43,777 nucleotides of DNA from positions 1-43,777 of IMG/VR virus record IMGVR_UViG_3300050821_013337; one strand, 5' to 3'. Below are positions 1-43,777 of the stretch, piece by piece. Numbering within the stretch: position 1 is the first letter of the stretch; each line of letters begins with the position of its first letter. The notes beneath the pieces are model-generated. The model was not told the DNA's origin. It saw only the letters and a program-made list of their open reading frames with translations, and made no database searches. Both the position numbers and the translations under genes were made by a program. Source of the stretch: a virus.

Positions 1-98
1 GGGACGACGCGATCCATGCCTTCGGCAAGTCGCTCGTGGAGCATTTCGGAGAGGGCAACGTCTTCCACCGCGGCGGCGACGAGTTCGTCGCGCAGCAC
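1..98. repeat. Terminal direct repeat, left copy
   Basis: Bases 1-98 are identical to 43680-43777. The repeat lies inside one reading frame that continues in register across the junction, so the window is a circular or circularly permuted molecule opened within a gene. The length fits an assembly overlap better than a biological terminal repeat, but a short real repeat cannot be excluded from sequence alone. Confidence 0.9.
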
Positions 99-3000
99 GT
101 GAGCCCCGAGCAGGCCGATGCGGCCATGGCTGCCGTGCGCGCCGACATGGACAAGTTCCAGGTGAAGGGCAAGGACGTCGGTTCGGGCGAGCGCCGCCAG
201 CAGACCGGCATCGGCCTCAGCTACGGCAAGGGCGAAGACGTCGGCCAGGCGGAGCTGGACCAGTATGCCGACAAGGCCCGGCGCAAGGCCGAGGGCAAGC
301 GCGTGGGTGTTCGGGAGGACGTCGCCCCGGGCGTCGAACCGACGAAGCTGGAGCAGGGCCCGGAACGCGGCTACATCCAGTTCGGCGCCGGTCGGAAGTT
401 CAACATCGGGCTCCTCGACGGAGCCGACCTCTCGACCTTCGTCCACGAGACGGGACACCTCTACACGGAGTTGCTGGGCGACCTCGTGAAGGAGCCCAAG
501 GCCTCCGAGCAGCTCAAGGCGGATTATGCAACCTTGCGTGAATATGCAGGCGCCAAGGGCGACGCGCCGCTGACGACGGAGCAGCACGAGACCCTGGCGC
601 GGTCCCTGGAGGCCTACCTCATGGAGGGGAAGGCCCCGAGCGAGGGGCTGCGGGCCGCGTTCGAGCGCGTGAAGAACTGGATGAAGGTCATTTACCGCAG
701 CGTTTCAGCGCTGAACGTCAACCTCTCTGACGACGTGCGGCAGGTCTTCGGGCGCATCTACGCTTCTGACGCGGAGATCGAGGCGGCCAAGGGCCGGCTC
801 GGGGCCGACTGGCACGTGTTCCGCAGCGCCCAGGAGATGGGTGTCTCCCAGAAGGAGTTCGAGGACTACGTCGCCAACCAGAACCGCTCCGACCGTACCG
901 CGAAGGACGCGCTGCGCCGCGTGCTCGTGGGTGAGTACCAGAAGGAGCAGGAGAAGGCGGCCAAGACGGAGCGCGAGACCCTGCGCCACGAGGTCCAGGA
1001 CGAGCTGGACGCGCGGCCTGAGTACAAGGCCCTGAAGGCCCTGGCCGAGGGCAAGACGGAGGACGGGCAGCCCCTGAAGCTGAGCCGCCAGGCGATGGTC
1101 GACAAGTACGGGGCCGAGGCCATCAAGGCCCTCCCGCGCCGGTTCAGCCGCCTGTGGACGCTGGAGGGCGGCGTGGACCCCGACGCCGCTGCGGAGGTCC
1201 TGGGCTTCCGGTCCGGCGACGACCTCGTCCGTGCCCTGCGCGACGCGCCCTCCCGCAACGACGCCGTGAAGGCCGAGGTCGAATCCCGGTTCCGTGAGGC
1301 CCACCCCGACCCCATGACGGACGGCAGCCTGCCCGACCGGGCCGTGGAGGCCTCTCACAACGCCGCCCGCGAGGCGACGCTCATGGACGAGCTGCGGGCG
1401 CTCCGGCGCCTTCAGGCGACGCGAGAGGCGGCTGTGGAGGCCAAGCGCGCGGCCGACCGGGGCCCGAACGCGAAGCCCCCCACCCAGGCCATGGACGCCC
1501 GCAAGATGCTGCGGGCCCTCCCGCCCCAGGAGGCCTTCAAGGCCACGGCGCGGGAGATCATCTCGGAGACCCAAGTCCGCGACCTCGACGCTCGTGGCTA
1601 CCTCACAGCGCAGCGCAAGGCGGCCCGCGAGGCGTTCGTCGCCGCCGCGAAGGGCGACTTCGGCGCGGCCGCCGAGGCCAAGCAGCGGGAGGTCCTGAGT
1701 CACCACCTGTTCCTGGAGGCCCAGAAGGCCAAGGCCGACGTGGAGAAGATCGTGCGCCGCGCGACGGGGCTCCAGGAGACGGAGGCCCAGCGGCGCCTCG
1801 CCAAGGCCGGGGGCACCTTCCGCGAGCAGGTCAACGCGCTTCTGGACCGCTACGAGATGGCCCGGGTGCCGCTCGACACGCTCGCCAAGCGCGAGGCCCT
1901 GGCCGACTGGGCCGACAAGCAACGGGAGGACGGCTTCGAGCCCGATATCGCCCCGGAGGTCCTCAACGAGGCGCGGCGCATCAACTACCGGCAGGCGCCG
2001 GTCGGCGAGCTCCGGGCAGTGGGTGACGCCCTGAAGAACATCACGCACGTCGCACGGCAGCAGTTGGAGATGGTGGTCAACGGCCGCAAGGTGGCGTTCG
2101 AGGCCGTTAAGGAATCGCTCAAGGCCTCGGCCCGTGCGGTGGACACCACCAAGGGTGAGCCGCTCTCCGGCACGGAGAAGACGATCCTCAACCGGATCGG
2201 CGACGGGCTCGTGGGCGCGGACGCCATGCTGGTAAAGATGGAGCGCGTCTTTCGCGACCTCGACGGCGGTAAGATCGGCCCATGGTCCGATAACCTTTTC
2301 CGCCCCATCGCGGAGGGGCAGACAAGGTTCTACGAGCTGAACCGCGACGTGACGATGAAGCTCCGCGAGACGATGAAGGGCCTTCCCAAGGAGGTCAAGA
2401 ACGGCCTCGCCGACCGCTTCGAGGTCGACGGTTTCGACCAACCGATCAACCGGCGCCAGCTCCTCACCATGGCCATGAACCAAGGCAACGCTGAGAACCA
2501 GCGCGTCCTGCGCGAGGGCTACGGCCTGAGCCAGCAGCAAGTCGACAGGGCGATGCATAATCTCTCCCGGCCCGAGGCCGAGTTCGTCGCCAAGGCGTGG
2601 CAGGTCCTAGAGACGCTGCGCGAGCCGGCGGGCGACCTTCAGCGCCGGATGACGGGCCTGGAGCCCAAGTGGGTCGACACTCAGCGCTACACCTTCCGGA
2701 CGAAGGATGGCGACGTGCAGACGGAGGGCGGTTACTTCCCCCTCGTCGCCGACCGCGACCGCACGACCGTGGGCCCGAAGGTCAGCGCCGACGCGCTCCT
2801 GGAGAAGGAGTACGTGCGGGCGACCACCTCGCAGGGCTACTTGAAAGAGCGTACGGGCGCCACCTACCCGCTCCTGCTGGACTTCCAGCGCATCCTCTCC
2901 TCGCACGTCCTCGGGGTGGTGAAGGACCTCTCCTACCGCGAGGCGGCGACCTCCATCAACAAGATCATGTCCGACCAGACCGTGCGCGAGGCCGTCGACG

Positions 3001-4208
3001 GCGCCGTAGGGCGATCCTATCGCAAGCAGATCGAGCCCTGGCTCCGCAACGTCCTCAACGACTCCAATGACTCCACGGTGAAGGGGCTGCGGGACTTCTC
3101 CACGTGGGTCAACGCCACGCGGCGCAACGTCTCGGCAGCCACCATCGGCTTCCGCATCACCTCCATGCTCACCATCCCGACCGACCTCTTCCGGGCCTGG
3201 GAGCCGGGGCGCAGCATGGAGTCGACCACGACGCGCGTGGACACGCGGCACCTCGCCGCCGGGTTCAAGGACTTCCTCTCGAACCCCGTGCAGGCGACGA
3301 AGTGGGTGCGTGAGGCCTCGGGCGAGATGCGCTTCCGGCCGCACAACATCGACCGTGACGTGCGCTCGCTCTTCCAGCAGCAGCTCGTGCGCCCGGCGCT
3401 CACGGGCAACCCGCTCGACGCGGCGACGGCCTTCCGCAACTACGTCACGACCCGGGCCTATGAGGGCTTCGCGTTCGTCGACACGATGGTGACCATCCCC
3501 ACTTGGCTCGGGGCCTACCGCCAGGCGATGGAGGCCGGATTGCCCCACGACAAGGCCGTCTTCCAGGCCGACGCCACGGTGCGCCTGTCCATCGTCTCCG
3601 AGAACCCTAAGGACCTCGTCGCCCTCCAGCGGAACAACGACCTCTCCAAGCTGCTCACCATGTTCAACGGGTGGGGCTTCTCCACCTACGACCTCATGCG
3701 GACCCTGGGGCGCGACGTCAAAGGGCCGGGCACGGCGGCGAAGGCCGCCTTCTACGGCCTCCTGGGCGTCTCCGTCTCCAACATGGCGGCGGCTTACCTC
3801 GCTGGGCGCGGGCCCGACAAGGGCGAGAATGTCGGCGAGTGGGCGGCCCGCGAGGCGGTCCTGGGCCCCTTCGACGTCATCCCGGTCGTCAGGGACTTCG
3901 CCGACTACGGCGTGGGCCAGCTGACGGGGCGCGGGGGCGACATGCGCTTCAGCCCCGTGCTCACGATGATGGAGAAGGAGGGCAAGGCCCTCGTCGCCCA
4001 GGGGAAGGCTCTTCAAGGCGACGAGGACATCGGCGACTACCTGACAGTCACGGGAGAGGCCCTGGGCTACCTCATGGGCATCCCCGGCACGGCGCAAGCA
4101 ACTTCCATGACAAAATACCTGCGGCGCCTTGCAAGCGGCGACGAGCAGCCCGACAATGCGGCAGTGGCGGTCCTCGATGCTGCCCGCGGCAAACCCAAGG
4201 GGAAGTGA
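1..4208 (+). CDS. Polyvalent virion protein, 3' part (GGDEF end, zincin, C-terminal region)
   Basis: This is the continuation of the gene that starts at 41642; joined, it encodes about 2081 residues, and numbering here is from that GTG. The GGDEF signature is at residues 704-708 and the domain ends near 755 with the family's ADxA...AKxxG-type helix (ADKARRKAEGKRVG). A zincin metallopeptidase follows: HETGH at 828-832 with a likely third ligand Glu876 in HETLARSLEAY. This resembles the peptidase of phage polyvalent proteins. Long charged helical and coiled-coil stretches follow (about 980-1030 and 1190-1310). The C-terminal third, with a GGYFPL segment near 1600 and an Ala-rich hydrophobic stretch near 1945, resembles large podoviral virion proteins. 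By position after the transglycosylase gene it is the counterpart of the largest T7-type ejected core protein. Ejection and enzyme activity are inferred. The stop is at 4206-4208, 3 nt before the tail fibre gene. Confidence 0.85.
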   Translation, partial: DDAIHAFGKSLVEHFGEGNVFHRGGDEFVAQHVSPEQADAAMAAVRADMDKFQVKGKDVGSGERRQQTGIGLSYGKGEDVGQAELDQYADKARRKAEGKRVGVREDVAPGVEPTKLEQGPERGYIQFGAGRKFNIGLLDGADLSTFVHETGHLYTELLGDLVKEPKASEQLKADYATLREYAGAKGDAPLTTEQHETLARSLEAYLMEGKAPSEGLRAAFERVKNWMKVIYRSVSALNVNLSDDVRQVFGRIYASDAEIEAAKGRLGADWHVFRSAQEMGVSQKEFEDYVANQNRSDRTAKDALRRVLVGEYQKEQEKAAKTERETLRHEVQDELDARPEYKALKALAEGKTEDGQPLKLSRQAMVDKYGAEAIKALPRRFSRLWTLEGGVDPDAAAEVLGFRSGDDLVRALRDAPSRNDAVKAEVESRFREAHPDPMTDGSLPDRAVEASHNAAREATLMDELRALRRLQATREAAVEAKRAADRGPNAKPPTQAMDARKMLRALPPQEAFKATAREIISETQVRDLDARGYLTAQRKAAREAFVAAAKGDFGAAAEAKQREVLSHHLFLEAQKAKADVEKIVRRATGLQETEAQRRLAKAGGTFREQVNALLDRYEMARVPLDTLAKREALADWADKQREDGFEPDIAPEVLNEARRINYRQAPVGELRAVGDALKNITHVARQQLEMVVNGRKVAFEAVKESLKASARAVDTTKGEPLSGTEKTILNRIGDGLVGADAMLVKMERVFRDLDGGKIGPWSDNLFRPIAEGQTRFYELNRDVTMKLRETMKGLPKEVKNGLADRFEVDGFDQPINRRQLLTMAMNQGNAENQRVLREGYGLSQQQVDRAMHNLSRPEAEFVAKAWQVLETLREPAGDLQRRMTGLEPKWVDTQRYTFRTKDGDVQTEGGYFPLVADRDRTTVGPKVSADALLEKEYVRATTSQGYLKERTGATYPLLLDFQRILSSHVLGVVKDLSYREAATSINKIMSDQTVREAVDGAVGRSYRKQIEPWLRNVLNDSNDSTVKGLRDFSTWVNATRRNVSAATIGFRITSMLTIPTDLFRAWEPGRSMESTTTRVDTRHLAAGFKDFLSNPVQATKWVREASGEMRFRPHNIDRDVRSLFQQQLVRPALTGNPLDAATAFRNYVTTRAYEGFAFVDTMVTIPTWLGAYRQAMEAGLPHDKAVFQADATVRLSIVSENPKDLVALQRNNDLSKLLTMFNGWGFSTYDLMRTLGRDVKGPGTAAKAAFYGLLGVSVSNMAAAYLAGRGPDKGENVGEWAAREAVLGPFDVIPVVRDFADYGVGQLTGRGGDMRFSPVLTMMEKEGKALVAQGKALQGDEDIGDYLTVTGEALGYLMGIPGTAQATSMTKYLRRLASGDEQPDNAAVAVLDAARGKPKGK

Positions 4209-4211
4209 CCC

Positions 4212-6302
4212 ATGACCCTGACCACGCTGAACATGAAGGTCTCCTACCCGGGCACGGGGGCACAGACCGTCTTCCCCTACGCCTTCCGGGTCTTCAACAC
4301 GACCGACCTCGTGGTCACGGAGACGGTGACCGCCACCAACGTGACGACAACGCTTGTCCTGAACACGGACTACACCGTTTCGGGCGTGGGGCTCTATGCC
4401 GGGGGCAACGTCACGCGCACCGTCGCGACGGCCGTCGGCACCACCATCGAGATCAAGCGCGTCGTGCCGCTCACGCAGCCGACGGACATTCGCAACCAGG
4501 GCGCCTTCTTCGCCTCGGTCCACGAGGACGCCTTCGACCGCCTGACGATGATCCAGCAGCAGCAGCAGGACACGGTCGGTCGCGCGCTCACGCTGCCCGA
4601 CCCTTCCACGGGCATCAGCTCCACGCTCCCCATCCCGGCCGCGAATATGCTCCTTGGATGGGACCCCACGGGCACCTTCATCGTCAACTCGCTCGGGCCC
4701 ACCACGCCGTTCGACACGGTCGTGCCGCTCATGGATGGTGTCGCAGCGAACGGCACCCGCACGACCATCGTGCGCGGCGACCACGTGCACCCATCCGACA
4801 CGAGTCGCGCGCCCCTCGCCTCTCCGGCCTTCACTGGCACGCCCACGGCACCGAGCCCGGCCGTCAACACGAACACGACCCAGGTCGAAACGACGGCGGG
4901 GATGGTGGCCCAGCTTGCGGCACCCACTCGTAAGGTTCCCGCCGGACTTCCGGCGCTGGCCCTCACACTCGTGGCCATTGATGGGGTTGGACAGATCGAC
5001 ATTTACCCGAACGACGCGATCATGGCCTCGAAGCTTTACGAGCCCGGCCTGTGGAACACGGGCGTATACTATGTGAAACCATCCACTGGCTCCGACTCCA
5101 ACGCTGGGACCACGGCGGCCGCTCCCTTCGCCACGGTAGACAAGGCCTTCCGAACGGCGGCGGGGAACGCCTCGCGGGTGGTGATGCTGGAGAACGCCGT
5201 CATCCCGCCCTTCGACCTGCGCTCTACCGACGCCTCGCAGTCCACGCAGCAGTTCAAGTGGCTCGACGCGAACGGCTACAAGGTGACGATCCGCGTCACG
5301 GGGCCCGACCTCACCACGCAGACCTGGGCCCAGGACGGTGTTCAAACGAACTGCTGGCACTCCACGCTCACCGTGTCCGGTTCCCAAGCTCCCAAGCGCA
5401 TCCTCCGCATGGACCAGCTTGACCGTTATGGCTACTACCAGGAACTCATCAATTATTCCTCGGCGGCGAACCTCAATGCCGCGCCTGGCGATGGGTGGTG
5501 GTGGGATGGCACCTCCGTCCTCTGGGTCAAGATCGGCGCGGGCACGAACGTCCAGAACCAGCGGGCCATCCTCAAGGGCCTCTACTGCGACACGAACGGG
5601 AACTTTCGCGTTCTCTGTTACGGTTCCTCTCTCGGCATGTCGGGCGTCACGCTGGAGGGCGTCCAGTTCGTTCAGCTGGATCAAAATAGCCGCAGGCCTG
5701 AAATCTGGCTGCACCAGTGCCAGTCTTTCTGGGCTGCGGACAAGGGCGCGGACCTCACCACCGCAGGATGGTTCGTGGCGACGGAGTGCCTGTTCTACTC
5801 CAGCCGGAACGATTGCGTGAACGCTTTCGCGCCCAGCGCCACGGGTCCGGGGCTCATCCACACGGCACGGTGCAACTTCGTTCGAGCCGGGAACTTCGAC
5901 ATCTTCCCGCTGGACGGCACGATTCAGGGCACCTCGGCCCACGGTGGTTCTTCTCATGTGGGCTGGGCCAACAACTACTTCGAGAACAACGGCCAGCAGG
6001 TGGCGGACACCTGCATCAACAGCTCGAACGACATCACCTGGCTCGTGGCCTGTTCCGCGAAGGGTGGCGCTCTCGGGCCCTTGTCGCCGAACTACCTGTT
6101 CGGATCGGCCGCCACGAGCGCGAGCCGAAAGGCCTATCTGGACACCTGCGCGTCCTTTGCCCCCGGAAACAATGCGGCAGGCGCAGCCGAGTACGATTTG
6201 GAAGTGGACGCCAATGCCACGGCCTACACCTTCAATTCAGCGTTGCCCTACACCACGGGTACCGCTCCGACCACCTATGCCTCTCCCCTGACACCTCCGT
6301 GA
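4212..6302 (+). CDS. Tail fibre/tailspike, T7 gp17-like N-terminus and beta-helix-like body
   Basis: A 696-residue receptor-binding protein. Residues 1-130 match the tail-attachment domain of T7-type fibres: Tyr/Phe-rich beta strands, then QPTDIRNQGAF, ALDRLT-like AFDRLTMIQQQQQ and RALTLP. The middle is Thr/Pro-rich linker. From about residue 285 the start YYVKPSTGSDSNAGT, followed by repeating short strands, resembles pectate-lyase-like parallel beta-helix tailspikes that bind or cut surface polysaccharide. No catalytic residues can be assigned by eye. GGGGAAG precedes the ATG. The gene sits directly after the polyvalent virion gene and 9 nt before a second fibre-like gene, the usual place for adsorption proteins. 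Confidence 0.8.
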   Translation: MTLTTLNMKVSYPGTGAQTVFPYAFRVFNTTDLVVTETVTATNVTTTLVLNTDYTVSGVGLYAGGNVTRTVATAVGTTIEIKRVVPLTQPTDIRNQGAFFASVHEDAFDRLTMIQQQQQDTVGRALTLPDPSTGISSTLPIPAANMLLGWDPTGTFIVNSLGPTTPFDTVVPLMDGVAANGTRTTIVRGDHVHPSDTSRAPLASPAFTGTPTAPSPAVNTNTTQVETTAGMVAQLAAPTRKVPAGLPALALTLVAIDGVGQIDIYPNDAIMASKLYEPGLWNTGVYYVKPSTGSDSNAGTTAAAPFATVDKAFRTAAGNASRVVMLENAVIPPFDLRSTDASQSTQQFKWLDANGYKVTIRVTGPDLTTQTWAQDGVQTNCWHSTLTVSGSQAPKRILRMDQLDRYGYYQELINYSSAANLNAAPGDGWWWDGTSVLWVKIGAGTNVQNQRAILKGLYCDTNGNFRVLCYGSSLGMSGVTLEGVQFVQLDQNSRRPEIWLHQCQSFWAADKGADLTTAGWFVATECLFYSSRNDCVNAFAPSATGPGLIHTARCNFVRAGNFDIFPLDGTIQGTSAHGGSSHVGWANNYFENNGQQVADTCINSSNDITWLVACSAKGGALGPLSPNYLFGSAATSASRKAYLDTCASFAPGNNAAGAAEYDLEVDANATAYTFNSALPYTTGTAPTTYASPLTPP

Positions 6303-6311
6303 GGTCCTGAT

Positions 6312-7592
6312 ATGCCCACCACACTCCCTCTCACGGTTGCCCAGGTTGCCAATGCGGCGCCGCTGCAATCGCCAGTCTTTTATGGGCCGGTGACCTTTGC
6401 GGCGCTCACGCAGAACCGGATTCCCTTCTCCGGTGTGAACGGCGTTCAGCAGGACAGCGCAAACCTGACGTACGTGGTGGGAGTCGGGCTCACGCTTTCA
6501 GACACCCTGCTCATCAGCGGCGGAATTAACAGTTCCAACTCAAACCCGCTCCAGTGCATCAACGCCAGCTACCTCTACTGGAAGGACAGCGGGGGTACTT
6601 CCAGGCGCATCTTCGGGATGAACTCCGGCAACGTGGTCTACATCGGGGTGATCGACCCCGGGTGGGGTGCGGGCGTCAACGTCCAATCCGGTGGTGCGGT
6701 CAACGTCTCCGTCAATGGTGCGTCCGCCGCGTTCATCTCGTGCACCTTCAATGCCGGCGGCAGCACGACCTTCTTCGGGAAGCTGAACACCGTTGCTTCT
6801 GCCACCGGCGCCGCGTCACTGAACGTTCCCAACGGCGTGGCCCCCACGAGCCCCGTTCAGGGCGATGTATGGGCCGATGCGAACGGCACAATTAGCTTCA
6901 AGGCCAACCTTGCCCCTACTGGATACATTTCCTCGGCGGTCGGCGGCGCGGTGGCCAGCGCCTCCACCATCACGCCCACGGGCCCCGTCTTCCACATCAC
7001 GGGCGCGGTGGCCATCGCTACGATCAACCTGCCGTGGACCGGCTTCACTGGAACGCTGACGCTCATCCCCGATGGTAATTTCACCACCACCACAGGCGGC
7101 AACATCGCCAAGGCCATCACGGCGAATATCGGTCAGGCCATCGCGGCCACTTACGACGGAACGAAATGGCAGTTGTCCTTCTTGTCGGGGGCCACGGCTT
7201 TCGTGAACGCCGCTGCACCGACGGCCACGGCAAGTACCACCTCCGTCATGATGGGCATGAACCTCACCGTTACGCCGACCCGTTCGGGAACGCTCGTCAT
7301 CAGTGGGTCCGGCCAGATGGCGAACGGGACCATCAACGACGGTGCCACCGTGCAGCTCTACTACGGAACCGGCGCAGCCCCCACCAACGGCGCGGCGGTT
7401 TCGGGTACGGCCCTGGGCTCTCCGCAGACGCACACGTCGCTCGTGGCTGCCGACACCGCCGGGTGGTCATTCACCATCCCCCTCAGCAACGCCACCATCG
7501 GCACGACCTACTGGATCGACGTGGCGCTCAAGGCCGTGACGGGCGGCTCGGCCAGCGTCACAGGCGTCAACCTTGCCGTCGTGGAACTCTGA
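6312..7592 (+). CDS. Second tail fibre / receptor-binding-like protein
   Basis: A 426-residue protein rich in Gly, Ala, Ser, Thr, Val and Asn with almost no charge clusters, as in beta-structured fibre or tip proteins. The segment near residues 165-190 (LNVPNGVAPTSPVQGD, WADANGTISFK) is typical of phage fibre shaft-to-tip boundaries. The last 125 residues look like a jelly-roll or TNF-like tip (alternating hydrophobic strands, GTTYWIDVALKAV). It follows the tailspike with GAGG before the ATG and precedes the lysis cassette. The exact receptor and the split of duties with the upstream tailspike cannot be read from sequence. Confidence 0.65.
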   Translation: MPTTLPLTVAQVANAAPLQSPVFYGPVTFAALTQNRIPFSGVNGVQQDSANLTYVVGVGLTLSDTLLISGGINSSNSNPLQCINASYLYWKDSGGTSRRIFGMNSGNVVYIGVIDPGWGAGVNVQSGGAVNVSVNGASAAFISCTFNAGGSTTFFGKLNTVASATGAASLNVPNGVAPTSPVQGDVWADANGTISFKANLAPTGYISSAVGGAVASASTITPTGPVFHITGAVAIATINLPWTGFTGTLTLIPDGNFTTTTGGNIAKAITANIGQAIAATYDGTKWQLSFLSGATAFVNAAAPTATASTTSVMMGMNLTVTPTRSGTLVISGSGQMANGTINDGATVQLYYGTGAAPTNGAAVSGTALGSPQTHTSLVAADTAGWSFTIPLSNATIGTTYWIDVALKAVTGGSASVTGVNLAVVEL

Positions 7593-7603
7593 GGAGCCGA
7601 CAC

Positions 7604-7987
7604 GTGCAACTCGACCCCAAGGACCCCGCGATCCTCTCCCTCCTCGTTCAGCGGTTCGACGACTTCGGAGAGGAGTTCAGGGACTTCGGCAAGAAGCTCG
7701 ACGACGTCCTCGCCGTCAGCAAGCGGGTCGAGCTGCACGAGCAGAAGCTCGACGACCATGGCAAGGACATCTCGGGGCAGTTCAAGGCGATCCGCAAGGT
7801 CGAGGATTACAACAACAACCTCAAGGGCGGCCTCAAGGTCTTCTATGTCGTCATCAGCCTGTTCTCGGGCATCATGATCACGACGGGGGCCCTCATGTTC
7901 ACCGCCTACAACAACGGCGCGGTCACGCGTCAGGAACTGGTCGATCTCAAGGCCGAGGTTGACGCCTTCATAGGAGCACGCAAATGA
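7604..7987 (+). CDS. XhlA-like membrane protein with coiled coil
   Basis: 127 residues from a GTG with GGAG 9 nt upstream. The N-terminal 80 residues form an amphipathic heptad-rich helix (FDDFGEEFRDFGKKLDD, HEQKLDDHGKD). One transmembrane helix follows (about 84-106, VFYVVISLFSGIMITTGALM), then a short polar tail. This layout matches haemolysin XhlA/holin-associated proteins. As the first gene after the fibres and the start of a run of membrane genes around an endolysin, it probably belongs to lysis. Its stop overlaps the next ATG by 4 nt (ATGA). Confidence 0.6.
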   Translation: MQLDPKDPAILSLLVQRFDDFGEEFRDFGKKLDDVLAVSKRVELHEQKLDDHGKDISGQFKAIRKVEDYNNNLKGGLKVFYVVISLFSGIMITTGALMFTAYNNGAVTRQELVDLKAEVDAFIGARK

Positions 7988-8304
7988 GCGACAGCAGGTT
8001 CTTCCCCATCGACCATCCCGAGGCCAAGGGCCCGGATGCCCACATCATCCCGGCCTCCGTCGGACTCGCCATGCGGGCGGTCCAACACGCCGGGGCGCCC
8101 GAGTGGAAGTCCGTGGCCTTCCGCGGCGAGGCCCTCATGGACCTCCTGACGCAGGAGGGGGCCATGGGCATCCGGCTCTACGCCGGCCACGACGGCGACC
8201 ACGCGACGCTGGTGGCCTTTGCCGTGGATGCTCAAGGCAACGACCTCGTCGGCCCCAACGCCATCGCCGTCGAGAACGGTGAACGGTGCCCGCCGTTCTG
8301 CTGA
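7984..8304 (+). CDS. Unknown 106-residue protein in lysis region
   Basis: A soluble acidic protein with no signal peptide or membrane helix, and no family I recognise. Alternating strands (LYAGHDGDHATLVAFAVD, NDLVGPNAIAVENGE) suggest a small alpha/beta fold. It is coupled to both neighbours: its ATG overlaps the upstream stop, and its stop overlaps the start region of the next gene. It ends CPPFC. Its place between an XhlA-like protein and a polytopic membrane protein hints at lysis or host takeover, but nothing in the sequence proves this. Confidence 0.6.
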   Translation: MSDSRFFPIDHPEAKGPDAHIIPASVGLAMRAVQHAGAPEWKSVAFRGEALMDLLTQEGAMGIRLYAGHDGDHATLVAFAVDAQGNDLVGPNAIAVENGERCPPFC

Positions 8305-9047
8305 TGGCCGCGCTCGCCCGCGTCGGGGACCTCCTCGCCCTGCTGGGGTTCTGCCTCGGCGCTGGGCTCTGGGGCTCCATCGACCGGCCCCGGCGGCTGA
8401 TGACCCTGTTCCTGGGGGCCTCGGCCGCATGCGGGTTGGGCCAGGCGGCGTTGAAGGAAGCGGGGCTCGGCACGGGGGCCTTCGGCAACCTATGGGACCT
8501 GTCCCTCCTCCTGCTCCTGCTCCCGGCCCTCCAGTCCGGGATGCGGCATCACCTGCGCACGACCATCGAGCCGCTGCGCTGGGTCGCCGTCGCCGTCTGG
8601 TGCACCTTGTGCCTGGCACTCGGGCGGCTTCCGGAGTTCAACGACGCGGCGAGCATCGGCTACTACGGCCTCGTCGCGGCCTGCGGCGCGTTCCTCGTGT
8701 TCCAGTGCGTGGACGGCACGGGGCCGCTGCTCCGCGAGCGCTGCTTCGTCTGGGGGTCCACGATCCTCACGATGGGGTGCTTGGACGCCCTGACGACGCT
8801 GGCGATCAGCCGCCCCGGCGTGCTGCCCGACATGACCCTGATCCGGCTGATGGTGGCCCGCAACGCCGCGTGGTGCGGCGCCTATGGGTTTTTGGCCTAT
8901 TCTTTGATCCTAAGAGGGAGGTCCCGTGAATCTGAGCGAGCACTTCACGGTCGAGGAGATGACGTTCAGCGAGACGGCCCTACGACACGGACTCGACAAC
9001 TCGCCGCCCGACTCCGCGGTGGAGAACCTGAAACGGCTTTGCGCTGA
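8286..9047 (+). CDS. Polytopic membrane protein; C-terminal end doubtful
   Basis: The 253-codon frame starts at GTG 8286; ATG 8304 (TGATG overlap) is an alternative. Residues 1-208 carry six or seven hydrophobic helices (for example LLALLGFCLGAGLWG, LSLLLLLLPAL, WVAVAVWCTLCLALG, YYGLVAACGAFLVFQ). No family is recognised. The last 42 codons overlap the endolysin by 122 nt and read as Arg-rich, membrane-unlike sequence, which is atypical here. At the T5 run 8889-8893 a -1 shift would instead end the protein at TGA 8927-8929, giving the 4-nt GTGA overlap used by most genes in this genome. A homopolymer error or a real frameshift is therefore possible. It may act in lysis or superinfection exclusion; this is inference. 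Confidence 0.6.
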   Translation: MPAVLLMAALARVGDLLALLGFCLGAGLWGSIDRPRRLMTLFLGASAACGLGQAALKEAGLGTGAFGNLWDLSLLLLLLPALQSGMRHHLRTTIEPLRWVAVAVWCTLCLALGRLPEFNDAASIGYYGLVAACGAFLVFQCVDGTGPLLRERCFVWGSTILTMGCLDALTTLAISRPGVLPDMTLIRLMVARNAAWCGAYGFLAYSLILRGRSRESERALHGRGDDVQRDGPTTRTRQLAARLRGGEPETALR

Positions 9048-9378
9048 GCTGTTGGAGCCCGCGCGCGCTCTCCTGGGCGACGTGCCGTTCCACGTGACCT
9101 CCGGCTACCGGGCGCTGCCCGTGAACGCGCTGGTCGGCGGCGTCTCGAACTCGGCCCACCTCACCGGTCGCGCCTGCGACTTCATCCCCCAGGGCCCGGA
9201 CCTCCGCGCGGCGTTCGACCTGATCCGGCAGTCCGAGCTGCCCTACGACCAGGTCATCTACGAGTGCGCGGCCTGGATTCACCTGGCCGTCGCCGCCGAC
9301 GGCGTGCCCATTCGGCGCCAGGCGCTGGCCGCCGTGCGCGGGGCCGACGGCCGTTTCAGCTATCAGGCGGTCTCGTGA
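8926..9378 (+). CDS. Endolysin, peptidase M15 family
   Basis: A 150-residue zinc peptidase of the D-Ala-D-Ala carboxypeptidase/L-Ala-D-Glu endopeptidase type that cuts peptidoglycan cross-links. Zinc ligands are visible as His78 and Asp85 in SNSAHLTGRACDF and His119 in AAWIHL, with Glu113 a likely catalytic base (VIYECAAWIH). GYRAL at 60-64 is the usual substrate-side motif. There is no signal peptide, so release probably depends on a neighbouring holin. The GTG start has GGGAGG 6 nt upstream. It lies in the middle of a run of small membrane genes. Confidence 0.88.
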   Translation: MNLSEHFTVEEMTFSETALRHGLDNSPPDSAVENLKRLCAELLEPARALLGDVPFHVTSGYRALPVNALVGGVSNSAHLTGRACDFIPQGPDLRAAFDLIRQSELPYDQVIYECAAWIHLAVAADGVPIRRQALAAVRGADGRFSYQAVS

Positions 9379-9476
9379 TCACGCTCAAGATGACCCTGAA
9401 GTCCTTCTGCCTCTACTGGCCGCTCTGGGCCTTCTGCGTCGCCGTCGGGCTCCTCCTGTTCAAGGTGCAGGTGTGA
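9375..9476 (+). CDS. 33-residue single-span membrane peptide
   Basis: A GTG overlaps the endolysin stop (GTGA) and opens a 33-residue frame with one long hydrophobic helix (FCLYWPLWAFCVAVGLLLF) flanked by Lys. An internal ATG at 9390 would give 28 residues. The tight coupling to the endolysin upstream and the holin-like gene downstream supports a real gene, possibly a pinholin, an antiholin or a lysis accessory peptide. Confidence 0.55.
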   Translation: MITLKMTLKSFCLYWPLWAFCVAVGLLLFKVQV

Positions 9477-9718
9477 GGGCCCTCCTTCAGGCGATTGAGG
9501 ACTACTGCAAAGCGGGCACCGGGCGCTCCATGGCCCGCGCCCTCGGGGCCGTCCTCGTCATCTCCGTCGCCGCCGCCATCGACTACCTGGCCTTCGCCAA
9601 GGGCATCTTCAACGCCTCCGAGGCCGTGGCCGTGGGATCCATCACCTCCATGCTCGGCGCCGTGTGGTGGAAGTCCAAGTCCGTCAACAACCCTCCCAAC
9701 CCAGGAGCACCCTCATGA
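9473..9718 (+). CDS. Putative holin (two membrane helices)
   Basis: 81 residues from a GTG that overlaps the previous stop. There are two hydrophobic segments (about 22-44, ALGAVLVISVAAAIDYLAFA, and 49-66, AVAVGSITSMLGAVWW) and a charged, Lys/Pro-containing tail, the layout of small class II holins that permeabilise the inner membrane. Being next to the endolysin and upstream of a spanin-like gene supports the role. Which of the several membrane proteins in this cassette is the true holin is not decided by sequence. Confidence 0.65.
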   Translation: MRALLQAIEDYCKAGTGRSMARALGAVLVISVAAAIDYLAFAKGIFNASEAVAVGSITSMLGAVWWKSKSVNNPPNPGAPS

Positions 9719-9813
9719 GAACTTTCTGGTTCGCCCTCGGCTTCATCACCTGCGCCGCCCTGACCTACGGCTTCTTGGCCCTGTACAAGAAGCTCACCGG
9801 CAAGGCGTTCTGA
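9715..9813 (+). CDS. 32-residue membrane peptide
   Basis: ATG overlaps the holin stop (ATGA); GGAG lies 8 nt upstream. The peptide has one membrane helix (TFWFALGFITCAALTYGFLA) and a basic end (KKLTGKAF). The next gene starts immediately after its stop. It is too short for family assignment, but its position and coupling make it a probable lysis accessory peptide. Confidence 0.55.
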   Translation: MRTFWFALGFITCAALTYGFLALYKKLTGKAF

Positions 9814-10440
9814 GTGTCGCCGTTCCGCAAGCTCGCGATCTACCTGGGGCTCGGTCTCGCCTACACGGGCGTCATCTTCTACCTCGGCGCGGGCCACGGG
9901 CAGCGCGCGGCATCGGCCAAGGCCGCAACGGCCCAGACGCAGTCGGACCAGCACGAGGGAATCGCCAAGAGCCTCGCCGTTCAGGCGACGGCCAAAGATC
10001 AGCAGGCAGCCGCGAACCAGGCGGCAGTCAACGATGCGGACGCACGAGTGGCATCTGCCAAACGGGACCTAGCTCGCCTCAAGGCTGCGCTGCTGGTCAA
10101 GGGTCCCGTCTCCCTCGCGCAGCCTGAAGCGGGGCCGGATCGTCCGGCTCGACCCTTGGAAGGGGTGGAACCGCTTCAGGCTGTCGTGACCCAACAGGAC
10201 ACGGTGATCAAGGCCCAGGACCAGGAAATCGCCGCGCTCAAGCTCCAGGTCTCGATTGAGCATGCCGCCGCCGTTCAGTGGCACCAGGCCTACGATGAGT
10301 CGCAGCGGGCGCTGGCCATGCAGAAGATCGCCTCCGACGCGGCCGTTCACGCCGAGCACTCCCATGGTGTCCGGGCCCAACTGGTGCGCGGGCTGGAGGG
10401 GCTGGCTCTCGGCTATGCGGCCGGGCGCCTCCAGCGCTAG
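9814..10440 (+). CDS. Rz-like inner-membrane spanin
   Basis: A 208-residue protein with an N-terminal signal-anchor helix (residues 7-26, LAIYLGLGLAYTGVIFYLGA) and a long periplasmic part made of Ala/Gln-rich coiled coil (about 30-92 and 120-165). This is the Rz/i-spanin layout, in which the coiled coil spans the periplasm to fuse inner and outer membranes in the last step of lysis. No separate or embedded lipoprotein o-spanin with a lipobox is obvious. The GTG start abuts the previous stop. Its TAG stop shares CTAG with the stop of the convergent gene. Confidence 0.65.
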   Translation: MSPFRKLAIYLGLGLAYTGVIFYLGAGHGQRAASAKAATAQTQSDQHEGIAKSLAVQATAKDQQAAANQAAVNDADARVASAKRDLARLKAALLVKGPVSLAQPEAGPDRPARPLEGVEPLQAVVTQQDTVIKAQDQEIAALKLQVSIEHAAAVQWHQAYDESQRALAMQKIASDAAVHAEHSHGVRAQLVRGLEGLALGYAAGRLQR

Positions 10441-10670
10441 AGCCTGCCCTCGCGGTAGAGTTCCGAGCCCATGTTCTTCAGGGCGTAGGCCGCCTGGTCC
10501 TTGGACTGAAACGGCCCGCGGATGAGCTGCTCGCCCTGGGGGTCGGCCCACCAGCCGCGGCTGTTCCGCCACACATACCCTAACTTGCGAACCTTGCCCG
10601 CTCCCATGTCGTCAATCACGGAATGAGCTTGGATGGGATCGTTTTCGTTGATCAGGAGCAACCTAACCAT
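10437..10670 (-). CDS. Unknown 77-residue protein, last gene of early operon
   Basis: A small basic protein with several Trp residues (YVWRNSRGWWADPQGEQLI, GPFQSKDQAAYALK), compatible with a small alpha/beta fold. I recognise no family. Its ATG lies inside the 3' end of the VRR-NUC gene (8-nt overlap). Its stop and that of the spanin gene share the palindrome CTAG, so leftward and rightward transcription meet with no gap. Confidence 0.6.
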   Translation of the reverse strand: MVRLLLINENDPIQAHSVIDDMGAGKVRKLGYVWRNSRGWWADPQGEQLIRGPFQSKDQAAYALKNMGSELYREGRL

Positions 10671-11079
10671 GGCGGACCTCTGAGAGGGGGTGGAAAATGA
10701 ACTGAAGGAGAGTGAGGGCGATGCCGTCGACCGTGGCGCAGTAGACGCCCGGGGACTCGTCGCAGATGCGGGGGTCCCGGAGGGAGTAGCGCTCGCCGCC
10801 CGGCGTGGAGTGCCTGGCGACCAGGAGGTAGGATGCCCCCGTGGCGGCGCAGCGGCGGCAGAAGGCCCGCTGGGAGGGCCGCAGGCGGGGCGCCATGGGG
10901 CCGTGCACGTCCTTCAGCTCCACGAGCCCCGTGGCGCCGTTCCAGACGACCAGGAGGTCCGCGAGCCCGCGCGTGGTGGCGCGGCTCTCCACCGGCACGG
11001 CCAAGGCGCCGTGGAGTTCGAGGTGCTTGACGAGGTCGGAGCGGAAGGCATGCTCCGTGTGCCTCACGTGTCTGAACAT
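10663..11079 (-). CDS. VRR-NUC domain nuclease
   Basis: A 138-residue nuclease of the VRR-NUC branch of the PD-(D/E)xK superfamily, known from phage and FAN1-type proteins that cut branched or flapped DNA. The core is visible: an early Glu (RHTEHAFRSDLVKHL), then GLADLLVVWNGATGLVELK, where the Asp and the ELK pair are the catalytic residues, then RPSQRAFCRRC as the usual S-x-x-Q helix. GGAGG lies 5 nt before the ATG, which overlaps the helicase stop by 16 nt. It probably processes replication or recombination intermediates, perhaps before packaging. Confidence 0.75.
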   Translation of the reverse strand: MFRHVRHTEHAFRSDLVKHLELHGALAVPVESRATTRGLADLLVVWNGATGLVELKDVHGPMAPRLRPSQRAFCRRCAATGASYLLVARHSTPGGERYSLRDPRICDESPGVYCATVDGIALTLLQFIFHPLSEVRHG

Positions 11080-12512
11080 GAGTCCTCCAGGAAGAGTGAG
11101 CGCGGGTCGTTCATGATGACCTCCGACAGCTTCCGCTTCTCCCGCAGCGCGCGGATGATCTTGCCGTCGATGGTGCTCTTGGCCTCGAAGTCCGTGACGA
11201 GCATGCCGACCGTCGCGGCGGCGTCGAAGCCTCGGTCTTCGGACTGGGTGCGGTTGATGAGGTTGTAGTCGTTGGAGTAGTAGATGACCTCCTCGGCCCG
11301 GGACATGGTGAGCCCCACGCCGCCGACCTGGGGCGTCCCGACGATGTACTGCCGCTCGCCGGCCTGGAAGCGCTTGAGGCTGTCCATGCGCTCGGCCAGC
11401 GGCACGGAGCCATCGAACCGGAAGCAGCGGTCGCCGAGCAAGGCGCAGACGCGATCGACGTCGCGGACGAATCGGCACCACACGAGCCGCGGGTGGTCCT
11501 CGGAGTCGAGGTAGTCGAGGAGGGCCTTGAGCCCCGCGCACTCGCCCGCGAGGTCCTTGCCGGTGAGCGGGTCGATGCCGCGCGCCACCTGTTGGAGGCG
11601 AAGCACCCGGACCGTCGCCTGCTCCAGCACCAGCTTGTCAGCCCCCTCCTGCCCCACCAGCTCGTCCAGGACCTCCAGGGCCTCGCGGCGCACGGCGTCG
11701 TAGAGGCGCCGGTGCTCCGGGCTCAGCTCGAAGGTGAACCGCTTGTAAACGTTGGGCGGCACGTCGAAACACTCCGAGCGCCGGGCCCGCATGAACCAGG
11801 GCTCCATGCGCCGGGCCAGCTCGTCGAGGTGGTGGTAGCCCTTGATCTGCCGGTTCTCGAAGCCGCCCATGACGCAGTAGGAGGCGCGGAAGGCCCACCA
11901 GCTCTTATAGCCCAGGCAGCCGGGCTTCAGGAACTCGAACTGGGTGTAGAGGTCCTCGGCCCCGTTGCCGGTCCAGGTGCCGCTCAGGGCCGCGCGCCGG
12001 ACGGCCAACGGCGCCACGGCCAGGACGTACTTGGTGCGCTCGGCCTTGGGGTTCTTCAGCAGGTGGCTCTCGTCGGCCACGAGAAAGCAGCGTCGGGTCT
12101 TGAGCCAGAACTCAAGCAAGGAGCGTGCCTTTGAACTGGCCAGCCCGTCCACGTTCAGGCACAGGACTTGCAAGTGCTCCGTCGTGGGCCGGGGGCGCAG
12201 GGCGTCGAGCTTGGCCTTGGGCAGCGTCGCCCGGTAGGTGAAGGTCTCGTGAGGCACACCGCAGTGGGCGGGCAGCTCGTTCAGGGCCCAGTTCTCGTGG
12301 ACGCTGTTGGGGGCGAGGACCACCAGGGCGTCGATGGTGCCGTCGGCCCAGAGCTTCCCGGCGACGTCGATGACCACCTTGCTCTTGCCCAGGCGCGGGT
12401 CGTACCCGAGCCCGAGGGCCTCGGTGCCCAGCATCCGGTCGAAGGCCCTCTGTTGGTGGGCCCACGGCGCGGTCTTCATTCGGAACTCACGGGCGACGGC
12501 GACCTCGCTCAC
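11064..12512 (-). CDS. SNF2-like superfamily 2 helicase
   Basis: A 482-residue DEAD/DEAH-type ATPase. Motif I is LGYDPRLGKSK (Lys43), motif Ia VVLAPNSVHENW, motif II VADESHLLKN (Asp147-His150), motif III ALSGTWTGN. The second RecA-like domain has PRLVWCRFVRDVDRV, GTPQVGGVGLTMSRAE and a motif VI-like RTQSEDRG. This matches the compact SNF2-type helicases of phages with DNA-polymerase clusters, likely acting in replication fork or recombination remodelling. The GTG start at 12512 has AGGAGG 5 nt upstream and overlaps the polymerase stop (GTGA). An in-frame ATG 11 codons later lacks that site. Confidence 0.82.
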   Translation of the reverse strand: MSEVAVAREFRMKTAPWAHQQRAFDRMLGTEALGLGYDPRLGKSKVVIDVAGKLWADGTIDALVVLAPNSVHENWALNELPAHCGVPHETFTYRATLPKAKLDALRPRPTTEHLQVLCLNVDGLASSKARSLLEFWLKTRRCFLVADESHLLKNPKAERTKYVLAVAPLAVRRAALSGTWTGNGAEDLYTQFEFLKPGCLGYKSWWAFRASYCVMGGFENRQIKGYHHLDELARRMEPWFMRARRSECFDVPPNVYKRFTFELSPEHRRLYDAVRREALEVLDELVGQEGADKLVLEQATVRVLRLQQVARGIDPLTGKDLAGECAGLKALLDYLDSEDHPRLVWCRFVRDVDRVCALLGDRCFRFDGSVPLAERMDSLKRFQAGERQYIVGTPQVGGVGLTMSRAEEVIYYSNDYNLINRTQSEDRGFDAAATVGMLVTDFEAKSTIDGKIIRALREKRKLSEVIMNDPRSLFLEDSCSDT

Positions 12513-15148
12513 AGGACCTCCTGGAGGTAGAAGCGCCCGTCCTTGTCGAAGTGGCTCACGGCCAGCACGCAGGGCATGCCTACCACCAGCTCCTTGACCT
12601 GGGGCTCCAGCCGCGAGACGAGCTTGCCCGAGACGCGCACCTCGACCTCCGCCTCGTCGTCCACGAGCTTCAAGACCCAGGACCGCTCGCGGCCGGGCTT
12701 GGCCGCGCCGTACTTCTTCACCGCCTTCGGGGTGGTCCAGTCGAGGCACTTGGCCTCGGCCAGGCGCCCGGCGACGAGGCCGCCGCGCAGCTCCCGCATG
12801 CGGGTCACGGTGAGGGCCCGGGCCTCAGCGCGCAGGATGTCCAGGTCGCCGAACCGCTCGTCGTAAACGGTCAGGCCCTCGATGAGCTTCAGTTGAAGGT
12901 CAGTCAGCGCGCCGCGCCGACGGCGGTCCATGAGGTCCCGGGCCCGTTTCTCCCCGACGCCGGGCAGGTTCTGCCAGCCGCCGATGAGGTGCCCAGGCTC
13001 CCAGCGCCAGGCGAGGTCGGCCGTCGCGGGGTCGAAGAGGGTGACGGTCAGCCCCGCGCCGCGGGCCTCGCGGATGAGGGTGAGCCCGTCCTCGACATCG
13101 CGCGCACGGTTGAGCGCTGCCGCGTAGAAGGCCTCCGGGTACTGGGCCTTGAGGTGTGAGCACCAGCAGGAGACGAGGGCGTAGGCGACGGCGTGCGCCT
13201 TGTTGAAGAGGTAAGCGCCGCAGCCGACCAGCGCCTCCCAGGTCTCGACCAGCTCCTCGGGCCCGTGGCCCTTGGCGAGCCCCCGGTCCAGGAACTCCCG
13301 TTCGAAGGCCTCCATGCCGCCGCGCCCTTGGCTCTTGGCCATCGCCTTGCGGACCCTGGCGACCGTCGGCCAATCGAACCCCAGCTCGCGGAAGAGGCCC
13401 ATGACCTGCTCCTGGTAGACCAGGAGCCCGTCGGCGTCGGCCGTCGCGCGGGCCAACAGCGGCAGGTGGGACCACATCGGGGAGGTCGCGACGCGGCTCC
13501 CCTTGCGGATGCGCTTCAGCTCCTCGCCCGTGCCCGCCTGGAGCGGGCCGGGCCGGGCCACGGCCGTGAGCAGCGCGACGTCGTCGAAGCCGCTGGGGGG
13601 CGCCTGGGCCGTCAAGCCCTTGAGCGCACCGCCCTCGAACTGGAAGACCCCGGCGAGGCGCCCTTCGCGCAGGGGCAGGAGGTCGGCCTCGGTGATCGCC
13701 TGCGGCCCGGGCAAGGACTCCCAGTCGACGCCCGCACTGCGGCAGGAGGCGTCCAGGACCGACAGGGTGCGGAGCCCCAGGCAGTCGAGCTTGAGGAGCC
13801 CGAGGGCCTCCACGTCGTGCAGGTCGGCCTCGGCCACCCCGTCGACCGTTCGGGCGTAGCGGGCCAGCGCGTCGGGCGCCACCACGACGCCGGCCGCGTG
13901 CTTGCCGTGGGCGCTGACCGTCCCCTCCAGCTTGCAACAGGCGAGGACCTCGGGGTCGGAGATCCCGGCGTGGGCCAGGGCCTGGGCCAGCGTGTCGGGC
14001 GAGCCCTCCTCCCCGGCGAGGCGCACCTCGACGGACTCCGAGACGGCCTTCAGCTCGGGCGTGAGCGGTAGCTTGAGGGCGCGGAGCCCGTCGGCCAGGG
14101 CGGCGCGGCCGCCACGGCGCAGCGTGGACCCCACGCGGGCGACACGCTCCTCGCCGTACTCGGCGACCAGGTGGGCGATCACCTCGTCGCGCCGGTCCTC
14201 CTGGAAGTCCAGGTCCACGTCCGGCAGGTCCGGCCGGGAGGGGTCGAGGAACCGCTCGAAGAGGAGGCCGTGCGGCAGCGGGTCGATCTCCGTGATGCCG
14301 AGGGCCCAGCAGAGCAGGGAGCCGCAGGCCGACCCGCGGCCCGGGCCGACCCGGATGCCCTGGGCCTTGGCCCAGAGGACTGCCTCGGACACCACCTCGA
14401 AGTAGCCCTGGAAGCCCCGCTCTTGCACCAGGTCCAGCTCGCGCTGGAGGCGGGGGTCGTAGTTGAGGGAGTCTCGGCCCGCAAGGCGATGACGGAGCGC
14501 CCGCTCGGCCAGCTCGCGGAACGCCTCAGGTTCTTCAGACGGTTGGGGCGAAGCAGCGACGGACAGCCGAACGCCGAAGCAAAGGCGCGCCACCTTGGCC
14601 GCGTTGGTGATCAGCTCGTCGCCTGTGTTGGGGTGGTAGTTCAAGAACTCAGCGTCGGAGAGGAGGTGGGTCGGGAGGTGGTTGCCGACGGAGCCGCTGC
14701 TCAGCTGCTGGAGCGCCGCTTGGGAGGGGAGGACGCACTTCGCGCGGCTGACGGCCACGCAGTATTCCAGATCGGCACCCTCGATCTCCTCGCGCGGCGA
14801 GGCGGGGTCGACCATCCAGAACTGGTAGGGATGGTGCCGAAGGCCGAGCGCGTTGTGGTCGCGGTTCCAGGGCAGCAGCACGATGCAACCGTCGAGGTCG
14901 CCGCGGTAGAGCGGCTCCAGGTTCGTGTGGTTGCCGTGAGCCAGCAGCACGACGCCGTCGGGCCGCGCCAGTCCGAAGATCGGTTCCATGCTGGCGGCGA
15001 GGCACGCCTTCTGAAAGGCCACGTGCCCGAAGGCCGTGGCGTCGGTGAGGGCAACGGTGCCGGAGGGCCTGCCGACTCCCACGAGGTCCTCAACGGTGCC
15101 CGCGCCGCGACGGCCGGAGTGCTCGGTGACGGCTCGTAGCTGGATCAC
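12509..15148 (-). CDS. dnaE: DNA polymerase III alpha subunit (C-family, DnaE-like)
   Basis: 879 residues, shorter than the roughly 1160 of cellular DnaE. The N-terminal PHP-like region is reduced (VALTDATAFGHVAFQKAC). The palm is clear: RVGPGRGSACGSLL, ALGITEIDPLPHGLLFERFL, then PDVDLDF at about 309-315 with the catalytic aspartates, and KLDCLGLRTLS near 452 with the third acidic residue. The finger-type region (QEQVMGLFRELGFDW, FNKAHAVAYALVS) and a helix-hairpin-helix segment (LPGVGEKRARDLM) follow. It copies phage DNA and probably pairs with the DnaQ-like exonuclease encoded upstream. The GTG start has GGGAGG 6 nt upstream and overlaps the upstream stop. The missing C-terminus suggests no standard tau contact; this is inference. 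Confidence 0.92.
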   Translation of the reverse strand: MIQLRAVTEHSGRRGAGTVEDLVGVGRPSGTVALTDATAFGHVAFQKACLAASMEPIFGLARPDGVVLLAHGNHTNLEPLYRGDLDGCIVLLPWNRDHNALGLRHHPYQFWMVDPASPREEIEGADLEYCVAVSRAKCVLPSQAALQQLSSGSVGNHLPTHLLSDAEFLNYHPNTGDELITNAAKVARLCFGVRLSVAASPQPSEEPEAFRELAERALRHRLAGRDSLNYDPRLQRELDLVQERGFQGYFEVVSEAVLWAKAQGIRVGPGRGSACGSLLCWALGITEIDPLPHGLLFERFLDPSRPDLPDVDLDFQEDRRDEVIAHLVAEYGEERVARVGSTLRRGGRAALADGLRALKLPLTPELKAVSESVEVRLAGEEGSPDTLAQALAHAGISDPEVLACCKLEGTVSAHGKHAAGVVVAPDALARYARTVDGVAEADLHDVEALGLLKLDCLGLRTLSVLDASCRSAGVDWESLPGPQAITEADLLPLREGRLAGVFQFEGGALKGLTAQAPPSGFDDVALLTAVARPGPLQAGTGEELKRIRKGSRVATSPMWSHLPLLARATADADGLLVYQEQVMGLFRELGFDWPTVARVRKAMAKSQGRGGMEAFEREFLDRGLAKGHGPEELVETWEALVGCGAYLFNKAHAVAYALVSCWCSHLKAQYPEAFYAAALNRARDVEDGLTLIREARGAGLTVTLFDPATADLAWRWEPGHLIGGWQNLPGVGEKRARDLMDRRRRGALTDLQLKLIEGLTVYDERFGDLDILRAEARALTVTRMRELRGGLVAGRLAEAKCLDWTTPKAVKKYGAAKPGRERSWVLKLVDDEAEVEVRVSGKLVSRLEPQVKELVVGMPCVLAVSHFDKDGRFYLQEVL

Positions 15149-15267
15149 TTGAGGCCTCCCTGCGGGATGGTGGTGGCGAGCATGATGAAGACCTCGATGC
15201 CCGCGCACCAGACGGCCATCGCGAGGGTAAAGGCGATCAGGACCTTGATGAGCTTGAGCCACTTCAT
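15145..15267 (-). CDS. 40-residue membrane peptide
   Basis: The ATG has GAGGAGG about 7 nt upstream. One hydrophobic helix (VLIAFTLAMAVWCAGIEVFI) follows a Lys-rich start (MKWLKLIK). It overlaps the polymerase start (GTGA) and the upstream zinc-ribbon gene by 4 nt, so it is translated within the replication operon. Its role is unknown; membrane anchoring of replication proteins is one possibility. Confidence 0.5.
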   Translation of the reverse strand: MKWLKLIKVLIAFTLAMAVWCAGIEVFIMLATTIPQGGLK

Positions 15268-15467
15268 GGCGCTTCCTCCTCGACGACCTTGTGGCGGGTG
15301 GCGACCTTGCAGTCGTGACAGAGCTTGCCCTCCCACGGCAGGGCGCCGCAGCGGGGGCAGAGGCCCAAGGACTCGCGGGCGTGGTAGCGGTCGCGCTTGG
15401 CGGCGTTGCGCTCCTCGCGCCGCTCGCGGTTCCAGTTGCGGTGGTAGCCGGTGCGTTTGAGGGTCAT
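15264..15467 (-). CDS. Small zinc-ribbon protein
   Basis: 67 residues: a very basic N-terminus (RNWNRERREERNAAKRDRY) followed by a CPRCG...CHDCK zinc ribbon at about 36-53. This is a common layout of phage nucleic-acid-binding microproteins. The ATG at 15467 overlaps the upstream stop as ATGA. A longer frame from 15515 lacks a ribosome site and would overlap the upstream gene further. Confidence 0.6.
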   Translation of the reverse strand: MTLKRTGYHRNWNRERREERNAAKRDRYHARESLGLCPRCGALPWEGKLCHDCKVATRHKVVEEEAP

Positions 15468-15673
15468 GGTGAAACCTTCTTGGGGGCCGGAGCGTGGAGG
15501 ACCGCGTCGCACCACTTCTTGCTCTCCATGTTGCCGCAGGTGGTGCAGTGGTAGACCAACGTCCCGAAGGCCGCACGGAGATCATGGGTAGTGGTCTTGC
15601 CGCACGGGCCGCAGGTGAAGTCGGACTGGCTGCCCTTGGGGATGCCCGCCCATTCGGGAACGGATTTCGTCAT
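15464..15673 (-). CDS. Small zinc-ribbon protein
   Basis: 69 residues with two Cys pairs, CGPC near residue 21 and CTTC near 44, spaced as in a single zinc ribbon. AAGGAG lies 8 nt before the ATG, which overlaps the exonuclease stop (ATGA). Its precise function is unknown. It is one of five Cys-pair microproteins in the early genes and lies between two zinc/exonuclease partners of the replisome. Confidence 0.6.
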   Translation of the reverse strand: MTKSVPEWAGIPKGSQSDFTCGPCGKTTTHDLRAAFGTLVYHCTTCGNMESKKWCDAVLHAPAPKKVSP

Positions 15674-16167
15674 TTGCTAAGCTCCTTCCACACGCGGCGC
15701 AGGGACTCCACGTCGGCCGCCGCGTCGTGCGCCGTCTCCGGCTTGACGCCCAGCAGCTTCTCGTGGAGGTCCACGAGCTTGAAGCGCGTCCCGAAGCGGT
15801 CCTCGCCCACGAGCATGGGGTCGATGACGCTAGAGCAGTTCGGCCCGACTGTGCCGTATCTGGTCGCGGCGTGGGCGAGGACCGTCAGGTCGAACCCGGC
15901 GTTGTAGGCGCAGCCCGTGGAACCGCAAAGGAGCCAGAGGAGTTCCGTCACCAGTCCCCTCTCCGACTGTTTGCCGTGCACCATCGCGTCCGTGATCCCG
16001 TGGATGCGGCTCGCCTCCTTGGGGATCGAGACGCCGGGGTCGCACAGCTGAACGCGCACCGGCCCATCGTCGACAGCCCACGCGGCCTGGACGATGCGTG
16101 GCTGCCGGGCCTGGTCGGCCTGCGGCGGCAGCAGGAGGCCCGTGGTCTCCAGGTCGAAGTAGATCAC
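15670..16167 (-). CDS. DnaQ-like 3'-5' exonuclease (DEDDh)
   Basis: A 165-residue proofreading-type exonuclease. Exo I is YFDLETTG (Asp and Glu), then IHGITDAMV, Exo II AYNAGFDLTVLAH, and Exo III HDAAADVESL with the His and final Asp of the DEDDh type. All four acidic residues and the His are present. Encoded five genes before the C-family polymerase, which like DnaE lacks its own exonuclease, it is the likely separate epsilon-type proofreader. The GTG at 16167 overlaps the upstream stop; the frame is open further upstream, but that part overlaps the uracil-DNA glycosylase-like gene. Confidence 0.85.
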   Translation of the reverse strand: MIYFDLETTGLLLPPQADQARQPRIVQAAWAVDDGPVRVQLCDPGVSIPKEASRIHGITDAMVHGKQSERGLVTELLWLLCGSTGCAYNAGFDLTVLAHAATRYGTVGPNCSSVIDPMLVGEDRFGTRFKLVDLHEKLLGVKPETAHDAAADVESLRRVWKELSK

Positions 16168-16565
16168 GGCGTCACCTCGCGCGCGGCCTTCCGCAGGAAG
16201 TCTCTCGCCAGGGCCGCGTTGGCCGGCGAGTTCCAGAACGGGCTCGCGCCCGAGGGGTGGGGGAAGATGGCAAACGGTGGACAACGCCCGTGCCAAACGA
16301 GCATTGGTTTTTTCGAACTGATGCCGAACTCTTTCACCACTTCCTTGCCTAAGAAAAGAACCGGCCGTTTTTCATATTCCAATTCGAGGAAGAATTCGGC
16401 GCGCTGGGTATAAATGGGAAGTGCCACACAGTCAAACCGCTCCCGGAACTGGGCGAGGTCCATCCCCGCTAGCTCCAGCAGCCGACGGCCGGTGGCTGAG
16501 GGGAAGAGCGGCGCACAGCCGCCCCTCCCCGGCGCTTGGCCGACGATGACGATTCGAGAGGTCAC
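16164..16565 (-). CDS. Uracil-DNA glycosylase-like protein
   Basis: 133 residues, short for the superfamily (usually 180-230). The N-terminal motif IVIVGQAPG matches the water-activating/phosphate loop of UDG families 4-6 and TDG-like proteins. A conserved PLF...TGRRLLELAG segment follows, and the C-terminal FPHPSGASPFWN matches the HPSP/DNA-intercalation loop. It would remove uracil or another damaged base from DNA, or could have become a binding protein. The GTG start overlaps the upstream stop (GTGA) with GGAGG just before it. It is placed with the polymerase and exonuclease genes. Confidence 0.72.
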   Translation of the reverse strand: MTSRIVIVGQAPGRGGCAPLFPSATGRRLLELAGMDLAQFRERFDCVALPIYTQRAEFFLELEYEKRPVLFLGKEVVKEFGISSKKPMLVWHGRCPPFAIFPHPSGASPFWNSPANAALARDFLRKAAREVTP

Positions 16566-17332
16566 TCCTCCGCCTCGCCGTGGGCCGCCGACGCGCGGCC
16601 GCCCTGCACCACCTCGCGGAAGGCCTTGGCGGCCTCGTAGGCGCGCTGACCGTCAGGCAGTTCCACCGTGCGGCCGCCGGGCTCGACGACCCACGTGTCC
16701 CAGTCCTGACCCTTCTTGTTGCTGGTGCCGACAGTGGTCAGCTTGAACCAGCGCCAGTAGGGCGGGACCTGCCGCGGGCCGCTCTTCGTCTGCTCGCGGT
16801 AGGTGCTGAGGTAGGTCCCCAGCTGCTTGGACGCCCGGAAGGCGGACTTCGCCATGGAGATCACGACGGGGGTGATGCCGTCCTCCTTGACGAGGAGCCC
16901 GTAGTAGGTCCCGGTCTCCACCACCTCGTGGCCGTCGGCCGTCATGCGGCGCCCCTTGTCGTCTGGCGCGAGTCGGTTGAACTCGGCCTCGTCGGTCACG
17001 CGCACGAACCCGCCCCCCGCGTCCTGGGGGATGAAGACGGGGTACTCGCGGCGGTAGGCCGACGGGACGAAGGTGACGCCCTTGCGGCCCTCGAATACCT
17101 CCTTCGTGCTGGTGAGCACCAGGTCGCCGCGCGTGGCGCCCTCGACGAACTGAGGCTTGTCCTTCTTCAGCGCGGCGCTGAGCGCCTGGACGATGGCGAG
17201 GCGGGGAACGATCTGGTCCTTCTGGTCGAAGTCGCCCTGCCCCTCCTCCAGCGGGACGGAGGCGAGGAGCGCCTCGGTATCTGCGGTGTGCAGTTCCTGG
17301 TTCTTCTTCTCGTTCACTTCGTGCTTGGTCAT
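16562..17332 (-). CDS. Conserved phage replication-region protein, possibly ssDNA-binding
   Basis: 256 residues. The central part (QIVPRLAIVQALS, EGATRGDLVLTSTKEVF, GVTFVPSAYRREY, GGGFVRV) matches a family common in replication clusters of tailed phages whose role is not settled. Beta-rich structure and an acidic C-terminal tail (AAHGEAEE) are also features of phage ssDNA-binding proteins, so that role is possible but not shown. GAAGGA precedes the ATG. It is followed by the UDG-like gene with a 4-nt overlap. Confidence 0.6.
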   Translation of the reverse strand: MTKHEVNEKKNQELHTADTEALLASVPLEEGQGDFDQKDQIVPRLAIVQALSAALKKDKPQFVEGATRGDLVLTSTKEVFEGRKGVTFVPSAYRREYPVFIPQDAGGGFVRVTDEAEFNRLAPDDKGRRMTADGHEVVETGTYYGLLVKEDGITPVVISMAKSAFRASKQLGTYLSTYREQTKSGPRQVPPYWRWFKLTTVGTSNKKGQDWDTWVVEPGGRTVELPDGQRAYEAAKAFREVVQGGRASAAHGEAEE

Positions 17333-17375
17333 GGCTCTTCCTTCTCTCGTGGGGACCGCGAGATGCGGCCTGGGT

Positions 17376-17603
17376 TTAGACGCGCGTGACCTTGACCTTG
17401 GTCACGGGCTCGGTCTTGGCGACCATCTTGTAGACGTGGAACTCCACGCCGTGGGTCTCGGCGGCGCGAGACGCCATCCGCTTCGCCTCGTTGATCGTGA
17501 CGCCGGAGAGGAACTCCTGCTTCTCGCCGTCCCCGCTGACGAGCAGGTAGGGGCTTGTCTTGAGGTGCCGCTCGGGCTTCTTGCTGTTCTCGTGCTGGGC
17601 CAT
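17376..17603 (-). CDS. Unknown 75-residue protein
   Basis: A small basic protein with a beta-alpha-beta look (YLLVSGDGEKQEFLSG, INEAKRMASRAAETHG, EFHVYKMVAKTEPV). CGGAGG lies just before the ATG. It sits between the 181-residue protein transcribed from the promoter at 18213-18241 and the 256-residue replication-region protein. No family recognised. Confidence 0.6.
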   Translation of the reverse strand: MAQHENSKKPERHLKTSPYLLVSGDGEKQEFLSGVTINEAKRMASRAAETHGVEFHVYKMVAKTEPVTKVKVTRV

Positions 17604-17642
17604 GGGGCCTCCGGGAAAGGGCGCGTCGGCGCCCGGGTGGGA

Positions 17643-18188
17643 CTACTTGATCTTGACGGACCGCTGGAGCGCGACGCCGAGGGCCTCCAGCGGCAACGCC
17701 GCCCCGGCCTCCAGCTGCTCGCGCACGAAGGCGGAGAGGGTATTGGCGTTGACGGTCTCCGTCAGCTCGGCGTCGAAGCCCTGGTCGTGGAGGGCACGGG
17801 CAATCTCCTCCGCGCGGTCCAGCTCCCCGCGGCCGAAGCCCAGGCTCAGCTCCGTCTTGAGCAGGCCGTCGTGCCCGTTGTCCACGAGCCACTTGATCGC
17901 CTCCTCGCGCCGGGCGAGCATCGCCTCGCGGCGCAGGGGATCGCGCTCCCGGGAAATCCCCGACGGCGACGGGATGGAGGCCCGCACCGTGGAGGTGGTC
18001 GTCAGCTCGCGCCCGTCGTCCAGGTGCAGCCCGGCCAGGCCCTCGGCCTCCAGCAGCTCCGGCACCTCGCGCTCCGAGAGCCGGGCCTCGTCGGCCTCCA
18101 GCCCCCGCACGCGGGCTCGCGCCACCTCCAGCTCGGCCTGAACGGCCAGCAGCTCGTGAACCTTTTCCATGATGACTTGAAGTGACAA
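17643..18188 (-). CDS. Conserved phage protein, first gene of replication operon
   Basis: 181 residues. The TTG start is chosen because AGGAG lies 6 nt upstream; an ATG six codons later has no such site. An N-terminal coiled coil (about 8-45) precedes a domain of a widespread phage family of unknown function: KWLVDNGHDGLLKTELSLGF, then ANTLSAFVREQLEAG and LPLEALGV...SVKIK. Members usually sit near helicase, primase or nuclease genes. It is the first gene after the strong promoter at 18213-18241, with a leader of roughly 18 nt. Confidence 0.6.
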   Translation of the reverse strand: MSLQVIMEKVHELLAVQAELEVARARVRGLEADEARLSEREVPELLEAEGLAGLHLDDGRELTTTSTVRASIPSPSGISRERDPLRREAMLARREEAIKWLVDNGHDGLLKTELSLGFGRGELDRAEEIARALHDQGFDAELTETVNANTLSAFVREQLEAGAALPLEALGVALQRSVKIK

Positions 18189-18201
18189 GGGATTCTCCTG
18201 C

Positions 18202-18241
18202 GTGTCGAGTGAAGTTTAGGTTTGAATTGAAGGCCTGTCAA
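18202..18241 (-). promoter_or_regulatory. Sigma70-type early promoter A with shared operator-like motif
   Basis: Read leftwards: TTGACA (18241-18236), a 17-nt spacer, TAAACT (18218-18213). The -35 box contains the TGA stop of the primase-helicase gene. A 16-nt stretch over the -10 and start region (18202-18217) is identical to that at the promoter at 26895-26923. It drives the operon 18188 to 10437. Confidence 0.75.
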
Positions 18242-20715
18242 GGCCCGATGGGGTCCCAACTGACGCGGACCCCCGCGACGTCCTCGAAGGCGCGGCGCAC
18301 GTCGGCCAGCGGCGGCAGGATGAAGACCTCCTCGGGCCGGGTCTGGAGGCCGCCCGTGCCGTCCTTCACGGCCTGGGGCAGTGGGAGGCGCGCGGCGCGG
18401 TCGGCGTTCACCTTCATGAAGACCTGCCGGAGCGAGTCACGGGTGCGGGCGGGCGTGTTGGCCCTTTGCAGGGTGCCGTTGGAGCGGCACACGCGGACGA
18501 GGAACTCGGCCAGCTGCTGCTGGCGCACGGCGCAGCCCGTGGGCCAGCCGTCGGCCGTCTGCACCTCACGGGCCAGCACCCAGGGGGCGTTGCGGCCGCC
18601 CCGCTCCGTCCCCTTCTGGAACAGCTCCACCTCCCAGAAGGTGGGTACCGTCAGCCAGTCCTTGAGGGCCAGGAGCCCCGGGTGCTGGGTCAGGAGGTAC
18701 TGTTGACGGAGGGCCGTGGTCTTGGGGATGGCCGAGGGCCGGAAGCCCGCGAGGTCCCTGGCCAAGAGCCACGCGCAGAAGGCGGAGAGGCCCCCGTTCT
18801 CCAACTCCTCGAAGTAGCCGTCGAAGTATTCCACGTCGCCGCGACGCCGGTCAGAACACTCCAGGACGAAGTAGCGGCGCTCGTCGGCCGTCACGTTCAC
18901 GAGGGCATCCCGGTTTCCATAGACGATGAAGTCGGCATGGTTCTTGACCATGATCGCGTCCTTGCCCTTGCCCTCCATCGTCACCGTGTCCTGGGTGATG
19001 TAGTGCTTGAGCTTCTCCTCCACGTCATGGCCGAGGAGGTTGGACTCGTCCATGACGATGAGGCACTTGTCGGCCATGAAGGAGTTGAAGGTCTTCTCGA
19101 ACTTCCGCGTGTCGTCCAGGACGAACGCGCAGCGCGTCCCGATGATCCGCACGAACGCCTCGAAGAAGGCGTCCTTGCCCGTGCCCTTCAGGCCCCGGAC
19201 CACCACGGCCGTCTTGAGCTTCTTGCCAGGTCGTTGCAACTTCCACGCCATCCAGTTCGCGAGGTAGTCGAAGCAGTCCTGGTCCCCGTCGCAGATGACG
19301 TCGAGCGCGTGGCGCAGGATGGCGCCGCACCGGGCCTCGGGGTGGGGCAGCGGGTCAGGCTGGACGGCGAACCCTTGGAAGAGGTTGAAGTAGCCGTCGC
19401 GGTGGTCCTGGGAGCCGTAGTCGAAGCGGAAGCCGTTGGGGTAGTGCCGGTGCTTCGGGGACTCCAGCCAGAACTTGCCGAGGGGCTTGCGCTTCTCCAC
19501 CGGCTGGCCTGCGTCGTCGCGGCCCTTGTAGGGGACCCACTCCTGGAAGCGGGCGCAGAAGGCCTTCTCCGAGTAGAGCTGGATGCCGGGCATGTCCTGG
19601 GGCACCCAGCCGTCGACCTCGCGCTGGGGGACGATGCGCGCCACGCGGATGGCCCCCTGGACCGGCACCGTGAAGAACTCCTGGTTGAGGCGGTCGACCT
19701 CGTTCATCTGCCAGCCCGCGGCGCGGGCCAGGTGGATGATGGTGCCCGCCGACACACGGCCCGGGTCGAAGGACCGCCAGTTCTTCCTCGCGTCGGCCTC
19801 GTCCCACTTCTCCGGGCACCGCTTCGACCACGCCTCCCACAGCGCCCAGCCCGCCTCGGCGTTGCCGTCGCGGTTGAGGGCCCAGGTCTTCAGAGCCGAG
19901 CCCACGCGGAACCAGACCTCCCTGTCGGAAGGGTCAACGAAGCCGAGCGCGGAGGCCAGGACCTCGTCGGAGGTGGAGGCGATGGCGCGCGGGTCTTCGT
20001 CCACGGCGACGTCCGCCGCCGACAGCTCGAGCTGGACCTCCCGCAGCTCCTGCTCGTCCCAGTCCCAGACGAAGGAGTCCATGTCGGACTCCCCGTCCAC
20101 CCCGTCGCTCGGGAGCATCTGGGGGATCGAGTGGGAGAACTCAGCGTGGCCGTCGAGGCCGCGCTCGTCGTGGGCCGCGAAGTACACGCGCTTCGGCTCG
20201 GCGCAGGTGGCGTCGATGGCGCCTGTCGCCCACTCGCGCTCGAAGCCCAAGGAGCGGGCGTAGAGCCGCACCAGGGCCGCATAGCGGGAGGGCTCCACGG
20301 GCCGGGCAAGGACCGACACCACGCGGCGCTTGAGCCAGAGGGCCGTCGCCGAGTAGGTGAGATAGTCGAGGCAGGGGATGCCCGAGGCCAGGAGCCGGGC
20401 GACGAAGGGCCCGTCCTCCAGGTAGCCCTCGTGCTTCCTCTTGGAGCGCTTCCCCGTGTCGGGGTCCTTGACCGTCTGCACCCAGTCGAAGTCGAGGACC
20501 ACTGCCCACATGGCCGTCGGCTGGTTGGAGCCCTGGCGGCCGCCCTCGGGCCACCCGGCGGGCGAGACCAGCGGCAGGGACTCCTTGTCGCCCGGCACGC
20601 GCGGGGGGCACGGGCCCCACGAGGTGACGAACTCCCGCACGGTGCCCTTCTTGTGCACCGCCTGCGAGGGGCGCGTCAGCTCGGGGAACTCGGTCCAGAT
20701 CAAGCCTTCGGGCAC
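18238..20715 (-). CDS. Primase-helicase, D5/SF3 type
   Basis: 825 residues. The N-terminal 250 resemble an archaeo-eukaryotic-type primase: VVLDFDW near 74 (metal-binding Asp pair), TYSATALWLKRRVVSVL and DATCAEPKRVYF. A PriCT-2-like linker follows (FRVGSALKTW, ARKNWRSFDPGRVSAGTIIHLAR). The C-terminal half is a D5-like superfamily 3 helicase: Walker A GLKGTGKDAFFEAF (about 505-518), Walker B KCLIVMDES (about 553-561), then the FIVYGNRDALVNV sensor segment. It would unwind and prime phage DNA. GTG 20715 is preferred for its AAGGAG 6 nt upstream; the frame is open to 20754 but without a site. The stop lies inside promoter A. Confidence 0.85.
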   Translation of the reverse strand: MPEGLIWTEFPELTRPSQAVHKKGTVREFVTSWGPCPPRVPGDKESLPLVSPAGWPEGGRQGSNQPTAMWAVVLDFDWVQTVKDPDTGKRSKRKHEGYLEDGPFVARLLASGIPCLDYLTYSATALWLKRRVVSVLARPVEPSRYAALVRLYARSLGFEREWATGAIDATCAEPKRVYFAAHDERGLDGHAEFSHSIPQMLPSDGVDGESDMDSFVWDWDEQELREVQLELSAADVAVDEDPRAIASTSDEVLASALGFVDPSDREVWFRVGSALKTWALNRDGNAEAGWALWEAWSKRCPEKWDEADARKNWRSFDPGRVSAGTIIHLARAAGWQMNEVDRLNQEFFTVPVQGAIRVARIVPQREVDGWVPQDMPGIQLYSEKAFCARFQEWVPYKGRDDAGQPVEKRKPLGKFWLESPKHRHYPNGFRFDYGSQDHRDGYFNLFQGFAVQPDPLPHPEARCGAILRHALDVICDGDQDCFDYLANWMAWKLQRPGKKLKTAVVVRGLKGTGKDAFFEAFVRIIGTRCAFVLDDTRKFEKTFNSFMADKCLIVMDESNLLGHDVEEKLKHYITQDTVTMEGKGKDAIMVKNHADFIVYGNRDALVNVTADERRYFVLECSDRRRGDVEYFDGYFEELENGGLSAFCAWLLARDLAGFRPSAIPKTTALRQQYLLTQHPGLLALKDWLTVPTFWEVELFQKGTERGGRNAPWVLAREVQTADGWPTGCAVRQQQLAEFLVRVCRSNGTLQRANTPARTRDSLRQVFMKVNADRAARLPLPQAVKDGTGGLQTRPEEVFILPPLADVRRAFEDVAGVRVSWDPIGP

Positions 20716-20852
20716 GCGCGCTCCTTGAGGTACCGTGTCTTCAGAAAGGGCCACTTGTCAAAGTCTCTTTGGCGAATGAGCGCCACGAGGCGAAGCCGGG
20801 CCAGCTCGCGCGGGATGCGCGGCAGGGACCAGTAGTACGGCGGCAACGGCAT
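20700..20852 (-). CDS. Unknown 50-residue basic protein
   Basis: A 50-residue Arg/Lys-rich peptide (RIPRELARLRLVALIRQRDF) whose ATG overlaps the upstream stop (TGATG) and whose 3' end overlaps the primase start by 16 nt. The primase ribosome site lies in its last codons, so it may act in part as a translational coupler. No family recognised. Confidence 0.5.
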   Translation of the reverse strand: MPLPPYYWSLPRIPRELARLRLVALIRQRDFDKWPFLKTRYLKERACPKA

Positions 20853-21184
20853 CAGTGAACCGTGCCGTTCACGATGCGGGGCTTGAGGAACTCCGCGGCG
20901 TCGGCCTCCGACGGGCGGTGCAGCTCCAGGACCACCAGGGGCTCGCCGGGCGCGAGGCGCGTGACGGAGCAGGTGAGGCTGGGGCGAAGTTCCGCCTGGT
21001 CCGGGTACAACGGGTGCTCGATGTAGGTCATCTTGACGTCGGAGAAGAGGCACAGGGCCATCTTCTCGTCCTCCGTCAGTTCCTTCGGCTCGCGCGTGAG
21101 GGCGAGCTTCAGCAGCCCCGCGTAGTGGCGCACCAGCTGCTCGTGGGGCGAGAGGGTGGGGTGGGAGATCAGGATTTTGGGCAC
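20852..21184 (-). CDS. Unknown 110-residue protein
   Basis: The GTG at 21184 has AAAGGA 6 nt upstream; the longer frame to 21301 lacks a site. It has a helical N-terminal half (LSPHEQLVRHYAGLLKLAL, LTEDEKMALCLFSDV) and a beta-rich C-terminal half ending KPRIVNGTVH. It overlaps the upstream zinc-finger gene by 16 nt. No family recognised. Confidence 0.55.
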   Translation of the reverse strand: MPKILISHPTLSPHEQLVRHYAGLLKLALTREPKELTEDEKMALCLFSDVKMTYIEHPLYPDQAELRPSLTCSVTRLAPGEPLVVLELHRPSEADAAEFLKPRIVNGTVH

Positions 21185-21338
21185 TGGATTTCCTTTGGAG
21201 GAGCGTCTGAATCCCACTTGGAGGTGACGAGCGCCTTGTTGCAGTCGGTGCATCGCGTCTGTTGAACGAACGCTAGATAGATCGGGTAGGGCTCGCTCCA
21301 CTTGCCCCAGTTATGAATGCCGAACCTGCATGAGAGTT

Positions 21339-21342
<4 letters not shown>
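21169..21342 (-). CDS. 57-residue Cys-pair microprotein
   Basis: The GTG at 21342 has AAGGAG 8 nt upstream. The pattern C...HNWGKWSEPY...CTDC is a recognisable phage microprotein type, with a probable zinc site from CRFGIH and CTDC. Upstream of the GTG the frame runs through a repeat tract and is not credible as protein. Its function is unknown. Confidence 0.55.
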
Positions 21343-22267
<925 letters not shown>

Positions 22268-22268
<1 letters not shown>

Positions 22269-23308
22269 TATGAGTTCTCCTTGGGTTCGGGCAGTCCGGC
22301 GGCGCGGTCGAACATCGAGTTAAGGCGGCCGCCAGCGGCCTTGAGATACTGGCTCATGGGGAGCGTTGGGCAGCCTGGAAAGTCAGCTCGCGTCTGAAAC
22401 CACTTCTCTAGAAGCTCCCCTGCGTCCTCAAGCATCGGGCCAAGACCGCGGAGCCGCCGCATCATCAGCTCCTCATGCTTCCCGCGTTCCTCCCGCTTCG
22501 CCTTCTCCACTATGGCGTCCAGGTCGGAGGTGTCGGATGGGGTGGAGAGGGCGCGGTTGATGTCGCACCCTATGGTGGTGCGATCCATTGGAGATAGGCC
22601 ATCTACGCCGATGAAACGCCACGCCATGCGCAGCACATTCTCCAGCGCCGCGCACCGGGCTTGGGAGGCGGCGACTTCACGCTGGAGAGCCCGCGCATAC
22701 TCCACCGCCACAAAACCGTTGGTGAGCAAGTAGTGTGCGGCTTGGGTTGAAGTCATGGGCTTGTCCCATGTCAGAATGCCAGACTCACAGCGTTGCCCCG
22801 CTTCAAGCTCCGCTATCCTCGCGTCCTTCGTCCCATTGGAGGCTTTCAGGGCGTCGCGCTGATGAATTAATTCATCAAGGCGTTTGTGGAGATGGACGCC
22901 CACTTGATGATCCGGTGTGACCAGAATGCCAGCATTATCTAGGCGGTCGTGAGAGCCTTCCCAGTCGAAGCGAATAGGACCAAACTCCACCTTCAGCCCA
23001 TCCCGCTCGGCTTCGGTGGTCTTGAGCTGCTGGAGGGCTGAGAGGATTTCCGGGATGGAGCTGCGGAGGAAGCTAATCAGTTCCGCATTACCGCTGCCTT
23101 CAACATTGGCGCAAACCGGCTCACGCACAATCCAGTCTTCATCTGCCCCGTCAAGCTGTCCAGTTAGCGGCTCTTCTTCGGTGTTGATGGCGAAACCTAT
23201 CGCACAGTTCGCATCATCACCTGTGAAGCCCCAGGCCCACGGCCCAGGCGTGGCCTTCTTATCTAGCTCCTCAAGCCGCTGGCGCAGGGCGTCCTTGTTG
23301 TCAGTCAC
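22268..23308 (-). CDS. Ea22/Ead-like early phage protein
   Basis: 346 residues. The N-terminus has the ATPGPW signature of Ea22-like early proteins of lambdoid and other phages, then NAELISFLRSSIPEILSAL, a common partner segment. The middle and C-terminal parts are helical with coiled-coil stretches (LEAGQRCESG, EYARALQREVAASQARCAAL). The function of the family is not established. The GTG start overlaps the upstream stop (GTGA) with GGAG 7 nt before it. The first 19-20 residues are nearly identical to those of the adjacent upstream gene. Confidence 0.6.
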
Positions 23309-23493
23309 GACATGTCTCCATCGTCAGCAGCCTCGGTGCGGATGGACCCGCACGATGGGCATTGTTCAGAGTGAGCATCATCGGCAAGCAGCCAGCGATG
23401 GCGGCAGGCGTTGCATTCCCACAACCACTGCTGCGGGGCCTTCTTGTCCAACTCTTCAATCCGCTGTCTCAGGGCGTCCTTGTTGTTAGTCAT
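23305..23493 (-). CDS. 62-residue zinc-ribbon protein sharing its N-terminus with next gene
   Basis: ATG 23493 has AAGGAG 6 nt upstream. Residues 1-20 (MTNNKDALRQRIEELDKKAP) repeat the start of the following gene. The rest is a classic zinc ribbon, CNACRHRW near 27 and CPSCGS near 46. This looks like an N-terminal module joined to two different bodies. The frame is open upstream to 23532 but without a ribosome site, and there another small gene is encoded. Confidence 0.65.
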   Translation of the reverse strand: MTNNKDALRQRIEELDKKAPQQWLWECNACRHRWLLADDAHSEQCPSCGSIRTEAADDGDMS

Positions 23494-23614
23494 TGGGATC
23501 TCCTTCAGGAAATGGATCATCCATTCCGGCACTCTCTTTGAACAACCACATTTGCAGCGCGTTAAACTTACCAGTGTTCGCCGCTGAGGCGGAGGAGCTA
23601 GGATCGTGGGGCAT
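23486..23614 (-). CDS. Unknown 42-residue protein
   Basis: A short frame (MPHDPSSSASAANTGKF...) that ends in TAA just inside the next gene, whose start it overlaps. GGGAG lies 7 nt before ATG 23614; ATG 23620 would overlap the upstream stop as ATGA but has a poor distance to that site. The final codons contain the ribosome site of the zinc-ribbon gene. The operon packing supports it; no family. Confidence 0.45.
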   Translation of the reverse strand: MPHDPSSSASAANTGKFNALQMWLFKESAGMDDPFPEGDPND

Positions 23615-23616
23615 GG

Positions 23617-23796
23617 TCATTCTCCCCTGTACGGGTAAGAAGGATCAAAACTCCCGTACGCCCAATACCCAATCACCTTTCCATTGCGGCCAAGATATTC
23701 AATCTCCGCTGCAACATGGTCCCCGGCTGTGCCCACCACTCTAGAGGTGATATTCCCGAATCTCACCCACAGCCATAACTTTCGTAGCCCAAGCAT
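23617..23796 (-). CDS. Unknown 59-residue protein
   Basis: ATG 23796 overlaps the upstream stop (TGATG), and GGGAGG lies 6 nt before it. It has a basic amphipathic start (MLGLRKLWLWVRF) and a beta-rich, Tyr-containing body (EYLGRNGKVIGYWAYGSF). No family recognised. Confidence 0.5.
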   Translation of the reverse strand: MLGLRKLWLWVRFGNITSRVVGTAGDHVAAEIEYLGRNGKVIGYWAYGSFDPSYPYRGE

Positions 23797-24374
23797 CACA
23801 AACCTCCCTTCAAGCGCCGCGAGGCTTGATTCACCAGCCGTTGCAATTTCTTGAAGTTCACACGGCGGCGAAGCTCATTGGCTTGTGCGGCGTAGGCGGC
23901 GGCGGCGGCGTAGGCGGCGGCGTAGGCGGCGGCGGAGGCGGCGGCGTAGGCGGCGGCCCAGGCGGCGGCGGAGTTGGCGGCGTAGGCGGCGGCCCAGGCG
24001 GCGGCGGAGTTGGCGGCGGCGGTGGAGTTGGCGGCGTAAGCGGCGTAAGCGGCGTTGGCGGCGACGTAGGCCAATTCTTCTTTAGTTGCTTCTCCATTGG
24101 CAAAGTCAATCGCTACAAGAATGGCTTTGCGGGAGCGATTGTCAGTCAGCAGATCCCAGGTCACGCGCCCATCGGCTAGCGGCGTATTAGCCGCGCACCA
24201 GCAGCCAAACAGACGGTACATCTGGTCATCTTCATAGCCAAGCCGACGCATAAGCCAGATCATCCAGTCGGCGCGCGAGGCGGACTCCCAGGCCTCTTTG
24301 AAGGTCTTGTCGCCAACGAAAGCGCGAGCATCTAAGCAAGCGTTTTGGCTAATCAGGTATTGTTTGAAGGTCAT
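23796..24374 (-). CDS. Ala-rich repeat protein resembling Imm-5-like family
   Basis: 192 residues. Residues 30-100 (ASRADWMIWLMRRLGY, RLFGCWCAANTPL, WDLLTDNRSRKAILVA, FANGEATKEELAYVAAN) match a family, sometimes labelled Imm-5-like or putative immunity protein, that typically ends in long Ala-rich tracts. Here the tract (about 103-165) is built of AYAAY, NSAAAWAAAYAA and similar units, then a basic end (ELRRRVNFKKLQRLV). The family's function is uncertain and immunity is only a label. AAGGAG is 5 nt before the ATG, which overlaps the upstream stop. Confidence 0.65.
   Translation of the reverse strand: MTFKQYLISQNACLDARAFVGDKTFKEAWESASRADWMIWLMRRLGYEDDQMYRLFGCWCAANTPLADGRVTWDLLTDNRSRKAILVAIDFANGEATKEELAYVAANAAYAAYAANSTAAANSAAAWAAAYAANSAAAWAAAYAAASAAAYAAAYAAAAAYAAQANELRRRVNFKKLQRLVNQASRRLKGGL
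23884..24066. repeat. GCC/GGC-rich triplet repeat tract, coding
   Basis: About 180 nt of GGCGGC-based units with interspersed GTA, CCA, GGA and TTG triplets (+ strand). Within it a 42-nt block (cccaggcggcggcggagttg and neighbours) is repeated almost exactly. It encodes the Ala/Tyr/Trp/Ser part of the Imm-5-like protein on the minus strand. Confidence 0.85.
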
Positions 24375-24595
24375 TTCATCTCCTTGTTCTGGGTCCGCGT
24401 TTCTTGGCGGGCGAGGGCTCTCTTGTATATTTTGCTAAATTTCTCGTAGTTATTCTTAATGAGACCGTAAGGCAAACCGCGGTGAACGATGACGATGTAG
24501 TCTTCAGCCTCCTGCAACTGCGCTTCCTTCTCCGCGAGATGTTCCTTGAGTTCTCGAATCTCCCCTAGGGCGTATTCAAGCGTGTGCGAGTTCAT
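24371..24595 (-). CDS. 74-residue coiled-coil protein
   Basis: A heptad-rich acidic/basic helix (YALGEIRELKEHLAEKEAQL) is followed by a short hydrophobic patch (YIVIVHRGLPYGLI) and a Lys-rich end. It overlaps the next gene as ATGA. The start has only a weak GAG upstream. No family recognised. Confidence 0.5.
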   Translation of the reverse strand: MNSHTLEYALGEIRELKEHLAEKEAQLQEAEDYIVIVHRGLPYGLIKNNYEKFSKIYKRALARQETRTQNKEMK

Positions 24596-24598
24596 GGA

Positions 24599-24658
24599 TC
24601 ACTCGGGGAAGATGAGGATGATGAAGCGGGTGCAAAGGTAGACCAGGAAGGCTCTCAT
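24599..24658 (-). CDS. Possible 19-residue membrane peptide
   Basis: ATG 24658 with GGAG 6 nt upstream opens a 19-residue hydrophobic peptide (RAFLVYLCTRFIILIFPE). In-frame GTGs at 24670 and 24700 would extend it. It fills the otherwise empty gap 24596-24725. It is very short and could be chance. Confidence 0.3.
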   Translation of the reverse strand: MRAFLVYLCTRFIILIFPE

Positions 24659-24725
24659 CTCGGACTCCACGGGGGTAGAAGGGTGAGCTTGATCCGGCAC
24701 GGCGTCCAGGGCGCGAAGATCGTGC

Positions 24726-24854
24726 CTAGGACAGCCACGGGCCGACACGCCGGCAGCGGGGGCAGACCACCCGCCACGAGGCGGCGCCCCGGGACTGGTA
24801 GCGGTAGTCGCAGCCAGTTAGGAAGCAACGGAGGAAGCGGAGGAGGGCGGTCAC
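24726..24854 (-). CDS. 42-residue Cys-pair microprotein
   Basis: The GTG overlaps the upstream stop (GTGA). The peptide has a helical hydrophobic start, then GCDYRYQSRG and VVCPRCRRVGPW. The Cys-Asp-Tyr-Arg-Tyr...CPRC pattern resembles phage zinc microproteins such as that at 21169-21342. It is shorter than common gene-calling cut-offs. Confidence 0.5.
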   Translation of the reverse strand: MTALLRFLRCFLTGCDYRYQSRGAASWRVVCPRCRRVGPWLS

Positions 24855-25063
24855 TTGAGCACCGGCTCGAACCTGACGATCATGCAACCCTCAGGAAGTC
24901 GCCTCAGGTCCCTGCGTGCCGCGCTGAGCTTGGACCGCCATAACAGTAACTCGTCCTCCCTGAAAACGAGGTACACGCGCTTCACGCTCGGAAGGCAAGC
25001 GCAGGCCCGGGCGATAGCCAGCCGATTCATGAGCTGTGTCTCCGGATTGCATTGACTCGCCAT
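24851..25063 (-). CDS. Unknown 70-residue basic protein
   Basis: ATG 25063 overlaps the upstream stop (TGATG), and GAGG lies 7 nt before it. Helix-rich and basic (LPSVKRVYLVFREDELLLW, LSAARRDLRRLPEG). No family recognised. Confidence 0.5.
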   Translation of the reverse strand: MASQCNPETQLMNRLAIARACACLPSVKRVYLVFREDELLLWRSKLSAARRDLRRLPEGCMIVRFEPVLK

Positions 25064-25275
25064 CAGCTGACCTCCTCGGGTGAGATGTTCAGCGCGGCCA
25101 GGAAGGCGCGGTCATAGGGCGTGAGGGAAGGCTCTGACCGGCGTTTGCAGAGGCCAGGAAACACTCTTGGCGGCTCCTCCGGGAAATTGCCGAACAAAGC
25201 GTAGTCGAAGAAGGTGCGAGAGAGCTTGAACGGGACGAAAGGCTGCTCTTCCTCATAGTCGCTGTCGTCTAACAT
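25063..25275 (-). CDS. Unknown 70-residue acidic protein
   Basis: ATG 25275 is preferred over GTG 25281 because GAGG lies 5 nt upstream. It has an acidic start (MLDDSDYEEEQPFVPF) and an aromatic-rich body (SRTFFDYALFGNFPEE), and ends NISPEEVS. No family recognised. Small acidic phage proteins of this kind include DNA mimics and inhibitors of host enzymes, but nothing here is specific. Confidence 0.5.
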   Translation of the reverse strand: MLDDSDYEEEQPFVPFKLSRTFFDYALFGNFPEEPPRVFPGLCKRRSEPSLTPYDRAFLAALNISPEEVS

Positions 25276-25282
25276 GGGCACC

Positions 25283-25732
25283 TCACACCCCCTTCTCGAT
25301 GATGATGAGGGTTCCGGCCTTCGATTGGGACTGGCGGACTTTCAGGCCGATGGCATTGGCGATTTCGCGCATGGACTCGAAGCCTGTAGCGCCTTCCAGC
25401 TGCACGAGGCGCTTGAAGCGGTGATAGCGCAAGCCTGAGAAGCCGGGAGTGTATTCCCAGTCCGAGCCGGGTTCTTTTGGAGCATCCGCCATCAAGCAAA
25501 GCTGTTTCAACTCAAGCATGAAGCAAGCTTCCAGGAACTCCGCCAAGGCACAGCCCAGCCGGTCGAAGCCGTAGCCGTTAATCGTGTAGATCCGTTCGCC
25601 GCGATCATAGACGGTCATGGACATGCAGGAACGGCTAGGGATGCACTCAAGGATGGCTGGGCGCGGCTCGGTGCTGGCGTGGTAGCCTTCGCCCGTGATC
25701 CAGTGGCGGAGGAAGGTGAAGTCTTTAGACAT
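25283..25732 (-). CDS. Unknown 149-residue phage protein
   Basis: ATG 25732 follows GGAAGG by 6 nt. Mixed alpha/beta composition (FTFLRHWITGEGYHASTEPR, MSMTVYDRGERIYTINGYGFDR, GFESMREIANAIGLKV). It overlaps the upstream gene by 8 nt. I do not recognise a family. The frame is open further upstream, but that stretch belongs to the neighbouring gene in another frame. Confidence 0.6.
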   Translation of the reverse strand: MSKDFTFLRHWITGEGYHASTEPRPAILECIPSRSCMSMTVYDRGERIYTINGYGFDRLGCALAEFLEACFMLELKQLCLMADAPKEPGSDWEYTPGFSGLRYHRFKRLVQLEGATGFESMREIANAIGLKVRQSQSKAGTLIIIEKGV

Positions 25733-26078
25733 GGGGAGCCTTCCTTTCTGCCTTGGCGATGATGGCGCGCGCTTGAACAACTTCTGTTGCGTTGCAGGGA
25801 CAGAGGAGATCCCGATGTTTGAGGCCGTGGGCATTGGCGTCGTTGTCAAGATGGCATTCAAGCGCCCGAAGCGTATTCTTTAGGGCTTCCAGAAGCTCAG
25901 GGGCCGCTGCGATCAAATTGCAGTTGCCTTCCACCTCCTCGTCCGACATGGTGCCAGGAACGAGGCAGCAGACATGGGTATTGCGTCCGGCGAAGATGAC
26001 CGCGTACTTGCGGGCGGGAAGAATGTTCCTGTACCACGGTCCTGGAGTGTGTTTCGTGTTGCAGGGGCTCTGACTCAT
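25725..26078 (-). CDS. Ead-like phage protein (HTPGPW type)
   Basis: 117 residues with the two hallmarks of a widespread early phage family: KHTPGPWYRN near the N-terminus and NCNLIAAAPELLEALKNTLRALE in the middle. Function unknown. ATG 26078 lies about 10 nt after AAAGG. It is preceded by one of two copies of a two-hairpin leader. The reading frame upstream of this ATG runs through a repeat tract and is not part of the gene. Confidence 0.65.
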   Translation of the reverse strand: MSQSPCNTKHTPGPWYRNILPARKYAVIFAGRNTHVCCLVPGTMSDEEVEGNCNLIAAAPELLEALKNTLRALECHLDNDANAHGLKHRDLLCPCNATEVVQARAIIAKAERKAPHV

Positions 26079-26099
26079 GGTCGGCCATCCTTTTGTGTT

Positions 26100-26136
26100 C
26101 CAGCATCGGCTGGAGAAACCGGCCTTATCCGGTTTC
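26100..26136 (-). promoter_or_regulatory. Two-hairpin leader element, copy 1
   Basis: In the leftward RNA: an 8-bp stem (26136-26129 with 26122-26115, GAAACCGG paired with CCGGUUUC, 6-nt loop), then CCAGC-CGAU-GCUGG (26113-26100), then AAAGG and the gene start at 26078. The second hairpin is identical in sequence to that of 26626-26660, while the first differs in sequence but keeps a stem. The first hairpin may also act as a weak terminator for the upstream gene. Confidence 0.55.
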
Positions 26137-26146
26137 CTCAAACGAT

Positions 26147-26344
26147 TCAGAGCGTCCACGACCCCGACCGCGACCACGAACACGAACACGACCACGAGCG
26201 CGAGCGCGAGCCCGACCGCGAGCGCGAGCCCGACCACGACCACGACCGCGACGACGACCACGACCGCGACCACGACCGCGACGACGACCACGACCGCGAC
26301 CACGACCGCGACCACGACCGATATTTCTGTTTCATCCCACGCAT
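26147..26344 (-). CDS. 65-residue Arg/Ser/Trp repeat peptide
   Basis: ATG 26344 lies just after the stop of the upstream gene, with AAGGGG 7 nt before it. After MRGMKQKYRSW the peptide is a run of RSWS, RSWSSS and SRSGSR units. It would be strongly basic and unstructured, like a nucleic-acid-binding or membrane-active peptide. All frames of the hexameric tract are open, so translation in this frame rests on the start signal and operon position only. Confidence 0.4.
   Translation of the reverse strand: MRGMKQKYRSWSRSWSRSWSSSRSWSRSWSSSRSWSWSGSRSRSGSRSRSWSCSCSWSRSGSWTL
26158..26320. repeat. CGACCACGAC-type hexamer/triplet repeat tract
   Basis: About 160 nt built of CGACCA, CGACGA, CGCGAC, CGAGCG and CGAACA units on the + strand. 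It is purely low-complexity and open in all frames. It is the third such tract within 5 kb and different in sequence from the other two. Confidence 0.85.
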
Positions 26345-26345
26345 G

Positions 26346-26609
26346 TCACTTCCCCTTAGCGAAAGCTTCGATGGAAGCGATACGCACATACAGCGGGCCA
26401 GGAATCTTCTGGAGATCCTTCCAGTTCTTATCCGAGAACGAGCCAGTCTCATAAACGATGCCTCCATCTTCGAGGAGCACACAGTCGGAATTCACGCCTG
26501 CCAGTGTTCCGGCGTAGAAGTAGTTCATGCAGAAGAGGATGACCTTCTCGCCCAACAAGGCAAGGAGGCCCTCGCCCTCGACTTCCTGGACATTCACGAG
26601 CTTTTTCAT
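26346..26609 (-). CDS. Conserved 87-residue phage protein
   Basis: ATG 26609 has GGGAG 8 nt upstream; an earlier ATG (26624) falls too close to the leader. The sequence GLLALLGEKVILFCMNYFYAG, LAGVNSDCVLLEDGGIVYET, DKNWKDLQKI, YVRIASIEAF is recognisable as a common phage/prophage family of unknown function with an SH3- or Sm-like beta pattern. It follows the second copy of the two-hairpin leader. Confidence 0.65.
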   Translation of the reverse strand: MKKLVNVQEVEGEGLLALLGEKVILFCMNYFYAGTLAGVNSDCVLLEDGGIVYETGSFSDKNWKDLQKIPGPLYVRIASIEAFAKGK

Positions 26610-26625
26610 AAACGCTTCTCCCATT

Positions 26626-26660
26626 CCAGCATCGGCTGGCGAAAAGGCCCGAAGGCCCTT
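26626..26660 (-). terminator. Two-hairpin leader element, copy 2, with terminator-like first hairpin
   Basis: Leftward RNA: AAGGGCC-UUCG-GGCCUUUU (26660-26642), a stem with UUCG loop and U-run as in an intrinsic terminator. One G-U pair works only in the minus-strand RNA. The hairpin CCAGC-CGAU-GCUGG follows (26639-26626), identical to that at 26100-26113, then GGGAG and the start of the 87-residue gene. It could attenuate transcription from the promoter at 26895-26923. Confidence 0.6.
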
Positions 26661-26675
26661 GCGTCAAGCGATGGG

Positions 26676-26843
26676 CTACAGCACCTCCACGGAGTCGAGG
26701 GTCCGGACCAGGTGGAAGGCCTCGTTGAGCGTGATCCCCATGAGGTCGGCTGTTTCTTGGACCTCACGGGCCAGCTCGGGCCAGGGGCGGTAGGCGCTCG
26801 GTCGCGGGAGGGCCAGGGATTGGATCGAGACGGGTGAGAGCAT
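26676..26843 (-). CDS. Unknown 55-residue early protein
   Basis: ATG 26843 has a perfect AAGGAG 5 nt upstream. It is the first gene after the strong promoter at 26895-26923, with a leader of about 45 nt. The sequence is Pro-rich at first, then a helical segment (LAREVQETADLMGITLNEAF HLV-type helix-turn-helix or ribbon-helix pattern). A terminator-like hairpin follows its stop. It might be a small regulator; this is inference. Confidence 0.55.
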   Translation of the reverse strand: MLSPVSIQSLALPRPSAYRPWPELAREVQETADLMGITLNEAFHLVRTLDSVEVL

Positions 26844-26883
26844 CTTTTCTCCTTTTGGGGCACCGGGTCTCAGGGGTTGCCGG

Positions 26884-26923
26884 GTGTCGAGTGAAGTTTG
26901 GGGTCTGGATCGCTCGTTGTCAA
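26884..26923 (-). promoter_or_regulatory. Sigma70-type early promoter B with shared operator-like motif
   Basis: Leftwards: TTGACA (26923-26918), 17-nt spacer, CAAACT (26900-26895). It sits directly after the stop of the HTH gene. The 16 nt at 26884-26899 are identical to 18202-18217 at the other early promoter. It drives the accessory gene cluster. Confidence 0.75.
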
Positions 26924-26926
26924 GGG

Positions 26927-27280
26927 CTAAAATTTCGGGAGTCTGGACTCCAGCATGAGATCGAGGTTCCGCGCCAGAAGCTCCGGAACGGGCTGTTTCC
27001 CGGACGCCCAGCGGTAGGCGGTCGACCTGTGGCACCCGGAAAGCTCCACGAGGTGGTCCAGCCATTTGCGGCCCCAAAGCGCGTCGACCGCCTGCCGGAA
27101 CTGCTCCGCCGTCATCGGTTTTCTAGGCGTCACGGCCCAGCGGCCCAGGCGCAGGGCGCCGTCAACCTCGGACGCCCCCGTGGCGTCGCCGCGCGTGCAT
27201 GCCAAGGCCTCAATTGCTGAAACGGCCACCCTTGAGACCACGTACCTGCCCTCTGAAGTGAGTGTAAAACGCTCTTGCAT
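26927..27280 (-). CDS. HTH DNA-binding regulator
   Basis: 117 residues. The C-terminal 60 (MTAEQFRQAVDALWGRKW, LVELSGCHRSTAYRWASG, KQPVPELLARNLDLML) match a Cro/C1-type or related helix-turn-helix seen in small phage regulators, with GCHRSTAYRW as the recognition helix. The N-terminal part (MQERFTLTSEGRYVVSRVAV) looks like a separate small domain. AGGAGG lies 4 nt before the ATG. It is the gene nearest to the control region and lies directly upstream of promoter B, whose shared motif is a plausible operator. There is no integrase, so an early/late switch is more likely than lysogeny. Confidence 0.7.
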   Translation of the reverse strand: MQERFTLTSEGRYVVSRVAVSAIEALACTRGDATGASEVDGALRLGRWAVTPRKPMTAEQFRQAVDALWGRKWLDHLVELSGCHRSTAYRWASGKQPVPELLARNLDLMLESRLPKF

Positions 27281-27296
27281 GGTGCCTCCTAGTAGC

Positions 27297-27324
27297 AGGA
27301 TAGTTAAAATTCTCTCGTTTTCAA
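27297..27324 (-). promoter_or_regulatory. Promoter of the HTH regulator gene
   Basis: Leftwards: TTGAAA (27324-27319), 16-nt spacer, TATCCT (27302-27297). It is followed within 20 nt by AGGAGG and the ATG at 27280, so the leader is very short. It lacks the motif shared by the two other early promoters. Confidence 0.55.
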
Positions 27325-27448
27325 GGAAAAATGTGAAGGTGCAGCATGCACAAAATGAGCAAAACGCGAACGGGCTTCTGCGGAGTTGGTGAAAAAGGCG
27401 AAGAAAGGACGATAGCGTTAGGATGATTTACGCAGAAAAAACGAAGAT

Positions 27449-27472
27449 GCAAAATGCAATGTAGCATTTTGC
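27449..27472. repeat. Perfect inverted repeat GCAAAATGC/GCATTTTGC
   Basis: Two 9-nt arms separated by AATGTA. Another CATTTTGC lies at 27496-27503 and CAAAATG at 27351-27357. There is no T-run suggesting a terminator, so a protein-binding site or origin element is more likely. Confidence 0.6.
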
Positions 27473-27702
27473 TATTTCAAAAATCTAAAAGTTTCCATTT
27501 TGCGAAAATACCTCATGAGTCTAGGTAAGCTTCGGCGCTAACTCTGCTAACACTAACCTATTTGGACCCCAATAGATGATGTGTTAAGTGTTGAAAATAG
27601 TTCTGATGGCATGGTCATCGTAAATAGCTGACAGGACACGAGTAAACACTAAAACACCTGCTAAGGACAATGGAATTAGGGGTTTGCGAGTTTAAAAAAG
27701 TG

Positions 27703-27715
27703 ACTTCACTCGACA
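27703..27715 (+). promoter_or_regulatory. Third copy of the ACTTCACTCGACA motif
   Basis: The 13-nt core found at both early promoters occurs here on the opposite strand, facing the late genes. No TTGACA lies at the right distance upstream. A CATAAT hexamer at 27744-27749 could be the -10 of a rightward promoter with this site near -45. It is a candidate operator or activator site. Confidence 0.5.
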
Positions 27716-27755
27716 GGCTCAACTCTAGAAAAAACACATGTCGCATAATGTACAC

Positions 27756-27772
27756 TGTAGCATAACGCTACA
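27756..27772. repeat. Inverted repeat TGTAGC-ATAAC-GCTACA
   Basis: 6-nt arms, 5-nt loop. The left arm with its neighbours (TGTAGCAT) also occurs at 27460-27467 inside the larger inverted repeat, so both sites may bind the same factor. Confidence 0.5.
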
Positions 27773-27999
27773 ATCCATAAATACCACCTCTCTCTCTCTC
27801 TCTCTACTCTACTAACACTACAACAAGGAAAAAGGTCATTTAAAGATATCAAAGAACTTAAACCCTCCAAAGGTGTTGGTCAGGAGGTCCCAGTGTAGTC
27901 CCAGTGTAGTTTTGGTCGCAGAAAACCCGCGTCGTTGCTGGGATCGCGCTCCGAACCCTACAGATCACGCCATCCTTCACCCTTGATCCACGTTCCGGC

Positions 28000-28374
28000 A
28001 TGCCCCATGCTTGGGCCATGGTCGACCGTCGAGACACGCCACCCTCGGAGCCCCCGGCGCAGCGTGGCGTCCCGGTCACGGACCTTCGACCGCCTCCTGA
28101 AGTGCTGGAGCCCAAGGACGACAGGCCCGACAGCTCGCGCGCCCTGGACAAGGCCGCCAAGCTGCTGCTGGAGTCGCTCAAGAACCTGAGCGCCCACCAG
28201 CTGGACGGGATCCCCATTGCCACGCGCTTGGCGCTTGCCGCGAAGCTCGAGCTGGCGGTCCAGGCCCGGAAGCAGACGGACCTGGGCAAACGTAGCTTGG
28301 ACATGACGGAGCGGGAGCTGGACGCCCAGATCGAGCGGCGCGTGGCCCTTCTCAGGCCCTCCGTGGCCTCGTGA
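28000..28374 (+). CDS. Putative terminase small subunit
   Basis: 124 residues (ATG 28000; ATG 28018 is an alternative, neither with a clear ribosome site). It has a Pro-rich start, then a helical body (DKAAKLLLESLKNLSAHQLDG, ATRLALAAKLELAVQARKQ, ELDAQIERRVALL). There is no sequence signature of TerS, but it is the first late gene, directly upstream of the large subunit with a GTGA overlap, and has the usual size and helix content. It would recognise the packaging site and feed DNA to the motor. Confidence 0.5.
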   Translation: MPHAWAMVDRRDTPPSEPPAQRGVPVTDLRPPPEVLEPKDDRPDSSRALDKAAKLLLESLKNLSAHQLDGIPIATRLALAAKLELAVQARKQTDLGKRSLDMTERELDAQIERRVALLRPSVAS

Positions 28375-29852
28375 CGCGGCTCCTGGACGAGAAGGCCGAG
28401 CTGCTGGAGCTGCTGAACGCCCGGCTTCGGGCCGAGATCCTGAAGTGTGTTGATGATCCGCTCAGGTTCGCGGAGCTGGCCTTCCCGTGGGGCGAGGGCG
28501 AGCTGAGCGCCTGGGGCGGGCCCAACGAGTGGCAGCGGGAGGTCCTGGAGTCCGTGCGCGACGGCCTGAGCTGGGAGGCCGCGTACCAGGACGCGACGGC
28601 CTCGGGCCATGGCGTCGGCAAGTCCGCGCTGTTGGCCATCCTCATCCTCTGGGCGATGCTGGACCCGAACTGTCGCGGGACGGTCACCGCGAACACGGGC
28701 GAGCAGCTGCGGACCAAGACCTGGCCGGAACTGAGCAAGTGGTACCGGCTGTGCCGGGTCAGCGACTTGTGGGAACTGACGGCCACGACGCTCAAGACCC
28801 GAAACCCGGAGTGCCGGGGCCGCGTGGACGCGGTCACGTGGTCTGAAGAGAACCCGGCCGCCTTCGCCGGCCTCCACAACGTGGGCTCGCGGATCATCCT
28901 CGTCATGGACGAAGCGTCCGAGATCGCGCCGGTGATCTGGGAGACCGCCGAGGGTGCACTGACGGATGCCGGGACGCAGATCCTGTGGTTCGCCTTCGGG
29001 AACCGGACCCAGCCGGTCGGGCGCTTCAACGATTGTTTTGGCAGGTTCAGGGCTCGTTGGCGCGTTCGTTGCATCGACTCCCGGACGGTGCCCCAGTCTA
29101 ACAAGGCGAAGATCGCCCAGTGGGCTGAGGACTATGGCGAGGACTCCGACTTCTTCCGGGTCCGCGTCCTGGGCCTGGCGCCCGCCGTCGCCGCGCAGGC
29201 GCTTATCGGCCCCGAGGAAGTGGAAGTGGCCTTCAACCGCGTCTATAAGGGCCCTGAGTTCGAGTTCGCGGCGATCATCCTGGGAGTCGACGTCGCCCGG
29301 CAAGGGGATGACGAAACCGTGATCTATGCGCGGCAGGGCCTCCAGGCGCGGCCTCCGAAGTGCCTCAGGGTCCCGGACTGCACGCTCGTCGCCGCGCACG
29401 TGGCGCAGGTGAAGCTGGAGGTCGACGCCAACGCGCTCATGGTCGACGGGACGGGGGGCTACGGCGCGGGCGTCGTGGACTGCCTGCGCTCGACGGGCCA
29501 CACGGTGACGGAGGTCCAGTTCGCCGGGCGGCCCAATGACCCGCGCTACTTCAACAAGCGTTCTGAAATGTGGATGCTGATGCGGAATTGGATAAAATCG
29601 GGCGGGGCGATCCCCCGCGATGAGGCTTTGAAGGAGGAACTGTGCGCCGCGACCTACCAGTTCCGGGGCGACAAGTTCCAACTTTGCGAGAAGCAGGACG
29701 TGAAGGACGTCATCGGGAGGTCCCCGGATCGGGCGGACGCCCTGGCGCTGACCTTCGCGATGCCGGTTGCCAACCGCCTGTTTGAGGCCCATGATTTGCT
29801 TGGGCGCGAAACGCGTGCCAAGTACGACGTCGACCGCGACCCGTTCAACTAG
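28371..29852 (+). CDS. terL: Terminase large subunit
   Basis: 493 residues. The ATPase has Walker A SGHGVGKS (78-85) and Walker B IILVMDEAS with Asp180-Glu181. The NWQ-type adenine motif is NEWQREVL at 52-59, and the coupling motif is probably FAFGNRTQPVG. The RNase H-like nuclease starts ILGVDVARQGDDETV near 303, with LMVDGTGGYGAGVVD and SPDRADALALT supplying further acidic residues. It packages DNA into the prohead and cuts it. GTG overlaps the stop of the upstream gene. Confidence 0.93.
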   Translation: MTRLLDEKAELLELLNARLRAEILKCVDDPLRFAELAFPWGEGELSAWGGPNEWQREVLESVRDGLSWEAAYQDATASGHGVGKSALLAILILWAMLDPNCRGTVTANTGEQLRTKTWPELSKWYRLCRVSDLWELTATTLKTRNPECRGRVDAVTWSEENPAAFAGLHNVGSRIILVMDEASEIAPVIWETAEGALTDAGTQILWFAFGNRTQPVGRFNDCFGRFRARWRVRCIDSRTVPQSNKAKIAQWAEDYGEDSDFFRVRVLGLAPAVAAQALIGPEEVEVAFNRVYKGPEFEFAAIILGVDVARQGDDETVIYARQGLQARPPKCLRVPDCTLVAAHVAQVKLEVDANALMVDGTGGYGAGVVDCLRSTGHTVTEVQFAGRPNDPRYFNKRSEMWMLMRNWIKSGGAIPRDEALKEELCAATYQFRGDKFQLCEKQDVKDVIGRSPDRADALALTFAMPVANRLFEAHDLLGRETRAKYDVDRDPFN

Positions 29853-29863
29853 GAGGCCTTGCC

Positions 29864-30076
29864 GTGTGCACCTCGACCCCGAGCCTTCCGCCCGCGATGG
29901 CGCCGCCCCCTCCGCCCGCGCCGAACGACCCGTCCGTGCAGGCCCAGCTCGACGCCGAGCGCCGTCGGCAGGCGGCCGCGCGGTTCCAGACCCTCCTGAC
30001 CTCGGGTCAGGGCGCCGGGACGGCGGGGCAGCAGGCCCCGAATCCGCAGCCGCCCAAGACCTTGATCGGGGCGTGA
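29864..30076 (+). CDS. Unknown 70-residue Pro/Ala/Gln-rich protein
   Basis: The GTG has AGGAGG 7 nt upstream. It begins MCTSTPSLPP, then a Pro tract and an Ala/Gln-rich helix (AQLDAERRRQAAARFQTLL). It lies between terminase and portal, where small proteins of unknown role occur in related podoviruses. Cys2 might allow lipidation only if a signal sequence were present, and it is not. Confidence 0.55.
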   Translation: MCTSTPSLPPAMAPPPPPAPNDPSVQAQLDAERRRQAAARFQTLLTSGQGAGTAGQQAPNPQPPKTLIGA

Positions 30077-30077
30077 C

Positions 30078-31817
30078 GTGGCCCAGGCCCTGAAGCCCAA
30101 GTTCGATCCCGCGAACGTGCCGACCCGGCAGCGCCTGAACCGGCGGCTGTCCCTCATGCGCGCCGAGCGGTCCACGTGGGAGCAGCATTGGAAGGAGCTG
30201 GGCGACAACCTCATGCCCCGGGACGCGCGGTTCTATGCGACGGACCGGAACAAGGGTGTGAAGAAGAACGGCCTGATCATCGACTCCACGGGGCCGTTGG
30301 CCCTTCGCGTCCTGGCCTCAGGCCTGATGGGCGGCGTGACGAGCCCCAGCCGCCAGTGGTTCACGCTCCGCGCGATGGACCCGGACCTCAACGAGCAGTC
30401 CAACGTCAAGCTGTGGCTGGACCAGGCGCGGGTGCGGATGGCCGAGGTTTTCCTGCGCTCGAACCTCTACACCGTGCTCCCGGCCGTGTACCAGGAGCTG
30501 GGCGCCTTCGGCACCTCGGCCTTCGCCGTGGAGGAGGACGCCAAGGACGTCATCCGCTGCAAGCATTTCCCGCTGGGGTCCTACTCCATCGCGGGGTCCG
30601 CGCGCGGCGTGGTTGACGCCTTCGCCCGCGAGTACCAGATGACCGTGGCGACGCTGGTGCAAAAGTTCGGCTACGAGCGGATGCCCAAGTACGTCCGGGA
30701 CCTCTACGAGCGGCGCCAGTTCGATACGTGGATCGACGTTGTCCACTTCGTAGAGCCCAGCGACGGGGCGTCGCCCGTTGCCGCCGAGGCCAAGGGCAAG
30801 CTCTTCGTCTCCACGTACTACCTCTGGGGCGGCGGCGAGCAGCAGCAGTCCTCGCCGGTGGCGGAAAGCGAGGCGGTGGTCTCGCAGCGCGGGTTCGAGG
30901 AGTTCCCGGTCATCGTGCCCCGCTGGACGGTCGTGGGCGAGGATGTCTACGGTTCAGACTGCCCAGGCATGCTGTGCCTGGGCGACATCAAGCAGTTGCA
31001 GCTGGAGCAGAAGAAGAAGCTCCAGGCCATCGGCAAGATGGTCAACCCGCCCGTTCAGGCCCCGGCGTCCCTGAAGCAGCAGCGGATCTCGCTCTTGGAG
31101 GGCGACATCACCTACTACGACTCGGCGAACGGCGCAGTCCAAAAGGTCGAGCCGGTCTACGCCGTGGACTTCAGGATTTCGGAGCTGGCGGAGGACATCC
31201 GGGAGTGCCAGGAGCGGATCAAGCGGACGTTCTTCGAGGACATGTTCCTCATGCTGGACAACTTGGAGACCAAGCAGCCGATCACTGCGGCCGAGGTCGC
31301 CGAGCGCAAGGAGGAGAAGCTCCTCCAGCTGGGCCCGGCACTTCAGCGCCTGAACGACGAGCTGTTGGACCCGCTCATCCGGCGCACCTTCGGCATCATG
31401 CTCCGCTCGGGTGTCCTTCCCCCGTTGCCGCCCGAGTTGAACGGCCAGCGGCTCAGCGTCGAGTACGAGTCGATCCTGGCCCAGGCGGTGAAGCTCACCC
31501 AGGTCGCGGGCATCCAACAGCTGACGGCCTATGCCGGCAGCCTCGTGTCGGCGGACCCGGGCATCCTGGACAACGTGGACCTCGACGAGGCGGTCCAGGC
31601 CTTCGCCGACGCCATCGGCGTGCCGCCCAAGCTCATCCGCGACGCGACGCAGGTCGCCAAGCTCCGCGCCAGCCGCGAGCAGCAGCAGCGCCAGCAGCAG
31701 ATGCTGGCCAACGCCCAGAACGCCGCCCAGGTGGCGCAGACGCTGTCCCAGACCCCCACCGACAGCCCCTCGGCCCTGACGGCCATGGGCCAGGCGATCC
31801 GGGGCGCCAATGCCTGA
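30078..31817 (+). CDS. Portal / head-to-tail connector (T7 gp8-like)
   Basis: 579 residues, the usual length for podoviral portals. It starts with the family pattern RLSLMRAERSTWEQHWKELG, NLMPRD, then GLIIDSTGPLALRVLASGLMGG and TSPSRQWFTL. The crown region contains YGSDCPGMLCLGDIKQLQ and the long helix LEQKKKLQAIGKMVNPPV. QPITAAEVAERKEEKLLQLGP is the stem/wing segment. The C-terminus is a Gln-rich coiled coil. It forms the dodecameric vertex through which DNA passes. It starts with a GTG 1 nt after the upstream stop. Confidence 0.92.
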   Translation: MAQALKPKFDPANVPTRQRLNRRLSLMRAERSTWEQHWKELGDNLMPRDARFYATDRNKGVKKNGLIIDSTGPLALRVLASGLMGGVTSPSRQWFTLRAMDPDLNEQSNVKLWLDQARVRMAEVFLRSNLYTVLPAVYQELGAFGTSAFAVEEDAKDVIRCKHFPLGSYSIAGSARGVVDAFAREYQMTVATLVQKFGYERMPKYVRDLYERRQFDTWIDVVHFVEPSDGASPVAAEAKGKLFVSTYYLWGGGEQQQSSPVAESEAVVSQRGFEEFPVIVPRWTVVGEDVYGSDCPGMLCLGDIKQLQLEQKKKLQAIGKMVNPPVQAPASLKQQRISLLEGDITYYDSANGAVQKVEPVYAVDFRISELAEDIRECQERIKRTFFEDMFLMLDNLETKQPITAAEVAERKEEKLLQLGPALQRLNDELLDPLIRRTFGIMLRSGVLPPLPPELNGQRLSVEYESILAQAVKLTQVAGIQQLTAYAGSLVSADPGILDNVDLDEAVQAFADAIGVPPKLIRDATQVAKLRASREQQQRQQQMLANAQNAAQVAQTLSQTPTDSPSALTAMGQAIRGANA

Positions 31818-32145
31818 GCCCGAGGAACCGCAGCCGAACTCCGTCGATGAGCGGCAGCTCGCAAGCAAGAAGCGTGCCATCAAGGCCGCCGAGGTGCAGG
31901 AGAAGCTCTACATGCAGCAGGTGCTGGCCACGCGGGAGGGCCGGGCGGTCCTGTGGGCCATCCTCATCGAGGCCGGGGTCTACCACATCTCCTTTGACGC
32001 CAGCAACCCGCACGTGACGTCCTTCAACGAGGGGCGCCGCAACGTGGGCAATCGACTCTTGGCACGGATCAGGCTTGCATCAAGCGAGAAACTTGCCATC
32101 ATGGAGCAAGAGGCCCAAAAAGCCCAGGAGGACATGAATGCCTGA
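31810..32145 (+). CDS. Bbp19-like head-region protein
   Basis: 111 residues. ATREGRAVLWAILIEAGVYH and FNEGRRNVGNRLLARI match a family found between portal and scaffold in BPP-1-like and related podoviruses (Bbp19-like). Its role in the virion is not established. It overlaps the portal by 8 nt and the scaffold gene by 8 nt. Confidence 0.65.
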   Translation: MPEPEEPQPNSVDERQLASKKRAIKAAEVQEKLYMQQVLATREGRAVLWAILIEAGVYHISFDASNPHVTSFNEGRRNVGNRLLARIRLASSEKLAIMEQEAQKAQEDMNA

Positions 32146-32785
32146 CCCAGCCTCGGCAGTCGCAGACCCCACGGCCGCCCCTCCGGCGACTCCCACCCTG
32201 ACGACCCCTCCTGCCGACCCGGCGACGCTCTCCGCGCCTCCGGCGACTGACCCCAATACCGCCGCCCCGAAGCCCCCTTCCGAGACCTTGACCGAGGCTC
32301 CGAAGCCCGAGGGCGCGCCGGAGAAGTACGAGTTCAAGCTTCCTGACGGTCTCAAGCTCGACGAGGGCCTCGCGGCCAAGTTCGAGCCCGTGGCCAAGGA
32401 GCTGAACCTCACCAACGCCCAGGCCCAGAAGCTGGCCGACGCCTTCGCCGCCCACCAGTTGGACCAGGCCAAGGCCCAGACGGCCGCCTACACCCAGCAG
32501 CTGACCGACTGGGTGAAGGCCGTTAGCGCCGACCCCGAGATCGGGGGCCCTGGCGACCCGCGGGAGCTGCCCTCCGTCAAGAACGCCCAGGCCGCCGTCG
32601 CCCGCTTCGCGAGCCCGGCCCTGAAGACCTACCTGGAGCAGACTGGCATCGGCAGCCACCCCGAGTTCGTGCGGACCTTCGCCGCCATCGGCAAGCTGCT
32701 GTCCGAGGACGCTTTCCACGCCGTGGGCCGCAAGCCCGAAGCGCCGAAGTCGCCCGCCGCCGTCCTCTGGCCCGACAAGAATTGA
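32138..32785 (+). CDS. Scaffold / capsid assembly protein
   Basis: 215 residues. A Pro/Ala/Thr-rich disordered first 65 residues are followed by YEFKLPDGLKLDEGLAAKF and a long helical part (KELNLTNAQAQKLADAFAAHQ). This layout is shared by T7 gp9-type and related scaffolding proteins. It lies immediately upstream of the coat protein, as expected, with AGGAGG 6 nt before the ATG. It would guide prohead assembly and then leave. Confidence 0.75.
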   Translation: MPDPASAVADPTAAPPATPTLTTPPADPATLSAPPATDPNTAAPKPPSETLTEAPKPEGAPEKYEFKLPDGLKLDEGLAAKFEPVAKELNLTNAQAQKLADAFAAHQLDQAKAQTAAYTQQLTDWVKAVSADPEIGGPGDPRELPSVKNAQAAVARFASPALKTYLEQTGIGSHPEFVRTFAAIGKLLSEDAFHAVGRKPEAPKSPAAVLWPDKN

Positions 32786-32814
32786 CCCCAAACCCTTTGC
32801 CCATGGAGCCTTGA

Positions 32815-33813
32815 ATGGCCACCCTTCCCTCCCCGACCGGCTCGACCACGCTGCTCGACTTCGCCAAGTCCATCAATCCGGACGGCAGCGTCGCGACCGT
32901 CGTCGAACTCCTGAACCAGACGAACGAGATCCTGATGGACATGCAGTGGATCGAGGGCAACCTGCCCACGGGCCATCGCACGACCATCCGCACCGGCCTG
33001 CCCGCCACCACCTGGCGCCAGTTGTACCAGGGCGTCCAGCCCTCCAAGAGCGTCCGCGCCCAGGTGGACGACGCTGTGGGCATGCTGGAAGCCCGCTCCG
33101 AGGTCGACAAGGACTTCGCGAACCTCAACGGCAACACCAGCGAGTTCCGCCTCTCCGAGGCCCGGAGCTTCCTGGAGGCCATGAACCAGGCCTTCCTGTC
33201 CACTCTGTTCTACGGCGACTCGTCCGTGAACAAGGAGCGCTTCACCGGCCTCAGCGCCCGCTACAACCTCTCCACGGCCGTGAACGGCCAGAACATCATC
33301 AAGATGGGCGGCTCTGCGAACGCGAACTGCTCGATCTGGCTGGTGGGCTGGGGGTCCGAGACCTGCACCGGCATCTTCCCCAAGGGCTCCAACTCGGGCA
33401 TCACGCACGAGGACCTGGGCGAGATCGACGCCTTCGACTCCAACAACTACCGCTTCCGCGCCTTCGCCGACCACTGGCAGTGGAAGTGTGGCATCAGCCT
33501 CCGTGACTGGCGCTACGTCATCCGCATCTGCAACATCGATGCGGCGGCCCTCGTGGCCGACACCGCCGGCACGTCCGTGAAGATCATCGAGGCGATGATC
33601 AAGGCCCGCATGCGCATCCCCGCACTCGGCCTCTGCAAGCCTGCCTTCTACGTCAACCGCACGGTGAAGGAGATGCTGGAGATCCAGGCCATGAACAAGA
33701 GCCAGAACGCCCTGCGTCTGGCCGAGGGCATGGACCAGTTCGAGACGCAGCTCTACGGCATCCCCGTCCGGCTGTGCGACCAGCTCCTCACCACAGAATC
33801 CAACGTCGCCTAG
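32815..33813 (+). CDS. Major capsid protein
   Basis: 332 residues, HK97-fold coat of the BPP-1/podovirus type. Recognisable segments are LDFAKSINPDGSVATVVELL, LPTGHRTTIRTGLPATTWR, the loop with FRLSEARSFLEAMNQ, GWGSETCTGIFPKGS and KCGISLRDWRYVIRICNID. GGAG lies before the ATG. Surrounded by scaffold and cement genes, it is the structural core of the head. Confidence 0.9.
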   Translation: MATLPSPTGSTTLLDFAKSINPDGSVATVVELLNQTNEILMDMQWIEGNLPTGHRTTIRTGLPATTWRQLYQGVQPSKSVRAQVDDAVGMLEARSEVDKDFANLNGNTSEFRLSEARSFLEAMNQAFLSTLFYGDSSVNKERFTGLSARYNLSTAVNGQNIIKMGGSANANCSIWLVGWGSETCTGIFPKGSNSGITHEDLGEIDAFDSNNYRFRAFADHWQWKCGISLRDWRYVIRICNIDAAALVADTAGTSVKIIEAMIKARMRIPALGLCKPAFYVNRTVKEMLEIQAMNKSQNALRLAEGMDQFETQLYGIPVRLCDQLLTTESNVA

Positions 33814-33822
33814 GAGAACCCC

Positions 33823-34263
33823 ATGATCACCGACAAGAACCTCCAGTTCGCCTCGGCGCAGAGCATCGCGACGGCCGTGGGCGACGTGGTGTCCACGAAC
33901 ATCCTGGACACCCAGGCCGCGCAGGACGAGGGCGTCGGTAACGCCCGCTTCCAGTTCGTGTGGGACATCACGACCATCCCCACCTCCGCCGGCGCCGCGA
34001 CCATCCAGTTCGTCATCCAGACCTCGGCGGACAACTCCACCTGGGTCGATGCCGCGCTGTCCCCCGCCTACGCCTACAACGCCGCGCCGGTCAACGCCGT
34101 CGGCCAGGCCTGCGTGCAGTCCTCGGAGCCCGGCTTCCTGCGCTACCTGCGCACGGTCGTCCGCATCGGGGGCGCCACCACCACCGCCGGGAACGTGAAC
34201 TCCTACGCCGTCCTGGACGCGCAGCGCTACCAGTTCGGCAAGTCCGGCTTCGTCGTCACCTAG
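33823..34263 (+). CDS. Bbp16-like capsid cement protein
   Basis: 146 residues. MITDKNLQFASAQ, then TNILDTQAAQDEGVGNARF and a beta-rich body (TIQFVIQTSADNSTWVDAAL, LRYLRTVVRIGG) match Bbp16 of BPP-1, a jelly-roll cement protein that stabilises the shell at its two-fold positions. It starts 9 nt after the coat gene with AGGAG before the ATG. Confidence 0.75.
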   Translation: MITDKNLQFASAQSIATAVGDVVSTNILDTQAAQDEGVGNARFQFVWDITTIPTSAGAATIQFVIQTSADNSTWVDAALSPAYAYNAAPVNAVGQACVQSSEPGFLRYLRTVVRIGGATTTAGNVNSYAVLDAQRYQFGKSGFVVT

Positions 34264-34273
34264 GAGGCCTGAG

Positions 34274-34435
34274 ATGCCCCAGTATGTGAAAGCGCTCCAG
34301 CAGGGTCATTACCTCATCATCCGCGAGGAGGGGGACGTGTTCGAGGTGCCCGACGACTTCGTCGGCGCCGAGGGCCCAGGTTCCCTCCCCACGTGGGTGA
34401 AGGCCGCCAAGACCCCCGCGGTCGAGGAAGAGTAG
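34274..34435 (+). CDS. Unknown 53-residue virion-region protein
   Basis: ATG with AGGAGG 6 nt upstream. A small beta-rich acidic protein (VKALQQGHYLIIREEGDVFEV) ends in an acidic tail (AVEEE). It is placed between cement and tail tube genes, where BPP-1-like phages carry small proteins of unknown role. Confidence 0.6.
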   Translation: MPQYVKALQQGHYLIIREEGDVFEVPDDFVGAEGPGSLPTWVKAAKTPAVEEE

Positions 34436-34466
34436 CCCCAAGAACCCCGTCAGTTAGGAGTCCCCC

Positions 34467-35126
34467 GTGGCGACCCAGGTCCAGATTTGCAACTTGGCCT
34501 TGGGTCGCGTCGGGAAGACCATTCCCATCGCCTCCATGACCGAACCCTCGGCGGAGGCGGCTTTGCTGTCTCAGCTCTGGGACATTGGCCGTCAGTTCGT
34601 GCTGCGGGAGTGCCGGTGGCCCTTCGCCACGCGGCGCGCCTTCCTGACGCTCACCTCGCAGGTTGCCGACAACTGGGCCTACGTCTACGCCTTCCCGACC
34701 GACTGCCTCTACATGGGTGAGGTGGTGGTCCCTGGCAGCGTGCTAGCGTCGCCGTTCTCCAGCTCCATCAACATTCCCGGGTACCTCTTCAACCCGGCCG
34801 CGCCCAACAACGCCCAGCGCATCCCGTTCCAGGTGGCCTACGACCCCGTCGGCGGTACGCGGGTGCTTTACTGCAACATCAATCCGTGCGAGGTCAGCTA
34901 CATCACGGACGTCGCAGACCCGCAGCAGTTCGACCCGCTCTTCGCGTCGGCGCTCGCCTTCTGGCTCGCCTCTGAACTGGCTCTGTCGCTGGTGAACAAC
35001 CCGCAGATGGGCGAGAAGATGCGCAACGCCTACTATGGTGAGGCCTCGTCGGCGGTCGCCCGCGCGCTGTCCGAGGGCACGGAGTACCAGGAGCCCGACT
35101 CCCAGTTCGTGGCGGTCCGGCAGTGA
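34467..35126 (+). CDS. Tail tubular protein A (T7 gp11-like adaptor)
   Basis: 219 residues. ICNLALGRVG, then the helical SEAALLSQLWDIGRQFVLRECRW-type start and WPFATRRAFL are characteristic of the gp11/gp4 adaptor family that forms the ring between portal and nozzle. Further signs are AYVYAFPTDCLYM and the C-terminal helix ASALAFWLASELALSL. The GTG has AGGAG 6 nt upstream. It overlaps the nozzle gene as GTGA. Confidence 0.85.
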   Translation: MATQVQICNLALGRVGKTIPIASMTEPSAEAALLSQLWDIGRQFVLRECRWPFATRRAFLTLTSQVADNWAYVYAFPTDCLYMGEVVVPGSVLASPFSSSINIPGYLFNPAAPNNAQRIPFQVAYDPVGGTRVLYCNINPCEVSYITDVADPQQFDPLFASALAFWLASELALSLVNNPQMGEKMRNAYYGEASSAVARALSEGTEYQEPDSQFVAVRQ

Positions 35127-38100
35127 CTCAGAACCTCGTCCAGCCCTCGCTGTCCGGCGGCGAGCTGGCCCCGGCCCTGTACGGGCACGTGGACCTTCAG
35201 CGCTACGGCATCAGCCTCGCGCTCTGCCGCAACTGGATCGTGAACCTCGGCGGCGGCCTCAAGAACCGCGCCGGCCTCCGCTATACCGGCACCTGCGCGT
35301 CCTCGACGAAACGGAGCCGCCTGGTGCCGTTCCAGTTCTCCTCGACCCAGTCCTACGTGCTGGAGTTCGGGGACTACACGATGAAGGTCTACCGCGCCGG
35401 GGCGCCGATCAACACCACCATTGCCGTGACGGCGGCGGCGTTGGGGACGGGCGATGGTGCTACGACCACCTTCACCATCGTGGAGCCGACGGTTCCGACC
35501 GTGACGGCCGTCTACCGCAACGACTGGCAGGGGAACCAGCTCCTCTACCCGACGCCGCGGTATAACGGGACCTATTGGTCGGAGTCGCCCCACAATTGGG
35601 CCGGCACGACCGGCATCTCCTACGTGACCGGCGCCATCGCGGGCCCGCGGCCCGGGTCGCTCGCCGACTCAATTTCGTACAACGGTTCGGGGACCGTTAA
35701 CGCCTTCCGCGTGCTCTTCCCCAACGCCAATGTGGGCGCCGGGCCCGCTACGGCCTCCATCTGGCTCAAGGCCGGGAGTGCTACGACCGTCGTCCTTCAG
35801 GATGGGCTCGGCAACAGCGTCACCTGCAACCTCACGACGACGTGGCAGCGCTTCAGCCTCTCGGCCGTGGTCGCGAGCTACTACAACCTGCTCCTCTACC
35901 AGCCGTTGGGCGTGAACACGGCTTTCACGATCTATGCCGATTGCTACCAGGTCGAACGAGGTTCCGTCGCCACGGCCTACCTTCCGGCCACAGGGCCGTT
36001 TGGGTCCAGCGGTGCCGCCTCCGTCACGGACTACACCGTCTCCGGCTATGTCGTGAGCTTCGGCGAGGTGCCGCTCTCCGGCGCGGCGCTCACGTGGACC
36101 GGCACCTACCCCACGACCGGGGGCCTCGTGGTGACGACGCCCTACGCGGCGGCCGACCTGCCGCTGCTGCGGTGGGCCCAGTCGAACGACGTGCTCACGG
36201 TCGTGCACCCGAGCTACCCACCCCAGCAGGTGAAGCGCCTCGCGGAGTCCTCGTGGACGATGACGCCGCAGGTCTTCAACGTGGGGCCGTTCGATTCCCT
36301 CAATGTGGACAAGACGAAGACCATCAACTTCAGCGGGTCGGATGGCGCCATCACGATCACGGCGTCGTCGCCGATCTTCACTGCGGACAAGGTCGGGCTC
36401 CTCTTCTACGTGCAGCAGATTCTCAATCCCACCCCTTGGTCCCAGGCCCAGGTCATCGGCTCCGCGGGCCTCATTCGGCGCTCCGACGGCAAGAACTACC
36501 GCGCCCTGAACTCTGGCACCACGGGCACCGTGCAGCCGCTTCAGACTGACGGCAAGTGGGATGACGGCGGCGTGTCGTGGCAGTTCATGGATCAGGGGTT
36601 CGGCTGCGCGCGAATCTCGACCGTTTCCGGTGACGCCTTCTCGGCACAGGCCGTGGTCACGAGTCACATTCCCGACAACTGCGTCGTGACAGCCGGAAGC
36701 ACGCTGACCATCTCAGCCGTCTCTCAATTCCTTTTGTCGAACCAAGCCGCATTCAACGTGACGGCGCATGGCTTCTCCATCGGAACGACCGTCAGCTGGG
36801 TCATCGTCTTCAAGGATAACAACGGGGTCAACCAGACGAGCACCGGCAGCGCCGTGATCAGCCAGATCATCGACGCCAACAACTTCCTCGTTCCGAACCT
36901 GTTCACGGACCTTTTCCCCAACGCCCAGTACGTGTTGGGTGTGGGCCTCGTGATCGTCAGCGCGACGCTCAACAACTACGTGCAGGCGTCCTACCGCTGG
37001 GCCTTTGGCGCGTGGAACAACTCCAACGGCTACCCGCAGTCGGTGACGTATCACCAGCAGCGTCTCACCTTCGCGGGGTCCCCGAAGTACCCGCAGACCG
37101 TGTGGATGAGCCGTACGAACGCCTTCGGCGATTTCAGCCAGTCCAGTCCGCTTGTGGACGACGATTCGCTCACCTTCTCCTTCGCCTCCGGCCGCCAGGA
37201 CCCGATCCAGGGCATGATGCCGCTGGGCCAGCTCCTGGCCTTCACCTCCAACAACGCTTGGGTCGTGGGCAACTCGGCCCAGAACGCGCTCACGCCAGGC
37301 AACATCTCGGCCCGCGTGCAGGGGTTCAACGGCGCGTCGGCCCTGCCTATTCTTCCCGTGGACAGCGCGGTCCTCTTCGTGCAGTCGAAGGGCACCATCG
37401 TGCGGGGCATGGGCTACAGCTACCAGTACGCCTACGATAACTACGCGCCTTCGACGAACCTCTCGATCCACGCTGAGCACCTCTTCAACGGCTTTCAGAT
37501 CCAGGAGTGGGCGTTTCAGCAGGTGCCATTCTCGTGCGTCTGGTGCGTGCGGAGCGACGGCGAGCTACTGGGTTTCACCTACAACCAGGAGCAGCAGGTC
37601 ACGGCGTGGCACCGGCACGACACGCAGAACGGCCTGTTCGAGTCCGCGTGCGTGATCTCGGAGGGAGGCGAGGATGTCCTCTACGTCATCGTCAACCGCA
37701 CGATCAACGGCGCCCCGGCGCGGTACGTGGAGCGGATGGACACGCGCACCATCGCGAGCAACCTGGACGGGTTCTTCGTGGACTGCGGGCTCTCTTTCGA
37801 CGGCCGCAACACGACGGCCCAGACGGTGACGCTGACGGGCGGCACGGCCTGGAACCAGACGGAACACATCACGATCAATTCGTCGGCGCAACTCTTCAAC
37901 TCCCCGAAGGCGCTGGTCGGGGACCAGATCGGGTTCATCCTGGCCGACGGCTCCTACCTCCGGCTCACCATCGACACCATCACGAGCAATACGCAGGCGA
38001 CCGGCATCCCATCGAAGCTGGTGCCAGTGGCCTACCGCAGCGGCGCGCGGGCTGATTGGTTCTGGGCGACGGCCAACTACTCCGGCCTCACGCAGCTGGC

Positions 38101-38551
38101 AAACCAGCCCGTCGTTGCGCTTGCCGACGGCAACGCCATGATCTCTCAAGGGCTCACGGTCAGCTCTGGCGGCGCGGTGACGCTGCCACGACCCGCATTC
38201 CGCGTGCACATCGGGCTTCAGATCATCGCCGACATCCAGACGCTCGGCGTGGCTTTCGGGCCGCCGGACCAGGGCATCGAGCGGGTGAAGGCCATCAACG
38301 CTGTGCGCCTCATGGTGAACACCTCAACCGCCCTCTTCGCGGGGCGCGACCCCAGTCACCTCTTCCAGCAGAAGTTCCGGAGCTTCGAGGCCTACGACTC
38401 CTCGGATGCGATGACGACGGGCATCGAGCCCATCACCATCACGACGAGTTGGGGGACGGACGGCACCATCTTCATCCGCAACGTGAACCCGCTCCAGGCG
38501 AACATCTCCGCCATCGTGCCGGAAGTCTCCATCGGGGGTTCCAGTGGCTGA
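35123..38551 (+). CDS. Tail nozzle (tubular protein B-like) with inserted carbohydrate-binding-like domain
   Basis: 1142 residues, longer than T7 gp12 (about 790). The N-terminus is typical: QPSLSGGELAPALYGHVDL, CRNWIVNLGGGLKNRAGLRY and VPFQFSSTQSYVLEFGD. Between about residues 133 and 295 there is an extra jelly-roll-like segment (TASIWLKAGSATTVVL, VTCNLTTTWQRFSLSA, TIYADCYQVERGS, ATAYLPATG) that resembles carbohydrate-binding modules on phage tails. The nozzle resumes with LLRWAQSNDVLTVVHP, and RLTFAGSPKYPQTVWMS and FTSNNAWVVGN mark the distal part. It forms the end of the tail and may also touch surface glycans. Confidence 0.85.
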   Translation: MTQNLVQPSLSGGELAPALYGHVDLQRYGISLALCRNWIVNLGGGLKNRAGLRYTGTCASSTKRSRLVPFQFSSTQSYVLEFGDYTMKVYRAGAPINTTIAVTAAALGTGDGATTTFTIVEPTVPTVTAVYRNDWQGNQLLYPTPRYNGTYWSESPHNWAGTTGISYVTGAIAGPRPGSLADSISYNGSGTVNAFRVLFPNANVGAGPATASIWLKAGSATTVVLQDGLGNSVTCNLTTTWQRFSLSAVVASYYNLLLYQPLGVNTAFTIYADCYQVERGSVATAYLPATGPFGSSGAASVTDYTVSGYVVSFGEVPLSGAALTWTGTYPTTGGLVVTTPYAAADLPLLRWAQSNDVLTVVHPSYPPQQVKRLAESSWTMTPQVFNVGPFDSLNVDKTKTINFSGSDGAITITASSPIFTADKVGLLFYVQQILNPTPWSQAQVIGSAGLIRRSDGKNYRALNSGTTGTVQPLQTDGKWDDGGVSWQFMDQGFGCARISTVSGDAFSAQAVVTSHIPDNCVVTAGSTLTISAVSQFLLSNQAAFNVTAHGFSIGTTVSWVIVFKDNNGVNQTSTGSAVISQIIDANNFLVPNLFTDLFPNAQYVLGVGLVIVSATLNNYVQASYRWAFGAWNNSNGYPQSVTYHQQRLTFAGSPKYPQTVWMSRTNAFGDFSQSSPLVDDDSLTFSFASGRQDPIQGMMPLGQLLAFTSNNAWVVGNSAQNALTPGNISARVQGFNGASALPILPVDSAVLFVQSKGTIVRGMGYSYQYAYDNYAPSTNLSIHAEHLFNGFQIQEWAFQQVPFSCVWCVRSDGELLGFTYNQEQQVTAWHRHDTQNGLFESACVISEGGEDVLYVIVNRTINGAPARYVERMDTRTIASNLDGFFVDCGLSFDGRNTTAQTVTLTGGTAWNQTEHITINSSAQLFNSPKALVGDQIGFILADGSYLRLTIDTITSNTQATGIPSKLVPVAYRSGARADWFWATANYSGLTQLANQPVVALADGNAMISQGLTVSSGGAVTLPRPAFRVHIGLQIIADIQTLGVAFGPPDQGIERVKAINAVRLMVNTSTALFAGRDPSHLFQQKFRSFEAYDSSDAMTTGIEPITITTSWGTDGTIFIRNVNPLQANISAIVPEVSIGGSSG

Positions 38552-39008
38552 GTTCCGTTGGGCGCCGACCACTCCCGACGATGCCGCCGCCGTGGCGGCC
38601 CGGGCGCGACGTGCTGACGTCGACGAGCTGTGGGCTGCCTCCCTCATGACCCCGGCCGAGGCGATCCGTGCCGGGCAGCGCTTGTCACCTGAAACCCTGA
38701 CCGGGTTCGTCAACGAGGTCCCGGTCTGCATCTTTGGGGTCGCCCGACCGTCGCTCACCTCCGACCTGGGCGTGCCGTGGATGGTTGGCACGGAGGACCT
38801 GGGCTTCCATGCAAAGGGCTTCCTTCGCGGGAGCCGTGAGGTCATCAAGGCCATGGTCGCCAAGCACGCGATGCTGGCCAACTTCGTCGACGCGCGGAAC
38901 GCGAAGGCCCTAAACTGGTTGAGGTGGCTCGGATTTTGCGTCGAGGCGCCCATTCCCTACGGCCCGTTCCAGCTCCCCTTCCATCCCTTCTTCCTGACGA
39001 GGCCCTGA
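38544..39008 (+). CDS. GNAT-like phage virion-region protein (T7 gp13-type)
   Basis: 154 residues with the N-terminal FRWAPTTPDDAAAVAARARRAD and the C-terminal VDARNAKALNWLRWLGF, which together mark a GNAT-fold family in podoviruses placed where T7 has gene 13. Acetyltransferase activity is not shown; the acetyl-CoA loop is only partly visible. It may be an assembly factor for the internal core. It overlaps the nozzle gene by 8 nt. Confidence 0.7.
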   Translation: MAEFRWAPTTPDDAAAVAARARRADVDELWAASLMTPAEAIRAGQRLSPETLTGFVNEVPVCIFGVARPSLTSDLGVPWMVGTEDLGFHAKGFLRGSREVIKAMVAKHAMLANFVDARNAKALNWLRWLGFCVEAPIPYGPFQLPFHPFFLTRP

Positions 39009-39011
39009 CCC

Positions 39012-39497
39012 GTGTGCACCCCGGCCGCCATCCCCATCGTCACGACCCTCATCGCGACGGGCGTGACCGTCGCAGCCCAGCAGCAGAGCACTCAATTCCA
39101 GGAGGCCGTGGCGGACCGCGACGCGGCCCAGGCCAACCTTAAGGCGCAGGATGCCGTCGCCCGCGGGCAGCTCGCCGAGGACGTGCAGCGCAACCGCGTG
39201 CGGGCCATTGAGGGCAGCCAGCGGGCGGCCATCGGCGGCTCGGGCGTCCAGGCCGACAGCGGCACGACCGGCAGCGTGCTCTCCCAGACGGCTCAGCTCG
39301 GGGAGCAGGACGCGCGGACCATCCGCACCAACGCCATGCGCGAGGCCTGGGGCTACAAGTCGCAGGCCTCCAACTTCCAGCTCCAGGGCCAGCTGGCCGG
39401 CATCCAGGGTCAGAACGAGACCCTGGGGTCCCTGATCACCGGGGGCGCGCGGGCCTACGGCATCTACGCCCAGCAGAACCCTCCGACCATCCACTGA
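39012..39497 (+). CDS. Internal virion protein (gp14-like)
   Basis: 161 residues. It has a hydrophobic start (IPIVTTLIATGVTVAA), then Gln/Ala-rich helices and GGSGVQADSGTTGSVLSQ, LGEQDARTIRTNAMREAWGY, a pattern common to the smallest ejected core protein of T7-like podoviruses. In T7 this class inserts into the outer membrane on infection. Position before the transglycosylase gene agrees. GTG start. Confidence 0.7.
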   Translation: MCTPAAIPIVTTLIATGVTVAAQQQSTQFQEAVADRDAAQANLKAQDAVARGQLAEDVQRNRVRAIEGSQRAAIGGSGVQADSGTTGSVLSQTAQLGEQDARTIRTNAMREAWGYKSQASNFQLQGQLAGIQGQNETLGSLITGGARAYGIYAQQNPPTIH

Positions 39498-39503
39498 GGA
39501 CCC

Positions 39504-41645
39504 ATGGCCGAACCCCTCTACTCCGAACCCCAGGTCACGCCGCAGGCGGCGCCGAGCGGCTATGTGCAGGCCTCTGCGACCCCGGAGACCTTCGGCGCGG
39601 GCGTGGGGCAGTCGATTCAGGGCCTTGGGGACGTGTTGGAGCGCGCGCAGGAGGAGGCGAAGAACATTCGGGTCAACGATCAGGTGAACCAGCTGACCGA
39701 GAAGTCGCTGGACCTCGCCTACGGCAAGGACGGCTACCGGAACATCCTGGGGGGCAACGTCCTCAAGACCCCGAACGGGAAGCCGCTGACGGAGGACTAC
39801 TCGCAGCGCTTCGAGGACTTCGCGTCGCAGGCCCGGGCGCAGCTCTCCACGCCCCAGCAGCAGGCCCTATTTGACCGGCGCGCCATCCTGATCCGCAAGA
39901 ACTACATGCGCGGGCTGGAGGGCCACGAGCAGCAGCAGGTCCACGCCTTCGCCGACGAGACGGACAAGGGGACTATCAACACGCAGGCTGATGCGGCCGT
40001 CAAGATGTGGAACGACCCGGCCTATACCGACACGGCGGTCGCCGCCTCTGACGCCGCCTGGGCCTCCTACGGCCAGCGGAACGGCCTCCCCGCGAACCAG
40101 GTGCAGGAACTCCAGCAGCAGAGCCGCAGCACCATGTACACGAAGGTGCTTCAGGCTGCGCTCGATGGCGGCGATACGACCTACGCCGAGAGCTACTTCA
40201 AGCACTTCGGGTCCGACATGACGGGCGAAGACGCAATGAAGGCCGGGGTGCTGATCAACGGGAAGGCTGGGGACAACCTCGCCTTCTCCGCCACGCAACA
40301 TGCCTACCAGGATGCGGTGAACGCCCGGAAGGCGCAGGGCGACCCTGGCGCTGCATTGATCAAGGCCGTGCAGGACGTGGAGTCCGGCGGCAACCCTGAC
40401 GCCGTGTCGCCCAAGGGCGCCAAGGGCCTCATGCAGGTGATGGACGCGACGAACGGCAACCCCGGCTTCGGCGTGACTCCGGCCAAGGACGACAGCCCGC
40501 AGGAGCGGGCCCGCGTCGGTCGCGACTACCTCGGGGCGATGATCTCGCGTTACGGTGGCGACCTCCAGAAGGGGCTCGCGGCCTACAATGCCGGGCCCGG
40601 TGCCGTCGATGAGGCCCTGAAGGAGTCCTCTAAGGATGTGAACCAGGGGATGAAGAACCCCGACGGGACGGCGAAGACCTGGATGGACTACCTGCCTGAC
40701 GAGACCAAGGCCTACGTGCCGAGCGTCATGTCGAAGCTCGACAAGTACGGCAACTCCGGTCCGGCTCCGCTGCCCTCCATGGATGAGTTCACCTCGTCGG
40801 CGATCCAGTACGCGACGCAGCAGAACGGCGGCCCGTTGAACCCCACGCAGATGCACAAGGTGATGACGAACTCGGAGCAGACCTATGCGAAGCTCCAGCA
40901 GGACCAGAAGCAGCAGGGCACGCAGGCGCTGAACGATGCGATGAAGATGGTGTCTCAGGGCGCGACCTTTGACTCGCTGCCGACGGCCGTGAAGAGCGCC
41001 GTGCCCGGTGACGACCTGCCGCGGCTCAAGGAGTTCTCCGACAAGCTCCAACTGGGCACGCCGATCAAGACGGACCTGGACCTCTACCAGCGGCTCACGA
41101 CCGACCACTCGCTGCTGACGCAGATGAGCGATCAGGAGTTCAGCACCTTGAAGCTGAAGCTCTCGGCCTCGGACTTCGAGCACTTCGCCAACGAACGCGC
41201 CGCCCTCCAGAACGGCACGGGCGCCAAGGGCCCCGGCAACCTGAACAACGCCTTCGTCACCAAGACCGTGGACCTGATGGTCTCGCAGCTCGGGCTGCCC
41301 ACTCGGCCCAAGCAGGGGTCCGAGCAAGCCGGGCAGGTGGGTGCCATTCGCCAGGCGATCAACGCCGAGCTGCTCTACGAGCAGAAGACCAATGCCAAGC
41401 AGTTCAACGACGATGAGCTTCAGGGCCGGATCGCCTCGATGTTCCAGCTCCAGGGCACCGTGCACAACATGATCTTCCCGAACACGCAGGGGTCGCTCAT
41501 GAACGTGCGGAAGCGCGACATTCCTGATGCCGACCTCGCGGCCCTCCAGAGCGACTTCAAGGGTCGTGGCATCGTGCCCTCCGACCGCGACCTCGTGGAG
41601 TCCTACCTCGAACTGAAGCTGCGGCAGGCCGGGAGCAAGAAGTGA
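39504..41645 (+). CDS. Internal virion protein with lytic transglycosylase domain
   Basis: 713 residues, mostly helical and Gln-rich, with an SLT-type transglycosylase domain at about 285-375. The catalytic Glu293 is in VQDVESGGNPDAVSPKGAKG; then LMQVMDATNG, RVGRDYLGAMISRYGGD and LAAYNAGPGAV, the family's conserved tail. It would open peptidoglycan locally while DNA is injected, like the N-terminus of T7 gp16. GAGGA precedes the ATG. It overlaps the next gene as GTGA. Confidence 0.88.
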   Translation: MAEPLYSEPQVTPQAAPSGYVQASATPETFGAGVGQSIQGLGDVLERAQEEAKNIRVNDQVNQLTEKSLDLAYGKDGYRNILGGNVLKTPNGKPLTEDYSQRFEDFASQARAQLSTPQQQALFDRRAILIRKNYMRGLEGHEQQQVHAFADETDKGTINTQADAAVKMWNDPAYTDTAVAASDAAWASYGQRNGLPANQVQELQQQSRSTMYTKVLQAALDGGDTTYAESYFKHFGSDMTGEDAMKAGVLINGKAGDNLAFSATQHAYQDAVNARKAQGDPGAALIKAVQDVESGGNPDAVSPKGAKGLMQVMDATNGNPGFGVTPAKDDSPQERARVGRDYLGAMISRYGGDLQKGLAAYNAGPGAVDEALKESSKDVNQGMKNPDGTAKTWMDYLPDETKAYVPSVMSKLDKYGNSGPAPLPSMDEFTSSAIQYATQQNGGPLNPTQMHKVMTNSEQTYAKLQQDQKQQGTQALNDAMKMVSQGATFDSLPTAVKSAVPGDDLPRLKEFSDKLQLGTPIKTDLDLYQRLTTDHSLLTQMSDQEFSTLKLKLSASDFEHFANERAALQNGTGAKGPGNLNNAFVTKTVDLMVSQLGLPTRPKQGSEQAGQVGAIRQAINAELLYEQKTNAKQFNDDELQGRIASMFQLQGTVHNMIFPNTQGSLMNVRKRDIPDADLAALQSDFKGRGIVPSDRDLVESYLELKLRQAGSKK

Positions 41646-43777
41646 GCCAGCCCCTTCAGAACCCTCCGGGAGATCCCGTCTCCGACGCCGTCTCGGCCTA
41701 CCTCAACCGGCCGAAGGTGGACCCCGTGAAGGCGGGGGTCGTGCCGGTGCTGGGGCAGGACCCGGACTATGAGGCGAAGATGCAGGGGCTCGCCAAGGAA
41801 CTGGGCATCCCCACGCTCGCCGTGAAGGGCGCGCCGCAGCAGGCGGCCCAGCAGGCTCAAGTCCAGAAGATGGGCCTCGATACCCTGAGCCAGCAGTTCC
41901 CGGCAACGGCCAAGTTCCTCTCCAACCAGGACAACGCGGCGGTGGCCCACGACGATGTGGACAACCTCAAGGCCATGGAGATCACGCTCTCCGACGGCTC
42001 GCGGCAGCTCATCGACGTGGGCTCCGTCCACCCCGACCAGCGGTCTGCGATCACGCGGTTTCTCCAGGAGAAGCTGCTGCCCACGCTCCAGGGCTTCCCA
42101 GTCACGCGCGCGGCCATCGGCACATTGGGCGGGACAGTCGGCATGGGCGGCGACATCGCCTCCTTCGCCGGGCTCCACGGGCCCGACAGCGGCCCCAACG
42201 CACTCCAGCGGTTCCAGCGGCGTCTCGACCCCTCCGTCACCGGTGCCGACACGATAATGGGCAGCCGCCACCTGCCTTTCGACACCATCGCTCAGAACCT
42301 CGGCCCGCTGCTCCCGACCCTCGGGGTCGGTGCCGCCACCTCCACCACCGCGCGGGTCCTGGGCGCCTCCGAGCGCACGGCGAACTTCCTGGCCGCAGGA
42401 ACCACGGGTGCCGCCTTCACGGCCCAACAGGGCGGTCAGGCCTTTGAGCAAGCGCTCGCCGAGGGCAAGACGCCGGACCAGGCGCGGACCGTCGCGGACC
42501 GCGTGGCCCTCATCAACGCCCCGGCCAACATCGGCCTGGGCGCGCTGTCCAGCGCAGAGCGCTTCCGGGCCCTCGGCCCGCTGGCGCCGGCGGCCCTCGG
42601 CGCGGCCCAGGGCGCGTCGGCCCAGGTGGGGCAGAACTACCTGGAGGGGCAGCCCCTGACGCAGAACCTCCTGGGCGCCACGACTCAGGGTTCGGCCTTC
42701 ATGCTCGGCCTCCACGGGGCCTTTGAGACGGTCGGCGGCGTTCAGGCCGCGCGCGACGCCTCCGAGCTGGCGCGAGAGTCCAAGCTCCGCCAGCGGTCCC
42801 CGGACAAGTATGCCGAGGCCGTGCAGGGTGCGGTCGCGGGCACGACGGCCGAGAGCGTGCGCGTGCCGGTGGACGAATTCAACAAGGTCTTTGCCCAGGG
42901 CGGCAAGGACCCCGAGCAGGTGGCGAACGCGCTGGGCGCGACGAACTACGCCGAGGCCAAGTTGGCTGGTACGGACGTGCTGCTGCCGACTGGCGAGTAC
43001 TTCGCTAAGGTGGCCGCCACGCCAGAGGGGAAGGCGCTGGAGCAGCACCTGCGTTTTGCGCCCGAGGCCCTGACGGAGTCGGAACTCCAGACCTACATGC
43101 AGCAGGCGCCGGAGGAGCAGGCGAAGCTGAAGGCCGAGGGCCAGAAGCTGGCGGAGCCCGACGCCCGCGCGACGGCCGTGCAACGCATCGCCGAGGATAC
43201 CCAAGGTCAGCTGGAGGGCGCGGGCTTCGACCCGTCGGTGGCGCGGACCTACGCCCAGCTCCACTCGAACGCCATGGCGAACCTGGCCGAGCGGTCCGGG
43301 ATGGACCCGCTGGAGCTTCAGCGCCGCTTCCCGCTCACCGTCTCCCGCGGCGGCGCGGAGGAGGGTGTTCCACGTGGAACGGAGCCCGCCGAGGTCGCGC
43401 CCGTGGAGCGCCGCTCCGTGGGGGATCGCGCCGCCCAGATCCGGGACCTGATCACCAAGCGCAAGGCCGGGGCCATCACGCCGGAGGAGGGCGAACTGCT
43501 CCACGACCTGAACGAGCGCGAGCGCGTCCAGGCGAAGGTGGGTGGCTCCGACATGCCCGGCGTCTCGAACACCACGGCCTACGCCGACGCCCGCGCCGCC
43601 GGAGACCTCAAGTCGACTCAAGTGTTCGCGGACCTCGACGACTTCAAGCGGGTGAACGACACCTTCGGCCACGCGGCGGGGGACGACGCGATCCATGCCT
43701 TCGGCAAGTCGCTCGTGGAGCATTTCGGAGAGGGCAACGTCTTCCACCGCGGCGGCGACGAGTTCGTCGCGCAGCAC
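41642..43777 (+). CDS. Polyvalent virion protein, 5' part (helical region and start of GGDEF domain)
   Basis: Starts at a GTG overlapping the transglycosylase stop and runs off the window end, continuing in register at base 3. Residues 1-650 are largely helical, with Gly/Ala-rich hydrophobic stretches near 155-175 and 220-330 and an acidic/Gln-rich segment around 480-530. The GGDEF domain starts near 645: VFADLDDFKRVNDTFGHAAG holds Asp664, Asn672 and Asp681, spaced exactly as Asp327, Asn335 and Asp344 of PleD, and RGGDEF is at 703-708. The RxxD inhibitory site expected just before GGDEF is absent (FGEG instead). A c-di-GMP or related cyclase is the family expectation; activity is not shown. 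No sensor or membrane domain typical of cellular cyclases is attached. Confidence 0.85.
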   Translation, partial: MSQPLQNPPGDPVSDAVSAYLNRPKVDPVKAGVVPVLGQDPDYEAKMQGLAKELGIPTLAVKGAPQQAAQQAQVQKMGLDTLSQQFPATAKFLSNQDNAAVAHDDVDNLKAMEITLSDGSRQLIDVGSVHPDQRSAITRFLQEKLLPTLQGFPVTRAAIGTLGGTVGMGGDIASFAGLHGPDSGPNALQRFQRRLDPSVTGADTIMGSRHLPFDTIAQNLGPLLPTLGVGAATSTTARVLGASERTANFLAAGTTGAAFTAQQGGQAFEQALAEGKTPDQARTVADRVALINAPANIGLGALSSAERFRALGPLAPAALGAAQGASAQVGQNYLEGQPLTQNLLGATTQGSAFMLGLHGAFETVGGVQAARDASELARESKLRQRSPDKYAEAVQGAVAGTTAESVRVPVDEFNKVFAQGGKDPEQVANALGATNYAEAKLAGTDVLLPTGEYFAKVAATPEGKALEQHLRFAPEALTESELQTYMQQAPEEQAKLKAEGQKLAEPDARATAVQRIAEDTQGQLEGAGFDPSVARTYAQLHSNAMANLAERSGMDPLELQRRFPLTVSRGGAEEGVPRGTEPAEVAPVERRSVGDRAAQIRDLITKRKAGAITPEEGELLHDLNERERVQAKVGGSDMPGVSNTTAYADARAAGDLKSTQVFADLDDFKRVNDTFGHAAGDDAIHAFGKSLVEHFGEGNVFHRGGDEFVAQH
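43680..43777. repeat. Terminal direct repeat, right copy
   Basis: Identical to bases 1-98; see the left copy. It encodes residues from Gly680 to just after the GGDEF motif of the polyvalent protein. Confidence 0.9.

Follow-up and report, generated by a model that had tools for sequence, protein, structure and literature searches.

A GGDEF domain as putative exchangeable cargo of a giant polyvalent protein encoded at a podoviral internal-virion locus

Results

Gene context of the giant gene

The window analyzed here, 43,777 bp long, is a virus record from IMG/VR and, judged by its sequence, a BPP-1/AF-type podovirus. The giant gene that is the focus of this work starts at position 41642 on the plus strand and follows a set of internal virion genes in the same orientation. 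These encode an internal virion protein (38544..39008; phrog_308, E=4e-38), a T7 gp14-like internal virion protein (39012..39497; PF24072, E=3e-8; phrog_418), and a transglycosylase (SLT) of the "structural lysozyme" type (39504..41645; PF01464, E=2e-20; phrog_10475). The latter two genes lie directly upstream of the giant gene, and a tail fibre/spike gene lies downstream (4212..6302, plus strand; phrog_1640, E=9e-47). The sequence-only reading of this DNA had spoken of a podoviral virion protein, and the position directly after the gp14-like and lysozyme-type genes is indeed that of a podoviral internal-virion locus. We infer the virion status of the scaffold protein from this gene order, which is also the basis used in PMC8951688, where the UFJF_PfDIW6 homologue g16 is called only "possibly" structural.

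The other genes of the window encode a head-tail connector, a GP7-type capsid protein, Bbp16-like and Bbp19-like proteins, a terminase, a DNA polymerase III alpha-type polymerase, a SNF2 helicase, and a peptidase M15 protein. Pam3 gp33/gp34-like proteins are also found among the ORFs, and a tail protein of 1142 aa (35123-38551) is seemingly bipartite, with phrog_20269 matching its N-terminal half and phrog_376 its C-terminal half. A megablast query of 13.8 kb found nothing similar among phage records, and the phage therefore appears to have no close sequenced relative among them.

Reading frame across the circular junction

The contig ends cut the giant gene, which raises the question of whether the fusion described below is an assembly artefact of wrongly joined ends. 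Comparison of the ends revealed that the first 98 bases of the window are exactly the last 98 bases. Rejoining at this overlap yields a continuous frame that runs from a GTG codon at 41642 through the junction to a stop at 4208, giving the 2081 codons reported in the sequence-only reading, along with a joined PF00990 match. Residues 1-712 are encoded at 41642..43777 and residues 681-2081 plus the stop codon at 3..4208 (plus strand; phrog_9880, E=6e-266). Residues 680-712 are those repeated by the overlap, and the letters of the GGDEF motif are therefore present at both window ends. In addition, single homologous proteins from two other viral contigs align through the junction, one to window residues 578-2076 (L125) and one to residues 573-790 (L103), which makes the join credible and rules out a chimera at the giant gene. 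With an exact overlap, an unbroken frame, and homologues spanning the junction, an artefact is extremely improbable. Long antisense ORFs opposite the giant gene were set aside as high-GC shadow frames.

Domain organization of the giant protein

From the N to the C terminus, the protein consists of an LPD22 domain, a conserved block, a GGDEF module, a HETGH segment, and a phrog_9880 scaffold, all encoded on the plus strand. LPD22 (large polyvalent protein associated domain 22) spans residues 37-122 (41750..42007; PF18834, E=5e-21). The conserved block spans residues 367-621 (42740..43504), and blastp alignments to relatives end at ∼575-621. The scaffold occupies residues 797-2081 (351..4205) and is ∼30% identical to Bbp10 of BPP-1 and to the proteins of phages AF and PfDIW6. 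With its 2081 aa, LPD22, GGDEF, and HExxH, it has the make-up of a polyvalent phage protein.

Adjoining the GGDEF module is a segment with a HETGH motif (residues 828-832; 444..458), which putatively corresponds to a zincin-like metallopeptidase. The HExxH motif and its flanking residues are invariant among relatives in sets of 8 and 32. The structural model of this segment was weak (pLDDT 73.5) and gave no significant fold match; the peptidase assignment is thus based on the conserved motif and on zincin-like domains having been described for polyvalent proteins (PMC5512222).

Active site and fold of the GGDEF domain

The GGDEF domain is split by the window ends into residues 636-712 (43547..43777) and residues 681-781 (3..305), with D664 at 43631 and the GGDEF motif, residues 704-708, at 43751-43765. 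On the joined sequence, PF00990 matches residues 657-776 with 50.7 bits (E=2.3e-13), and the window end alone scores 39.1 bits (E=8.5e-10), against a curated cut-off of 23.8 bits. The metal-binding residues D664 and D706, the guanine-binding residues N672 and D681, the GGDEF motif, and the phosphate-binding K771 (273-275) are all present; R774 lies at 282-284. The residue numbers given in the sequence-only reading are correct on the joined frame, and the spacing of the metal and substrate residues matches that of PleD, with D681 at the position of PleD D344. The reported loss of the RxxD feedback site also stands, as the segment at this site reads HFGEGNVFHRGGDEF.

Two parts of that reading require qualification. 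Although the PF00990 domain and the active-site set are present, "complete" overstates the case: near the N terminus of the domain, SDMPGVSNTT stands as a degraded form of the DxLTGxxNRR motif, which counts against the predicted cyclase activity. Few or none of 44 relatives share any one of the substitutions T639P, R644T, and R645T. Similarly, the C-terminal helix does supply the phosphate lysine, but the ADKARRKAEGK segment is not the canonical "AD..LxxxK" helix, which lies one turn earlier. No N-terminal sensory or dimerisation domain was recognized with the window GGDEF domain.

A cyclase fold is well supported through L103, which is 36% identical to the window domain and, of the polyvalent homologues that the scan described below brought up, the closest to it. 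The AlphaFold2 model of L103 has a pLDDT of 96.7, and the 50 PDB matches listed for it are all GGDEF-domain proteins, nearly all of which are described as diguanylate cyclases; they include PleD, WspR, and DgcZ, with query-normalised TM-scores of 0.54-0.69. Among phage proteins, the model matched GGDEF proteins from Bordetella CN1, SP-15, and phage G. By way of this homologue, the window domain is predicted to adopt the diguanylate cyclase type of fold.

A phage-type GGDEF family

A single-protein scan of IMG/VR with the window GGDEF piece returned no relatives, and an alignment-based query was needed. Using the window domain together with YuA/FP1 relatives, 42 viral GGDEF loci were found, most of them inside ORFs of 1,000-4,400 residues which also contain domains of the polyvalent kind, among them inorganic pyrophosphatase, RadC, LPD1/5/22/23/38, ART, kinase, and ParB-like domains. 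A scan of like kind across 84,980 bacterial and archaeal genomes gave four loci, all on MAG contigs; the search patterns of the two scans differed slightly, and the ratio of 42 to 4 is only indicative. In three polyvalent proteins (L129, L130, and L131) a zincin/scaffold-like segment precedes the GGDEF domain, an order swapped relative to the window.

Conservation in relatives bears out the importance that the sequence-only reading gave to Asp664, Asp681, and the GGDEF motif. Every one of the 44 aligned family domains has D664, N672, G705, E707, and K771, whereas D706 is kept in 43 (one has E), D681 in 40, and R774 in 38. Conservation of ≥90% is reached by 19 of the 160 columns, the catalytic ones included, and the probability of five such sites falling among them by chance is 1.4e-5; the search patterns spanned the D664-N672 and GHAAGD segments, where conservation is partly selected for, and G705-F708 and K771 lie outside them. 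Of the 47 family rows, two have the RxxD motif, and L142, one of these two, is itself a canonical domain of bacterial type; among bacterial domains the motif is present in 25 of 26, these controls being top-scoring canonical domains. The combination of family-wide RxxD loss with retained catalytic residues, as it appears from these alignments, is new here. Unusual substitutions in the family include SLKW and SGDEF, and the window domain has GG where 31/44 relatives have SG.

With the phage family HMM, the window domain reaches 110 bits, compared with 53 bits for the HMM of bacterial domains. A quick tree placed it firmly among phage domains, and a careful tree placed it on a long branch among phage rows, which a 97/95 split separates from the bacterial rows as well as from two further viral domains, L079 and L094. 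AU tests on the quick and careful trees either spoke for the bacterial side or left it standing; on the careful tree, a bacterial-side placement of the long-branch window domain was not rejected. Placement in the family therefore rests on the profile scores, by which the window domain belongs to the phage-type GGDEF family.

An exchangeable cargo slot

Similarity of annotated phage homologues to the window protein stops at ∼575-621 and resumes at ∼776-813, which delimits a slot at residues ∼622-796 that, from these alignments, appears to be the site of an exchangeable effector. The GGDEF motif is in none of 16 annotated phage homologues, a set from which the unannotated record zth2-2 was left out. 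Instead, the slot contains PBECR1 in BPP-1 Bbp10, PBECR5 in Cobetia phage Carin1, ART in Caulobacter phage Jess A, LPD23 in phage AF, and GNAT plus PBECR5 in Acinetobacter phage Ab9, where ART denotes an ADP-ribosyltransferase and PBECR a nuclease.

To extend this comparison, we turned to IMG/VR. A single-protein scan with the scaffold found no relatives, and an alignment-based profile scan found 562. A Pfam census of 70 slot regions from 80 of these relatives gave ART in 11, PBECR1/3/5 in 7, LPD3 in 4, GGDEF in 3, LPD23 in 2, zeta toxin in 2, RadC in 2, and GNAT in 2-3. The L051 slot region, along with the census, places zeta-toxin and RadC among the scaffold cargos.

A search for the same fusion in other phages yielded four further viral contigs of this scaffold with GGDEF in the slot (L079, L094, L082, and L125). 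The L125 locus (3-6815) carries the phrog_9880 plus LPD22 scaffold with an SGDEF-type domain in the slot, and in this case as well the contig breaks where the giant gene starts. The slots of L079 and L094 contain a GGDEF domain of another type, closer to those of bacteria (FDANNFG, GGDEF, and DPLTG, with DxDxFK altered), which suggests independent acquisition of cyclase cargo. An alignment that took in these two domains offered no segment of sufficient conservation to serve as a search pattern. An exchangeable slot of a podoviral scaffold, in which GGDEF is a recurrent cargo, is new here.

Discussion

Proposed role of the GGDEF cargo

Our current hypothesis, to which we assign a probability of roughly 60%, is that the 2081-residue protein is a polyvalent ejection protein and that the GGDEF domain in its slot is a feedback-insensitive c-di-GMP synthase. 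The giant protein would leave the head with or ahead of the phage DNA, and the adjoining zincin-like peptidase may cleave the polypeptide. Paired GGDEF domains would then turn host GTP into c-di-GMP early in infection, without feedback, and the cell could be pushed toward a sessile, less motile, altered-surface state, or its c-di-GMP signalling could be disturbed. We infer each of these steps, from virion presence, ejection, and processing to catalysis, the c-di-GMP product, and the physiological effect. A bolder version holds that podoviruses of the BPP-1/AF type employ an exchangeable-cargo ejection protein, which one lineage loads with a virus-specific, feedback-free c-di-GMP synthase, so that host signalling is rewired in the first minutes, before phage expression; we consider this version tentative and would sooner doubt it than rely on it.

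The dose is one point of concern. Cyclases act in pairs, and T7-type virions contain few copies of their core proteins, so that one or two cyclase dimers might enter the cell; both points count against the ejected-cyclase reading. At typical diguanylate cyclase rates, roughly, one or two dimers could yield tens of molecules each minute, which is on the scale of the basal c-di-GMP pool, at tens to hundreds per cell. The amount of c-di-GMP made by ejected copies is thus plausible, not generous.

A different reading of the same domain is that the GGDEF fold is real and that no c-di-GMP is made in the window phage, the domain serving as a GTP- or c-di-GMP-binding sensor or as structural filler. 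Many bacterial GGDEF domains are degenerate, and the degraded DxLTGxxNRR motif and the long branch of the window domain fit such a role. However, the metal, guanine, and phosphate residues, which a non-catalytic sensor would not need, are all kept in the window and across a family of ∼35% identity, and the I-site, which a product sensor would retain, is the part that was lost; we judge this reading unlikely, though deserving of serious consideration. The nature of the product raises a further alternative, namely that the product is another cyclic nucleotide, for example cGAMP, or is mixed, and that it acts as a decoy or jams nucleotide-based defence. Hybrid cGAMP-making GGDEF domains have a serine at the guanine-specificity aspartate position. 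The retention of D681 in the window and in most relatives argues for GTP and c-di-GMP, and we regard another product as very unlikely, even with the unusual SLKW and SGDEF substitutions of the family and the proposal that polyvalent proteins disturb nucleotide signalling (PMC5512222).

Alternatively, an active cyclase could be expressed from the phage genome with the late proteins, or in lysogens, and not be injected. Annotations of the standalone relatives that YuA and Vojvodinavirus phages encode point to host conversion (for YuA gp44, "putative role in host cell conversion"), and Bordetella siphoviruses encode standalone GGDEF proteins, with hyperbiofilm formation in LK3 lysogens to which the enzyme may contribute (PMC8471281). 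Expression of this kind is quite unlikely for the window phage, as its domain is fused into a protein at an internal-virion position, the other slot cargos are of injected-effector types, and Pfam recognized no integrase domain among the window ORFs scanned.

Should the domain be active once ejected, as our hypothesis holds, the virion would deliver a second-messenger synthase directly, with no need for phage transcription, and this would be a route to control of the host's motility, surface, and defence. Across the family, the active site is retained and the feedback site lost, which makes unregulated c-di-GMP synthesis a checkable prediction.

Relation to known systems

The central idea, GGDEF domains in phage-injected proteins that interfere with nucleotide signalling, was already published in 2017. 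Iyer et al. (PMC5512222) describe polyvalent phage proteins with rare GGDEF members among them and propose that a cyclic nucleotide-generating enzyme in such proteins could disturb host nucleotide responses. Their example in an Acetonema longum prophage (WP_004096050) is likewise giant and combines GGDEF, a zincin-like peptidase, and an LPD, with injection proposed. It has additional SNF2, methylase, and ART domains, whereas GGDEF is the sole recognized cargo of the window protein and sits in a podoviral scaffold (LPD22 plus phrog_9880) at an internal-core position. The window protein is thus a well-documented member of an already known GGDEF polyvalent kind; the podoviral scaffold setting and the family-wide I-site loss with catalytic conservation were not met in the available text of that paper. 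Our literature search found no case of a virion-borne cyclase put to the test and no virion proteomics for the Bbp10-type protein family, relatives included.

Among annotated phage GGDEF domains, the closest are those of YuA gp44 and the Vojvodinavirus "diguanylate-cyclase GGDEF domain protein", which are 30-40% identical, share the catalytic set, and also have no RxxD. They differ from the window in being standalone proteins of ∼156 residues encoded in the nonstructural region of siphoviruses, and in lacking the hairpin segment that precedes the last strand. The window domain resembles PleD and the canonical diguanylate cyclases of bacteria in fold (through L103), active-site residues, and spacing, and differs from them in its missing RxxD I-site and degraded DxLTGxxNRR motif.

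With regard to the scaffold, Bbp10 and its homologues (phage AF, UFJF_PfDIW6, Carin1, and Jess A) share with the window protein the scaffold itself, the gene position, HExxH, and, in most, LPD22, at ∼30% identity over ∼1,280 residues. Their slots instead hold PBECR, ART, LPD23, GNAT, or unknown sequence, without the GGDEF motif. The Bbp10-type comparison thereby offers a simple test system, in which near-identical scaffolds carry ART, nuclease, acetyltransferase, toxin, or cyclase cargo. A Bbp10-type podoviral protein is also encoded by Limnohabitans phage DC33 (PQ492659; L016), which is filed as Inoviridae yet has a 39-kb genome, and this taxonomic assignment looks wrong.
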